Source of the DNA: Planctomycetales bacterium
Lineage (GTDB): Bacteria > Planctomycetota > Planctomycetia > Pirellulales > Pirellulaceae
Direction: 5' to 3'
DNA length: 64,000 nt
NCBI GenBank assembly: GCA_020427005.1
Contig: JAGQOY010000012.1
Location: 1 to 64,000 of the forward strand
Made by a program: the position numbers and the translations under genes. Below, one piece after another: positions 1 to 64,000 of this stretch; within the stretch, counting starts at the first letter, position 1, and every line of letters begins with the position of its first letter. Under the pieces are notes generated by a model. The model was not told the DNA's origin and ran no database searches. It saw only the letters and a list, made by a program, of their open reading frames with translations.

Positions 1-3000
1 CCTGATACCCCTCGCTCTAGGCTGTACGCGACGATGTTGTTAACCAACAACAAATGAGAATTGTTGCCAGCGGAAACACCGGTTGAGTTGTGTACAAGGG
101 TGTTGTTGGCTAATAGGAGCTCAGTAGCAACTCCAGAGACACCCGTCGCATTACCCTCGAACACATTGTTGAAAGCGTTGACGGTGGAGCCGGACACCAC
201 AGTCAGGCCCGTTGATCGTTGATTCTGAATGTAGTTCCCAACAATGTTCGCTTTGGCTGATTCGATGTAAATACCGTTCAGGTTTGAATTCAAGACATTG
301 CGATTTACGGACATTTCCGCGCCAGAACCGGCTGCAATCCCTACACCCAGATTATCAGAAAATACACAGTCAGAAACTGCAATGATAGACTGATTGATTG
401 CTAACAGACCCGCCTGAGCAGATCGCTCAATGGTCGTATTTTTTATCTCACCCATGGCGCCGTCGGCAACAATGGCTGCTCCGTAGAAATGCCCGCCATA
501 GGTTAGGCGAGCATTTTCGATAAGATTATCGATACTTCCGGAACGCAAGTAGATTCTTGGCCAATTTCCAGGTCCAGGCAGGGTTGCATTTCCGTCGCCA
601 TTGCTATCACCGCCTTGGGTGTCATCGGCAACTGACGTAAAAATAACTGGCTGCGATGGAGTACCAACAATGTGAAGAGAGCCGTCCACAAATAGTTCCG
701 CGCCGCTGTGAGCGGGTTTTACGATTTGTCCTGGGCGGATTTCCAGCACAAGGCCCTGTGGAACAGTGATGTCGTCATTTAGCAAGTAAACGATCTCTGG
801 ATTATCCCACACGAGGTTCTTGCCCATCGTGCCAGAATCCACTTGTAGCGCATTTTTCCCATTGCCCAACATCGTTGCGCCAACAATGGTGGGTGAAGCT
901 TTCAAGTCCATACTGATCGCTGCACCGGCGTTATCTCGATAGGTATTGCCGATTAATTGTGCGTCGGTAGCCACTAATCGCACGGCATCCCAGGCGCTAC
1001 TAGCAATTGTACTGTGAGTAATTGTCAGGTCGGTATCTTGAGCTAATAGTGCATTACCAACAAAATGTCCTCCATAATGCGATTCCATGTAATCAATCGA
1101 ATTGCCTACACTTTTATCACGCAATACGATGCGACCCCAACTTCCACGAAAGGGAAGCGTAGCGTCTCCATCACCATTGCTGTCCCCGCCATGCGTGTCA
1201 TCTGTAGCGGCAGTAAAGACTACCGGCGCTGCATTGCTTCCGGAAACTAAAAGGGCTCCATCGACTGTCAATTCAACACCGGTATGTGCGGGTTTAACGA
1301 TCTGTCCCGCAGTGATCTGCAGCGTCAGCCCTTCTGGAACAAAAACATCGTCGTTCAACCAATAGACGATATCAGGATCGTCCCAAACAAGACTTTTTAC
1401 TAGTGAACCCGAATCGACTTGTAGGGCATTCAGATGATTTCCTGAGACTGTAATTCCAGAGATTTCAGGATTGGAATTCAAATCCATACTGATGGCAGCA
1501 TCACCATTGTTTAGAAATGTGAGGCCATTGATGACGGCATCGGTTCCACTAAGCCGCAACCCATCCGCTGCACTTTCGGCAAACAGACTATTCGAAATCG
1601 CCAACTCCGATTCGAAGGCTTGAAAGCTGTTCCCGACAAAATGCCCGCCGTAATAGCTTTCGAAGTAGCTGACGAGGTTTTCCGTACTTCCAGTTCTCAG
1701 GTTGATGCGTCCCCAATCACCCTTACCTGGGAGGCTGGCTGTACCGTCGCCATTACTATCACCGCCACGAGAATCATCTGCCGAAGAAGTAAAAACGACC
1801 GGTGATTGGGCCAAGCCGACAATCTCCAGGCTGCCGTCAACTAGCAATTCAACGCCAGTGTGACGCGGCTTTACGATTTGACCGGCGTCGATATGCAATT
1901 TCATTCCAAGCGGAACGGTAATATCGTCATGCAACCAATAGACGATGTCAGGATCGTCCCATGTCAACGATTTGCCTAACGTTCCGGAGTCGATTTGCAA
2001 TACGTTTAAGCCGTTTCCAACGGCACTGACACCAGAAATTGAAGGATTGGAATTCAAATCCATACTCATCGCAGCATCAGCGTTGTCGTAAAATGAATTG
2101 CCGATCAGTTGTCCATCGGTTTCCTCTAACCGCAATCCATCCGACGCACTATTGGCAAAGATGCTATTCGAAATCGCTACGTCCGTCTTTTGTGCCAGGA
2201 AGGCCTGGCCGATGAAATGTCCTCCATAATGGGCTTCTAGAAAGTCAATGGTATTTCCTGTGCTAGAATCTCGAAGGTAGATCCTGCCCCAATTTCCACG
2301 CGTAGGCTCTGTCGAATTTCCATTACCATTGGTGTCGCCACCCCGAGAGTCATCATTGGCAGACGTAAATATGACTGGAGCCCCTGATCCCCCCAAGACT
2401 CGGAGAGTTCCATCCACAAAAAGTTCGACACCACTATGGGCTGGCTTAACGATCTGCCCGGCCCGGATTTCCAAAGAATATCCCAGTGGCACGGTGACAT
2501 CTTCACTCAGCCAATAAACGATATCGGGATCATCCCAGATCAGGTCCTTCGAAAGTGCACCGGAATCTACCTGCAAGGCGTTCAATCCGTTGCCAGAAAG
2601 CGAGACTCCTGATATGTACGGGTTGGAGCTAAGATTCATGCTAATGGCTGCGTCCAAATTATCCACGAACGAGTTATTAACCAAATACCCATCCGTTTCT
2701 TCCAAGCGAATCCCGTCGGATGCGCTCAAAGCAAAAATGCTATTGGAAATCGAAACATCCGTACTCTGCGCCAGCAGTGACTGACCAATAAAGTGCCCAC
2801 CGTAGTACGATTGGAGATAGTCAATTGTGTTTCCGGCGCTACTATCGCGCAAAAATATTCTGCCCCAATTCCCCCGGATTGGCTCTGTCGAATTTCCATT
2901 GCCATTGGTGTCACCGCCACGAGTATCATCGCTGGCTGAAGTGAAGATAACGGGGGCGATATTGTTCCCCAAAACTCGAAGAGCACCATCGACGAATAGC

Positions 3001-4406
3001 TCCACTCCGCTGTGTGCGGGCTTTACAATTTGCCCAGCTTCGATTTGCAGCGAAGTTCCGCTGGGAACGGTAATATCGTCATTTAGCCAATAAACAATGT
3101 CTGGATCATTCCAAACCAGATCTTTCCCGACGACACCGGCATCGACCTGTAACGCGTTCAATCGGTTCCCTGAGACCGTGACTCCGCTGATAGTCGGATT
3201 GGAAGTCAAATCCATACTGATGGCAGCATCTGCATTGTCCAGGAACGAGTTGTTGACCAAGTTTCCGTCCGTACCAACCAGCCGAACGCCATCGGATGCA
3301 CTTTGTGAGAATGTGCTGTTAGTGATCACTACGTCCGTGTTTTGAGCTAAAAACGATTGACCAACAAAATGGCCTCCGTAATACGATTCGAGATAATTGA
3401 TCGAATTCCCCGTACTACTGTCCCGGAGGTAAATCCTACCCCAACTCCCAGGAATTGGAGAACTTGTACTGCCGTTTCCGTTGGTATCTCCACCATGGGC
3501 ATCATCGCTAGCGGAGGTAAAGATGACCGGAGCACTACTATCACCCAAAACGCTAAGCGTACCATCGACGTAGAGTTCAACTCCACTATGTGCTGGCTTC
3601 ACGATTTGCCCAGCATCTATGCGCAACGTCCGCCCACTAGGAACGGTAATATCATCGTTTAGCCAATAGACAATTGCGGGATTGTCCCAGGTAACATCTC
3701 TCCCAACAGTGCCAGCATCGACCTGCAGTGCATTCAAACCATTATTCATTAAGGCAACACCGACGATTGCAGGATTAGATTTTAAATCCATGCTCAAGGC
3801 AGCATCACTGTTGTTTTCAAACGTAACGTTATCGATTACGGGGTCGCTGTCTTCAATCCTTACTGCATCCGAGGCAGAATCTGTCAAACGACTGTTTGAG
3901 ATAACTACGGAAGCGCCCAAAGATTGAACCATGGCTCCAAAAAAATGGCCGCCGTACCTTATGTCTAGCTGATCGAGCTGAGCACTTCCTGTAACCTGCA
4001 ATCGGCCCCAGTCGCCTGCATGCGGAATCGATGCATTGCCGTTTCCATTGGTGTCTCCCCCTACATCATCATTCAACGAAGTGATTATGATGGGAGCTAC
4101 CGATGTACCAACGGCCTGAAGTGTTCCCTGCACAAACAAATCCACACCTGTGTTGGCCAGCTTAACGACTGTACCGGCCTGAATGGAAAGTGTTACTCCC
4201 GGTGCAACGGTCACGTCTCCTGTCAGAACTTGAACTTCGTTGTTTGTCCAAGTAGTGTCGGCGTTGAGCGTGCCGGACCAGTTAGCTAATACTCGACGGT
4301 CCTCTAGAGCTTCTAACCAAAGTTGCCTACAGTGAGACTTCGCAGCCAGGATTCTTCTGCGACTTGCAACCCGAGTACGAACACGCGATGGTATGCGTTG
4401 CGACAT
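1..4406 (-). CDS. Giant secreted parallel beta-helix repeat protein, 3' end outside the window
   Basis: The frame is open from an ATG at 4406 to the window edge, so at least 1468 residues are seen and the C-terminus is missing. AGGAG lies 7 bases before the ATG. The N-terminus is basic (SQRIPSRVRTRVASRRR) and is followed by LEALEDRRVLA at about residues 32-42, the planctomycete export-associated signature. After it come degenerate repeats of about 192 residues, each containing a core like DDxxGGDxNGxG, then WGRIxLR and YGGHFxG. Asn-rich stretches near the window start (NNTLVHNSTGVSAGNNSH) resemble right-handed beta-helix rungs. By family analogy this is an extracellular or cell-surface protein; a catalytic function cannot be assigned. 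A beta-helix adhesin or polysaccharide-binding protein is possible. Being a gene is certain; its role is not. Confidence 0.9.
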   Translation of the reverse strand, partial: MSQRIPSRVRTRVASRRRILAAKSHCRQLWLEALEDRRVLANWSGTLNADTTWTNNEVQVLTGDVTVAPGVTLSIQAGTVVKLANTGVDLFVQGTLQAVGTSVAPIIITSLNDDVGGDTNGNGNASIPHAGDWGRLQVTGSAQLDQLDIRYGGHFFGAMVQSLGASVVISNSRLTDSASDAVRIEDSDPVIDNVTFENNSDAALSMDLKSNPAIVGVALMNNGLNALQVDAGTVGRDVTWDNPAIVYWLNDDITVPSGRTLRIDAGQIVKPAHSGVELYVDGTLSVLGDSSAPVIFTSASDDAHGGDTNGNGSTSSPIPGSWGRIYLRDSSTGNSINYLESYYGGHFVGQSFLAQNTDVVITNSTFSQSASDGVRLVGTDGNLVNNSFLDNADAAISMDLTSNPTISGVTVSGNRLNALQVDAGVVGKDLVWNDPDIVYWLNDDITVPSGTSLQIEAGQIVKPAHSGVELFVDGALRVLGNNIAPVIFTSASDDTRGGDTNGNGNSTEPIRGNWGRIFLRDSSAGNTIDYLQSYYGGHFIGQSLLAQSTDVSISNSIFALSASDGIRLEETDGYLVNNSFVDNLDAAISMNLSSNPYISGVSLSGNGLNALQVDSGALSKDLIWDDPDIVYWLSEDVTVPLGYSLEIRAGQIVKPAHSGVELFVDGTLRVLGGSGAPVIFTSANDDSRGGDTNGNGNSTEPTRGNWGRIYLRDSSTGNTIDFLEAHYGGHFIGQAFLAQKTDVAISNSIFANSASDGLRLEETDGQLIGNSFYDNADAAMSMDLNSNPSISGVSAVGNGLNVLQIDSGTLGKSLTWDDPDIVYWLHDDITVPLGMKLHIDAGQIVKPRHTGVELLVDGSLEIVGLAQSPVVFTSSADDSRGGDSNGDGTASLPGKGDWGRINLRTGSTENLVSYFESYYGGHFVGNSFQAFESELAISNSLFAESAADGLRLSGTDAVINGLTFLNNGDAAISMDLNSNPEISGITVSGNHLNALQVDSGSLVKSLVWDDPDIVYWLNDDVFVPEGLTLQITAGQIVKPAHTGVELTVDGALLVSGSNAAPVVFTAATDDTHGGDSNGDGDATLPFRGSWGRIVLRDKSVGNSIDYMESHYGGHFVGNALLAQDTDLTITHSTIASSAWDAVRLVATDAQLIGNTYRDNAGAAISMDLKASPTIVGATMLGNGKNALQVDSGTMGKNLVWDNPEIVYLLNDDITVPQGLVLEIRPGQIVKPAHSGAELFVDGSLHIVGTPSQPVIFTSVADDTQGGDSNGDGNATLPGPGNWPRIYLRSGSIDNLIENARLTYGGHFYGAAIVADGAMGEIKNTTIERSAQAGLLAINQSIIAVSDCVFSDNLGVGIAAGSGAEMSVNRNVLNSNLNGIYIESAKANIVGNYIQNQRSTGLTVVSGSTVNAFNNVFEGNATGVSGVATELLLANNTLVHNSTGVSAGNNSHLLLVNNIVAYSLERGVS
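560..4110 (-). repeat. Seven tandem ~576-bp units inside the giant protein gene
   Basis: The segment encoding the GGD-N-G-G core recurs near 598, 1176, 1752, 2327, 2902, 3479 and 4047, giving spacings of about 578, 576, 575, 575, 577 and 568 bases. Units centred at about 2330 and 2900 are the most alike (both encode RGGDTNGNGNSTEP, with one residue differing shortly after), while the outermost units at about 600 and 4047 have diverged most. This gradient suggests growth by internal duplication. Confidence 0.88.
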
Positions 4407-7893
<3,487 letters not shown>

Positions 7894-8025
7894 TGCCAGT
7901 CCGCCGATATAGAGCAGTAGTTTCCAAGTAGATTACTGATCAAACGGGCGACTATACGCGATTCTTACGCGAAGCTTGCTCTGGAATTGATTTTCGCTCA
8001 TGGCTTTCGACCAACACAAAGCGGG

Positions 8026-8631
8026 TTAGACAATACCGTGACCTGCTTCGTACTGAGTGATTCGATCTTCGTGCTCCATCGTCAGGGCTATATCATCTAG
8101 GCCGCCTAACAGACAGTGGCGCCGAAACGCCTGGACTTCAAATTCGATATCCAGGCCCTGTTCGTCAGTAATGTGACAGGTCTCAAGATTCACGGTCAAT
8201 TTATAGCCAGGTGTGGTTGTGGCACGTTGAAAAAGATCATCGATAATGGCTTCCGAGAGCTTGATTGGAAGCACACCGTTCTTAAAGCAATTATTAAAGA
8301 AGATGTCAGCAAAACTGGGTGCTAGAATGGCTCGAAAGCCATAATCCTCCAGAGCCCAGACGGCGTGTTCGCGACTTGAGCCGCAGCCAAAATTTCGTCT
8401 CGCTATTAGGATACTAGCACTGCGGACGCCCGGTTGATTCAATTCAAAATCTGGATTATCCGAGCCATCATCCAAAAATCTCCAATCATAGAACAGGAAT
8501 TCACCAAATCCCGTCCGTTCAATTCGTTTCAAAAACTGCTTGGGAATGATTTGATCGGTATCTACATTGGAACGATCCAACGTAGCGACTAGGCCGGTAT
8601 GAATAGTAAATGCTTGCATCTTTTGTAACAA
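8026..8631 (-). CDS. leuD: 3-isopropylmalate dehydratase small subunit
   Basis: Small swivelling subunit of isopropylmalate isomerase in leucine synthesis; it works with LeuC to convert 2- to 3-isopropylmalate. The 201 residues fit the family. Diagnostic segments are [15 protein letters not shown] near the start, the [22 protein letters not shown] loop at about residues 80-101, and [13 protein letters not shown]. It lies 59 bases after leuC on the same strand, an ordinary leuCD arrangement. It converges on the exported gene ending at 7893; the 132-base gap between them contains no clear terminator. Confidence 0.97.
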
Positions 8632-8690
8632 ATCGAAAGTTAACTACTTGAGTGAATGCCTATCCTTGCGAGGTGGTTCAGAATTCTTCC

Positions 8691-10118
8691 TTACTCTGAC
8701 GCGTAATCCCAGCCACGAATATCAACAAAACGGCCCTTGATTGCCGCAGCGGCCGCCATGGCAGGTGAAACCAAATGGGTTCGTCCACCTTTGCCTTGTC
8801 GCCCCTCAAAATTCCTGTTGCTGGTCGAGGCACACCGCTCACCAGGTTCTAAGCGATCTGGATTCATAGCTAAACACATGCTACAGCCAGCATCGCGCCA
8901 CTCGAAACCTGCTTCTCGAAAAATCTGATCTAACCCTTCGCCTTCTGCTTGACGTTTTACCTGTCCGCTTCCGGGAACAACCATCGCGTTTACTTGAGAA
9001 TTCACTCTATGACCGCGCACTACTTTGGCAGCTGAACGCAAGTCTTCGATTCTGGCGTTGGTACAGGAACCAATAAAAACTCGATCAATACGTATATCCG
9101 ATATGGCAGTTCCTGCCTTCAATCCCATGTAATCCAACGCAGCCGCAGTTGACTTCTGCTCGGAATCATCGCCGCATTCCGATGGATTGGGGACCTTTTG
9201 ACTAATGGAAGCAACCTGTCCAGGGTTTGTGCCCCACGTAACCTGAGGTTCAATGTCCGCACCGTCAAATGTACTCACCTTATCGTAATGAGCTCCCGCA
9301 TCGGACCCAAGTTGTCGCCATCGTTGGATGGCAGAATCAAAATCTGTAGGGGCAAATGGACGTCCCCTCAGATAGTTAAAAGTTACGTCGTCTGGCGCGA
9401 TCATACCGGCTCGAGCCCCAGCCTCGATCGACATATTGCAAACCGTCATTCGTTCTTCCATGCTTAGATTGCGAATAACAGAACCGGTGTATTCAAGCAC
9501 GTATCCAGTACCGCCATGCATCGTAATTTGTCCGATCAAATACAAGATAAGATCTTTGGCGGTCACACCAGGTTCTAGGGCTCCATTGACACGAAGCTCA
9601 TATGTTTTGGGTTGATACTGCAACAGCGTCTGCGTTGCCAAGACATGCTCAACTTCGCTGGTACCTATCCCAAAAGCTAACGCCCCAAAAGCGCCATGCG
9701 TAGCAGTATGGCTATCACCGCAGACAATCGTCATTCCAGGCTGTGTATATCCCAGTTCGGGACCAATAATGTGAACGATGCCCTGATGTTCGTCATTGAG
9801 GTCGTAGAGCTTGATCCCAAATTCTTTGCAATTAGCCCGCAGAGTGTCGACTTGCTGACGTGAGATTTCATCCGCAATGGGTAAATTGCGATTGGTTGTT
9901 GGCACATTGTGATCAGGTGTAGCGACAGTTTTATTTGGGCGACGCACTGGCCTGCCCGCCAGGCGCAATCCCTCGAAAGCTTGTGGGCTGGTCACCTCAT
10001 GAATTAGATGCAAATCAATGTAAAGGATGGTTTGTTTGCCAGGCTCCGCCAACACAACATGTTCGTCCCAAATTTTCTGAAACATGGTTCTGGCTGAACC
10101 ACCATTGCTAGTTGTCAT
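8691..10118 (-). CDS. leuC: 3-isopropylmalate dehydratase large subunit
   Basis: Catalytic aconitase-family subunit of isopropylmalate isomerase, holding a [4Fe-4S] cluster. The 475-residue length is normal. Visible markers are [11 protein letters not shown], the DHNVPT segment, [32 protein letters not shown], and the cluster ligands in [11 protein letters not shown] and the CSMC pair of [12 protein letters not shown]. The N-terminus carries about ten extra residues ([10 protein letters not shown]) before the usual start; the internal Met before FQKIWDE could be the true start. The leader contains a GC-rich hairpin at 10157-10186 that could attenuate transcription, but no leader peptide with a leucine run is apparent. 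Confidence 0.97.
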
Positions 10119-10156
10119 ATATAAACGCCTTCAGGGCCTTACCAAAACAAACCTAT

Positions 10157-10186
10157 CCCTCCTAGACCCACTAAGGCCTGGGAGGG
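10157..10186 (-). terminator. GC-rich hairpin in the leuC leader, possible attenuator
   Basis: Arms CCCTCCTAG (10157-10165) and CTGGGAGGG (10178-10186) pair over nine positions with one G-U, loop 12. Read on the minus strand, towards leuC, the stem is followed by the T-rich tract ATAGGTTTGTTTTGG, 38 bases before the leuC start. The stem and tail fit an intrinsic terminator or attenuator. It also resembles the CCTCCCC hairpins at 31889 and 40664. Confidence 0.45.
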
Positions 10187-10254
10187 GTTCACCAATACTG
10201 ACATTCAGAGGTTTTCCCGCAAAAAACGAGCACCAGCCGTCGACTTGTCCAGCT

Positions 10255-10643
10255 TCATGTTTCTCGCGAAAAAATTAAAGGATCGTATTGTAGATTTACA
10301 ACCCAATTCAACAAAGCAGGGGCATCGGTTGAGGAGGGGTACACATTTTTCACACTAAGCCGGATTCGGCCATCCTCTCGCTGTGCTCGGATTGGGAGGG
10401 TAAGTTTCTGCCGAGTCGCGATTCTTCTTAAAAGCGGGCTAGTCACTTGCACGCTGTTGGTTTTGAGTCGGCGATTTTCTCGCCAATGGTAAAGATGGGT
10501 TCATTGAAGAACTCTGGTAAACTAAATGGGGGGGCTTCAAGCAGGAAAGAATTTGCCGGTTCGAATTTCACATCACCTATTTGGGTGGGTAAAATATCGA
10601 AGGCTTCAAGATTATCGCTTTGCGCCGCTTCCTCGTCCCACAT
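10255..10643 (-). pseudogene. Possible frameshifted small gene of unknown function
   Basis: Two minus-strand frames, 10643-10443 (66 residues) and 10452-10255 (65 residues), overlap by 10 bases in different frames. Both read like real protein rather than random sequence. The first continues plausibly upstream of its only ATG without a stop (TSISEHCKAMWDEEAAQ). The second remains plausible upstream of its GTG (HWRENRRLKTNSVQVTSP). A single frameshift would join parts of them. I recognise no family. Alternatives are two tiny real genes, a sequencing error, or chance open frames in the leuC leader. Confidence 0.3.
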
Positions 10644-10904
10644 GGCCTTGCAATGCTCGGAAATGGACGTGAGATCTTTGCCGAGACTAAGCGTTATCGT
10701 AGTGCAGTGCTGGTTCGCTGGTTCTGGCTCCCTTTCAACCTGTATTTACATTCAAGCAGATAATTATGTACTCTGTGTGATAGCACTTGTCATGTGACTA
10801 AGTGTGATTTGAGTTTATTCAGAGTGCCTGATGGTTGTTTCGAGGGTAATTGTCCGTCACAGCGCGCACGTAACGGCCTGTGAGTTCAAGATGGGACACA
10901 GACG

Positions 10905-12239
10905 ATGAACGGATGCGGACTTATCGTTATTTGGTTGCTTGCCGGCCAGTTAAACCTGCCTAATTTGCCGGGGTTCTCGGAATCCGATTCCACGTCGCGT
11001 TTTTCTGCGCAAGCTGCCGCCTATGGCGAAAACACGAATTTCGATCGAGATTATGGATGGGAGATCGATGAGAATGGTGAACTGTGTTTTATCGTTCAGG
11101 TCTCGCCGGTCGAGTTGACGCGAATGGAGGCGGACAACAAAGAGAAGGCTAGCCCTATTCCGCCCGAGTTGGTTGGAAGGGTCACTCGATTTGTTGTTCG
11201 TTATGGGGATGAAATTCTGCCTCGCAAGCCTTCTTTGGACGAAATACAAAAGTCGTTTCCGTTACGCTACTCTGATCGTGACGCGGTGGCGATAACCGAT
11301 CCGCGAAGACTTACCGATATCGACAGCCCAGTCGTCAATGTCCAGGGCAGTAGTCCGCCTCCAACACCAAACTTCGGTACAAACTCAAACAATAGTTCTT
11401 TGTCGGGCCGGTTGCCATCTGAGTCATTGCTAGATAGCACTCGCGGTGGAATATCTAACAGCGCACAGGATTTACTTAATAGAACTCGCAATAATTCCGT
11501 GGGATCAAATTGGGACTCATCGGCGCAGGGAGACTCGGAGCGATTTCAAAATACGGCTCCAAGGGACCTTTCTGTCCAATCATTCAATGGTCAGACATAT
11601 GGTAATGAGCAAACGACTCGTAACTCGCAAGGCGCGATCCCGAACGGTCAGGATCGAATCGATACGAGTAACCGCTTTGGTCCGGATTTTGTAGATTCGC
11701 GTGGTGGACAAGGTTATGCCGGCCAAGTTAATTCACAGTTGGAAGCACGCCAGTCCAACTCGCAACTGAACTTTGCTAATCCGCCGATGGCATATCCCCG
11801 GAACGATCCATACGCTTTGACGCAGAATCAGGGAATGTACAATGGGCAGCTTGGATATCAGGCCGCGATGCAGAACAACACTCAGCCTGCCAATGGATCG
11901 GGGCAAGGCAATTATTCGCCGCAATCAGGACAACCTCCGCTTTTGATTGCCAACAACACGAACCCCAGCCTACCGACACAGCCAAATTCGAACAACGTTG
12001 CATTGAGCGCCCCCAACCAGATGTCGGGGGCAACTCCAAGTTCGAGCCAGAATTCGCCTTCGGATGACGGTAACTCAAGTTCCAAACATTCCAATTCCAA
12101 CGGACCCGACGAGAATCTATTGCCCCGAGTAATGTTGGTGGCCTCTCTTTCGGTAAACGGTTATTTGGGCTATTTGTTAAGAAAGCTCTATCACCGTTAC
12201 CGCTCTCTGCTTTCCAACATGCGAGGGCAGCTGGCGTAA
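10905..12239 (+). CDS. Exported hypothetical protein with Asn/Ser/Gln-rich middle and C-terminal membrane segment
   Basis: Not recognised. The first ~18 residues are hydrophobic (MNGCGLIVIWLLAGQ), and FSAQAAA at about residue 33 could be a cleavage region. Residues 45-120 look folded and acidic (YGWEIDENGELCFIVQVSPVEL ... GRVTRFVVRYGDEILP). Residues 140-400 are low complexity, dominated by Asn, Ser, Gln, Gly and Pro. The C-terminus has a short hydrophobic helix (VMLVASLSVNGYLGYLL) followed by a basic tail (RKLYHRYRSLLSNMRGQ). This would place the C-terminus in the membrane with positive residues inside. ATG 10905 has no strong ribosome site. It ends 49 bases before the convergent ligase gene. 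Confidence 0.7.
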   Translation: MNGCGLIVIWLLAGQLNLPNLPGFSESDSTSRFSAQAAAYGENTNFDRDYGWEIDENGELCFIVQVSPVELTRMEADNKEKASPIPPELVGRVTRFVVRYGDEILPRKPSLDEIQKSFPLRYSDRDAVAITDPRRLTDIDSPVVNVQGSSPPPTPNFGTNSNNSSLSGRLPSESLLDSTRGGISNSAQDLLNRTRNNSVGSNWDSSAQGDSERFQNTAPRDLSVQSFNGQTYGNEQTTRNSQGAIPNGQDRIDTSNRFGPDFVDSRGGQGYAGQVNSQLEARQSNSQLNFANPPMAYPRNDPYALTQNQGMYNGQLGYQAAMQNNTQPANGSGQGNYSPQSGQPPLLIANNTNPSLPTQPNSNNVALSAPNQMSGATPSSSQNSPSDDGNSSSKHSNSNGPDENLLPRVMLVASLSVNGYLGYLLRKLYHRYRSLLSNMRGQLA

Positions 12240-12288
12240 TTCAGCGAACCAGTCTTACAGGCGCACTGCGTGTGGACGTACGGTAGCT

Positions 12289-13890
12289 CTAATTTGAAAA
12301 TGCTTTTTCGGCAGTTTCTTTGATTCCCTTGAGATCGAGTTTTCCACTTCCAAGCATAGGAATCTGCTCAACTTCCACAAACCCATCTTCTCCGGGTAGA
12401 TAGATATTGGGCAGCCCGGTGGCCGCCAGTTGTCTCAGAAGCTCGGGCTTCTCTACAGGTAGTTTGGTGTGCAGAACGATTAGCTTCTCTCCTCGTTTAG
12501 GATCTGGAACGCTTGTAACTGCCACACGGACTAACCCCTGATCGTCCATGCCAACTATATCAGTCATGGCTTGTTCGATGAGGATATGCGGTACCATTTC
12601 GCCCCCGATCTTCGAGAAGCGACTCAATCGCCCAGTTAAGGTAACGAAGCCATCCTTGTCAATGAAGCCTACATCTCCGGTTCTATACCAGTCATCGTGC
12701 ATTACCTGAGCTGTTAGGTCAGGTCTTTTATAATATCCCAGCATGACATTGGGGCCGCGAACTTCTAGGAGGCCGGTCTCGCCGACCGGCAGGGGTTGAT
12801 CGCTTTCGATCCCGACAATCCGTGTCTCCACGCGCACGACTGGTTTTCCAATGGTACCTTCCCGGTAGTTCTGTGCGTTTCCACCTCGACACGGTGGGAC
12901 ATTCACCGAAACTAATGGACTGAGTTCAGTCGTACCATAACCCTCGATAGGACGCACTCCAAACGTTTGCTCAAATTCCTCTGCTAATGGAATGGGCATT
13001 TTCTCAGCACCCACGATAACGGTATCCAGCTTAGAGAACTGCTCTTTTTCGACTCGGCGAATGTAGGTGCGAAGAAAAGTAGGTGTGGCTAGCAAAACCG
13101 TGGCTCCAAACTCTCCAGCCAGCTTGCCTATGGGTCGTGCCTCTAAGGGGCTAAAGTGATATACAGCGGAACAGGGAAGTGCCATGGCAGTCCACATGGC
13201 TACTGTGTAACCAAATGAATGAAAGAATGGCAAAACTCCAAGAACCACATCACGTTCGCTTAGATTGATCGCCTGCAAAATAGCATCCACATTCGACTCA
13301 ATATTCCCTAGGGTTAATACGACTCCTTTGGGTTGGCCCGTAGATCCCGACGTGAAAATGATCGTCAAGGGATCATTATGTGTCTTGGAGTCAAGGCCAA
13401 GCCAGCTATGCAGAGAAGTGGCCGAGCGAAAACGGGCATTCAAATATGCAAAGAGCTTGTCACCTACAGTTACTTTGTTTTTGAGATCTTCCATGAACAC
13501 AGTGGGAACACCGACGTCCAAGCCAACCTTATCCAAAAACTTGCGACTAGTAATTACTTGTTTCAGTCCGGCCAACTCACTGCATTGCTTAAGCACCGAC
13601 GAGCTTACCGTGTAATTAAGATTGACCGCAACGCGACCGGTCAAGGAGATTGCCAAGTTTACAGCGGTTGATACAACCGTCGGCGGTAGAAATATGCCCA
13701 CCTGCTGTTCGTCGTGACTGAGCACGTCTCGTTCCAAGCAGCTTCTCAGCGCTAGGATTCGAGTCAACAGATCGATACCTGTCAACTTGGCACCTGTTGA
13801 GTCAGCGATCTTGAATCTTTTCCCACAATCCTTCAACTGTTGAAGCAATCGCAGCGTAACCAATGGCGAAGTGCTATCTAATACGTTCAT
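12289..13890 (-). CDS. AMP-binding acyl-ACP/acyl-CoA synthetase, Aas-like
   Basis: Member of the adenylate-forming superfamily that activates fatty acids with ATP. Visible motifs: the P-loop-like TIIFTSGSTGQPKGVVLT at about residues 173-190, GYGTTELSPLVSVN (motif A5) near residue 320, YRTGDVGFIDKDGFVTLTGR (A7/A8) near 413, and RFSKIGGEMVPH, the form seen in the synthetase half of Aas. Unlike E. coli Aas there is no acyltransferase domain, so this is a stand-alone ligase of 533 residues. The C-terminal Lys of motif A10 is probably the one in GSGKLDLKGI. The substrate (acyl-ACP or acyl-CoA) is inferred only from similarity. It converges on the hypothetical gene at 10905. Confidence 0.85.
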   Translation of the reverse strand: MNVLDSTSPLVTLRLLQQLKDCGKRFKIADSTGAKLTGIDLLTRILALRSCLERDVLSHDEQQVGIFLPPTVVSTAVNLAISLTGRVAVNLNYTVSSSVLKQCSELAGLKQVITSRKFLDKVGLDVGVPTVFMEDLKNKVTVGDKLFAYLNARFRSATSLHSWLGLDSKTHNDPLTIIFTSGSTGQPKGVVLTLGNIESNVDAILQAINLSERDVVLGVLPFFHSFGYTVAMWTAMALPCSAVYHFSPLEARPIGKLAGEFGATVLLATPTFLRTYIRRVEKEQFSKLDTVIVGAEKMPIPLAEEFEQTFGVRPIEGYGTTELSPLVSVNVPPCRGGNAQNYREGTIGKPVVRVETRIVGIESDQPLPVGETGLLEVRGPNVMLGYYKRPDLTAQVMHDDWYRTGDVGFIDKDGFVTLTGRLSRFSKIGGEMVPHILIEQAMTDIVGMDDQGLVRVAVTSVPDPKRGEKLIVLHTKLPVEKPELLRQLAATGLPNIYLPGEDGFVEVEQIPMLGSGKLDLKGIKETAEKAFSN

Positions 13891-14041
13891 GCGGGAGGGT
13901 GTTCCTGTAGATCAATTTCAAGAATTTGGTTTTACACGACTTATTGAATGGAGAGTTGACTAGCCATTTACAACTAGAAAACGTTCAGCAGAAGTAGGTA
14001 GATATTTTCCACTCTGTCAGCGATCTCAATCTCATTTGGAA

Positions 14042-14060
14042 TTCAGAGTTCGAATCTGAA
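14042..14060 (-). terminator. Weak hairpin just after the HAF-repeat gene
   Basis: Arms TTCAGA (14042-14047) and TCTGAA (14055-14060) flank a 7-base loop immediately downstream of the stop codon at 14062 on the minus strand. There is only a short T-containing tail (ATTCC), so termination is a guess. Confidence 0.3.
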
Positions 14061-14061
14061 A

Positions 14062-15306
14062 TCACTTTCTTATCGGCTGAAGGATGAAGCCAACAGTGCG
14101 CACAGTCGGCTCCTCTGCGTTTTTACCAGGATAAGTTACATCCATTAGACCACCGACCGTTCCAGAGGAATGCACACAGTAGGCGGCATTGAAGATGGAA
14201 TTACTTCCCAATGGGAGGCGAGTTGTCTCGCCACTGTGCCATGCAATTGCTACTGGCCCACCTTCAGGTCCATGCGGATCGTCACTGATTCCATAGGCGA
14301 TGCCTGCCGCATCAACTCCCCATATCTCGCCAGTTACATCGCCGGCCAGCAGTTGGATGGACTGCATTTTGCCACTTGCATCAAACAGGCAAGGCATGCG
14401 TCCATGTGGTTGGAGAATGCCACCTCCGATGGTGCCCGAATTGTTTATTCCACCGAGCCACAATTGTTCGTCGCTGACCAAGTGTCGTTTCCATCCACTA
14501 TCGGTATGTTGCCATACGAATAGTGAACTATCAATCTGGCCGTTGGGGAGAAAGGCGACGGTAATACAGCCTGCAATAAGTTGAGCATTAGGGCTAATAA
14601 CTGCTCGACTTGCCATCAAGTACGGATTGTAGTCATGAATTGTCTCTAGCAATTCAATTGTCCACGCACCATCGGACTGATGATTCCAAACACAAGGTCG
14701 CAAGCGGGCGGGATCCGAACCTGTTGTGTATCCCACGATCTTGCGGCCATCCTCGCTGATGGACTGTGCATGAGAGGCAGTATCTCCAGGGGCCTTGCCC
14801 AGATCGGTCAGTACTTTCGTTTTCGAATTCCATACTACTGCAGTTAGGCTCCCTCCATCACTGCCTAAGGGTCGACTACAGAAGCCAACGGCCATTCCAT
14901 CGTCGCTTAGTCCACTCAATTCAAGATTGGTATAATCCGTCAGAGGCTTGATCTCCTCTACACGGCCATCTGCGGAACGAAAGAACTGATGTGCTTCTAG
15001 TGAAAATTGCTTTTGGTTTTCGACTTCACGGATACCAATGGCCTCACCACGTGAATTCACGGCACTTATTTTCGTAAGTGTCGGTGACTCATCGATCACA
15101 ATCACCTTGAATTTGGACGCCTTAGATTGAGTGTCCTGCACGGGACTGCCTGCCGGGACATGGCGGCTAGTCAAGCCAAGCAGGAGGACGAGCAGAAATT
15201 TGACAAAACTTGGTCTATCCCAAGTCCACGATTGGATGCTTGAAAGGACGGTGGGCATACGCATTACTCGGGTATGAAGCGGGATGATTCCCGTGGAATA
15301 GTACAC
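14062..15306 (-). CDS. Exported HAF-repeat-like protein of unknown role
   Basis: A signal sequence is visible: RPSFVKFLLVLLLGLTSRHVPAG at about residues 31-53. The mature part contains repeated blades of the type ISEDGRKIVGYTTG, ISPNAQLIAGCITV, INNSGTIGGGILQP and VDAAGIAYGISDD, each preceded by a W/F-containing strand (AVVWNSKTKVLTDLG, LFVWQH). This pattern matches the HAF family of probable extracellular repeats, predicted to form a propeller. Function is unknown. The ATG at 15306 gives a long basic leader; Met15 (15264) or Met17 (15258) are better starts. No neighbour suggests a pathway. Confidence 0.75.
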   Translation of the reverse strand: MYYSTGIIPLHTRVMRMPTVLSSIQSWTWDRPSFVKFLLVLLLGLTSRHVPAGSPVQDTQSKASKFKVIVIDESPTLTKISAVNSRGEAIGIREVENQKQFSLEAHQFFRSADGRVEEIKPLTDYTNLELSGLSDDGMAVGFCSRPLGSDGGSLTAVVWNSKTKVLTDLGKAPGDTASHAQSISEDGRKIVGYTTGSDPARLRPCVWNHQSDGAWTIELLETIHDYNPYLMASRAVISPNAQLIAGCITVAFLPNGQIDSSLFVWQHTDSGWKRHLVSDEQLWLGGINNSGTIGGGILQPHGRMPCLFDASGKMQSIQLLAGDVTGEIWGVDAAGIAYGISDDPHGPEGGPVAIAWHSGETTRLPLGSNSIFNAAYCVHSSGTVGGLMDVTYPGKNAEEPTVRTVGFILQPIRK

Positions 15307-15831
15307 TTCAGATTTCCTGCTACTTTTGTTGAAAGATCGCCATCGAGCAACAGCTAAACACGTCGCAATATAACGTTTTTCCGCAGGGCTTGCACGACGC
15401 CATCCGAAGGGATTGAGTGCTCAGAGATCCTGAACGCAATGCTGACGGGACAAAGATTTCTTGTGTTTCCTCCGGTGTAACTAGCAAACTGTCGGTGATT
15501 GTGAAAATCATCGACGAGGGAATTCTAGGTCCGGTGGAATTCCGAACTGTTGCGGTGGACTATTCAAGGTAAAATGGCAGTTGATCGGTCAAAGGCTTGG
15601 CGAACCTGCCTGTTTGTAGTTAGTCGCAGTGTCGCTCATCATAAAATCAACGACGGCTGATTTCATCGTGAAGATTCAGTTGAGGTAAAATTCTGACTTT
15701 GGCGTCAATTTTGATTTCGTTCGGAATCCATGCCGGACGCGGGTAATTCGTATAGCTGATTCTCTATTTATTCTAGGATTTGAAAGTTGTTTTTATTGTT
15801 TGCGAAAGCAAAATTACGCTCGTTCGTGCCA
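15307..15831. other. Divergent intergenic region upstream of the cytochrome gene
   Basis: About 525 bases between two divergent genes, presumably with promoters for both. I see no RNA gene or strong open frame. Two GAATTC palindromes occur 23 bases apart (about 15520 and 15537). Nothing else stands out. Confidence 0.4.
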
Positions 15832-18234
15832 ATGACCCGATGCCTAATACTCGTGTATTGCATCATGCTGGCTGCGTGCCGTGGCCCCAACGACTCGAAA
15901 CCCTTTGACATAACCAGTGCAAAGTACCTGGGAATGCAAGCCTGCACAGAGTGCCATCGAGAAATCATCCAAAAGTTTCTGGGCTCACATCATGACCAGG
16001 CTATGCAGGTAGCTTCAGAACAAACCGTATTGGGAGATTTCTCAGGTGTCGAGATTGAGCATCATGGTCTTGTTAGTCGCATGTACCGTAACGGTGAAAA
16101 ATACATGTGCTTGACCGAGGGGCCTAGCGGGCAGATGGAAGATTTTGAGGTCAAGTACGTATTCGGTTTGACTCCTTTGCAACAATACATGGTCGAGTTT
16201 CCTGTGGCTGGACAAGAGGCCGGATCGACCGTGGGCAAGGTCGACCTCCCTCGGATTCAGGTACTTCGATTGTGTTGGAATACGGAAGCAAAGAAGTGGT
16301 TTTATTTGCCTCCTCCTGATGTACCCGAGAAACTGGACTCCCACGATGACCTGCATTGGACCGGTGTAGCTCAGCGATGGAATAACATGTGTGCAGAATG
16401 CCACAGTACGAACTACGAGAAAAACTTTTCCGTTCCAAGTGATCCCGCGGCTGCCTGGCCGGATGCGCCTTTGACTGCTGGGCAGGGCCAGTATCACTCC
16501 TCATTTTCAGAAATAAACGTGTCGTGCGAAGCCTGCCATGGTCCAGCCAGTGTGCACGTAGAACTTGCCCGGCAATGGAGTCCCGGTTGGAACCGAGAAC
16601 GCGGCTATGGTTTGGCCGATCTGAAAGTATCTGCTGAAAATCAGATTCAGGCTTGCGCACCGTGTCACAGTCGTCGTGATATTGTGATGGCCGGTTTCGT
16701 TCCCGGCAATGATTACTACGACCATTATACAAATCAACTTCTGGTTGAACCTGTGTACTACTCGGATGGACAAATCCTAGACGAAGATTACGTACACGGT
16801 TCATTCATACAGAGCAAAATGTACCATAAAGGTATTCGTTGCACGGATTGCCACGATCCCCATTCGGCTCGCTTGAAACAAGATGGCAATGCAGTATGCA
16901 CATCCTGCCATCAGCACCCTTCCGCCAAATACGACACGCCTGCCCACCATTTTCACAAGGACGGATCACCGGGGGCAGCCTGCGTGAATTGTCACATGCC
17001 AGCTACCACATATATGGAGGTAGATGCTCGACGAGATCACTCCCTGCGCATTCCGCGGCCGGATTTGAGTATCCAATTGGATACGCCTAACGCATGCACC
17101 GGTTGTCATTTGGAACCGCAAAACATAGCCGCGGAAAAGCGTGGCAAATTACAGCTCTACCAAGACTGGATGCTTGCTGGTCGCAACGGAGACGAACAGG
17201 TCATGGCAGAGATAGATCGAGCAAACCGGTGGTGCGACGAGGCCTGTGACCGATGGTATGGAACCAGTCGACGTAAGGACCCACATTTCGGCGAAGCTCT
17301 ACATGCAGGGCAGCACAACGATCCACAAGCCGTTGAGAAGTTGCGGAAATTATTGGGACAACGAGGTGAGCAGGCTCCAGCCATCGCTCGAGCCACTGCA
17401 CTGCAAGTGCTTTCACAGGTAGATCCAGCCGAGGCAGGGGCCGCGGCAGTCCAGGCAGTTGACGATGAGTCACCTTTGGTTCGCGCTGCTGTGGCTGTAT
17501 CGCTTCCGTTTCATACCAGTCGCACGCAAGCGGTCTCCCTACTGGAAGGATTGCTGAGCGATTCCTCAAGGAGCGTACGGACTTCGGCAGCTCGCAGCTT
17601 GCTCGAGTTTTCACCTGACCAATGGAGTTCTTCCTCCGGCACTGCATTACGAAAGGCTCTGGACGAAGTCGAACAAGGGCTGAAGTACAACAACGATCGA
17701 GCTGGCGCCCACATGGCACAGGGGTTGTTAGCCGAGCAACAAGGACGTCAACAAGAGGCAATCCGCCAGTACCAAGCCGCGATAGCTGTGGAGCCTGGCG
17801 TGGCAGGTCCCCGAACGAATCTGGCCGCGTTATTGGAACGCAATATGCCTGCGCCAGTCTCGGCCGCGAGTAGGTCGACCGATACAGAAGCGGAGCAAGT
17901 AGTGCGTCGTCTGCGCAAAGAAGAATTGCAGTTGCTGGCCAGAGACGTTCAGCTGTTACCGGAAGCAGCTGCAATTCAATACCGGTATGGACTGGCCTTG
18001 TACGTAGAAGGAAATTCAGAGGCGGCGGTCGAACACCTCATCAAGGCCGCTCAATTGGCACCGGACGACGCGACCTATGCACAGGCAGTTTGCCTGCTAT
18101 TTGAATCTCTGCAGCGATGGTCGGAGGCCATGGATTGGGCTGAGGAGGGTTTGCGACGATCCGGTGGCGCATCCGAATACCAGTTGCTCAAGGCTCGTAT
18201 CGAACAGGGGCATAAACAGTCAACCGGCAATTAA
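15832..18234 (+). CDS. Octaheme cytochrome c lipoprotein with HEAT and TPR repeats
   Basis: Eight CxxCH haem sites are visible in order: CTECH, CAECH, CEACH, CAPCH, CTDCH, CTSCH, CVNCH and CTGCH, all in the first ~430 residues, in a cytochrome c554-like arrangement. The N-terminus MTRCLILVYCIMLAAC has a lipobox (LAAC), so the protein should be a lipoprotein at the outer face of the cytoplasmic membrane. After the haem part come HEAT-like helices (ALQVLSQVDPAEAGAAAVQAV, ASRSLLEF-like) and TPR units (HMAQGLLAEQQGRQQEAIRQYQAAI). I chose ATG 15832 over an upstream TTG at 15787 because it gives a compact lipoprotein signal. Electron transfer is likely; the donor and acceptor are unknown. Some family relatives are annotated only as TPR proteins. 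Confidence 0.88.
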   Translation: MTRCLILVYCIMLAACRGPNDSKPFDITSAKYLGMQACTECHREIIQKFLGSHHDQAMQVASEQTVLGDFSGVEIEHHGLVSRMYRNGEKYMCLTEGPSGQMEDFEVKYVFGLTPLQQYMVEFPVAGQEAGSTVGKVDLPRIQVLRLCWNTEAKKWFYLPPPDVPEKLDSHDDLHWTGVAQRWNNMCAECHSTNYEKNFSVPSDPAAAWPDAPLTAGQGQYHSSFSEINVSCEACHGPASVHVELARQWSPGWNRERGYGLADLKVSAENQIQACAPCHSRRDIVMAGFVPGNDYYDHYTNQLLVEPVYYSDGQILDEDYVHGSFIQSKMYHKGIRCTDCHDPHSARLKQDGNAVCTSCHQHPSAKYDTPAHHFHKDGSPGAACVNCHMPATTYMEVDARRDHSLRIPRPDLSIQLDTPNACTGCHLEPQNIAAEKRGKLQLYQDWMLAGRNGDEQVMAEIDRANRWCDEACDRWYGTSRRKDPHFGEALHAGQHNDPQAVEKLRKLLGQRGEQAPAIARATALQVLSQVDPAEAGAAAVQAVDDESPLVRAAVAVSLPFHTSRTQAVSLLEGLLSDSSRSVRTSAARSLLEFSPDQWSSSSGTALRKALDEVEQGLKYNNDRAGAHMAQGLLAEQQGRQQEAIRQYQAAIAVEPGVAGPRTNLAALLERNMPAPVSAASRSTDTEAEQVVRRLRKEELQLLARDVQLLPEAAAIQYRYGLALYVEGNSEAAVEHLIKAAQLAPDDATYAQAVCLLFESLQRWSEAMDWAEEGLRRSGGASEYQLLKARIEQGHKQSTGN

Positions 18235-18882
18235 TCAGTTTGTTTCAGCTTCTTCATTCCAATCATCGAGACCCAATTCTGAAGCCGACAATTCCAATAG
18301 GTTTTCAGGTGTAGCCTTCGTTTCCGCAGTACTAGCGGTATTCTTGGGCAACAATTGGGGCGGCGATTTGCTAATTTCAGTGATTGGCTTTGATGTGCCG
18401 CGCACGACGAGTAATCGTTCGCGAACGGCAATTACTTCAACGTGTTGTCCGGACTCTATAAAACCGGCTTCCGCCATGGCGTTGTAACGGCGGGCACCAG
18501 TTCTAATTTGGCCGCCTGGCATAAGTGCATGGTCGGTGGTTACTACTCTGCCAATCAAGGCCAATAGTTCTTCATCCTGGCCAGTTGCGGTCGAGCTATC
18601 ATTGGGCGCCTTGAGAATAACACGCTTTCCGATTGGCGTATGAGGCCAAATCTTGATGAACAAAAGCACAAAAGCAGGAATTGCAGCCAAGACTAGTCCC
18701 AAAAAGAGCATCCCTGTATGCATGCCGTGTCGGAATGCGGACAGAATGCAACCGAGTGCAGCCAGGGCAGCCATGATCAAGAGCATCCCACCGCTGGGGA
18801 TAAAAATGTCCACTACAGCCAATCCGGCCGCGACTCCCAAGAGGACGATTGCTGTCAGTAACGGATCCATATTTGAAACCAA
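18235..18882 (-). CDS. NfeD-like membrane protein
   Basis: The N-terminus has three hydrophobic segments (TAIVLLGVAAGLAVVDIFIP, GGMLLIMAALAALGCILSAF, MLFLGLVLAAIPAFVLLFI). A soluble beta-barrel-like part at about residues 100-160 has the NfeD pattern (LIGRVVTTDHALMPGGQIRTGARRYNAMAEAGFIESGQHVEVIAVRERLLVVR). NfeD proteins act with membrane stomatin-type proteins; no partner is adjacent here. The C-terminal 55 residues are polar and acidic. Met1 and Met5 are both possible starts. Its stop codon directly touches the stop of the convergent cytochrome gene, with no intervening base. Confidence 0.85.
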   Translation of the reverse strand: MVSNMDPLLTAIVLLGVAAGLAVVDIFIPSGGMLLIMAALAALGCILSAFRHGMHTGMLFLGLVLAAIPAFVLLFIKIWPHTPIGKRVILKAPNDSSTATGQDEELLALIGRVVTTDHALMPGGQIRTGARRYNAMAEAGFIESGQHVEVIAVRERLLVVRGTSKPITEISKSPPQLLPKNTASTAETKATPENLLELSASELGLDDWNEEAETN

Positions 18883-19019
18883 GATTCGAATCAGTGCATG
18901 AATTCGCTCATCCAGCCTCGAAAGTAAGCACTAATGAGTCGTATTCTAAGATTAATCGGTTGCTATTTTAGCGTTTGAGTTTCAACTAGATGCCGGAAAC
19001 GAGTTGGTTGACAACGAAA

Positions 19020-19044
19020 AATGCGGCAATGTTTTTGCCGCATT
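19020..19044 (-). terminator. Rho-independent terminator of the cheY-cheX unit
   Basis: Perfect 10-bp stem AATGCGGCAA / TTGCCGCATT with a 5-base loop. Read on the minus strand the stem runs into TTTTTCG. It lies about 90 bases after the cheX stop. Confidence 0.85.
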
Positions 19045-19131
19045 CTCATACGTTAACTTTGTTTGACTTGTGAGAGAGATCGTCAAATGCAAGTCCTGTT
19101 CAAGTAGATCATAGGTCGAGATCTGCCATGA

Positions 19132-19680
19132 TCAGGTGGTGCACAATTCAATGCTGAGAGACCCAAAGTCGCTTGAGAATGGGAGCATGGTAACGGAGAG
19201 GATAGAGTTGCAGGTCACTTTATGACCTTGTCCAGCCACCACCGTGGGCAGGCCAAGATTGATGCCCGGCAAATTCATGCGTTCCTTGGCATTTCCAGCA
19301 ATCATATTAGCCAGTTCACCAACAAGGTCCGTGACATCACTATCAATTTCTTCGGGACGGATTCCCAGAAACGTTTCTGCTGCAGAGAAAATCAGATTTT
19401 GATGTACGCTGACGACAATAGTGGCTTTGACTGCACCGCTGAAGCCAATAATTCCGCTGACTTGAAAAGACTCACCGTGACAGTTTTTTACAGAATCACT
19501 ATCGGCGTGCAATTTGATACCGCACATCGTACTGAAGACTGTTTTGGTGCTATCTACGAGGCACTGAACCAATCTTTGCTGAAGCTCGGTGGGATGCGCA
19601 TCTTCTTGGAAAGCAAGATCATCACTGCGAATTTTCTTCGCGTTACGCTCCATGACTTCTGCTACTAGATATTCGTTCAT
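19132..19680 (-). CDS. cheX: CheX-type CheY-P phosphatase
   Basis: CheX proteins remove phosphate from CheY-P and so end the chemotaxis signal. The core has the family fold pattern and the ExxN catalytic pair in GELANMIAGNAK (Glu and Asn at about residues 122 and 125 from this start). Upstream is a segment typical of the family (GIIGFSGAVKATIVVSVHQNLIFSAAETFLG). I prefer the ATG at 19680 over the GTG at 19698. It lies downstream of cheY on the same strand with a gap of about 58 bases (40 if the GTG is used), so phosphatase and substrate are co-transcribed. No CheZ or CheC is visible in the window, consistent with CheX filling that role. Confidence 0.87.
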   Translation of the reverse strand: MNEYLVAEVMERNAKKIRSDDLAFQEDAHPTELQQRLVQCLVDSTKTVFSTMCGIKLHADSDSVKNCHGESFQVSGIIGFSGAVKATIVVSVHQNLIFSAAETFLGIRPEEIDSDVTDLVGELANMIAGNAKERMNLPGINLGLPTVVAGQGHKVTCNSILSVTMLPFSSDFGSLSIELCTT

Positions 19681-19738
19681 TGTTTCCACTCTTGACACCT
19701 TTTGATTCGTTAATGTGCGTACTGGTCATCCGAAGAAC

Positions 19739-20098
19739 TTACACGGCAACGTACTTTTCTAATTTGTCCCGAAGCTCTTCTTGTTCAAACGGTTTGCACA
19801 GATAATCTGTGACGCCCGCCTGTATGGCCTCAATCACTTTGCCCTTTTCTGCTTCAGTTGTGATCATGATGACGGGAACGTCGGAACCAGAACCTCGTAT
19901 TTCCTTAAGAAAATCGAGGCCAGACATTTCCGGCATATTCCAATCGGTCAACACGATGTCAACAGGTTCCTGCTGAAAAGCTTTCCAGCCTTCACTGCCA
20001 TCCGCAGCCTCAACGATTTCTGACACTCCACAGGCATTCAGCGAACGGATAATGATCTTGCGCATTACCCCTGAGTCATCCGCCACCAAAACTTTCAT
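19739..20098 (-). CDS. cheY: Chemotaxis response regulator CheY
   Basis: Single receiver domain of 119 residues. The acidic pair is Asp7-Asp8, the phosphorylated residue is Asp52 in VLTDWNMPEMSG, Thr80/Thr81 follow in IMITTEAEKG, and the conserved Lys is Lys102 in LCKPFE. AAAGGA lies about 9 bases before the ATG. CheA should phosphorylate it and CheX dephosphorylate it. Transcribed divergently from cheA across a 539-base gap. The output target (flagellar motor, pili or other) cannot be told from this window. Confidence 0.95.
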   Translation of the reverse strand: MKVLVADDSGVMRKIIIRSLNACGVSEIVEAADGSEGWKAFQQEPVDIVLTDWNMPEMSGLDFLKEIRGSGSDVPVIMITTEAEKGKVIEAIQAGVTDYLCKPFEQEELRDKLEKYVAV

Positions 20099-20637
20099 TG
20101 TTGTTCCTTTCCATCTGGATTTCTTGCAATCCCGCCCACAAGCATTTTGCAGATTCTGTCTTTAGCGTGAAAATATGCCTCGACCTGCATATCTCTCAAC
20201 TGCATGAAACATTGGATACTCGGAATGTAAGTCAAGATAATTTGAAACGATCGGAGACAAATTCTTTAACTTTAGCTACCAGGCGTTGATCAATATTACC
20301 GTCAAACTAAGACAGACGTTGCAAGTATTACAGCTTGAGTATTCAGATCAAAGCAAACGACCGCAATAACGTGGACAACTTGAATAGTTCCATGCTCAAT
20401 CCTCGCCGCCAAACGGATTTGTGCCTTAAGTGTCCGCTGATTTCTATCTGTAGCGTATGGTTATGAGGCAAAACGTATGCACTAAGAAAGCTAGGCACAT
20501 GCGCCTAAATGTAGTGGTATCCCGGTCTGCGCGATCGGGGCCGTCAAGCGCATTTCAAACGCTTAATCAGTTGCAGCAAACTGGGCATACTTTGACAGCC
20601 CTTTTCTAAATCGAAGACTTGATTCTCGGGAACACTG
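20099..20637. other. Divergent regulatory region between cheY and cheA
   Basis: This 539-base gap should contain promoters for both che transcription units. A TTGACA at 20592-20597 points towards cheA but has no good -10 at the right distance. I saw no sigma-54 or sigma-28 consensus and no RNA gene. Confidence 0.4.
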
Positions 20638-23391
20638 ATGATGCAGGACGATGACATCCTACAGGAATTCGTAATTGAAAGTAGCGAGCATTTGGCAGAT
20701 GTCGAGGGGCAGCTCCTCGAGATTGAGGAATGCGGAGCGAACATCAATTTAGATCTCGTGAATACTGTGTTCCGAGCAGTGCACTCGGTCAAAGGTGCGG
20801 CTGGCTTTCTTGGTCTAACGACGATAAACGAATTGGCACACAACCTTGAGAACGTATTGAATCAAGTACGCAATCAGGAATTGGTTCCGTCTGGTCCCGT
20901 AGTAGATATTCTATTGCGAAGCGCGGACCTGCTGCGCAACTTGGTGTTGAATGTCGATGAGAGCAATAGTGTTGACGTCTCAACTCAGGTTGAAGAGCTA
21001 AAGAAGATTCTCAGTGGTGATTTCGATGTGGGAGCAGTTGAGCAAGCGGTTGCCGAAGCGATGGTAGAAGTGTCCGAAACGGTAGCAGAAGCTGTCGGTA
21101 CGAGGACCACGCCCTCTAATACCGAATCTACCAAACAAGTATCAGGACCAGCCGAGGACCACAACTTTGAGGTTCCGGACGGTTTCGCTCCTGACACCGT
21201 AACTAATTCGCCGTCGCAAAGTGATGAGGCAACGACCGCTCCCGCTCCAAAGGCGTCAGCCCCTCAAACACCGAGTCCAGTATCTTCCGGTTCGCAGGCA
21301 CCAAAAAACGATGCGAAACACACAACTAAATTAACCGAATCCAATGTGCGTGTTAACGTGGCGATCTTAGATCGCCTTATGAATCTGGCAGGAGAGCTAG
21401 TTCTCGGCAGGAACCAGCTACTTCAATCTGTTAACAGCAGCAGCCAGGAAAAACTTGAAGCCGTAGCATCTCGGCTAGATCAGGTAACGAGCGAGCTGCA
21501 GGAAGCGATCATGCAAACTCGCATGCAGCCAGTTGGCACAGTCTTTAATCGCTTCCCTAGAGTCGTACGCGATCTGAGCGCTAAACTTGGCAAGAAATGT
21601 ACACTTGAAATTGAAGGAAATGAAGTCGAAGTTGACAAGACTATCGTAGAAGCAATTGGAGATCCGCTAACGCACTTGGTGCGTAATTCGGTGGATCACG
21701 GCATCGAATTACCGGAAATAAGACGCTCCAAGGGCAAGCCAGAGGAAGGACGCATACATCTAAGAGCTTTTCACGCTGCCGGCAAAGTTTGCATACGAAT
21801 CGAAGATGATGGTGGCGGCATTGATCCGGCTAAAATCAAAGCTAAAGCACTTAGCAACGGTCTAATATCAGAGGCCGAAGCTAACAGCATGTCGATTGCA
21901 GATACGTTACGATTGATCTTTGCCCCTGGATTCTCGACTGCTGCCGCCGTGACTGATGTTAGCGGGCGTGGCGTGGGCATGGACGTCGTTAAAACCAATA
22001 TTGAGCAAATTGGTGGAACTGTGGATGTAGAGTCTGAACTGGGACAAGGTTCAGCGATCCATATCACACTGCCCCTAACCCTGGCAATTATTCCATCCAT
22101 GATTGTTGGGTGTGGACCCGACAAATTTGCAATTCCGCAATCGAGCATTGCTGAGCTTGTGCGAGTACCCATCGCAGAGTTCAACGAGCGCATTGGCAAT
22201 GTGCAAGGTGCGGAAGTACTCCGCATTCGAGGTGCACTTTTACCGCTGGTACGATTGAACAAGGTGTTCCGAATCGAGGAACCCGAAACGACGGCTGAAG
22301 AACGTCGCAGCATTCATGTGATAGTAGTTGAGTCGGGTCAATTCCGTTACGGAGTAGCCGTTGACGAATTGTTTGACAGCGAAGAAATCGTAGTCAAACC
22401 GTTGGGACGCCAGCTAAAAGATTTGGGTTACCTGGCGGGGGCGACAATTCTTGGTGACGGGCACGTAGCGTTAATCTTAGACATCGCCGGAATCGCAGCG
22501 CATGCCAATCTACGAAGCTGCGAAGATCTTGATACAGTTAAGGGAATTAAGCAGGACAATAGTTACAGCGAAAAACATCGCTTGTTATTGTTCAACAATG
22601 CGCCTGACGAGCAGTTCGCGATTCCAATGGCTTGTGTGTCCAGAATCGAACGGACACCAGTTGGAGACATTTTGGATGTCGGCGGTCGCCTGATTCTACC
22701 ATATCGAGGTGGCACGCTACCATTGCTCAGTATCGAAGAGCACATTACTGCACGACCACGCAGTGCCGAAATTTCCCATGTATTCATTGTGGTGTTTAGT
22801 GTTGGTGGCCAACGAGAAATCGGCCTTATCGCGCCTGAACTGAAGGACATCTGCAACGTCGAGTTGGAAGTTGATTGCGGCTCATTGCGAGAACCAGGTG
22901 TAGCAGGTGTCATCGTTGTCGATGAATTGCCGACGCGCCTACTTGATCTCAATGAAATGACGAAGTCAGCCCATCCTGAGTGGATGGATCGAGAAACGCC
23001 AGTTCAATCCGATGGAAAACACATTCTTATTGCCGAAGACTCAGCGTTCTTCCGTCGTCACGTAGAACAAACGATCAAAGACGAAGGGTATGCAGTAACG
23101 ACAGCTGTGGATGGGCAAGACGCATGGGAGAAACTCCAAGAAATGCGGCCACTGCCTACCGTTGTTGTGACCGACGTTGAAATGCCACGCATGACCGGAT
23201 TGGAGTTCTGCAAATGCATTCGTGCGAATGAACGCACTTGCAACTTACCTGTTATCGCTCTTACCAGCTTAGCAAGTGAAGAGGACGTACAACGAGGTAA
23301 GGATGTAGGCATTGACGATTACCAGGTCAAACTCGACAAGACGAATTTGCTTGCCTCGATCGCAAAATACTGCTCTCAGGCACGTCGATGA
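20638..23391 (+). CDS. cheA: Hybrid chemotaxis histidine kinase CheA with two CheW-like domains and a C-terminal receiver
   Basis: Domains in order: Hpt with phosphorylated His49 in AVHSVKGAAGFLGL; an acidic/Pro-Ser linker to about 225; dimerisation helices from about 237 (ILDRLMNLAGELVLGRNQLL); ATPase with N box HLVRNSVDHGIELP at about 345 and G box GRGVGMDVV at about 442; a CheW-like P5 at about 480-620; a second CheW-like segment at about 646-785; and a receiver from 795 with Asp846 in VVTDVEMPRMTG. At 917 residues it is longer than a classical CheA. ATG occurs twice in tandem, so the start may be 20641. It heads cheA-cheW-mcp-cheB-cheR. The fused receiver may act as a phosphate sink; that is inference. 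Confidence 0.95.
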   Translation: MMQDDDILQEFVIESSEHLADVEGQLLEIEECGANINLDLVNTVFRAVHSVKGAAGFLGLTTINELAHNLENVLNQVRNQELVPSGPVVDILLRSADLLRNLVLNVDESNSVDVSTQVEELKKILSGDFDVGAVEQAVAEAMVEVSETVAEAVGTRTTPSNTESTKQVSGPAEDHNFEVPDGFAPDTVTNSPSQSDEATTAPAPKASAPQTPSPVSSGSQAPKNDAKHTTKLTESNVRVNVAILDRLMNLAGELVLGRNQLLQSVNSSSQEKLEAVASRLDQVTSELQEAIMQTRMQPVGTVFNRFPRVVRDLSAKLGKKCTLEIEGNEVEVDKTIVEAIGDPLTHLVRNSVDHGIELPEIRRSKGKPEEGRIHLRAFHAAGKVCIRIEDDGGGIDPAKIKAKALSNGLISEAEANSMSIADTLRLIFAPGFSTAAAVTDVSGRGVGMDVVKTNIEQIGGTVDVESELGQGSAIHITLPLTLAIIPSMIVGCGPDKFAIPQSSIAELVRVPIAEFNERIGNVQGAEVLRIRGALLPLVRLNKVFRIEEPETTAEERRSIHVIVVESGQFRYGVAVDELFDSEEIVVKPLGRQLKDLGYLAGATILGDGHVALILDIAGIAAHANLRSCEDLDTVKGIKQDNSYSEKHRLLLFNNAPDEQFAIPMACVSRIERTPVGDILDVGGRLILPYRGGTLPLLSIEEHITARPRSAEISHVFIVVFSVGGQREIGLIAPELKDICNVELEVDCGSLREPGVAGVIVVDELPTRLLDLNEMTKSAHPEWMDRETPVQSDGKHILIAEDSAFFRRHVEQTIKDEGYAVTTAVDGQDAWEKLQEMRPLPTVVVTDVEMPRMTGLEFCKCIRANERTCNLPVIALTSLASEEDVQRGKDVGIDDYQVKLDKTNLLASIAKYCSQARR

Positions 23392-23456
23392 TGTTCGCGA
23401 ATCCGTTGTAGTCCACTGTGCACTCGATTCAAACATTGACCTCATAAGGTACCAAC

Positions 23457-23945
23457 ATGTCCTCAAAGAACATCGAAAACTCGGTTTGCGAAAAGCCTGC
23501 TGGAAACCAATTGCAACTAGTTACGTTTGGAGTTGGACCAGCCATCCTCGCGCTTGACATCTCATCGATTCAAGAAATAAATCGAAACTTGAAGTTTACG
23601 AAAGTGCCTCACGCACCAAGTTTTGTACGTGGCGTTACCAATCTACGTGGCGAGGTCGTGACGATCGTCGATTTGCATGTCGTGCTCGGAATGAAACAGG
23701 CCGAGGTTTCTAGCCAAAGTCGAAATCTGATTGTCAAACACGACGACGAACTGCTGGGACTGTGGGTTGATCGCATCGCAGATATCATGACTATCAATAC
23801 AACCGCCCTATCATCCCCTCCGGCAAATCTTCAGGGTGTTCCACGCAAGTTGATTCGTGGAGTTCATCAGACACCCGAAAGTTTGGTGATGATTTTGGAC
23901 CTAGACGAATTTATGATTGCTTGCCATGCAAGTGAGTCAGCCTAA
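23457..23945 (+). CDS. cheW: Chemotaxis coupling protein CheW
   Basis: Links receptor to CheA. The 162-residue protein has the CheW pattern LVTFGVGPAILALDISSIQEI, then VPHAPSFVRGVTNLRGEVVTIVDLHVVLGM and LLGLWVDRIADIMTI. It lies 65 bases after cheA and 54 bases before the receptor gene, on the same strand. The first ~18 residues are extra and polar. Confidence 0.95.
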   Translation: MSSKNIENSVCEKPAGNQLQLVTFGVGPAILALDISSIQEINRNLKFTKVPHAPSFVRGVTNLRGEVVTIVDLHVVLGMKQAEVSSQSRNLIVKHDDELLGLWVDRIADIMTINTTALSSPPANLQGVPRKLIRGVHQTPESLVMILDLDEFMIACHASESA

Positions 23946-23999
23946 GCTGACAGGTCGTGGCAAAATCGTCTACTGGGGTGAGGAGAAAAAGGGGGAGGC

Positions 24000-26411
24000 A
24001 TGAGTATTCAAAGTAAGATATGGATAGTCATATTACTCAGCGCCATGATTCCAACTTCTGTGATAGTCTTTTATTACCAGCTGCAGTTTGACGCATACTC
24101 GCAAGATTTGCGGGCGAGCATTCAAAGTGCCGAGAACGACTTTGCGACCAAATACGTTGACAACTATCGAGATTCGAAGCTATCGCAGTTGGTGGAGTTA
24201 CGAGACCAACTCTACTTAGACTTTGATCGCATGGTCACCGAAGTGGCCACGAAACAAGCAATGATTGAAATGCCACGAAAGTTCTGGCAGTTAGAGACTG
24301 AGCTAGCTTGGAACAGTGAGCAAGTTGCAACGGCTCAGAGTGCACTCGTCAATTACTTCAGTGGGGAATTTGAAACCCAATATGCGCAATCGATGAGACG
24401 ACCATCGGGTTTGCAAATTAACCTAGAAAGCTTGCCTACTTGTTCGTTAGCAGCTCAGATTTCGTTCATTCAGAGTAATCCGCATCCGCCTTCGGAGCGG
24501 CTTTTGCTCGATTCCTCACGAGCTAAAAGTCAATACGACGAAGTGCATCGCAGAATTCACCCACAAATCCGTCGATTGGTAGCTGAATCCTATTTCAGTG
24601 ATTTCTACCTCATCGACTATCCAAGTGGGGACATAGTCTACAGCCTGGCTAAACAGCCTGAATTTGCTACGAACCTAGTATATGGTCCCTTTGCGAATAC
24701 AGCTTTGGCACAGTGTTTTTCTGAGATTGCAAGAGGCGTCAAAACCCCTGGCAACCACAGATTACCAAGCGACGTCAACGTGCCCGGCACCAAATCAGCC
24801 ATCATAGCACGGGACTTTGGCTCCTATATGCCATTATGCGGCCAGCCGGCTGCCTTCTTAGCGGCTCCGATTTTTGACGGAGAAACATGCATCGGAATCG
24901 CTGCATGTCAGATTCCCGCGACTCCTTTTTCAGAGTTGGCCAAAGACCAAAAAAACAGTACCCTACGCACTCTGGTCGCTGGATCAGATTGTCTACCTCG
25001 ATGCGATATCGATGGACATGCTACCTTTGCACGCAGTCTGCAGGACCCACAGCAATTCAAACTCGACAATGATCAAATCGATAAGGCGCTAGCAAGTGCG
25101 AGCGACACAACAGCTATCCAAGACCCTACGGGAAAACAACGTCTGGTGGCCTCCGCCAACTTGAGCATCTTCGGTTCTCCCTGGGCAATCGTCGTAGATG
25201 CAGACGCGGACGTATTACGAGCTCCTTTCATGCAGCTTGGTACGTTTACAGCGCCTAAAATACCATCCGGCACCTTGTTGCTTGGAAGTCTCCTTGCGGC
25301 CCTTGGTTGTCTGGCGTTCCCAATAGCCGGTATTCTTTCACAACAGATTTTGCGGCCTCTTTACTCTGCGATCAACACATTGAAGCGAATTACTCATGGC
25401 AAAGGGGATTTGACGCTACGCCTAGAGGTGAATCGCCGTGATGCGTTTGGCGAACTAGCTAGCGAGTTCAACGTCTTTGCTGAACGTATACATGATCTCG
25501 TGGCTACAGTTCATGATAATGCCAACATTCTTGATTCCAGCTGTAGTGAATTAAGCTCCACGGCAATGGAGTTGTCCTTGGGAGCAACTCAAAGCCGTGA
25601 TCAGTCGGCAAGTGCCTCCGCTGCTGCAGAACAGATGTCAAGCAATATGAAATCCATGGCGAGCTCTTCGGAGGCGATGAGTCGAACAATTCGCTCTGTG
25701 GCAGCCAGCGTCGAAGAGATGAATGTCACGATCAGGGAGATTGCCACGAATGCGGAACATAGTGCGAGCGTTGCTGGACATGCGTCGGTGATAGTTGAAA
25801 CGAGTAGCCACAAGATATCCTCTTTAGGTTTGGCAGCTACCGAAATCGGCAAGGTTATTGAAGTAATTCAAGATATTGCGGAGCAAACCAACTTGCTTGC
25901 TCTCAACGCCACGATTGAAGCGGCTCGCGCGGGTAATGCTGGAAAAGGATTTGCAGTTGTGGCAACCGAGGTTAAGGAGCTGGCCAATCAAACGGCAGTG
26001 GCCACTGAAGATATTCGTGCCCGTATCGAAGCTATTCAATCTTCAACACAGGACGCGGTGAGTTCAATGGCCGAGATCCGAAATGTGATTTCCCAGGTGA
26101 GTGACGTCTCACGAACAATCGCCTCGGCGGTAGAAGAGCAAAGTATCACTTCGCGGCAGATTGCAGATGACATTTCGACAACGGCAACTGCGGCCGAGAG
26201 TGTTGCTCGTGGCGTACAAGAAACGGCCTCGGCCAGCAGTGAAATAACCCACAACATTTCGCAAGTTGATAGCGTTCTCTATCAGACGGTTGATGGCGCG
26301 AATCACTCACGTCGCGCCGGTGAGCAACTGGGGCAGCTGGCCAGCGCCCTAAATAAGTTGCTTAAGGAATTCCGCACGAGGAATACAGAGACCCAGGCGC
26401 TTAGTGCCTAA
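24000..26411 (+). CDS. Methyl-accepting chemotaxis protein with large Cache-like sensor
   Basis: TM1 is at about residues 6-28 and TM2 at about 424-446, enclosing a ~390-residue extracytoplasmic sensor. The sensor contains a segment like [20 protein letters not shown] followed by [22 protein letters not shown], which fits a Cache-type fold in family knowledge. HAMP follows ([27 protein letters not shown]). The signalling domain ends in the conserved hairpin tip ([28 protein letters not shown]) at about 625-650. No CheR-tethering pentapeptide is present at the C-terminus (ends TETQALSA). A strong purine-rich ribosome site (GGGGGAGGC) precedes the ATG. The ligand is unknown. Confidence 0.95.
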
Positions 26412-26458
26412 CCGATCCTCATTCGCCCCAAGTACAACCTGACATAAGTTTTGCTGCC

Positions 26459-27547
26459 ATGACATCTAACCTTCGCTGCCTTGTTGTCGATGATTCTGCA
26501 CTTTCAAGAAAACTCGTGCGCACTGCGCTTGAGTCCATTCCAGGCGTAGAAGTTGTCGGAATTGCTCGCGACGGTGTCGATGCAATTGAAAGATGTAAAG
26601 AATACCAAGCTGATTTCGTAACGATGGACCTAGAAATGCCTCGCATGAACGGCATTGATGCGGTTCGCGCGCTTAAGGAGCAGCACCCTCACACCAAAGT
26701 GATTATGGTTAGCTCATTGACGAGTGCCGGAGCCAACATCACTTATCAGGCGTTACATGCGGGGGCGTTTGACTTTGTAACTAAGCCCTTGGCCACGAAT
26801 TTGGACGACGGCATTCGCACTCTTTCGATGCAACTTGCAGACAAAATCGCTTCTCTTCGTGAATCAACAAAAGTTCATGTACCGGCGACAAAAATCGCTC
26901 CGACGGCAACTCATGTGAACGAGCCTCGGGTTTCGACAAAAAGCCTACGATCGGTATCGGTTCGGGCTTTATGCTTGGGCATCTCGACAGGAGGCCCCGT
27001 GGCGCTCAATACGGTGATACCCTCGCTGCCTGCCAGCTTGAGTTTTCCGATCTTTCTGGTGCAGCATATGCCACCGGTATTTACTAAATCGCTAGCCGAT
27101 CAACTCGATCGCAATAGCAAGGTAACAGTAGTAGAAGCAGCCGATGGCATGATGGCACGCGACGGATGGGTTTACATTGCTCCAGGTGGCAAGCAAATGA
27201 AGGTCGATTTCAATATGGGTGGACTACAAATAAAAATCACGGACGATGCACCTGAATCGAACGCCAAGCCCAGTGTTGATTACCTGTTTCGACACTTGGC
27301 TCCCATCGTGCGAGACCGCCTTGTTGCTGCGGTTTTGACAGGCATGGGGGCAGACGGAACGGTAGGGTGCCGTGAGATCAAAAAACATGGAGGACAAATC
27401 ATTACCCAGGATGCTGCCAGTTGTGTTGTGTACGGGATGCCGCGCAGTGTCGCTGAGGCTGGACTAACAGATGCCGTGTTCCCGTTATCCGAAATAGGCA
27501 CCGCCATCGCCAAACTATCGCAGGAGTCACTACAACCATGTCGTTAA
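26459..27547 (+). CDS. cheB: Chemotaxis methylesterase CheB
   Basis: Receptor glutamate methylesterase controlled by phosphorylation. The receiver has Asp11-Asp12, phosphorylated Asp57 (TMDLEMPRMNG) and Lys109. The esterase catalytic triad is Ser176 in GISTGGP, His203 in QHMPP and Asp299 in GMGADG. The length of 362 residues is normal. The start lies 47 bases after the receptor gene. Its 3' end overlaps cheR by 10 bases, indicating translational coupling of the two enzymes that set receptor methylation. Confidence 0.96.
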   Translation: MTSNLRCLVVDDSALSRKLVRTALESIPGVEVVGIARDGVDAIERCKEYQADFVTMDLEMPRMNGIDAVRALKEQHPHTKVIMVSSLTSAGANITYQALHAGAFDFVTKPLATNLDDGIRTLSMQLADKIASLRESTKVHVPATKIAPTATHVNEPRVSTKSLRSVSVRALCLGISTGGPVALNTVIPSLPASLSFPIFLVQHMPPVFTKSLADQLDRNSKVTVVEAADGMMARDGWVYIAPGGKQMKVDFNMGGLQIKITDDAPESNAKPSVDYLFRHLAPIVRDRLVAAVLTGMGADGTVGCREIKKHGGQIITQDAASCVVYGMPRSVAEAGLTDAVFPLSEIGTAIAKLSQESLQPCR

Positions 27548-28386
27548 CAGCTACCGATATTGACCTAGTCTGCGATTTTGTTCGAGAGCTATGTGGTATT
27601 AGTTTGGATGCCACTAAGGGCTACCTGATTGAGTCCCGATTCACTCCATTGCTGAAAGAGTTTGGGCTCAATTCATACTCAGACTTGGTTCGTCGAGGTC
27701 GAGATCGAACTAACCAACCATTTCGTCAGAAGGTTATTGACGCCATAACAACTCAGGAAACTTCGTTTTTCAGAGACAATTCCCCATATGAGGCGTTGCG
27801 GTTTAAGGCGTTACCGGAACTAATCGACGCCAAAATCGGTACGACTTTCCCTAAGCGACTTCGAATTTGGTCCGCTGCCTGTAGTAACGGTCAGGAGCCA
27901 TATAGTATCGGTATCGTGCTACATCAAATGATTCCCGATATTCACTCTTGGGACATCAAGATTCTGGCTACCGACATTTCCGACAATGCGATTTCTCGAG
28001 CCTCCCGAGGCTGGTATTCCCAATTAGAGATTGACCGAGGAGTCCCGGCAGATATTCGCTCTCGATTCTTTACCCCTAAAGACGATGGGTGGGTCATCAG
28101 TGATTCTGTTCGCGCCTTGGTGAGTTTTCGCAAACTAAACCTATTGGAGCCTTTTCCTCCAATTGCTCCGATTGACTTGGTTTTCTGCCGCAATGTTGCC
28201 ATCTATTTTGCAAAAGAGCAACGAGATGACCTGTTCCGACGATTCAAGAAAGTGATGTCGCCAGAAGCCTATCTCTTTGTTGGTGCGTCAGAATCGTTAC
28301 TTGGTTTGGGACCAGAATTTCAACCCCAAGCTCATTGCAAAGCGACTTTCTACCGACCGAATTTGCCCGCCCCTGCTGTACGCTAG
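27538..28386 (+). CDS. cheR: Chemotaxis receptor methyltransferase CheR
   Basis: Transfers methyl groups from S-adenosylmethionine to receptor glutamates. The N-terminal helical part is residues 1-70, and TQETSFFRD near residue 77 is the family signature. The SAM-binding core has WSAACSNGQEPYSIG, ILATDISDNAI, and LVFCRNVAIYF near 220. Ser-Asn replaces the more usual Ser-Thr and Gln replaces Glu in the CSTGEEPYS-type motif, a small departure. The ATG lies inside cheB. No TPR extension is present. Confidence 0.95.
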   Translation: MSLTATDIDLVCDFVRELCGISLDATKGYLIESRFTPLLKEFGLNSYSDLVRRGRDRTNQPFRQKVIDAITTQETSFFRDNSPYEALRFKALPELIDAKIGTTFPKRLRIWSAACSNGQEPYSIGIVLHQMIPDIHSWDIKILATDISDNAISRASRGWYSQLEIDRGVPADIRSRFFTPKDDGWVISDSVRALVSFRKLNLLEPFPPIAPIDLVFCRNVAIYFAKEQRDDLFRRFKKVMSPEAYLFVGASESLLGLGPEFQPQAHCKATFYRPNLPAPAVR

Positions 28387-28909
28387 TGGCGGTTCCAGAT
28401 GTTTACACGCAGGGAGAGTCACTGCTTAGTTGTTGAGCAGGTTAAAACTGGTGTAAACATTGTGGGATTCCTAGAATCTTGGAAGATTATGGGACATTCT
28501 ATTACAGCTTGCCAACTAGCGTTTGGGCACGCTATTCTAAATGGATCTCTTATTTTACATGAAATGTGGACGAGTTGACTCTGGCACGCGGTCGAGGCCG
28601 CGAGCACGGTCTACCACTTTTGTAAAATCAGTGCACAATTGTGCCTAATTCGACGCGGCTAGGCAAACACCACCAAGCTCTAGCATTCCCTCTGGGCTCA
28701 TAGGGAGAGTCGCGAGCAATGCGAACGGGGACGGAGGGAATTGCCATCCCGCCATTCGGGGCTCAATAATTGTTTCCGAGACAATTGGTTAGGTAGTGTA
28801 AGTAGCATTTCATGCTGGTGTGTTGGGTGGCGTGCGCCGAGAAGAGTCAGTATTTGCTAACCATGCGCGAAAGTCGCGCCCATTCGCTTCTAGAAAGCAT
28901 AGTATTGCG
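28387..28909 (+). other. Long intergenic region with several hairpins before the exchanger gene
   Basis: About 520 bases if the exchanger starts at 28910. It holds the nested inverted repeat at 28399-28460 and a series of small stems: CGCGG/CCGCG near 28589-28604; GCATT (28683-28687) with AATGC (28718-28722) around CCCT/AGGG; AATTGT (28768-28773) with ACAATT (28781-28786); and AGCAT (28804-28808) with ATGCT (28812-28816). No protein frame looks real. A structured 5' leader or a small RNA is possible. Confidence 0.4.
28399..28460. repeat. Nested inverted repeat after cheR
   Basis: A perfect 10-base inverted repeat, ATGTTTACAC (28399-28408) and GTGTAAACAT (28451-28460), encloses a second stem CTGCTTA (28422-28428) with TGAGCAG (28434-28440, one G-U). 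It begins 12 bases after the cheR stop. There is no T-run, so a classical terminator is unlikely. Confidence 0.6.
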
Positions 28910-29896
28910 ATGACGACAGCCATATTGGCGGTAATCTCTGGCCTCGTATTGCTTGTTTGGAGTGCAGATCGCTTTGTCGACGGTGCAGCCGGCACGGCCA
29001 AATTTCTGGGTATGCCAACACTGCTAATTGGTATGGTTATTGTGGGTTTTGGGACGAGCGCACCAGAAATGATCGTGAGCGCTATAGCAGCCAGTCAGTC
29101 GAACCCTGGAATCGCGTTGGGAAACGCTTACGGATCCAACATTGCCAATCTGGGGCTTATTTTGGGCGTGACTGCGGTTATAAGCCCGATCGTTGTACAA
29201 AGTCAGATTCTTCGTCGAGAGTTACCGTTATTAAGCCTCGTAACTATCTTGTCGGTGGTACAGCTAATTGACGGAGAAGTTTCTCGCCTAGATGCAGCCT
29301 TGCTAATTGTGGCCTTCTTGCTGACGATGGGATGGAGCATTCGCGAGGGCCTTCGGGGCCGCGGCGATGTTCTAGAAAGAGAATTATTGAGCGAAGAGAG
29401 TTCCAAGACCTTAATACCATCACGGGCGATATTTTGGCTTGTCGTAGGTCTCCTGGTTTTGATGGGTAGTTCTCGGTTGTTAGTTTGGGGTGCAGTCGAT
29501 ATTGCTCGAGCGCTCGGGATTAGTGACTTATTAATTGGCTTAACAGTTGTAGCTATCGGCACGTCTCTTCCGGAATTGGCCAGCAGCATCGTAGCTTGCC
29601 GAAAGAACGAGCATGATATTGCGTTGGGTAACTTGTTGGGTTCCAATTTGTTCAATACACTCGCCGTGGTTGGAATTGCCGGGGCGATCGAACCGATTAG
29701 CGTTACAGATGTCATCTTATGGCGCGACGCTTCGGTGATGTGTATCCTAACCGTTTCAATTTTTGTTTTTGGGTATGGACACAAGAACAAACCAGGAGTA
29801 ATTGGTAGGGCCAAGGGGAGCATTCTACTAGCCTTGTATATTGTCTACATGTCTTATCTCTTCATCACCGCCTACAATATTGCTGCGACTCATTGA
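28910..29896 (+). CDS. Calcium/sodium antiporter family protein (YrbG/CaCA type)
   Basis: Integral membrane cation/Ca2+ exchanger with two inverted halves. The alpha-1 repeat GFGTSAPEMIVSAIAAS plus ALGNAYGSNIANLGLILG, and the alpha-2 repeat AIGTSLPELASSIVACRK plus ALGNLLGSNLFNTLAVVG, carry the acidic residues that bind the ion. About ten hydrophobic helices are visible. A GTG at 28820 would add 30 polar residues not seen in the family, so I chose ATG 28910 (MTTAILAVISGLVLLVW). Na+ coupling is inferred from the family; some homologues use H+ or K+. It sits alone after a long, hairpin-rich leader. Confidence 0.9.
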   Translation: MTTAILAVISGLVLLVWSADRFVDGAAGTAKFLGMPTLLIGMVIVGFGTSAPEMIVSAIAASQSNPGIALGNAYGSNIANLGLILGVTAVISPIVVQSQILRRELPLLSLVTILSVVQLIDGEVSRLDAALLIVAFLLTMGWSIREGLRGRGDVLERELLSEESSKTLIPSRAIFWLVVGLLVLMGSSRLLVWGAVDIARALGISDLLIGLTVVAIGTSLPELASSIVACRKNEHDIALGNLLGSNLFNTLAVVGIAGAIEPISVTDVILWRDASVMCILTVSIFVFGYGHKNKPGVIGRAKGSILLALYIVYMSYLFITAYNIAATH

Positions 29897-30007
29897 CGAG
29901 TTCTTTGGGTATGGCGAATGGAGTGCAAGCGTGGATCGACAAATCCTTACAGTCTACTTTCGTCTATCTGTTGCTTGTCGTTCTAGGTAGAAAGGAAACT
30001 TCGATTC

Positions 30008-31429
30008 GTGTCTTCTAGAAGCGAAGCCCCGACACATGCCGATCACCCCACGCTGGCTAATCGTTTCACTGCCAACACCGACCGTGCACATTGGCACGAT
30101 CAAGCACTCTGGTTTGTGCGTCAGAAACGGGATCGCATGGTCAAGCTGGTACCCGAGTGGGAACTGCTGCGTCAATCTGCTTCGCTCATCAAAGCCCACA
30201 CGCTGGCGAATTTACCCAAATACTTGGAGCAGTTTGAATCCGAAGCTACAGCCCGTGGGGCAATCGTCCATTGGGCCGAAAATGCAGAACAACACAACCA
30301 AATCGTTCACCGCATTCTAGAGGAAAATCGAGTTCAACGAGTTGTCAAAAGCAAATCCATGCTCACCGAGGAGTGCCACCTCAACCCCTACCTTGAATCT
30401 CGAGGTATCGAAGTTGTCGATACGGATCTAGGGGAATGGATTGTTCAATTGCGAGGGGAACCACCCAGCCATATTGTATTGCCCGCAATCCATATCAAAA
30501 AGGAAGAAGTCAGTGACACTTTTCATCGGCACATAGGCACAGAGGCAGGCAATGCCGATCCTACTTATCTGACTCAACAAGCTCGCAAACGCTTAAGAGA
30601 GAAATTCTTGGCTGCTCAAGCGGGCATTACTGGTGTCAATTTTGCAGTTGCCGAAACTGGTGGGTTGGTAGTCTGCACGAATGAAGGCAATGCCGATTTG
30701 GGTGTCTCGTTGCCCCCAATCCATATCGCATGCATGGGGATTGAAAAACTAATTCCTAGGTTTATTGATTTGAGCGTATTTACGCGATTACTTGCACGCA
30801 GCGCAACCGGACAGCCAATTACGACCTACACGTCACATTTTCATGGACCAAGAGACGGATGCCAGCTTCACATTGTCTTGGTAGACAACGGCCGTAGCAA
30901 TCTTAGAGCCAACACCACCTACCAGGAAGCGTTGCAGTGCATACGATGTGGGGCCTGCATGAATACCTGTCCGGTATATCGTCGTAGTGGTGGATATAGT
31001 TATTCCAATACTGTACCTGGACCAATTGGAAGTGTTCTGGCCCCAGCACGCGATGCTGCCGCTGCGCATTCACTTCCCTATGCTTGTACACTTTGTGGTT
31101 CATGTACCGATGTTTGTCCAGTCAAAATCCCACTTCACCACCAACTGTTAGCGTGGCGAGGTGAGCTGGCCGAGCGTAAGCTAATCCCTTTGAGTAAGAG
31201 GGTGTCGATGAAATTGGGGCGCATGGTTTTGGGTACACCCATCCTGTATCGCCTAAGTGGATGGTTGGTACGATTTGCCCTGCGGTGGCTTCCACACAGC
31301 GTGACCCACAATCACCTCAACACGTGGGCTCGTAACAGAGAACTGCCAATCCCGCCCTCAAAATCTTTTCGTAGGCTGTTTCGAGAACGACAGCATAAAC
31401 CAGCTGGTCGTGAATCCGACGTAACGTAG
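30008..31429 (+). CDS. lutB: LutB-like iron-sulfur protein of lactate utilisation
   Basis: The protein has an N-terminal LUD-type domain, and near residues 310-375 two ferredoxin motifs, CIRCGACMNTCPVYRRSGG and CTLCGSCTDVCPVKIP, each able to bind a [4Fe-4S] cluster. LutB works with LutA and LutC in oxidising L-lactate to pyruvate. The 473-residue length fits. The start is a GTG with AAAGGA 11 bases upstream. Neither lutA nor lutC is adjacent, so the partners must be elsewhere or this is a solitary paralogue. Confidence 0.88.
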   Translation: MSSRSEAPTHADHPTLANRFTANTDRAHWHDQALWFVRQKRDRMVKLVPEWELLRQSASLIKAHTLANLPKYLEQFESEATARGAIVHWAENAEQHNQIVHRILEENRVQRVVKSKSMLTEECHLNPYLESRGIEVVDTDLGEWIVQLRGEPPSHIVLPAIHIKKEEVSDTFHRHIGTEAGNADPTYLTQQARKRLREKFLAAQAGITGVNFAVAETGGLVVCTNEGNADLGVSLPPIHIACMGIEKLIPRFIDLSVFTRLLARSATGQPITTYTSHFHGPRDGCQLHIVLVDNGRSNLRANTTYQEALQCIRCGACMNTCPVYRRSGGYSYSNTVPGPIGSVLAPARDAAAAHSLPYACTLCGSCTDVCPVKIPLHHQLLAWRGELAERKLIPLSKRVSMKLGRMVLGTPILYRLSGWLVRFALRWLPHSVTHNHLNTWARNRELPIPPSKSFRRLFRERQHKPAGRESDVT

Positions 31430-31536
31430 CTCAGAAAGAAAGGCTTTGAAATCGGCATAGCTTTGCATTCAGCTCGTGGTGGTTTCTGGCCACAAACTAG
31501 AACTGCGTGTTGGCCGAAACATTAAAAGTGAGTAGT

Positions 31537-31881
31537 ATGGGTTTATTCGATGGTACGCCCTTTGAGAGGCCGGTCCGCTGCGAAATTTGCATGCAATTGT
31601 TGAACGATTGTACGTGCCCGAAGGCTCCACAACTTGCTGAACCGACAGCCGCACAACAGAAGTTACAGATTCGAGTTGAGAAAAGAAAGTATGGCAAAAT
31701 GGTCAGCGTTGTCAGCGGTTTCAGCTGTTCTGAACCGCGGCTCAAACAGCTCATGAAAGAGTTGAAGGATCACTGCGGAGCCGGAGGGTCGGTCGATGGC
31801 CACGCGATTTCCATCCAAGGGGACCATGTCCAGCGTCTACGGCGTTATTTGCGTGAACAGGGCTATAAGGGACTTGAATAG
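31537..31881 (+). CDS. SUI1/eIF1-like translation factor (YciH family)
   Basis: The C-terminal ~70 residues are an SUI1 domain (LQIRVEKRKYGKMVSVVSGFS ... LKDHCGAGGSVDGHAISIQGDHVQRLRRYL). The first part carries Cys residues arranged C-x2-C-x7-C-x-C (CEICMQLLNDCTCP), which could bind zinc. Bacterial members are thought to influence start-site fidelity, but their role is not settled. ATG 31537 (MGLFDGTPFERPVRC) is preferred over GTG 31507. It ends 71 bases before the convergent lactonase gene. Confidence 0.88.
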   Translation: MGLFDGTPFERPVRCEICMQLLNDCTCPKAPQLAEPTAAQQKLQIRVEKRKYGKMVSVVSGFSCSEPRLKQLMKELKDHCGAGGSVDGHAISIQGDHVQRLRRYLREQGYKGLE

Positions 31882-31888
31882 GGCAGCC

Positions 31889-31917
31889 CCCCTCCCCAAA
31901 AAGCACGTAGGGAGGGG
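31889..31917. terminator. GC-rich hairpin between convergent genes
   Basis: Arms CCCCTCCC (31889-31896) and GGGAGGGG (31910-31917) form a perfect 8-bp stem with a 13-base loop. It sits 7 bases after the SUI1 gene and 35 bases after the convergent lactonase gene. Neither strand has a long T-run, so it is a bidirectional terminator candidate by position. Confidence 0.5.
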
Positions 31918-31952
31918 TTGGTCGGCATCCATGGGCAATTACCCCCAGCTAC

Positions 31953-32954
31953 TTAGTGCAGTGCTGGCTTTGCTGACGTTTTTACTCGGCAGAGGTAGGT
32001 ATCGGCTGTTATGTATAGATATCCATCAGGTGCCAATGTACAGTTGCTCGTTCGCTCACCAGTTACTAATCTCCCTAACAACTGACCTTGCGGATTGAAA
32101 ACATAAATTCCCCCTGGTCCGCTGCACCAGAGTATCCCATTTGCATCCACGGTCATTCCGTCCGGCAAGCCCGGTTCTTTGGTAACTCGTTCAGTTACAT
32201 TATACAATTCACGTCCTTCACCCAGCGTCCCATTGGCTAAGACCGGAAAGGCTGTCCAATTGGCTTGGTCTGGATTCGATTGTGCTACATAGAGTGTTTT
32301 TTCATCGGGACTGAACGCGATGCCATTAGGCCGTTCAATGGTCTTTGTAAGCAAGGTTACTTTTCCATCTGCTGCCACGCGATAGACTCCACAATAATCC
32401 AATTCGCGACGTGGATCGGTGAAGCGTTCTGGCAAGCCATAGGGAGGATCTGTAAAGTAAACATCCCCATTACTTTTGAGCGCAGCATCGTTTGGGCTAT
32501 TGAGCCGTTTCCCGTCGTAGGAATCAACTATCGTCTTCTTGCCGCCCTGATTAGTCAGCACGCTGATGCGTCGATCTCCATGCTCACACATCATTAATCG
32601 CCCTTGCTTGTCTCGCAAAAGCCCATTACTACCAGGTTCTAATCCATAATATGTAACTCCCGTATACCCGGAAGGAGTCATGAACAAACTGATGCCCGTT
32701 TGCGGGTCCCATTTAAAGATGCTGTTTCTGGGAATATCAGAAAAAAGCAAGTGGTCGTCCATCCAGACGGGGCCTTCGGTCCAGGTAAAACCACTTGCCA
32801 GAATCTCTATTTTAGAATTTGCAGCAACTAGGCCGTCAAATTCTGGTGTCAATCGTTCGATGGATCCCAGTGAATCTTGCGCCATTACAATTCCTTGTTG
32901 CATGAAAGGAAAATAAATTACTACAGCCAAGATCCACATAAATATCAGTCGCAT
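31953..32954 (-). CDS. Exported SMP-30/gluconolactonase-family protein
   Basis: Six-bladed propeller hydrolase that usually opens sugar lactones. Visible markers are SGFTWTEGPVW (metal-binding Glu), LNSPNDAALKSNGDVYFTDPPYGL (Asn and Asp ligands) and GLPDGMTVDANGILWCSGPGGI. The start at 32954 (MRLIFMWILAVVIYF) gives a clean signal peptide ending near MAQDS, with AGGAGAAA at the right distance; the longer ORF start at 32981 is unlikely. Periplasmic location follows from the signal. The true substrate is unknown. Confidence 0.88.
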   Translation of the reverse strand: MRLIFMWILAVVIYFPFMQQGIVMAQDSLGSIERLTPEFDGLVAANSKIEILASGFTWTEGPVWMDDHLLFSDIPRNSIFKWDPQTGISLFMTPSGYTGVTYYGLEPGSNGLLRDKQGRLMMCEHGDRRISVLTNQGGKKTIVDSYDGKRLNSPNDAALKSNGDVYFTDPPYGLPERFTDPRRELDYCGVYRVAADGKVTLLTKTIERPNGIAFSPDEKTLYVAQSNPDQANWTAFPVLANGTLGEGRELYNVTERVTKEPGLPDGMTVDANGILWCSGPGGIYVFNPQGQLLGRLVTGERTSNCTLAPDGYLYITADTYLCRVKTSAKPALH

Positions 32955-33187
32955 TGGAAGTTTCTCCTGAAGGTAGGTCAAAGTCTAAATAGCACAGGAG
33001 CTCATTTCTGGAAACGCTTCAGCCAATTGCGACGCTTGTTTGTCGTCAATCGCGAATGACGCCACATATGAGAGCTAAAGAGCAACGTTTTTAACTGCCT
33101 CTGGTGTAGCATCATAACGCAAAATGCCTCAGCCAGGTACGATCGCGGCCGAATCATCTCCAAGCCTATGAAGATTGGAAGAAAAGT

Positions 33188-33523
33188 ATGCCTATTAATA
33201 TTTTTCGTGACTTACCTATCGACCTTCAGCAAGAGCACAGCGAAACCCTACAGGCAGACTCTGGTGTGCGAATCGAACGCATCGTGTCCGATGGCCACTA
33301 TAGTCCCGACGGATTCTGGTATGATCAAACGGAACATGAATGGATAGTGGTTTTGCAAGGTAGCGCAGTAATCGAATTCATGGACCGACCGCAGAAAAAA
33401 ATGATACCCGGCGACCACTGTTGGATTCCAGCGCATCAGAAACATCGTGTGGCTTCTACAAGCCTCACTGGCATGACCATTTGGCTAGCAGTGTTTGTAA
33501 CGCCCCAAAAAGTAGAGCCATAG
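33188..33523 (+). CDS. Small cupin-domain protein
   Basis: A 111-residue single cupin barrel. The two motifs are visible as QTEHEWIVVLQGSAVIEF and PGDHCWIPAHQKHRV, with His, Glu and His as likely metal ligands. GGAAGAAAAG lies 3-12 bases before the ATG. Cytoplasmic, no signal peptide. Cupins of this size include phosphomannose isomerase-like and dioxygenase-like enzymes, so no reaction can be named. It converges on the methyltransferase gene across 53 bases. Confidence 0.85.
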   Translation: MPINIFRDLPIDLQQEHSETLQADSGVRIERIVSDGHYSPDGFWYDQTEHEWIVVLQGSAVIEFMDRPQKKMIPGDHCWIPAHQKHRVASTSLTGMTIWLAVFVTPQKVEP

Positions 33524-33576
33524 AAAAGTCACACGGGCTAAGTTCACCGCCAAAGTGCAATACCGGGCAGCACTAT

Positions 33577-35124
33577 CTAGGCAGTCAGCAAATAACATTC
33601 CACCAAATCCTGCAACAACTGATCGACGAAATGGAGTTGCTGGTCGCGAGAGATTGGGAATACCTTCGAACTAGAATTTGGTAGAACTGGCTCGCCAGCA
33701 AGTGAGAATCTCTGTAGCTCCAGTCGTAGGTCTTCACGCGAATGGCTTCCGTCTAAGAAACTACAAAGATGCTGATGCCAGGGGCTGAGTGATACAGCAG
33801 CGTGCCTTAAATTGGTGACAACTGATCGGCCCGTCGTGCACTGGGCTCTGACAAAACCAGATACTTTCGGAAGCGGTCCCGCAGAAGTTGCCAATTGCGT
33901 TGGATTCGGGGACGCCAAAACGACTCCGCGCGCTAACAGTAAGAGCAAATCTTCGAACACACTATCTTCCAGGTCGGAATCTGTGTCGTCCTCCAACACA
34001 TCTCGAGCACGATACACTAACTCCTCTACGGTGACCCAAGAGGGCCACGACTTGACCAATTCGCATAACAACGCTTCCAGGAATGGATGATCAGTAGCAA
34101 TTTTCTTTGTCTGTCCGACAAAGGTAGTCGCCAGAGCATCTTCTCCTTCGATTTGTAGTGGTTCAGCGAGAGCAAATGAAAGTCCTGTTAGGCGAATCGG
34201 GCCAATGTTCCTATCTAGCGGCTGATCTGGATGGCAAACCAGGGATCGGCGAAAGGTGCGGGCTGTCAAGAAATCCGTGAATTGTTCTTGTTCGAGCAAG
34301 GAAACGTCCCTCATCAACTTCTGAGTCGCTTCGTCAAAGTCAGCTTTCATAAGTTCGGGAACATTTGCATCACCTAGATATCGAAGTTCGTGAGCAGTAA
34401 CTCGTTCAAAGAACTCATGAAAATAAAGCGGCGTATTATTTTCCTCGAAATGTTCATGAAAAATGTAGGCGTCATGATGTCCCGTCAAGTGCTCGACCTC
34501 ATCCTTGAGGATCTGACGGTAGGTTTCATCACGCAAGTCTGGCGAGTGAATCAAGAAATCTAAAAGGCTGCGTCCTTGCGCTAGTTTTTCACCGATGGTT
34601 TCAAACTTGCGGGCATGATATGCAAGCATGTCTCTTGCAATTCCACGCATGTGCCAGCCAGGATAGGTGTTGTAACTTACATACATGATGCCTTGTGGAC
34701 CTAACAACTGTTTTCCTAGCGAGAGAATATGATCCTGAACTTGCTTGGGGACCCAAGAAAACACACCGTGGCAGATGATGTAGTCGAACTGCCCAAAGTC
34801 CGCGTTCAACTCGAGTATGTCCCGTCGTTGAAACTCAATATTGTCCAGCGCCAATCGTTTGGCACTCTCGCAAGCCTCATTAATCTGACGAGCTGAGATG
34901 TCGATACCAACGAATCGACTTTGAGGCAGCTCAAACGCCATTGGCAGGATATTCCCGCCACCTGCACAGCCAATCTCGAGCACTCGGCACTGGTCGACCT
35001 TAACAGCTGGAAATCCAAATAGCGTTCCTATCATTGAAAGATGTCGAGGATGGGTAAGCGGCTGTGGTCCGGAGGGATAGGGTAAGTCGTCGTACGATTT
35101 TGCAATTGCAGATTCCAAAGTCAT
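33577..35124 (-). CDS. Class I methyltransferase with regulatory domain
   Basis: The N-terminal part has SAM-binding motif I VLEIGCAGGGNILPMA near residue 48 and continues FVGIDISARQINEA, DIIELN-like (RRDILELN) and YIICHGVFSWVP. It begins with SYDDLPYPSGPQPLTHPRHL, typical of proteins joining a methyltransferase to a PF10119-type regulatory domain. The middle (residues ~190-300) fits that domain, and the rest looks like winged-helix or B12-independent regulatory sequence. I chose ATG 35124 over GTG 35184 because the family motif starts there. The substrate is unknown. It lies downstream of the large repeat protein gene on the same strand. Confidence 0.85.
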   Translation of the reverse strand: MTLESAIAKSYDDLPYPSGPQPLTHPRHLSMIGTLFGFPAVKVDQCRVLEIGCAGGGNILPMAFELPQSRFVGIDISARQINEACESAKRLALDNIEFQRRDILELNADFGQFDYIICHGVFSWVPKQVQDHILSLGKQLLGPQGIMYVSYNTYPGWHMRGIARDMLAYHARKFETIGEKLAQGRSLLDFLIHSPDLRDETYRQILKDEVEHLTGHHDAYIFHEHFEENNTPLYFHEFFERVTAHELRYLGDANVPELMKADFDEATQKLMRDVSLLEQEQFTDFLTARTFRRSLVCHPDQPLDRNIGPIRLTGLSFALAEPLQIEGEDALATTFVGQTKKIATDHPFLEALLCELVKSWPSWVTVEELVYRARDVLEDDTDSDLEDSVFEDLLLLLARGVVLASPNPTQLATSAGPLPKVSGFVRAQCTTGRSVVTNLRHAAVSLSPWHQHLCSFLDGSHSREDLRLELQRFSLAGEPVLPNSSSKVFPISRDQQLHFVDQLLQDLVECYLLTA

Positions 35125-35342
35125 TGGAAAGATACCAACTGTTGATAGGAGTGAAAAAGCGTCTAGAAATGAGTCTCGTGACACCGATCAGCTCACCACG
35201 CATCGGAAACTCGACCATTGCGTAAGAGAAACAAATCTTGCAAATTGGGGCTATTACCCGATGACCGCAACTGGGAGTATGCAGCCCAGATTGGCTGTGC
35301 TGTACGGCCATACAGATTGTAGGTTGTTTAAGTCGCGGCATG

Positions 35343-35372
35343 GCTGAATTGCAGAATAATCCGCAATTCAGC
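35343..35372 (-). terminator. Perfect inverted repeat after the repeat-protein gene
   Basis: Arms GCTGAATTGC (35343-35352) and GCAATTCAGC (35363-35372), 10-base loop, 29 bases after the stop at 35401. No T-run follows on the minus strand, so it may be a stem-only terminator, an mRNA-stabilising end or a protein-binding site. Confidence 0.45.
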
Positions 35373-35400
35373 AGGCAAGCATAGACAAGCGGCCGATCAA

Positions 35401-38400
35401 CTATTGTTCCCAGTTTAGTCTTGCGGGAGGTCGTCTAAATCGATTCCCTTGCTCAACCAACGTATCCATTCCATCTCCGCCGTCAAATAGAACACTTCCA
35501 GAGAAGATGGAATCCACAACTTGCAGATAGTCGTCACCGCCTGAAAGCCCTACACTGACTTCCCCATTAAAAAGACATCGTTCGACAAGTACTCGATCAC
35601 TGATCTCGCCCAGACTTTGGAGGTCAAATGCACCAAAATTCGAGTCCAGTATTCGTGCCACGTTTGATCGAACCAAGTTAGCATCTACAGAGTTACTCCC
35701 GCCAAGTTGAATTCTGGCCAATCCCGGGACATCGACGTTTTGAACGTCAATTTGGCTTCCGCCACCATTGAGCGAAGCGGACAAAAGGGGTGTTGATTTG
35801 TCGATCCTTCTTGTGAAAGAGAGGTCTTGAATCGCGACTTTACCCGCTCCGTGACCGACAAGTCCTATCGAACTGGCCCGATTGCTGCCTACCTCCAGTC
35901 GTACAGGTCCATCAAAGGTCGAACTGGAAACGGAGACATCGCTACCACCACCGGGCGCACGCAGCATTAATATCGGGCTTGATTTATCTATCCACTTTGT
36001 CAGGTGGAGATCCTGGATTTGGGCCTTGCCTGCTCCCATCCCTCCACTAACACCCGTGGCAGAATCGGGAGGAAGAGGTTCGTGCCCCACTTCGATCGAT
36101 ACGCTTCCTTCCACCGTAGCACCGCGTACTCTAACGCGGCTACCACTTCCAGGAGCTTGGATCGCTAGGATCGGTGAGGATTTGTCAATGGCATCTGCTG
36201 TAATAGAAAGATCTCTGACAGATACCTTGCCGGTTCCCAACCCTGAGAATCCAAGCGTACTGGCTTCACTACTTCCAACTTCCAATCGTACTGGACCTTC
36301 GAAGCTGGAATTCGAAAGGGAAACTTCGCTATCACCACCGGGAGCACGCAACAACAATATCGGAGTTGATTTGTCAATCCGCTTATGAAAGTGCAGGTCT
36401 TGAAGGTTGGCCTTACCAGTTCCCATTCCACTTCTAACACCTGATGCAGGATCGGGTGGGCTAGAAGAATCGGCCTCATGTCCGACTTCGATCAATACGT
36501 TTCCTTCTACATCGGCACCCCTAACTCTGACCTCACTTCCACCACTTGGAGCAACTAGCGCCAACACTGGTGAGGACTTATCAAATTCCTTTAATGCAAT
36601 GGCTAAATCGGTTATGGAAACTCTGCTACCGCCACCGGCTGTAAGGCCTCGAGAGCGATGGCTGCCTACTTCCATTCGCACAGGACCCTCGAAGCTAGAA
36701 CTCGAAAGCGAAACTTCGTTGCCTTCGCCCGGAGCACGCAGCATCAATATAGGACTTGACTTGTCAATCCACTTTCTGAAGTGTAGGTCCTGCAAGTGAG
36801 CTTTGCCTGCTCCCATCCCACCACCAACGCCTGTAGCGGCATCAGGCGGACTGGCCTCATGCCCGACTTCGATAAGTACATTACCTTCAACATCGGCGCC
36901 TCGGACTCTGATTTCGCTACCTCCGCCAGGAGCAACAAGTGCCAAAATCGGCGATGATTTGTCTAGGTCAGCTGAAGTAATGGAAATGTCACTGACGGAT
37001 ACTTTGCCTGCACCCTGACCAACAAGTCCCAATGAACTGGCTTCATTACTACCAACTTCCAATCGCACTGGACCTTCGAAGGTGGAACTCGAGACGGAAA
37101 CTTCGCTACCGCCGCCAGGAGCACGCAATAACAATATTGGCGTCGATTTATCGATCCGCTTATGAAAGTGCAGGTCTTGGAGATTTGCTTTGCCAGCACC
37201 TGGACCAGTAGCAACACCGACAACACCTGTAGGATCGGATGGACTGGCGTCATGTCCGACTTCGATAAGGACATTACCTTCGACATCGGCACCTTGGACG
37301 TGGACTTGGCTACCTCCCCCCGGGGCCACTACGGCCAGAATGGGCCAAATTTTGTCAATATGCAGTTTGGAGGATATCGAAATATCACTGACGGAAACTT
37401 TCCCTGCCCCACCGCCAACTAAACCTAAGAAACTGGCTTGTCGGCTACCCACTTCTAATCGCACTGGGCCTTCGAAGCTAGAACTCGCAAGCGTAACTTC
37501 GCTACCTCCACCCAAAGCACGCAACATCAATGAAGGACTTGTCTTATCGACCCACTTCGTAAAGTGCAGGTCCCGGACATGAACCTTGCCAGAACCGCCA
37601 CCGCTGGCAACACCTGAAGAAGGATCGGGTGGACTTGCGTCATGTCCGACTTCGATTAGGACATTGCCTTCTACATCGGCACCTCGGACGCGGACTTGGC
37701 TACCTCCTCCTGGAGCAATTAGAGCCAACATGGGAGATGACTTGTCAATCACTTTGGATGTAATCAGAACATCCTCTACAACAACTCTTCCGGCGCCCTG
37801 CCCTAGTAAGCCCAATGAGCTAGCTTGTCTACTGCCAACCTCTAGGCGCACAGGTCCCTCAAAACTGGAATGCGAAACCGAAACTTCGCTATCACTGCCC
37901 GGTGCCTGCAATCTTAGGATGGGATTGGCTTTCTCGAACCGCCGATACAGGCTCAAATCCTGAATTTTGACTTTACCTGTACCAGAACTTCCGACAACTC
38001 CTGTAGCCGGTTCAGGAGCATAGGCTTCGTGTCCAACCTCGATCAGTACATCCGCCGAAAAACTCGATTGAATAACGTTGACTTCGCTGCCTGAACCCAA
38101 AGCGCGAACAACCATTGCTGGCTCAATCTTGTACGCCTTTCTATCGACGACCACGTTTTCAAAGGTAATGAAATCAGCATGTTCGGCTTCAAGCGCCACG
38201 ACCCTAATAGAATCTTCAACTCGTAGCTGCCGCAAATACACTCGGTCAACGCCATCATCACATCGAAAATCGATTGCATTGAGCGACGTTCGAGGGTTGC
38301 CCTGAACCAGAACTGCATCATTGCCACCTCCTAGCGTCGCCCGGATGCTTGAAACTCCTGACACAACAAGCTGAGTAGTAGCTTGGCCGTTTATGGTAGT

Positions 38401-38595
38401 GTCGGTTTGGGGCACAATTCGAAAGGTGTTGGCTCTACGAGGATCTGCCACAATACTCAGGGCGTTATCATCGTCATCTCCCCAAATCATGAGGCTGCCG
38501 TCTTGAACATCGACAGTTACATCACCAGCCAACATTTGTCGGAGCTCAAGTTGTTCCAACTGCCGACGCCTGCGATTAGGTAGGGCACGCGCCAT
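35401..38595 (-). CDS. Secreted tandem-repeat protein with planctomycete N-terminal signature
   Basis: I chose ATG 38595, giving MARALPNRRRRQLEQLELRQMLAGDV with TGGAGAA just upstream; a start at 38865 would add 90 unlikely residues. LEQLELRQMLA matches the export signature also seen in the protein at 1-4406. After a short lead (DGSLMIWGDDDDNALSI and LGGGNDAVLV, RTX-like beta strands) the protein alternates two ~65-residue units. One contains SSFEGPVRLEVGS and the other ADVEGNVLIEVGHEASPPD. Each carries a KSSPIL(A/M)L(V/R)APGGGSE-type stretch. The C-terminal ~75 residues (SGGDDYLQVVDSIFSGSVLFDGGDG) return to beta-solenoid sequence. Total about 1064 residues. Probably extracellular beta-solenoid; function unknown. 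Confidence 0.87.
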   Translation of the reverse strand: MARALPNRRRRQLEQLELRQMLAGDVTVDVQDGSLMIWGDDDDNALSIVADPRRANTFRIVPQTDTTINGQATTQLVVSGVSSIRATLGGGNDAVLVQGNPRTSLNAIDFRCDDGVDRVYLRQLRVEDSIRVVALEAEHADFITFENVVVDRKAYKIEPAMVVRALGSGSEVNVIQSSFSADVLIEVGHEAYAPEPATGVVGSSGTGKVKIQDLSLYRRFEKANPILRLQAPGSDSEVSVSHSSFEGPVRLEVGSRQASSLGLLGQGAGRVVVEDVLITSKVIDKSSPMLALIAPGGGSQVRVRGADVEGNVLIEVGHDASPPDPSSGVASGGGSGKVHVRDLHFTKWVDKTSPSLMLRALGGGSEVTLASSSFEGPVRLEVGSRQASFLGLVGGGAGKVSVSDISISSKLHIDKIWPILAVVAPGGGSQVHVQGADVEGNVLIEVGHDASPSDPTGVVGVATGPGAGKANLQDLHFHKRIDKSTPILLLRAPGGGSEVSVSSSTFEGPVRLEVGSNEASSLGLVGQGAGKVSVSDISITSADLDKSSPILALVAPGGGSEIRVRGADVEGNVLIEVGHEASPPDAATGVGGGMGAGKAHLQDLHFRKWIDKSSPILMLRAPGEGNEVSLSSSSFEGPVRMEVGSHRSRGLTAGGGSRVSITDLAIALKEFDKSSPVLALVAPSGGSEVRVRGADVEGNVLIEVGHEADSSSPPDPASGVRSGMGTGKANLQDLHFHKRIDKSTPILLLRAPGGDSEVSLSNSSFEGPVRLEVGSSEASTLGFSGLGTGKVSVRDLSITADAIDKSSPILAIQAPGSGSRVRVRGATVEGSVSIEVGHEPLPPDSATGVSGGMGAGKAQIQDLHLTKWIDKSSPILMLRAPGGGSDVSVSSSTFDGPVRLEVGSNRASSIGLVGHGAGKVAIQDLSFTRRIDKSTPLLSASLNGGGSQIDVQNVDVPGLARIQLGGSNSVDANLVRSNVARILDSNFGAFDLQSLGEISDRVLVERCLFNGEVSVGLSGGDDYLQVVDSIFSGSVLFDGGDGMDTLVEQGNRFRRPPARLNWEQ
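35700..38090 (-). repeat. ~388-bp super-repeats inside the secreted protein gene
   Basis: The segment encoding IEVGH recurs near 36090, 36477, 36858, 37250, 37638 and 38026, at spacings of 387, 381, 392, 388 and 388 bases. Each super-repeat holds two different sub-units of about 65 residues, the RLEVGS type and the IEVGH type, in strict alternation. Repeat copies are very similar at the DNA level. Confidence 0.85.
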
Positions 38596-38838
38596 ATTTG
38601 ATTCTCCAGCGAAAAGGCTGATAACGAGGAATTGATGAGGAAGAATCGATCTATCGTAGCAGAGCTTCCCTCGTTTTATCAACGCTTTTGCAAGTGGATT
38701 AATCCAAATCAACGGTGAGCAGAGATTCATGTCTGTTTGTTGGTAGTCGTCCACTAACCTGGTGGTAGATCGCTGTACTTGGCGGTGGGGCGCAAGCAGC
38801 CTTCCCAAGTGACACTTGGTTCGTGTTGGGACCGGTTT

Positions 38839-38865
38839 TTTGAGCACGCCTGAATTGTGATACAA
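38839..38865 (+). promoter_or_regulatory. Promoter candidate for the sulfatase gene
   Basis: TTGAGC at 38839-38844 and TACAAT at 38860-38865 are 15 bases apart, shorter than the ideal. A TG just before the -10 (TGATACAAT) makes an extended -10. It lies 144 bases before the sulfatase start. Confidence 0.35.
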
Positions 38866-39009
38866 TCCAACCTGAGCAACTGAAACGTATTGAAAAGTCT
38901 TGGATTATCATCAGATCCACTCTTTTTGCTTCCAATACTGGGGTCGCTTTGAACGCTGGTTTCAGCAAAGCCCATTCCAAATCCAAAATGCCTCCAAGGA
39001 CCTTGCCTA

Positions 39010-40440
39010 ATGAATTCTCGCATTCTCGTACCGCTTTGCCTGACAGCCCTAGCATGCTTTCTATTCCGACCATTAGAAACAATGGCTGCCAAACCTAACA
39101 TTATCTTCATTATGGCGGATGACCTTGGATATGCTGATTTAGGATGCTATGGCCAACAAGTAATCAAGACGCCTCGTTTGGACCAAATGGCCAAGGAGGG
39201 AATGCGATTCACTCAGTTCTATGCTGGCTGCACTGTATGTGCCCCCAGCCGAAGTGTGCTAATGACCGGACAACATACTGGGCATACGCACGTTCGTGGA
39301 AACGCAGGTGGAGATACGCGGATTCAGTCACTGCGCGAGGAGGATGTCACCGTAGCTGAGGTCCTCAAGCCCGCAGGTTATGAGACCGGGTTGATCGGCA
39401 AATGGGGCTTGGGTGAAGTGGATCAACCTGGCTTTCCGCTACGCCAAGGATTTGACTTCTTTTACGGTTATCTCAATCAAGTCCATGCTCACAACTATTA
39501 TCCACTGTTTCTCTACCGAAACTCGCAGGAAGAAAAGCTCAGAAACGAAGTTGAATTGCCGCCCGGAAAGGAAGCTGGTTTTCTTGGTGGAACTGCTACC
39601 AAGCGAGTAGATTACTCTCACGATCTATTTGCAAACGAGGCCCTCAAGTTCGTTCGTGACAACGCAGGTAATCCATTTTTTTTGTACTTAGCATTTACTA
39701 TCCCCCATGCAAACAACGAAGCCTCATCCATGGTCGGTAACGGCGCTGAAGTACCAACTTTTGATATCTACGCTAATGAAGACTGGCCAGATCAGGATAA
39801 GGGTCAAGCGGCCATGATTACGCGCATGGATGGCGACGTTGGGCGACTGTTCGACTTGCTGCACGAGCTAAAAATCGATGATCAAACCATCGTCTTCTTT
39901 ACCAGTGACAATGGCCCACATGACGAAGCCAGGCACAATCTGGATCGATTTGATCCTAACGGGCCATTGACCGGCATCAAAAGGTCATTGACCGAAGGCG
40001 GGGTACGAGTACCCCTGATAGTTAGGTGGCCAGAAAACATCCAAGCTGGGACTACGTCAGACCACATCTGCTATTCAGCTGACGTGATGCCAACGCTCGC
40101 AGACCTAACAGACACCAAAGTACCCGACAATATCGACGGCTTGAGTTTCTTGCCGACTCTCTTAAACAGTGGAGAACAACCTGAGCATGAGTACCTGTAT
40201 TGGGAATTCTACGAGCAAGGTTCCCGACAGTCTGTGCGTTTTGGTGACTGGGTTGCAATTCGTCAACCTATGTCGACGGGTACGATTGAGCTATTCAATG
40301 TAGTGAATGACATCTCTGAGCAACATGATATGGCTGCAGAGCGATCCGACCTAGTTTCGCGGGCGACGTCCTACATGGATAGCGCTCATGTACCGCACCC
40401 CAACTGGCAGCCACGTGGACAGCCTCCACGCCAAAGGTAG
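39010..40440 (+). CDS. Exported type I sulfatase
   Basis: Formylglycine-dependent sulfate ester hydrolase. The signal peptide covers about residues 1-27 (ILVPLCLTALACFLF). Metal-binding Asp37-Asp38 lie in IIFIMADDLGYADLGCYG. The active-site motif CAPSR spans residues 77-81, with Cys77 to be turned into formylglycine, followed by SVLMTGQHTGH. GLIGKWGLGE and FFTSDNGPHDEA supply further conserved Lys, Asp and Asn. The substrate, probably a sulfated polysaccharide or mucin-like ester, cannot be told. No maturation enzyme or second sulfatase is nearby. It converges on proA across 317 bases. Confidence 0.95.
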   Translation: MNSRILVPLCLTALACFLFRPLETMAAKPNIIFIMADDLGYADLGCYGQQVIKTPRLDQMAKEGMRFTQFYAGCTVCAPSRSVLMTGQHTGHTHVRGNAGGDTRIQSLREEDVTVAEVLKPAGYETGLIGKWGLGEVDQPGFPLRQGFDFFYGYLNQVHAHNYYPLFLYRNSQEEKLRNEVELPPGKEAGFLGGTATKRVDYSHDLFANEALKFVRDNAGNPFFLYLAFTIPHANNEASSMVGNGAEVPTFDIYANEDWPDQDKGQAAMITRMDGDVGRLFDLLHELKIDDQTIVFFTSDNGPHDEARHNLDRFDPNGPLTGIKRSLTEGGVRVPLIVRWPENIQAGTTSDHICYSADVMPTLADLTDTKVPDNIDGLSFLPTLLNSGEQPEHEYLYWEFYEQGSRQSVRFGDWVAIRQPMSTGTIELFNVVNDISEQHDMAAERSDLVSRATSYMDSAHVPHPNWQPRGQPPRQR

Positions 40441-40757
40441 GTTTGGACCGAGGATACCTTTCCACCGGCCAAAATAATAACACGCATGCCAGTGTAGCCG
40501 TCCAACAAGTTAACCTTCGCACGGGGCCCACTGGGAAGGTCGCGGGCGGGTAAGGCTCTTTTCCATTCACGTCTGCCTCAGCCGCTGGCGCGACTTTGGA
40601 TTCCAGTACTTCGTATTCCTAACACCATTATCGCATCAGCCCCACCGGCTCGTTCTACCCGCCACCTCCCCAACGGCCCCAACGGGGAGGTAAGGTATTG
40701 CCAGTGCAAACGGCTCTCGCATGGTCTTGGTATAGGCGTGGGAAACTTCAGAATCGA
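40441..40757. other. Convergent gap between sulfatase and proA
   Basis: Contains a perfect hairpin, ACCTCCCC (40664-40671) and GGGGAGGT (40684-40691) with a 12-base loop. No T-run follows on either strand. No gene is visible. By position the hairpin may end transcription from both sides. It resembles the hairpins at 10157 and 31889. Confidence 0.5.
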
Positions 40758-42026
40758 TCAATTACGGATTTGCCCATTGCCATACACTAAGTACTTATAC
40801 GTGGTTAACTCTTTTAAGCCGCATGGCCCGCGCGCATGAAACTTGTCGGTACTGATCCCGATTTCTGCACCAAATCCAAACTCGCCGCCATCATTAAATC
40901 GTGTACTTGCATTGACCATGACAGCACTTGAGTCGACCCCCAGCGTAAACGCCTGAGCGTAACGCAAATCCTGCGTAACGATGGCGTCCGTATGGTGAGA
41001 ACCATAGCGATTAACATGCTCGATAGCTTCTGTTATCGATGATACAACCTTGATGCTGATCTGAGGCCCAAGAAACTCGGTGTAAAAATCTTGCTCTGTG
41101 GCTGCGACAGCTAAAGGCAACAAATTGCAGGTATCTGAGTCACCACGCAACTCGATTCCTTTTTCAATCAGTGCAGTGCCGACTCGAGGCAGAAACTCAT
41201 TGGCTATTTGCCGATGAACCAAAAGGCTTTCGCAGGCATTGCAAACGCCCATCCGTTGGCATTTGGAATTCACGACAATACGCAGAGCCATTTCCTGGTC
41301 AGCATGACTATCAATGTATACATGGCAATTGCCATCGTAGTGTTTTAGTACTGGCATGGCAGCTTCACGCACAACACGCTCAATGAGCCCCTTGCCACCT
41401 CGAGGTATGGCCACATCGATGTAGTCACTCAGTGCCAAGAAATGCCCGACAGCAGCTCGGTCCGTCGTACTTACCAGTTGAACTGCACCCGTTGGCAATC
41501 CCACTTCCTGTGCGGCAGAAGACAATACACGCACCAATGCGTCTGATGAATGCCATGCCTCTTTGCCACCCCTAAGAATTACTGCATTTCCACTCTTAAC
41601 GCAGATAGCGGCTGCATCGACAGTAACGTTAGGTCGGGATTCGTATATGAAGAATACGCTTCCCAGTGGCACTCGAACTTTGCGGATTTCAAGACCATTC
41701 GGTCGCACGCTACCTTCGATCGTTTCTCCAATCGGATCCGGTAAAGCCGCAATATCACGTACGGCATCCGCCATTGCTTGGACACGGGGACGGTCCAGCC
41801 TCAATCTGTCCGTGGCAGACTCCGATAACCCGAAGCCCGGTGCTGCTTCCAGGTCCAGCGCATTAGCAGCTAATATTTCATCGAGTTTTTGCGGGAGTTG
41901 TTTGGCGCATTCTTGCAACCAACGATTCTTGAGTGCAGTGGACGTTTGAGCGAGTTTGCGGCTAGCTTCGCGCGAAGCAATGGCGGTCTCGACGCAATAA
42001 CGTTCCAAGTCGCTTTCTAAAGTCAC
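40758..42026 (-). CDS. proA: Gamma-glutamyl phosphate reductase
   Basis: NADPH-dependent second step of proline synthesis, reducing glutamyl-5-phosphate to the semialdehyde. The 422 residues fit. Signatures are [35 protein letters not shown], and the catalytic Cys in [15 protein letters not shown] near residue 258. The end has [30 protein letters not shown]. proB is not adjacent. The gene follows the rpoC terminator on the same strand and probably has its own promoter. Confidence 0.97.
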
Positions 42027-42076
42027 GGCTATTACCTCTGGTAATAACAGGAGCCTACGCCACAGGGCGATAAAAA

Positions 42077-42105
42077 TACTGCCAAGCTTTGGCGGCTTGG
42101 CAGTA
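42077..42105 (-). terminator. Terminator after rpoC
   Basis: Perfect 11-bp stem TACTGCCAAGC / GCTTGGCAGTA with a 7-base loop. On the minus strand it is followed by TTTTTATCG. It lies 66 bases after the rpoC stop and 51 bases before proA. Confidence 0.9.
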
Positions 42106-42170
42106 GGCTAATTACGGGACGATCATTGAGTGTATTTTAAGACACCCAAATTCAATTGGCGGATAATCCG

Positions 42171-45100
42171 TTACATCAGCGATGATGAATCAGCAGAGGA
42201 ATCCTCTCCCGATGGCATCGTGGGCTCCTCCTCAACAGGCTGGGGGCTTTGTTGAAGCAGCGGGAATTCTTCTTCCAAAGCCGCTGTTCCACGATTGACC
42301 AAATCCTCGAGGGCTTCGCGTCGGTAGGACACTTCGGATTCTTGGAAAGTTCGGAAACCAGTTCCTGCGGGAATCAAATGGCCAAGAATAACGTTTTCTT
42401 TTAGTCCTACTAATCTATCAACTTTGCCTGCTAGGGCTGCTTCCGTTAGTACTTTAGTTGTCTCTTGGAAACTTGCTGCAGAAATAAAGCTGCTGCTTTG
42501 TACAGCCGCCTTCGTAATACCTAGCAACTGAGTGCTAGCGGTAGCCGGTTTGGGCTTTTTAGCTTTGGCTGGCTTGCCACCTAGGCTCTCGATCTGCAAA
42601 TTGCCACGTTCGAATTCCTCACGTGGGATCAAGATTCCCACTGCGTGGTCACTGTCACCTGGGTCGGCAATCTTAATGCATTCGGCAATCTCGTTATTCA
42701 CGCGTCGGAATTCAAACTTATCCATTACCAAACCTGGTAACAAGTTGGTATCCCCGGGCGATTCGATTTTCACTTTTCGCAGCATGCGGGCGATAATGAC
42801 TTCGATGTGCTTGTCGTTAATATCCACACGTTGGCTTCGGTAAACCTGCTGAATCTCGTGAGTGAGATATTGCTGGACAGCTTCTTCACCGCTGACACGT
42901 AGGATATCGTGTGGCACAAGCGGACCGTCAACTAGGGCTTGGCCTGCCTTTACCGAGTCACCCGTGTGCACAAGGAATCGTTTGCCGTGTGGAACTAAGT
43001 GTTCATGTTCTGAGCCACTCTCAGTTCGGATAATGATCGTTCGCTTTCCGCGGCGTTTGGTTTGCTGCAACTCGACTACGCCGTCCACTTCCGCGATAAC
43101 TGCCGGATCCTTTGGCTTTCGAGACTCGAAGATTTCTGTCACTCGTGGTAAACCGCCGGTGATGTCTGAAATGCCGGACGATTCACGAGGCATTTCCGCC
43201 AGGTCTGTACCAGCCGAAACTTGCTTGCCCTCTTGAACCGTTATTACGGCTCGCTCCGGTAAGTAGTACACGTCAATCGGTTTGCCTTCAGCATCTTCAA
43301 TGACGATCTGCGGATGCAGATCGCCCTTGTGGTCAACGATTACACGACGGATACCACCGCTCGGATCACGTTCCATCCGCATGGTTTCGCCTTCAACCAC
43401 ATCGTCAAACCGCACTTTCCCATTCACTTCACAAATGATTGGGATTTTGTGCGGATTCCATTCGCAAAGGACCTCACCAGCTCCAACCGTTTGATCCTCT
43501 TTGACTCGTAGGGTGGCGCCGGTGGGAACTTCGTACTTCTCAAGCTCGCGTCCCTTGTTATCCAGTACGATCACTTCGCTATTTCGGGTGAGTACAATTT
43601 CAGCGCCTTCCTCATTATGTACGCTCCGCATTTTTGCGAATTTGACGATACCACCCCTCTTCGTTTTGATCTCACTTTCTTCTACGCTACGGTTCACTGC
43701 ACCACCGATGTGGAAGGTACGCATTGTCAACTGAGTACCAGGTTCACCGATCGACTGTGCAGCGATAATGCCCACTGCCATGCCTTCTTCCACAAGACCA
43801 CCGGTTGACATGTCCATCCCATAGCAGCAACGACAAACGCCGAGTGAAGCATCGCAGGTCATGGGACTTCGAACTTGGATTTTCTCCAACCCCATCTCTT
43901 CGATCTTGCGAGCGATATCGCGCGTGATCATCTGATTCTCTTGCACGATTACTTCATCTGTGACTGGGTTCACGATGTTATGCCGAGAGACTCGTCCAGT
44001 AATAGCTTCTACCAGACGTACTTCCACTTTTTCACCACGATAAACCACCCCCTTGGTAATTCCCTGGGTCGTTCCGCAATCGTGCATCGTAACCACAACG
44101 TTTTGGGCCACGTCTGCCAATTTACGAGTCAAATACCCAGAGTCAGCGGTTTTCAGCGCTGTATCCGCCAAGCCTTTGCGCGCACCGTGCGTGCTTGAGA
44201 AGTACTCCAGCACCGAAAGTCCTTCGCGGAAATTGGCTTTGATAGGCGTTTCGATAATTTCCCCTGTCGGTTTGGCCATCAGACCCCGCATGCCGGCTAA
44301 CTGGCGAATTTGCTCAATACCACCCCGAGCACCGGAGTGTGCCATCAAAAATACAGGATTGACATACCAATCACCTAAGTGATCATCGTGTTCCATAGCC
44401 TGCATCATGTCTTTAGTGATCTTTTCCCGCGCATGCGTCCACAAGTCAAGAACTTGGTTGTAACGCTCGGTCTGCGTTATCAACCCTCGATCATGACGCT
44501 TCTTAAACTTCATTACTTCCTTCTCGGCCTCGGAAATGAACTGTTGTTTTGAATCCGGAGTAACCAAGTCGTCCGTCCCGAATGACAGACCACTTCGCGT
44601 AGATTCACGGAAACCCAATTGGTTCATATCATCCAACAGATTGATGGTAGCACGGCGTCCCAAGCGTTGGTAACAGTCACTTATTACAGCTGCCAAGTCG
44701 CTGCCTCGCATGGCAAAGTTGTAAAAGTCCATGCCATCGGGCAACATCATATTGAAAGCCACTCGACCATAAGTCGTCTCGATAATGGCTCCGAATTTGG
44801 CGGAGGCATCTTCAGTTTTAAGTCTTCGGTAGCGAGGCAATCGCACTTTGATCTTGGCTTGAAGATGAATGACGCCTTGATTAAATGCCAAATCAGCCTC
44901 TTCAAAACTGGCGAAGGTCATTCCTTCACCCTTCATGGAATTCTTCTCAAGCGTAATAAAGTAGCAACCCATCACCGTATCCTGAGATGGGCTCATAATT
45001 GGCCGACCGTTGCTGGGAGCAAAGATGTTGTGAGTGCTCATCATCAGAGTATGAGCTTCAACCTGTGCTTCCAATGAAAGTGGTAAGTGAACAGCCATCT

Positions 45101-46487
45101 GGTCACCATCAAAATCTGCATTGAATCCCTTGCAGACAAGAGGGTGCAAATGGATCGCATTTCCCTCAACCAAATTAGGTTCAAAGGCCTGAATTCCCAT
45201 GCGGTGAAGCGTCGGCGCACGATTAAGCAAAACCGGGTGATTGCGGATAACTTGCTCAAGAATATCCCAAACTTCCTCATCCTTGCGTTCCAGCATCTTC
45301 TTCGCTGACTTAATCGTGTCAGCGTGCCCCAAATCCTTTAGCTTGCGAATGATGAAAGGTTGGTACAGCTCCAAGGCAATCTTCTTAGGCAGTCCACACT
45401 GATGCAATCTCAAACGTGGGCCAACCACGATCACACTACGGGCAGAATAATCGACTCGTTTACCCAACAGGTTTTCACGGAATCGACCTTGCTTACCCTT
45501 AATCATATCGGTCAATGACTTGAGTGGCCGGTTGCTGCTACCCAAGACAGGACGCTTGCAACGATTGTTGTCAAAAAGTGCATCTACCGATTGTTGCAAC
45601 ATTCGCTTCTCGTTGCGAATGATAACTTCGGGCGCATTCAAATCGACCAGCTTGCGCAGGCGGTTATTGCGATTGATGATACGCCGATACAAATCATTGA
45701 GATCGCTGGTCGCGAAATTCCCGCTGTCAAGCAATACCAAGGGACGCAAATCCGGCGGAATTACTGGAATAACATCCAACACCATCCACTCGGGACGGTT
45801 GTCGCTGTCCCGGATCGACTCGACCAACTTAAGCCGATTGATCAGATCCTTCTTCTTTTGCTTACTATTAGTCTCTGCTAGGTCCTTTCGCAATTCAGTT
45901 CCAAGCGTGGCCAGGTCCAAGCCGGTAAGCAATTTGCGGATTGCTTCTGCCCCCATTTCGGCTTCAAAAGACCCGTCACCATACTGCGCTCGAGCTTCAC
46001 GATACTCGCCCTCACTCAGCAGTTGCAGCGGTTGTAATTCCGTTTGCTTCGGGTCGAGAACCACATAATCCTGAAAATAAATTACCTTTTCCAGGCTGGA
46101 TGTTTTCATATCCAACAAAGCGCCCAAACGGCTGGGCATAGCCTTAAAGAACCAGATGTGAACAATCGGCGCAGCCAGTTCAATATGTCCCATGCGCTTC
46201 CGGCGAACACGTGAGTGGGTAACTTTTACCCCGCATCGATCGCAGATCATGCCTTTATATTTCATACCCCGGTACTTACCGCAAGCACATTCCCAGTCCT
46301 TTTCAGGTCCGAAAATGCGCTCGCAGAACAGTCCGTCTTTTTCCGGCCGGTATGTTCTATAGTTGATGGTTTCGGGTTTCTTAACTTCACCAAAAGACCA
46401 ACTGCGAATATCCTGAGGGCGGGCTAGGCTAATCTTGACTGATGTGAAATCGTTAACTCGATCGTAACTGGTTTCAGCTGTCGACAT
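42171..46487 (-). CDS. rpoC: DNA-directed RNA polymerase subunit beta'
   Basis: Catalytic subunit of RNA polymerase; 1438 residues. The N-terminal zinc ribbon uses Cys67, Cys69, Cys82 and Cys85. The Mg2+ site NADFDGD lies near residue 455. The second zinc cluster has [11 protein letters not shown]. The bridge-helix and trigger-loop region is recognised by [27 protein letters not shown]. It follows rpoB by 180 bases; the ribosome site AGGAGC lies just before the ATG. The C-terminal tail is acidic and Ser/Glu rich ([19 protein letters not shown]). Confidence 0.98.
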
Positions 46488-46674
46488 GAACCGCTGCTCC
46501 TAAGCTCGCACGCTCCGCCATCCAGCGGAGTTTGCGGGCACAAATGTTTAGTGAAAATGCCTGGGAGTGTTCTATTGAACTGCTGCAGAATCAACCGCTA
46601 CAGCTCGAGGATAGTGGAAACAATAATCGAATGTTGGTTGCAGGGACCGCGCCTGTGTGTGGAGCTAGGTTGAC

Positions 46675-49600
46675 CTAAAGTTTGCGTTTTTCGAGCCGCA
46701 TATTGAGGCCTAAACCACGTATTTCGTTCGTCAGTACGTCAAAGCTAGCTGGAGTTCCAGCCTCCAACGTATTTTCGCCTTTTACCATCGACTCATATAT
46801 CTTGGTACGTCCTTCGACGTCATCGCTTTTCACGGTCAATAATTCCTGCAGGATGTAAGCCGCTCCATACGCTTCGAGTGCCCAGACTTCCATTTCTCCG
46901 AACCGCTGGCCTCCAAATCTGGCTTTGCCACCCAACGGTTGCTGCGTGATTAGCGAGTACGGACCGGTGCTGCGAGCATGCACCTTGTCATCAACCAAGT
47001 GATGCAACTTGAGCATGTAGATGTAGCCAACCGTGGTTTCTTGTTGCATTGGCTCGCCAGTTCGACCGTCGATCAGCCGAATTTTGCCATGACGCGGCAA
47101 GCCAGCTTCACCTAAGCAGTCATTGATGTCATCTTCTGTTGCGCCATCAAAAACTGGCGTGATCGACTGAAAGCCCAGCTTCGCACTCGCCCAACCCAAG
47201 TGGGTCTCCAGAATCTGTCCGACATTCATTCGGCTTGGTACGCCCAGAGGATTAAGCAGAATCTGTAATGGTGTACCGTCTGGCAAGTGCGGCATATCCT
47301 CGATTGGCAGCACCTTAGAAATGACCCCCTTGTTTCCGTGACGACCAGCCATCTTATCGCCGACGCTAATCGTCCGCTTGGTCGCTATATAAACCTTTAC
47401 GATTTGCAATACACCGCTGCGCAGCTCGTCGCCTCGCTTCATGCTATTGAGCTTACGGTCACGCACATCGATCGCATCCTCAACTTGCGGCCAAAATTGC
47501 TTGTGAACCTTGCGAACATCCGAGTGGAAACTTTCATCCAACTTGTTCAACAATCGCGAAAGGTTGAATGTCTGAGCATTTTCTGCAACGAACTTAGGAT
47601 CCTGTTGGCCGGCCAACGGTGTTCCGTCATCGTCCGTCAATTTACTACCGATTACCTTCTCTACTTCTTCTACGAACGTGGTGAAAGCTGCAGAGATTTC
47701 CGCATTACCTGCACTCTCGCATTCCTTGAGATCTCGATCAAAGATCTTTCGTTCATCGTCGGTTAAACTCATCCGACGACTAAACTTCTGCGTGTCAATA
47801 ACGATGCCTTCGATTCCAGATGGAACTTCCAAAGAATCATTCTTAACGTCCTCACCCGCACGACCAAAGATGGCATGCAGAAGCTTTTCCTCGGGCGTCA
47901 ATTCAGTCTTGCTCTTAGGCGAGACTTTACCGACGAGAATATCCCCAGGGCGAACATAGGTACCAACCCGAACGATCCCGCTGTCATCAAGATTGCGCAA
48001 CGCCTTTTCGGAAACATTCGGAATATCTCGAGTGAACTCCTCACGACCAAGTTTGGTTTCCCGAATCTCTACGTCGAAATCCTCAATATGAATCGAGGTG
48101 TAGGTATCCGCTCTTACCAGTTCCTCACTAATAATGATCGCGTCTTCGTAGTTGTAACCGTCGAACGACATGAATCCGACAAGTACATTGCGTCCCAACG
48201 CCAGTTCACCATTAAACGTGGCTGCGCCATCGGCGATAATCTGTCCCTTCTCGACTTTATCTCCAAGTCCCACAATCGGCTTCTGATTCAAACAAGTGCG
48301 TTCATTTAGCCCTTGGTACTTTTGCAGATGATAAATGTCTGACCCAATTTCGATGCGAGTAGCATCCACAAAAGTGATTTTTCCAGAACGACGGGCACGC
48401 ACAACCATGGCACTATTCTTGGCAACTTCCTTTTCCAAGCCAGTCCCTACAATCGGTGGCTCGGTAACCAACAATGGCACAGCCTGACGCTGCATGTTCG
48501 AACCCATCAACGCACGGTTGGCGTCGTCATGCTCGAGGAACGGAATCAGTCCAGCCGAGACCCCAACCATCTGACTTGGGGCAATGTCCATGTACTCAAC
48601 TTCCTCAGGCATGACGATCTGAAAATCGGCACGGTACCGAGCAATCATATTGGGCCCAGCAACTAGTGCACCCTCTTTGACCTCAGTATCCGCCGGACAA
48701 ATGTAACTGTCAGCCTCTTGGTCGGCTCGCAGCCATACCACTTCGTCGCTGAGCTTCCCAGCTTGAATTTTCCGATAAGGCGTTACCAGGAATCCATAGT
48801 CATCAACTCCAGCATAGATCGCAAGCGAACTGATCAGACCAATGTTCGTTCCTTCAGGAGTCTCAATTGGGCAAATCCGACCATAGTGCGAAATGTGGAC
48901 GTCCCGCACTTCAAAACCCGCCCGCTTACGGTTGAGCCCCCCAGGTCCCAGAGCTGACAGCCGACGTTCGTGGGTCAGTTGGCTCAAGGGATTCGTTTGG
49001 TCAACGACTTGCGAAAGCTCACCTCGACCGAAGAAATATTCGATGGCCGCACTGATGCTCTTGGGATTTACCAGACTGCGAGGCGACATCTCGTCGGCTT
49101 CTTTCTGGCTCATTCGCTCCTGAACGGTACGACGCAATTTCAAAAATCCTTTTCGCAATTCTTCGCTAGCCAATTCGTCAATCGTGCGTAGGCGACGATT
49201 GCCTAAATGGTCAATGTCATCGAATTGCGCAGGTGAATCGGGATCAAAAAGATCGATCATGTATCGAATCGAGGCGATCAAATCTTCCGGTCGTAGGGTC
49301 ATCTCGGCTTCGTCGACCTCAATTCCCAGCTTTCGATTCAATCGAAAGCGCCCGACACGGCCTAATCGATAACGGTTCACGTCGAAGAACTTCTCGTGAA
49401 ACAGCGTCCGCGCCTTTTCTAGCTGTGGCGGATTCCCAGGCCGCAAGCGCTGATAAATCCTCAGCAAGGCTTCCTCGTGGCTGCTGGTGTTGTCCTCGGA
49501 CAAAGAGTTGACGATCAACGGGACTTTGGGCGCCTCCATGACTTCTAGCTCTTCCAAGCCTGAAGTGCAGATAGTTTCAGCAATGTTCTTGCTAATCTTT

Positions 49601-50394
49601 TGGCCGGCTTCCAAAATGATTTCGCCTGCCCGATCTGAAGAACTCGGGTAAACGACATCGTCCACTACGACTTTACCTTCCAGCTTAGCCGCACTTCGAC
49701 CATCAACAACTTTTTCGGCCTTTGTCTCATAAAACGCACGCAGTAACTCAGCATCGCTGCTCATTTTTGGGCTCATGGCCCGCAACAATGTCATGACGGA
49801 GAACTTACCGCTCTGATCAATTCGAACACTCAGGCTGTCCTTCTTCGTAACATTGATCTCGATCCAACTTCCACGTTCCGGAATAACACGACAACTTGGT
49901 AACTTACGATCACTCGTACCTTCCAACTCTTCGACAAAGTCGACGCCAGGAGAACGGTGTAACTGACTTACGACAACCCGTTCAGCCCCGTTGATGATGA
50001 ATTCGCCGCCACCCATCATGATGGGAATATCACCCAAATACACTTCTTCCTCAATCGGCTGCTCGCGATTCAATCGCAGCCAGACTTTCAGTGGCTTACC
50101 ATAAGTTAATCGTAGTTGGCGGCATTCAGATGGCATGTATCGGGGCTTGCCGAGCTCATACCGAAGATATTCAAGTTGAACCGACTTATCGTAACTTTCG
50201 ACCGGAAAAATCTCGCTGAACACAGCCTCCAGACCCATGTTCTTGCGTTTATCGGTAGGAGCGTCCTCCTGTAAGAACAGCTCGTAGCTCTTAGTTTGAA
50301 GTTCCGTCAAGTTCGGAATCTCCAGAGCATCGAGCCCCGAGCCAAACCGTCGAATATTGTTGGGATTCAATCGTCGCTGCGAAGAAGTAGCCAT
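46675..50394 (-). CDS. rpoB: DNA-directed RNA polymerase subunit beta
   Basis: Core RNA polymerase subunit, 1239 residues. The rifampicin-binding segment [28 protein letters not shown] keeps the residues equivalent to Asp516, His526 and Ser531 of E. coli, so no common resistance substitution is present. Conserved [13 protein letters not shown] and [17 protein letters not shown] follow. The C-terminus [16 protein letters not shown] is canonical. AGGAGAAC lies about 11 bases before the ATG. A long 839-base spacer separates it from rplL. Confidence 0.98.
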
Positions 50395-51233
50395 TGACGA
50401 AAAGTTCTCCTAAAGGGATTCACTGCTAAACAGAGAATTAACACAGCCGTAGGTAAGTTCCGGGCAGTAATATGGAGCGTGCCAATATCGGCGCGCACGT
50501 CGAACGAGACTCCATGCTAAACGTGCATGGAAATTAGAAAGTCGCTGAATGGAAAGGGAGCAGGCCGTCATTCGAGGCGTAAATATATCCCACCTGCCAA
50601 ATTCTCGCAAACCAAGTTTGACAGGGAATGGGTTATTGCCAACAAAATACGAACCCAGTAAAAGCCACTTGCCGTATTTGCTAGCAAGAACCATCTCCAG
50701 GAACGTGACTCAAAGTACGTCTGTAATCCCAGATCGCCATATCGAAAGACATTCGAAACACGCTTAGGACGCGTCCATTAGGGTTATTGCCCATGCCGCT
50801 CGAAGGTCACAACCAACCAAAATACTCGGCAAGGATGCGCAGTCGGTTCAGAGGAAACTACCTTCTGGGCTTTACTCCCCCGCAGAATCCCTATAAACAC
50901 AGCCCCACTTATGGATGGAGCTAGGTCGAAAGGGAAACGCCGACGCAGAAATGTCCATTGCTTATAGGAAAAGCCCTGAACAAAGCCTGTCACCTAGTCT
51001 CATACAACAAACAATCTATGACTTGCCTTTCGAAACTGTTTCGGCCGATAGGATTCAGCCACCAAGCTAATGATGGCTTGGAACCCTAATCATGTCCGAA
51101 TGTTCACTGCATGCAAATCCGAATGTTTGTTCGCGCAATTGGCAATAACACAACAATCTGGGAACCCAATCTAATTGAAGCACGCTTGAGATTCTCCCAA
51201 AGGTGCTCCGCAAAGAGCGGGGATGCAGACAAC
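50395..51233 (-). other. Long rplL-rpoB spacer
   Basis: This 839-base stretch inside the operon has no convincing gene. A spacer with attenuation and processing sites exists here in E. coli but is much shorter. I saw only weak stems near the rplL end (GCTC/GAGC at about 51207) and no clear terminator. It may hold an internal promoter for rpoBC. Confidence 0.45.
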
Positions 51234-51629
51234 TTACTTGAGCTCGACAGTAGCGCCAGCCTCTTCGAGTTCCTTCTTGACCTTTTCGGCTTCTTCCTTA
51301 GATACCGCTTCCTTGATTTTAGCGGGTACGCCTTCAACCAATTTCTTGGCGTCCATCAAAGAAGCACCCGTGATATTCTTGACGATCTTCACTACATTCA
51401 GCTTCGCGTCACCGAATGAAGTCATTACAACGTCGAATTCAGTTTGCTCAACAGCCGCTGCTGGCCCACTGTCAGCCGGAGCGGCCATCACAACCGCGCC
51501 ACCAGCTGCTGGCTCGATGCCATGCTCGTCCTTAAGATAATCGCTCAATTCTTTGGCTTGCTTCAAAGTCAATCCAACGATTTGGTCGCCCAAGTTTCTG
51601 ATATCGTCTGCGTAAGTGGTTTCGGACAT
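51234..51629 (-). CDS. rplL: Ribosomal protein L7/L12
   Basis: Stalk protein that recruits GTPase factors. The 131 residues include an N-terminal dimer helix, an Ala/Gly/Pro-rich hinge ([23 protein letters not shown]) and the C-terminal domain [51 protein letters not shown] precedes the ATG. It follows rplJ by about 175 bases. Confidence 0.97.
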
Positions 51630-51803
51630 TTCTCGTCACACCCCTAAATGCAAAAGTAAAAAGTTTGTTTCGTAAATATGAAGTAGCTAAAAAGTGGTTC
51701 AGCGCTTCCAGCCCACGGAGAGTGGATTCATTCCGCACGAGGCCACGCCAATAACCTGTAAACTGACAGCCTATGGTGAGTCACCAGGCGAATCGACTAT
51801 AAC

Positions 51804-52334
51804 CTATGCCTCACCCTCCTTCTTCTCAATCATCGTCTTCAGTTGTCCTGCCAGCTTCGAACCAGCACCCTTGAATTGACCAGACAAAGTAGCCCCTGGG
51901 TTCAGGATTTGACCAACCAAAATAGAAATCTGTTCCTGACGGTTGGGCCATTTACTGACCGCAGCGACTTGCTCTCCCGTCAAGCCGTCCCCGTCCATTA
52001 CACCACCCTTGAGCTCGAATTTTGCGAACTCAGGAGATTTGCCAATTTCCACGATCGCCTTAGCAAGGCTAACAAAGTCCTCGCAGCCCCACACAACGGA
52101 AACAGATCCAGCTTGCCCGTCAAACATTGGTCTGAGGGTCGAATCTGCTGTCGCCCGTGCAGCCAGCGAACGCTTGACGGTTAGCATCTGAATGCCACTA
52201 TCGCGTAAACGCTTGCGAATGGAATAGGAGGATGCAGAATCCATTCCGATCACATTGACCAGAATGGCATCCTGTACACCTTCCAGGCGATTACTGATAT
52301 CTCTCGCAATGAGATTCTTAACGTATTTGCTCAT
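51804..52334 (-). CDS. rplJ: Ribosomal protein L10
   Basis: Base of the ribosomal stalk, binding L7/L12 dimers. The 176-residue protein shows MSKYVKNLIARDISNRLEGVQDAILVNVIGM, then IRKRLRDSGIQMLTVKRSLAARA, and a C-terminal helix for L12 binding (SGQFKGAGSKLAGQLKTMIEKKEG). It lies 40 bases after rplA. Confidence 0.96.
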   Translation of the reverse strand: MSKYVKNLIARDISNRLEGVQDAILVNVIGMDSASSYSIRKRLRDSGIQMLTVKRSLAARATADSTLRPMFDGQAGSVSVVWGCEDFVSLAKAIVEIGKSPEFAKFELKGGVMDGDGLTGEQVAAVSKWPNRQEQISILVGQILNPGATLSGQFKGAGSKLAGQLKTMIEKKEGEA

Positions 52335-52374
52335 GATTCATCTGCTTACAAAAACGAAGGCCTCAACCAATGCA

Positions 52375-53058
52375 CTATGCAGCTACGCGGACGCTCGGTG
52401 ACATCGTCGCGCAAACCGCAATGCTCTTCACGTACGTTCCTCGTACCGCATTGGGCTTCAAACTATTCACGTAGGCGATAAAAGCCTCGATATTCTCAAC
52501 CAACTTTTGAGGATCAAAGCTCAGCTTGCCGACTATCGCATGAATGTTTGCACCTTTATCATTGCGAAATTCAACCTTGCCAGCCTTGTATTCTTTCACA
52601 ACCTTGGCCACATCCATGGTAACCGTCCCTGCCCGGGGTGCAGGCATCAAACCACGTGGTCCAAGCACTTTCCCCAACGGGCCGACAACGCCCATCATGT
52701 CGGGAGATGCAATGCAAACATCAAAGTCAGTCCAACCCTCTTTGATTCGTTTGGCTAAATCTTCTTGCCCAACAAAATCTGCACCAGCTTCTTGAGCTAC
52801 GGTAGCCAAATCTCCCTTGGCAAATACTGCAATTCGCTGCACCTTGCCAATCCCGTGCGGTAGAACAACGGAACCTCGCACCAACTGATCCGCTTGTGCA
52901 GGGTCGATCCCTAAGTGCATATGGACTTCAACGCTTTGATCAAACTTGCGCGCGGGAAAGCTTTTCAGAATCTCGATCGCCTGCGCAAGCGGCAGTGGAT
53001 CTTTGGATTTCGGAGTCTTGCCCAGCATGGCTTTCATTGCTTTTGTTGTTTTTGGCAT
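52375..53058 (-). CDS. rplA: Ribosomal protein L1
   Basis: 23S rRNA-binding protein of the L1 stalk, often an autogenous repressor. The 227 residues contain [46 protein letters not shown]-like ([20 protein letters not shown]) and [17 protein letters not shown]. It starts 6 bases after rplK, an ordinary coupled pair. Confidence 0.97.
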
Positions 53059-53064
53059 ATCTGC

Positions 53065-53490
53065 TTATCCTTCTACCACTAGGCCCATGCTTCGAGCGGT
53101 CCCCTCAATCATGCGCACAGCATGCTCAAGGTCTCGGGCATTTAGGTCCGCCATTTTCTTTTGGCAAATGTCCTCGATTTGAGCTCGAGTTACTTTGCCG
53201 ACCTTCTTTTTGTTTGGCTGACCAGAGCCACTTGCTATTCCAGCGGCCTGCTTCAGCAAGGCTGCGGCGGGTGGACTTTTGGTAATAAATTCGAACGTAC
53301 GATCGGAATATACAGTAACGACGACTGGTATCGGCGTCCCATTGTATTCTCGAGTCCGCTCGTTGAACTGTGACACAAACTGACCCAGGTTAATACCAAA
53401 TTTACCCAAGGAGGTACCAACTGGCGGAGCCGGCGTAGCCGCCCCTCCAGGAACCTGAAATTTGGCTTGACCCACTACTTGTTTCGCCAT
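53065..53490 (-). CDS. rplK: Ribosomal protein L11
   Basis: Part of the GTPase-associated centre. The 141-residue length is standard. The N-terminal domain has KFQVPGGAATPAPPVGTSLGKFGINLGQFVSQFNERT, and the RNA-binding C-terminal domain has SPPAAALLKQAAGI and GKVTRAQIEDICQKKMADLNA. It precedes rplA by 6 bases. Confidence 0.97.
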   Translation of the reverse strand: MAKQVVGQAKFQVPGGAATPAPPVGTSLGKFGINLGQFVSQFNERTREYNGTPIPVVVTVYSDRTFEFITKSPPAAALLKQAAGIASGSGQPNKKKVGKVTRAQIEDICQKKMADLNARDLEHAVRMIEGTARSMGLVVEG

Positions 53491-53866
53491 GCTCTAACTT
53501 CTCCGACAATTTATCTCGCACCTTGTAGCCCAATCCCCAACAAGAGAAATTGCTACTCGGGACCTTCACAGCGAACGTTTGCTCGCATGCAAAAGTTGCG
53601 TACTAATCTGGCTTGTAAATACTCGGCTTATCGCAATTGGTAAAATCGGCCAACTGGTTTCTGTCAGCAACCAAAGCTGCTGCACTCACCATCCATCGGC
53701 TGACAAAAGTACTTTCGAATGTTTGGCAAATTTGCAACCTGTCTCAATCGATACTCATTCAGGGATTGCAAATTGCAATTGCTGGTACGAAAAACTCAAC
53801 CGAAGGCGTCAGTAATAAGCCACTAGATCGATAAACCGAAAAGGGCATTCACTAAAAACCAAATCG
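53491..53866 (-). other. nusG-rplK spacer
   Basis: A 376-base gap in which I see no gene. It may contain the promoter and an L1-binding leader for rplKA; no clear consensus sites were found. Confidence 0.4.
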
Positions 53867-54454
53867 CTAGAGAGATTCGACCTGCCAGTGGCTTAATTCC
53901 ACAGGCGTACTGCGACCGAAAATACTAATGATCACTGTTATATGACCATTGGCCTCGTCGACCTTTTCCACTTCACCTTCCAGGTTCTGAAAATTCCCCT
54001 CTTTGACCCGCACTCGATCGCCTGGGCGATAGGGAATAGCAGTTTTGAGAGGTTTGTCACCATCTTCATCGTCAGGTTCAACCGTCTTGACGATCTTCTC
54101 AACATCGTGAGGATCCATCGGCGTCGGCTTGCCTCCCGAGCCGGTGAAGTCACCAACGCCGGGAGTTTCCCTAACCAAGAACCAGGTGTCATCATTGATG
54201 GTCATGTATGCCATCAAGTAGCCTGGATAGAGCTTCCGCTTTACAACACGACGAGTGCCATTGCGAGTAAATGTAACAACATCCTCGGTGGGAACTAAAA
54301 TCTCACCAAAGAATTCCTCCATGCCTGCAAGCTTAATACGCTTCCATAGCGAATCGCGAATGCTATCCTCGCGATTGAAAGCAACCTTGATGATATACCA
54401 GTCCATACCATGACTGGTTTCACCGGTCGTTGAAACTTGCTTGTTTTCACTCAC
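53867..54454 (-). CDS. nusG: Transcription termination/antitermination factor NusG
   Basis: Binds RNA polymerase and links it to Rho or the ribosome. The NGN domain runs from MDWYIIKVAFNREDSIRDSLWKRI to about residue 125, with an acidic insert (VEPDDEDGDKP) before the KOW domain YRPGDRVRVKEGNFQNLEGEVEKVDEANG. The start is GTG (MSENKQ), with TTTAGGT just upstream; Met17 is an alternative. It lies 129 bases after secE. Confidence 0.96.
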   Translation of the reverse strand: MSENKQVSTTGETSHGMDWYIIKVAFNREDSIRDSLWKRIKLAGMEEFFGEILVPTEDVVTFTRNGTRRVVKRKLYPGYLMAYMTINDDTWFLVRETPGVGDFTGSGGKPTPMDPHDVEKIVKTVEPDDEDGDKPLKTAIPYRPGDRVRVKEGNFQNLEGEVEKVDEANGHITVIISIFGRSTPVELSHWQVESL

Positions 54455-54583
54455 CTAAACACCCCGCGCCAGTACAAGCGACCGTGAACTCCGCGGTCTA
54501 TCGAACCGCTAGAGTACCGTCATCTCCTGGTTAGGAAGACAATTGATAAAGTCCGGGCAAAGCCCGTTTTCGAGACTTCTGCT

Positions 54584-55021
54584 CTAAGCGATACCGATCG
54601 CCGAAAACAGAAACTTCCAAACAAAATCAAACAGAAACAACAAAATCGACAAAAACAATATCGTAAAAATCACGACCATCGAAGCACGAATTAATTCGCG
54701 TTTCGTTGGCCAGGAAACTTTGTTCAGTTCCGCTTCAACCGAAATCAAAAAATCGGCAAACTTGGGCCAGTTGACTAAACGGTATCCCAGCCAGACTCCT
54801 ACGCCAGCCACGGCAACCGCAATCAAATATCCCAGCGCCCCTCCAGGCTTGCTGATCAAAAACAGCTCATGCATCCGCCAGGCGCCAACGCCAGCAACCG
54901 CCCACACGACAATTGCGGTAACCTGACGCACCATCCGGCCCTGCCGGGGCTTATACAGTGCCGAGCGGAATAGCTCCTGTAAAAACGGTTGCGACCCTAT
55001 GGCTGAATCTTTGCTTGCCAT
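54584..55021 (-). CDS. secE: Preprotein translocase subunit SecE
   Basis: Essential membrane subunit of the SecYEG channel. The conserved region is VEAELNKVSWPTKRELIRASMVVIFTILFLSILLFLFDF at about residues 94-132. Two extra hydrophobic helices come first (VTAIVVWAVAGVGAW, GYLIAVAVAGVGVWLGY), a three-helix form like E. coli rather than the single-helix form. 145 residues. It follows tRNA-Trp on the same strand. Confidence 0.95.
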   Translation of the reverse strand: MASKDSAIGSQPFLQELFRSALYKPRQGRMVRQVTAIVVWAVAGVGAWRMHELFLISKPGGALGYLIAVAVAGVGVWLGYRLVNWPKFADFLISVEAELNKVSWPTKRELIRASMVVIFTILFLSILLFLFDFVWKFLFSAIGIA

Positions 55022-55146
55022 CAGTTATTACTGCTCAATTCACGAACCACTGGAAATCGCAATCTACGCAAAAAACAGATTCCAACGAACCGACTCGGAT
55101 TACCCCGACTGGCGGAGCAACTCAGTCACCTATGCAAACAAAAAAG

Positions 55147-55219
55147 CAGGGGCGGAGGGACTCGAACCCCCAACAGCCGGTTTTGGAAACCGGTGCTCTG
55201 CCAATTGAACTACACCCCT
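55147..55219 (-). tRNA. tRNA-Trp (anticodon CCA)
   Basis: Cloverleaf of 73 bases. The acceptor arms AGGGGTG and CGCCCCT pair with one G-U, discriminator G. Loop CGGTTTCCAAAACCG gives anticodon CCA. T arm contains GGTTCGAGTCC. The 3' CCA is not encoded; the next bases are C then TTTTTT. It lies between tuf and secE. Confidence 0.95.
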
Positions 55220-55417
55220 CCGATGTGACTCCCCACAGGCCCTAGCCCGTCGCTTATCGGCCTACGATTAGAATCATTTGGAATCGATTCTACCTACCCG
55301 GACCGCTCCGCCAAGGGGACGGCACCGGTTTGCAAGGGCACTTCTTTGGGCCATGTAGTTTGAAACTGAGCGGCGTTCGGACACTACCGAAGCCGCTTCC
55401 AGCAAACAATCTTAAAA

Positions 55418-56614
55418 CTACTCAAGGATTTTGGTGACTACACCAGAGCCAACCGTCTTGCCGCCTTCGCGAATCGCAAAACGCACACCATCATCCATCG
55501 CAATCTTCTTTTGCAACTCGACTTCAATCTTGACATTGTCGCCGGGCATGCACATTTCGGCACCAACTAACTTCGCAGAGCCAGTCACGTCAGTCGTACG
55601 GAAGTAAAACTGTGGACGATAGCCGCTGAAGAATGGGGTGTGGCGACCGCCTTCATCTTTGCTCAAGCAATAGATTTCGGCTTCAAATTTCTTATGCGGA
55701 GTAATCGAACCTGGCTTCGCCAAAACTTGGCCTCGCTCGATGTCGTCTCGCTTCATGCCTCGTAGCAAACAACCCACATTGTCTCCGGCGCGGCCTTCGC
55801 TCATTTCCTTGCGGAACATTTCCACGCCCGTGACAGTTGTTTTGGTTGGCAAATCCTTGAGACCAATGATCTCAACTTCTTCACCCACCTTAACCATACC
55901 GCGCTCAACTCGACCGGTGGCCACAGTGCCGCGGCCTTCGATGGAGAACACGTCTTCGATCGCCATCAAAAACGGCTTGTCTTCTTCCCGAGTAGGTTGC
56001 GGAATATAGCTATCAACCGCATCCAACAATTCGGATATGCACTTGCTTGCCTCAGGATCAGCTGGAGTGTTGTAAGCTGCTAATGCGTTTCCTCGGACGA
56101 TCGGAATATCATCCCCCGGGAAGTCATACTTGCTCAGCAGCTCGCGAATTTCTAACTCCACTAGCTCCAATAACTCGGGATCATCCACCAGATCGCATTT
56201 ATTCAAGAATACTACGATCGCAGGTACATCCACTTGTCGAGCCAACAAGACGTGCTCTTTAGTTTGAGGCATTGGGCCATCGGCAGCACTCACAACCAGA
56301 ATCGCGCCGTCCATTTGGGCGGCGCCGGTGATCATGTTTTTGATAAAGTCCGCGTGCCCTGGGCAATCGATGTGAGCATAATGCCGATTCGCAGTCTCGT
56401 ACTCAACGTGTGAAACGGCAATCGTAACTGTTTTAGTTGCATCCCGAACCGTTCCGCCCTTGGCGATGTCCGAGTAGGCCTTGGCCTGAGCCATCCCCTT
56501 GGCTGCTTGAACAGCAAGCAATGCGCCTGTGGTGGTGGTTTTGCCGTGGTCAATGTGACCGATGGTGCCGACGTTGCAGTGCGGCTTTGTACGATTGAAC
56601 TGCTCTTTGGCCAT
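55418..56614 (-). CDS. tuf: Elongation factor Tu with planctomycete-type switch I
   Basis: GTPase that brings aminoacyl-tRNA to the ribosome; 398 residues. G1 is GHIDHGKTT at 19-27, G3 DCPGHAD at 83-89, G4 NKCD. The switch I segment reads [20 protein letters not shown] (53-72), where most bacteria have EEKARGITINTSHVEY: Arg-Gly-Ile-Thr is Lys-Thr-Val-Thr. Thr64, the Mg2+-binding residue, is kept. I recall the same change in other planctomycetes, so it looks lineage-specific. Domains 2 and 3 are ordinary ([28 protein letters not shown]). It follows four tRNA genes and AGGTG precedes the ATG. Confidence 0.97.
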
Positions 56615-56750
56615 TGTTCGTTACACCTAAACAACGAAATAAATTGACTATGCGCGAGCTCAACTGCTCGTCCGCTACCGAGAAAAAACATACCAGTCGG
56701 CACCTCTACTCAAGGTGGACCGCGCTTCAAAGCACGGCCAGTTGAGCAAG

Positions 56751-56823
<73 letters not shown>

Positions 56824-56843
56824 CTCGATCCCTGAACTGGGAA

Positions 56844-56914
56844 AGCGGGTGAAGGGAATCGAACCCTCGTATTCAGCTTGGAAGGCTGCTGCTCTACCAT
56901 TGAGCTACACCCGC
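56844..56914 (-). tRNA. tRNA-Gly (anticodon TCC)
   Basis: 71-base cloverleaf, the usual length for tRNA-Gly. Acceptor GCGGGTG with CACCCGC, discriminator T. Loop CTTCCAA gives anticodon TCC; the outermost pair of the anticodon stem is mismatched (G-A). 3' CCA not encoded. Confidence 0.94.
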
Positions 56915-57084
56915 GTTTTCGTTATCTGCGAATCGCACCTGCGTTCACAGATCGCGAAATACAGCTAAGCCCCGAGGCAACCGTGGGCCCGTTCGGCCGC
57001 TTACCCTGCCGGCTAGCACCGACCAAGTAAGCATCAATCAGGTCACAATTGCTACAGTTTGCCAATTTGACAAAGGTTCGCCAA

Positions 57085-57165
57085 TGGGAGGTGTAGGATT
57101 CGAACCTACGAAGCCGAAGCAACGGATTTACAGTCCGTCCCCTTTAACCACTCGGGCAACCTCCC
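57085..57165 (-). tRNA. tRNA-Tyr (anticodon GTA)
   Basis: 81-base type II tRNA with a long variable arm. Acceptor GGGAGGT with ACCTCCC, discriminator A. Anticodon stem ACGGA/TCCGT with loop CTGTAAA gives GTA. 3' CCA not encoded. Confidence 0.96.
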
Positions 57166-57193
57166 GAAAATTATCCCCTACCTCCAACGAAAG

Positions 57194-57266
57194 AGCCAGC
57201 GGAGGGACTCGAACCCCCGACCGGCTGATTACAAATCAGCAGCTCTACCAACTGAGCTACGCTGGC
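57194..57266 (-). tRNA. tRNA-Thr (anticodon TGT)
   Basis: 73-base cloverleaf. Acceptor GCCAGCG with CGCTGGC, discriminator T. Anticodon stem GCTGA/TCAGC with loop TTTGTAA gives TGT. First gene of the tRNA-tuf unit. Confidence 0.96.
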
Positions 57267-57291
57267 CAAACGCCCTCGATAGGAAGGCAAT

Positions 57292-57319
57292 AGTGTATCG
57301 ACCTAGGGAGTTCTCGCAA
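57292..57319 (-). promoter_or_regulatory. Promoter of the tRNA-tuf operon
   Basis: On the minus strand TTGCGA (57319-57314) and TACACT (57297-57292) are spaced by 16 bases. Transcription would begin about 18 bases before tRNA-Thr(TGT). This is a good match for a strong housekeeping promoter. Confidence 0.55.
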
Positions 57320-57500
57320 GGCGAATTTCCAAAGCCCTGAAGTGGAATGCTAGCTACTCAAAAGCACTGGAAATAAATGCAGTTTGTCGGTTCAATGGCT
57401 CCAATTCTTGAATTCGCATTTTCCCCAACTGAAAAAGACCACCCCAAATCAACTAGGTTTACCGCTGAATTGCTTCGGCTTTGCAAGTTATCTTTCCATT

Positions 57501-58232
57501 ATGCATTTATCAACAGATTCCTTGGATACATTTCTTGGCTCACAATGGGTGCTATGGTTTGATATTGACGGTACCCTGGTCGATTCTGCCGGTGCGGGAA
57601 GAAGGGCGTTGATGTCCGCTTTAAAAAACGTCTTTGGGCTAACCTCTCCACAGTGCATCCCCCTTCATGGAAGAACGGACTGTGGGATTTTTCAGGACCT
57701 TTGTAGGATCAACCAGGTGTCCTGGTCAACTGAAAGTCGAGCCCTTCTCGAGGCCGAGTATCTGCGTTGCTTGCCTCGGGAGCTTGCTTACGACTCTGGG
57801 CGGATCTTGCCTGGAGTATTGGAGTTGCTCCAAAAACTAACGGATTCCCCCCACTGTCGACTTGGTTTGCTCACAGGTAACATTCCTCCTGCTGCCAAGC
57901 TAAAACTACAAGCACATGTACTTTGGGATTTTTTCGAATTCGGTGTCTTTGGCGACGCCAGCCCGGACCGCCTTGACTTGGCTCCACTGGCCCTTGAAAA
58001 AGCGTCGAGCACCCTAGGTCTCAAGCCAAGTGCAGATCGAGTGATCGTCATTGGCGACACGATCGATGACATACGCCTCGCTCAGATGATGGGGGTTCGT
58101 TCGATTGCTGTTTGCACCGGAGGTGGCCATCGAAGGGAGCTCGCCGCCCAAGGGCCTCATTTTATTTTTGACGATCTTTCCGACACGGAACTCATACTGA
58201 AAATCCTGAATTGTCCCGACGATGGAGCGTAA
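57501..58232 (+). CDS. HAD-family phosphatase, phosphoglycolate-phosphatase-like
   Basis: The nucleophile motif is WFDIDGTLVDS (Asp21 and Asp23 from this start), motif II is LLTGN, and motif IV is IGDTIDDIRLAQMMG. A helical cap follows motif I (residues ~35-110). ATG 57501 is chosen; a TTG at 57384 would add 39 residues absent from the family. Phosphoglycolate is a likely substrate by similarity, but HAD specificity cannot be read from sequence. It is the first plus-strand gene after the tRNA cluster and precedes rsmG by 104 bases. Confidence 0.88.
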   Translation: MHLSTDSLDTFLGSQWVLWFDIDGTLVDSAGAGRRALMSALKNVFGLTSPQCIPLHGRTDCGIFQDLCRINQVSWSTESRALLEAEYLRCLPRELAYDSGRILPGVLELLQKLTDSPHCRLGLLTGNIPPAAKLKLQAHVLWDFFEFGVFGDASPDRLDLAPLALEKASSTLGLKPSADRVIVIGDTIDDIRLAQMMGVRSIAVCTGGGHRRELAAQGPHFIFDDLSDTELILKILNCPDDGA

Positions 58233-58336
58233 TTCGTGTTATCGGGGCGCGATCCCAGTTTCTCACGAAAATTCCTTTTGATCCTTGGCCCATCGGTCAT
58301 AGCCTGAACCGCCGCTATCAGAAAGCCAACGTCTAG

Positions 58337-59008
58337 ATGACGCCCACAGAGAGCCCTGCACCACATCCCGAATCCGACAGCCTTGAATCTGCGCTCCAGG
58401 GCTTGGCCATCGAATTGACCGCCCAACAATTGAAGCAGCTGGAGTCGTATTTGCATCTTCTATGGGACTGGAATAGCAAGATAAACCTGACACGGCATAC
58501 GACTTACGACCTGTTTGCAAGGCGCGATTTGCTAGATGCTTACCAATTGGTACGTCACCTAGCCGAGCAGGAAGACGTCCTCGACATGGGTTCAGGAGGA
58601 GGGGTCCCCGGCATTGTTGTGGCCATTCTTCGGCCTGACCTGGCAGTTCAAGTTTGTGACAGCGTCGCCAAAAAGTCGCGAGTGCTGGAAAATATTGTCA
58701 AAACGCTGAAATTGCCCGTTGTGGTCCATCATTGCCGCGCTCAAGACGTTCTTGAGGATTTACGGTTTCACAGCCTCGTTTCACGGGCAGTGGGAAGTCT
58801 GACACAACAACTCAATTGGCTACAGGATTGTTGGCATGGACTTGATCGCTTGCTTGCGATTAAAGGGCCTAAATGGGTCGAAGAGCGTGGTGAGGCTCGC
58901 CACCGTGGATTGCTGCACAACATAGAGCTTAGGAAAGTCGATAGCTACTTGATGCCAGGAACACCGAATGAGTCGGTTATCCTTCAGTTACGCCGCGTAA
59001 CTCATTAG
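58337..59008 (+). CDS. rsmG: 16S rRNA (guanine527-N7)-methyltransferase
   Basis: Methylates G527 in the decoding region of 16S rRNA, affecting streptomycin response. The 223-residue length is typical. Signatures are LWDWNSKINLTRHTTYDLFARRDLLDAYQL, SAM-binding VLDMGSGGGVPGIVVAI near residue 78, and VSRAVGSL. The N-terminus is about 20 residues longer than usual and Pro/Glu rich. Confidence 0.95.
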   Translation: MTPTESPAPHPESDSLESALQGLAIELTAQQLKQLESYLHLLWDWNSKINLTRHTTYDLFARRDLLDAYQLVRHLAEQEDVLDMGSGGGVPGIVVAILRPDLAVQVCDSVAKKSRVLENIVKTLKLPVVVHHCRAQDVLEDLRFHSLVSRAVGSLTQQLNWLQDCWHGLDRLLAIKGPKWVEERGEARHRGLLHNIELRKVDSYLMPGTPNESVILQLRRVTH

Positions 59009-59120
59009 GATCTGTGCTCCTCGCCCGGGGGCCTGCAACGATGTCTGCCTGCGCGGAAACGGTTGGATTCGATCTAGCTTCCGGTCAGGTCATCTTGGCG
59101 CTATTGGTCCTGTAACAAAC

Positions 59121-59142
59121 AATCTCTACTCAGGGAGAGATT
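59121..59142. repeat. Inverted repeat upstream of cysD
   Basis: Arms AATCTCT (59121-59127) and AGAGATT (59136-59142) with an 8-base loop, 95 bases before the cysD start and 112 after rsmG. No T-run follows on the plus strand. It could be an operator for the sulfate genes or a weak terminator for rsmG. No named riboswitch consensus was recognised. Confidence 0.35.
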
Positions 59143-59236
59143 CCAATAATGCTGGGAAAGCTCCAACTTGTTTGCCATAATCCACCTTAAGAATCCAGGC
59201 TGAGACTCGAATTCTAAGAATCCTATAGACCACCAT

Positions 59237-60148
59237 ATGTCTGCATATTCACTCACTCACCTAAAGCTGCTTGAAGCTGAAAGCATCCACATCATTCGTG
59301 AGGTTGCTGCTGAGTTTACCAAACCGGTGATGCTTTATTCGATCGGTAAGGATTCGGCTGTAATGACTCATCTAGCACTCAAGGCGTTCTATCCTGACCG
59401 CCCTCCATTCCCGTTTATGCATGTCGACACGACCTGGAAGTTTCGGGACATGATTAAGATGCGGGAGGAATACGTCCGCCAGCAGCTAGGCTTGAACCTA
59501 ATCGTTCACATCAACGAGGAGGGGCGAAAACTGGGGATCGATCCGGCAGAAAACAGCGAGAAACACACCGAGGTCATGAAGACCGATGCATTGAAACAGG
59601 CACTGAACAAATATGGCTTCGATGCAGCCTTCGGTGGTGCTCGTCGCGATGAGGAAAAATCGCGAGCCAAAGAGCGAGTGTTTTCTTTTCGTGACAAATT
59701 CCATCGTTGGGATCCCAAGAATCAACGCCCTGAGCTGTGGAACCTGTACAACTCAAGAGTCAATTCAGGCGAAAGCATTCGCGTGTTTCCGTTGAGCAAT
59801 TGGACGGAATTAGATGTTTGGCAGTACATCCACCTAGAAAAGATACCAATAGTTCCCCTTTATTTCTCGGACCTTCGACCAGTTGTGGAGCGTGATGGCA
59901 CGTTGATAATGCAAGATGACGAGCGATTGAAACTGCGACCTGGGGAAGAGGTGAAAATGAAACGTGTACGATTCAGAACCTTGGGTTGCTATCCTCTGAC
60001 CGGCGCTGTGGAGTCAAATGCACAAACTTTGCCTGAGATTATTCAGGAAATGTTGTTGGCACGCACTAGTGAGAGGCAAGGCCGAGTCATCGATCGAGAT
60101 GCAGGCGGCGCAGGTATGGAAGAAAAGAAAAAACAAGGCTACTTCTAG
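59237..60148 (+). CDS. cysD: Sulfate adenylyltransferase subunit 2
   Basis: ATP-sulfurylase small subunit, PP-loop family. The PP-loop is [19 protein letters not shown] at about residues 36-54. [22 protein letters not shown] and [26 protein letters not shown] are family signatures. 303 residues. With CysN it makes adenosine-5'-phosphosulfate. It lies 76 bases before cysNC on the same strand. Confidence 0.97.
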
Positions 60149-60224
60149 CTTCGACTTAACGATTTCTCCTCGGCAGCGATAATCCGTCCCCGGCAACCTT
60201 GCACTCCTTTCGTACGATCCACTC

Positions 60225-62177
60225 ATGAGCCATCAAAGCGATCTAATTGCCACTGATATTGAAGCCTATCTTGCCCAGCATGAGCGCAAGGAGTTGTTGC
60301 GTTTTATCACTTGTGGCAGCGTGGACGATGGTAAGAGCACTCTGATAGGTCGGCTATTGTTCGATTCGAAAATGCTCTACGAGGACCAGTTGGCCCAACT
60401 GGAGAGCGAATCAGTAACTCACGGGACCACTGGGGGCAAATTCGATCCGGCACTCGTCACTGATGGCCTCAAAGCAGAACGCGAACAGGGGATAACGATT
60501 GATGTAGCGTATCGCTATTTTTCGACTGCGAAACGCAAATTCATCATTGCCGATACACCTGGGCATGAGCAATACACTCGCAACATGGCCACCGGTGCAT
60601 CTACGGCCGACCTGGCAATTATTTTGATCGATGCGCGCCACGGCGTAATGACGCAAACGAAACGACACAGCTTTATAGTCTCCTTGCTAGGCATTCGGCA
60701 CGTTGTCGTGACAGTCAACAAAATGGATCTGGTTGATTTCAGCGAGCAGCGATTCGAAGAGATTTGCAATGCATATCAAGACTTTTCTCGCCGCTTGGAA
60801 TTGCCCGATTTACATTTCATCCCGATCTCAGCCCTCAACGGCGATAACGTTGTTGAGCCGAGTGCCAACATGCGTTGGTATCGTGGCAGTACGCTTATGA
60901 ACTTGCTCGAAACAGTCTACATCGGCTCGGATCGGAATTTCGAAGACTTTCGCTTTCCAGTGCAATTTGTAAATCGCCCCAACTTGGATTTTCGCGGATT
61001 CTGCGGAACCGTCGCCTCGGGCATCATTCGTCAGGGCGACGAGATTATGGTACTGCCAAATCGCCGTACTAGCCGCATTAAACGCATCGTGACTATGGAC
61101 GGTGAGCTGGACGAAGCGTTTACTCCTCAAAGTGTCACATTGACGCTAGAAGATGAAGTGGATTGCAGCCGCGGAGATATGATCGTACGGCCTGGCAACG
61201 TTCCGCGTGTAAGCAATGACTTTGACGCGATGTTAGTTTGGATGAGCCCCGAAGCGATGGTCCCGGGTAAATCCTATCTGTTTAAACACACAACTTTGCT
61301 CACGAGCGGACAAATCGAGTCTTTACGTTATAAGGTTGACGTGAATACCTTACACCGCTCACCATCCCCAGATTTGCAGTTGAACGAAATCGGACGCTGT
61401 ACAATTACGTTGAGTCAACCGATCTTCTACGACCCATATCGCCGCAATCGTTCTACGGGTGCTTTCATCATCATCGATCGCATTTCCAACATTACCGTTG
61501 GCGCGGGAATGATCACGGCGAGAGAATCTGAAAAGAAGAGCAAACCAGCGCCCTGGGAGTTAGACGCCAGCACCGAAGTTGGTAGTGTGGAAACGAGCCA
61601 AAGTGTCAGGGCGGTGACTCCGGACGAGAGGCAAGCCCGTTTGGGTCAGCGCCCATTGACGCTGCTATTAACCGGCTTAAGCGGCGCAGGGAAAACTTCG
61701 ATCGCTCGCGGCGTTGAGCGTGCACTTTTCGATGCTGGCCGGCTTTCAGTTGTGTTGGATGGTGAAGAATTACGCCGGGGATTGAGTCGTGACTTAGGCT
61801 ATACTGCGGACGAACGTAGTGAGAATCTTCGACGGGCCTCACATCTTGCACGACTTTTGAATGAGAATGGGTTTATATGTTTGCTTTCGTTAATTGCCCC
61901 CAATAATGAAGTGCGAGAGCGTGCCGCTGACTTAATCGGACGAGAAAAATTTCTTCTTGTGCACTGCGATGCCCCACTTGATGTATGCCGAGCGCGAGAT
62001 CCACGTGGGCATTATGCCAAAGCAGATGAGGGGCTGTTACCGCAATTGCCAGGCGCTGGCACACTATACGAAGTTCCTGTCCAGGCGGATCTAACATTAG
62101 ATACCAACTCAACTTCAATCGCCGATTGCGTCGTAGCCGTCTTGGAATTGCTGCATCAGCGCAAGGCAATTCGATGA
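60225..62177 (+). CDS. cysNC: Fused sulfate adenylyltransferase large subunit / APS kinase (CysNC)
   Basis: The first ~430 residues are CysN, a GTPase that drives ATP-sulfurylase: [33 protein letters not shown] and VNKMDLVDF are the G motifs. After a short linker, residues ~470-650 are APS kinase: P-loop [45 protein letters not shown] and [13 protein letters not shown]. The phospho-Ser position of the usual FISP motif is Ala here (SLIAP), a departure whose effect is unknown. Together with CysD the fusion turns sulfate into PAPS. Confidence 0.96.
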
Positions 62178-62286
62178 GTTATCAGCGAAGAAGCATTTGT
62201 ACGGTGAGTTGCTCCCTTTCCGGCCAAGGGAACAGAAAGACTGTAAATTGCAACATCGATCAATGCTGCCGTATAAGTTTGCCCTA

Positions 62287-62311
62287 GCCCATTTGCTTGG
62301 GCGAGTTTTTT
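62287..62311 (+). terminator. Terminator after cysNC
   Basis: Stem GCCCA / TGGGC with a 6-base loop, then GAG and TTTTTT. It is 110 bases after the cysNC stop. A weaker hairpin, TCCCTT (62213-62218) with AAGGGA (62226-62231), comes before it. Confidence 0.55.
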
Positions 62312-62385
62312 ACTCCTAGATGGTTTGAGAAGCATATTCGTTTGAGTCACAAGTTCACTAACTGGATGCCACAAAGAAATAGTCA

Positions 62386-64000
62386 ATGAGACCAATTAAG
62401 AAGTTGTTGGCGGCCAACCGTAGCGAAATTGCAACCCGAGTATTTCGCAGTGCACATGAATTGGGTATCCGAACGGTTGCCATCTATTCACATGAGGACC
62501 GTTTCGCACTTCATCGGTTTAAAGCCGACGAGGCCTATCAGATCGGTCGTCCGGGAGAACCCATTCGTTCTTATCTTGATATCGAAGGCATCGTCGAACT
62601 TTGTCTGCGCTACGACATTGACGCAGTACATCCCGGTTACGGTTTTTTGTCTGAAAACCCAAGCTTTGCGAAGGCCTTGGAGGCTGCCGGAATCATCTTT
62701 GTGGGCCCTAGCGTTGATGCTTTAGAAAAGCTGGGTGACAAAGTGGCCGCCAGACAAATCGCGATCAAAGCAGGTGTACCTGTTTTGCCTGGTAGTCCAG
62801 AAGCAATTCATCGACTCGGAGACGCACAAGAACTTGCCGCCAGCATGGGCTATCCGGTAATGCTAAAGGCCGCTAAGGGTGGAGGTGGTCGAGGCATGCG
62901 GATCGTGGAATCGCCTGAGCAATTGGCTTCATCGCTGGAAAGTGCCCAGCGAGAATCTCTGAACGCTTTCGGTAGTGACGAAGTGTTCGTTGAGAAACTT
63001 GTTCGAAATGCTCGGCATTTGGAAGTTCAACTCTTGGGTGACGGCCACGGCAACCTCATCCATCTGTTTGAAAGGGATTGCTCAGTTCAACGGCGTCACC
63101 AGAAGGTAGTTGAGCTGGCTCCAGCTCCGAATCTCCCTCGCACCATTGCGGCTGATTTGCATAGATACTCTCTGGCTCTAGGTAATGCAGTAGGTTATCG
63201 GGCGGCCGGAACAGTTGAGTTCCTATATGATACCGATGCGGATCGCGTGTACTTCATCGAGGTCAATCCACGCATACAAGTTGAGCATACGGTAACAGAG
63301 GAAGTGACCGGAATTGATCTGGTGCGAGCCCAGATACTGGTCTCCATGGGACACCAATTGGGAGATGACTTGGTTGGCTTGCCAACCCAATCAGAGGTAC
63401 ACACAACGGGCTTTGCCATTCAATGCCGAGTCACAACTGAAGATCCGTCCAATCAATTTCGCCCCGACTATGGCCGCATTACGCATTATCGGAGTGCCGG
63501 GGGGCTAGGAATTCGTTTGGATGCAGGTAGCGCCTTTAGTGGCGCAGTGGTTAACCCTTTCTATGATTCCATGCTGGTCAAAGTGACAGCCCGCGGGCGA
63601 ACACTGAGGGAATCGGCTGCCCGCATGGAACGCTGCTTGCAAGAGTTTCGGATTCGTGGCGTCAAAACCAATATCCCATTTCTCATCCAGTTGATCTGCA
63701 ATGAAAAATTCCTCTCCGGACAAGCGACTACCCGACTGATTGATACTACTCCGGGTCTATTTGAGATGCCGATACGCCGAGATCGTGCGACGCGGCTACT
63801 ACGATACATGGCAAACGTGATCGTCAATGGCAACGAACTTGTCAAGAATCGTCCCATTTCCAAGCGACGCCAGCCTGCGCATGTTCCTGTTACCCACCCG
63901 GTACCGCTTCCACAAGGCACACGCGATTTGCTGAAGGAAATGGGGCCTGCCAAATTTATTTCTTGGATTCGCGAGCAGAAAACACTGCTGTTAACCGATA
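62386..64000 (+). CDS. pyc: Pyruvate carboxylase, 3' end outside the window
   Basis: Biotin enzyme that carboxylates pyruvate to oxaloacetate. The visible 538 codons cover the biotin carboxylase domain: IKKLLAANRSEIATRVFRSA, HPGYGFLSENPSFAKAL, KAAKGGGGRGMRIV (ATP grasp loop) and YFIEVNPRIQVEHTVTEEVTG, with the active Arg in the last. The final segment TRLLRYMANVIVNGN ... GTRDLLKEMGPAKFISWIREQKTLLLTD enters the carboxyltransferase part typical of Pyc rather than AccC. The frame remains open at the window end. Confidence 0.95.
   Translation, partial: MRPIKKLLAANRSEIATRVFRSAHELGIRTVAIYSHEDRFALHRFKADEAYQIGRPGEPIRSYLDIEGIVELCLRYDIDAVHPGYGFLSENPSFAKALEAAGIIFVGPSVDALEKLGDKVAARQIAIKAGVPVLPGSPEAIHRLGDAQELAASMGYPVMLKAAKGGGGRGMRIVESPEQLASSLESAQRESLNAFGSDEVFVEKLVRNARHLEVQLLGDGHGNLIHLFERDCSVQRRHQKVVELAPAPNLPRTIAADLHRYSLALGNAVGYRAAGTVEFLYDTDADRVYFIEVNPRIQVEHTVTEEVTGIDLVRAQILVSMGHQLGDDLVGLPTQSEVHTTGFAIQCRVTTEDPSNQFRPDYGRITHYRSAGGLGIRLDAGSAFSGAVVNPFYDSMLVKVTARGRTLRESAARMERCLQEFRIRGVKTNIPFLIQLICNEKFLSGQATTRLIDTTPGLFEMPIRRDRATRLLRYMANVIVNGNELVKNRPISKRRQPAHVPVTHPVPLPQGTRDLLKEMGPAKFISWIREQKTLLLTD

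Follow-up and report, generated by a model that had tools for sequence, protein, structure and literature searches.

The beginning of the window, by which we mean the whole stretch of DNA analysed here (bases 1-64000 of contig C33), raises the question of how a very large repeat protein is built, where it ends and what it is for. The minus strand carries a 1468-residue frame that is still open at the window edge and, since the window starts at C33 base 1, the gene is cut by the assembly at a real contig end, so that the protein does run past the window as the first-pass annotation had said. This frame is the probable N-terminal half of a probably exported protein of about 2,890-2,900 residues. 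The reading we favour, with reasonable but not full confidence, is that of an exported protein in which a beta-helix stalk of seven blocks and its cap would be followed, on a second contig of the same genome (C177), by CARDB, metacaspase-like Peptidase_C14, DUF7619 and dockerin domains, the stalk presenting an exchangeable central module.

Table 1. Features of the repeat gene and of a second repeat gene in the window
Feature	Position	Strand	Remarks
N-terminal 1468 residues of the gene	3..4406	-	start ATG (4404-4406 reads CAT); runs off the contig at base 1
N-terminal basic stretch with RQLWLEALEDRRVLA	4272..4406	-	like export motif RRLxxExLExRxLLA
Unit 1	3690..4250	-	residues 53-239; groups with first units of relatives
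Unit 2	3114..3689	-	192 residues
Unit 3	2538..3113	-	192 residues; in model of units 3-5
Unit 4	1962..2537	-	192 residues; in model of units 3-5
Unit 5	1386..1961	-	192 residues; in model of units 3-5
Unit 6	810..1385	-	192 residues; in terminal-part model
Unit 7, terminal	234..809	-	conserved first half; second half of ordinary helix coils
Last coils before the contig edge	3..233	-	model without confidence beyond residue 1438
Second large repeat protein, 1154 residues	35401..38865	-	export-motif-like QLEQLELRQMLA near the N-terminus; internal period of 396 bases at 36668-37718; motif like EVSVSSSTFEGPVRLEVGS

Anatomy of the array and age of its copies

Three motifs, GGD[ST]NG[ND]G, W[GP]R[IL] and YGGHF, occur seven times each in the window frame. 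The spacing of YGGHF is always 192 residues, that of the GGD motif is 189 once and then 192 five times, and units 2-6 align among themselves without gaps. Shifted by 192 residues, the frame is identical to itself at 51% of positions, compared with at most 9.6% in 1000 residue shuffles; the array is absent from the list of TRF, run with a longest period of 500 bases. The seven units of near-constant length with a conserved core that had been described at first pass are thus confirmed, five of them being exactly 192 residues long, and the constancy of length extends to relatives, in which the unit spacing is 186-197 residues. These findings support the origin of the window array by tandem duplication of a constant-length unit. 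It could be argued that the array, sitting as it does at a contig edge, is an artefact of assembling repeated DNA, but we give this almost no credence: DNA identity between units reaches at most 69%, far from what assembler-made duplicates would show, and the same kind of array is present in relatives from other genomes.

The copies are not recent. Among units 2-6, pairwise identity is 59-77% for protein and 57-69% for DNA, and even the closest pair, units 3 and 4, which had been called nearly the same, agrees in only 77% of residues and 66% of bases. Synonymous sites have reached saturation in each of the ten pairs that units 2-6 form (pS 0.77-0.93), and at the residues that units 3 and 4 share, codon agreement is 0.32, where the gene's own usage would lead one to expect 0.34. 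We therefore reject a recent duplication in this gene, and the earlier suggestion of recent internal copying applies only to relatives, where DNA identity reaches 95% (G166C1 u3-u4), 95% (G199C58 u2-u3) and 93% (G012C93 u2-u5). Because the pS values exceed 0.75, we also considered active codon scrambling against repeats and rejected it: at shared residues the codons agree no less often than if they had been drawn at random according to the gene's usage, and pooled over 21 pairs the agreement is slightly above such draws (788 observed against 729 expected, naive z 2.8). Judged from their codons, the window units are old copies apparently kept alike by selection on the protein, and the young copies in relatives indicate that the family does grow by copying, though not recently in this gene.

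With respect to export, RQLWLEALEDRRVLA matches 8 of the 10 defined letters (counted by hand, by eye) of the planctomycete motif RRLxxExLExRxLLA, described for Rhodopirellula surface proteins (PMC8567305). The Pfam scan at E up to 1 gave no PF07595 row for the window protein, and in the relative L118 this family scored 22.5 bits, under its cut-off of 25.5. From the resemblance of the N-terminus to the export motif, the whole protein is probably exported. Of the first-pass description of a giant surface protein grown by tandem duplication, the large size, the probable export and the growth from a constant unit stand, whereas a location at the surface is something that we infer.

Predicted fold and the end of the array

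It had been stated that the unit matched no nameable repeat family. This does not hold at the level of a broad fold family, since the Pfam profile Beta_helix (PF13229) matches the window frame in seven stretches far over its cut-off (149.6 bits, cut-off 25.9, E 7.4e-44), a result of the kind that had itself been named at first pass as refuting. A match to NosD (PF05048; 59.8 bits, cut-off 23.6) is read as shared fold; the NosD copper protein model TIGR04247 gave 8.1 bits, far under its cut-off of 300, and the protein is not counted as a member. The NCBIfam scan of the window frame returned only rows under cut-off. The PF13229 model describes generic coils (158 positions), whereas in the window protein the coils are organized in a higher-order block of 192 residues that is present seven times.

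From an alignment of 20 three-unit stretches, taken from the window and six other loci, AlphaFold2 predicted units 3-5 as one continuous parallel beta-helix solenoid (mean pLDDT 94.2, pTM 0.90), with no drop of confidence at the unit borders and values of only 75-87 in the neighbourhood of the GGD loop. By the element list, 21 short strands make up the first unit of the model and 21 the second, hence about 7 coils per unit if three strands make one coil. The terminal part (residues 1008-1468; pLDDT 86.4) was modelled as helix to about residue 1424, and its last 30 residues (segment 432-461) lie below pLDDT 50. The leading Foldseek PDB rows were antigen 43, PL6 alginate lyases and other beta-helix proteins, with low TM-scores (0.10-0.41), and re-alignment by VIA placed the alginate epimerase AlgE4 first (Z 17.9, rmsd 5.1 over 307 residues); the VIA table holds many families at Z 14-18, and a family missing from it proves nothing. 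Other top PDB rows were parallel beta-helix proteins such as pectate lyases and tailspikes. Searched against PDB sequences, the unit profile found no convincing relative, its sole match, PilA (E 0.003), being read as chance. The array is thus predicted to be a single right-handed parallel beta-helix, the handedness resting on the PDB matches. The fold of such a repeat-built rod is well known; its building and combination are unusual. The beta-helical autotransporters such as antigen 43 (PDB 4kh3, 7ko9) share the long parallel beta-helix and stand among the best Foldseek rows; however, identity to them is 8-11%, and Pfam reported no autotransporter barrel for the window part or the C177 part.

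In the model the GGD(T/S)NG(N/D)G loop protrudes once per block. Its strict motif is found in 45 of 67 units, compared with 16 of 6700 shuffles, and is therefore not universal. Loops of the D(T/S)NG(N/D)G type bind calcium in dockerins and thrombospondin repeats, and by this analogy the loop is perhaps a candidate calcium site, which is a guess.

Searched with a profile made from six of the window units, relatives whose arrays are not truncated show 3-7 units, their last units being mostly partial matches (e.g., profile positions 1-136 of 192 in L116). In a tree of 67 units from 14 proteins, window unit 1 groups with the first units of four other proteins (92/95, below starred level), unit 7 with the last units of three others (100/94), and units 2-6 group together (99/78), inner units mostly grouping by protein. 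From this tree it looks as if the end units are old and fixed and the inner units multiply. The ends are indeed the least alike, as had been noticed, but this is not simple drift, given that first units go with first units and last with last. It also bears on the number of units, which had been considered unknown: seven is probably the full count, for the frame includes both the last unit and the cap coils, the C177 continuation begins at the end of the cap, and the end units appear fixed with only inner ones multiplying. The total can in this way be answered with fair confidence.

At E up to 1e-30 the unit was found in 8 of 241 genomes of the family and in a draw from the phylum in 2 of 392, the own genome being included in both counts. 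A record scan, in which 8 of 19 candidate stretches were confirmed, yielded relatives in a Rhodopirellula MAG (57% in the best segment), two Lentisphaeria/Victivallales MAGs and a Desulfobacteraceae MAG; Rhodopirellula is a member of Pirellulaceae. In one relative (L119, G164:C3:496000-514000) a stop codon near 13811 separates two frames with the same unit type, and this interrupted beta-helix array is possibly a decaying copy.

Probable continuation on a second contig

DUF7619 was sought throughout the own genome; of the four rows obtained, which fell on two contigs, the highest-ranking lay on C177 (52,415 bases). The last 4.3 kb of C177 hold a 1423-residue minus-strand frame that enters from the contig end (locus L130:4143-8414, minus) and begins with SASFDLRHNDVFNP, which in relatives comes after the helix as its cap sequence (NDVFNP). 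BLAST aligns residues 6-1317 of this frame with residues 847-2136 of the relative L115 as a single match (41% identity), and L115 is a single 2244-residue frame with four units, CARDB, C14, DUF7619 and dockerin. When the post-helix part of another relative, L116, was compared with the own genome, the first and second matches were both on C177 (44% and 33% identity). It is therefore very probable that the window gene continues on C177, the join of the two contigs being one that we infer. No exact overlap of 5 or more bases was found at the C33/C177 junction, and the first 130 bases of C33 have no match to C177. A hand match of the window's last coil to L115 leaves about three residues missing, a number that may shift by one coil because neighbouring coils are alike and the alignment slips, so that the gap is not exactly sizable.

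The C177 frame might instead be a different gene and the window gene continue elsewhere, for example with RHS repeats, as follow the helix in six relatives. The own genome has many frames with RHS repeats, one of which, on contig C14, enters at the contig end; that frame, however, starts with Ig-like repeats and not with a cap, whereas C177 begins at the cap, and the genome's two best matches to the L116 post-helix part both lie on it. The next L116 match, on C288, follows a beta-helix N-terminal part of its own, with one stop codon between. We accordingly consider continuation elsewhere to be very unlikely. Among other contigs considered, C14 and C388 are not favoured, as their frames enter at or near contig ends with Ig-like repeats (by Pfam for C14 only), and C267 (L031) was rejected as it has different short units of about 140 residues. 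The latter, a small contig, carries three of these shorter copies at 9-1430 beside a frame that is RCC1-like by eye, and may be a paralogue or a foreign contig. As a separate observation, large frames rich in RHS repeats number at least seven in this genome (G000), on C14, C111, C122, C166, C266, C388 and C399, several having dockerin-like motifs near the N-terminus.

In the C177 part, Pfam gave matches all over cut-off to DUF7619 (65.8 bits), Dockerin_1 (56.4 bits, cut-off 22.9, in two stretches), Peptidase_C14 (PF00656; 42.6 bits, cut-off 21.4), DUF11 (32.4 bits) and CARDB (26.0 bits). The C14 stretch matches metacaspase-4 and metacaspase-1 in the PDB; the His of HYSGHG and the Cys of DNCFSGG align with the metacaspase-4 His and Cys, which we take to be the catalytic pair of the family, and the Cys column reads A in 6w8r. 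L115 keeps both residues. The caspase family is characterized by a cysteine-histidine dyad, and many prokaryotic metacaspases seem to have extracellular partner domains (PMC3501461). The C14 domain of the C177 part may be an active protease, and it could process its own protein or act outside the cell. Compared with metacaspase-4 (PDB 6w8s), with which it shares the His-Cys pair, this central domain sits in a multi-domain protein of secreted type behind a beta-helix stalk. For the dockerin, a search of the own genome, which is 96.5% complete, with the cohesin family PF00963 gave no match at E up to 0.001; a diverged or missing partner is possible.

A probably exchangeable middle and the proposed role of the stalk

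It seems that what lies between the stalk and the C-terminal domains varies among relatives. We scanned 16 relatives with beta-helix arrays for domains, some of them cut or trimmed (L036 is without start, L080 cut by the locus end, L084 trimmed and the array of L119 stop-interrupted); two further scans, one of L122, which is cut at a contig end and lacks a C-terminal part, and one of the paralogue L032, are not counted among the 16. RHS repeats form the central or later content in six (L033, L081, L036, L078, L079, L121) and carboxypeptidase-regulatory arrays in another six (L084, L080, L117, L118, L119, L125), while L115 has C14, L035 has CARDB with Big_5, and L116 and L082 have nothing named between the outer domains. 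DUF7619 is present in 12 of the 16 and Dockerin_1 in 8 (one under cut-off), neither being in all. At an E limit of 1e-40, the C177 part found matches in 32 of the 241 genomes of the family, the own included. With the best 2 candidates per genome scored and rows counted by hand, which makes the counts lower bounds, there were at least 44 matches outside the own genome; at least 32 fell in residues 939-1420, C-terminal of the caspase, at least 11 in residues 2-604, N-terminal of it, and at least one (G164:C5) crosses the caspase region. The stalk-caspase arrangement in a single frame is thus found in at least one other genome among the 241. This pattern would be expected of an exchangeable middle between conserved flanks; a merely fast-evolving middle could give the same pattern, but the different Pfam families in the middles of relatives argue against it. 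At the very C-terminus of L081, L082, L115, L116 and L118/L119 there is an LAxDVxxxW-like motif, in several soon after the dockerin. It occurs at 6 different C-termini among 145 stop-ended frames of 400 or more residues (duplicates included), the C177 frame being without the W form, and is a possible sorting signal.

How the stalk might have been built and what it might do can be put as follows. Each 192-residue unit would comprise a whole number of coils (about 7, each of 3 strands) and could thus duplicate as a block without breaking the phase of the helix, so lengthening the stalk; that whole-coil duplication keeps phase would explain the constant unit length. Seven such blocks would give a rigid stalk, closed by the terminal unit and the cap. 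With a rise of about 0.48 nm per coil in a beta-helix, 49 coils would make it about 25 nm long. Its likely job would be to hold and present the central module away from the cell surface, and we see the stalk as a carrier because the same stalk and C-terminal parts bear other central modules in relatives. Only tentatively do we go further and envisage a display platform, with the metacaspase held about 25 nm off the cell on a block-counted rod and the cargo (protease, RHS shell or Ig-like array) being exchangeable.

It is also possible, though doubtful, that the units themselves are the working part, a multivalent surface that binds polysaccharide or another ligand as an adhesin would, and not a mere spacer. 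The self-associating antigen 43 and the PL6 alginate lyases among the best Foldseek rows, AlgE4 at the head of the VIA table and the same exposed loop kept in each unit would suit this. But the PDB rows share only the fold, with 6-15% identity besides the low TM-scores, and, Beta_helix and NosD aside, the Pfam scan of the window part put no adhesive or lyase family over its cut-off. The fibrillar adhesins likewise have tandem stalk domains that bear another domain (PMC8286594); here the stalk-like repeats are present, whereas no known adhesive domain was found by Pfam in the window part or the C177 part. A weapon of the polymorphic-toxin type, with the stalk bringing a toxin or protease to adjacent cells, is in our view unlikely. 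It would draw on the RHS-bearing relatives and on the caspase, which the PADLOC caspase model matches at E 6e-16, and a 2012 survey places caspase-like domains in polymorphic-toxin systems as processing peptidases or toxins (PMC3482391). Yet neither the window part nor the C177 part contains an RHS repeat by Pfam, the caspase is central and not C-terminal, the frame adjoining the gene on C177 appears only as an unannotated ORF, no immunity gene came to notice, and the relatives with carboxypeptidase-regulatory arrays show no named toxin domain.

Large extracellular proteins with an N-terminal beta-solenoid, Giant1-4, have been described in Apilactobacillus kunkeei (PMC12863079). The rod repeats of Giant1-3 are alpha-helical in that description, whereas in the window protein the beta-helix itself is the repeated rod. 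Planctomycetes have many genes over 5 kb, many of which are said to encode surface proteins and whose use is unknown (PMC5177795); the repeat and architecture reported here are not described in the part of that study available to us. Titles and abstract beginnings of the open PMC literature held no description of the 192-residue unit or of the arrangement, a weak negative. The fold and the modular secreted protein type are known; this variant is set apart by a block of exact length, end units that stay fixed, a middle that is exchanged and a metacaspase carried on the stalk. If our reading is true, it would provide a simple rule for lengthening a solenoid rod, by whole coils, a constant block and fixed end units, different genomes having copies of every age. 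There would then be a planctomycete protein set in which cargo domains are swapped behind a common stalk, and one class of planctomycete giant genes would gain a testable anatomy.
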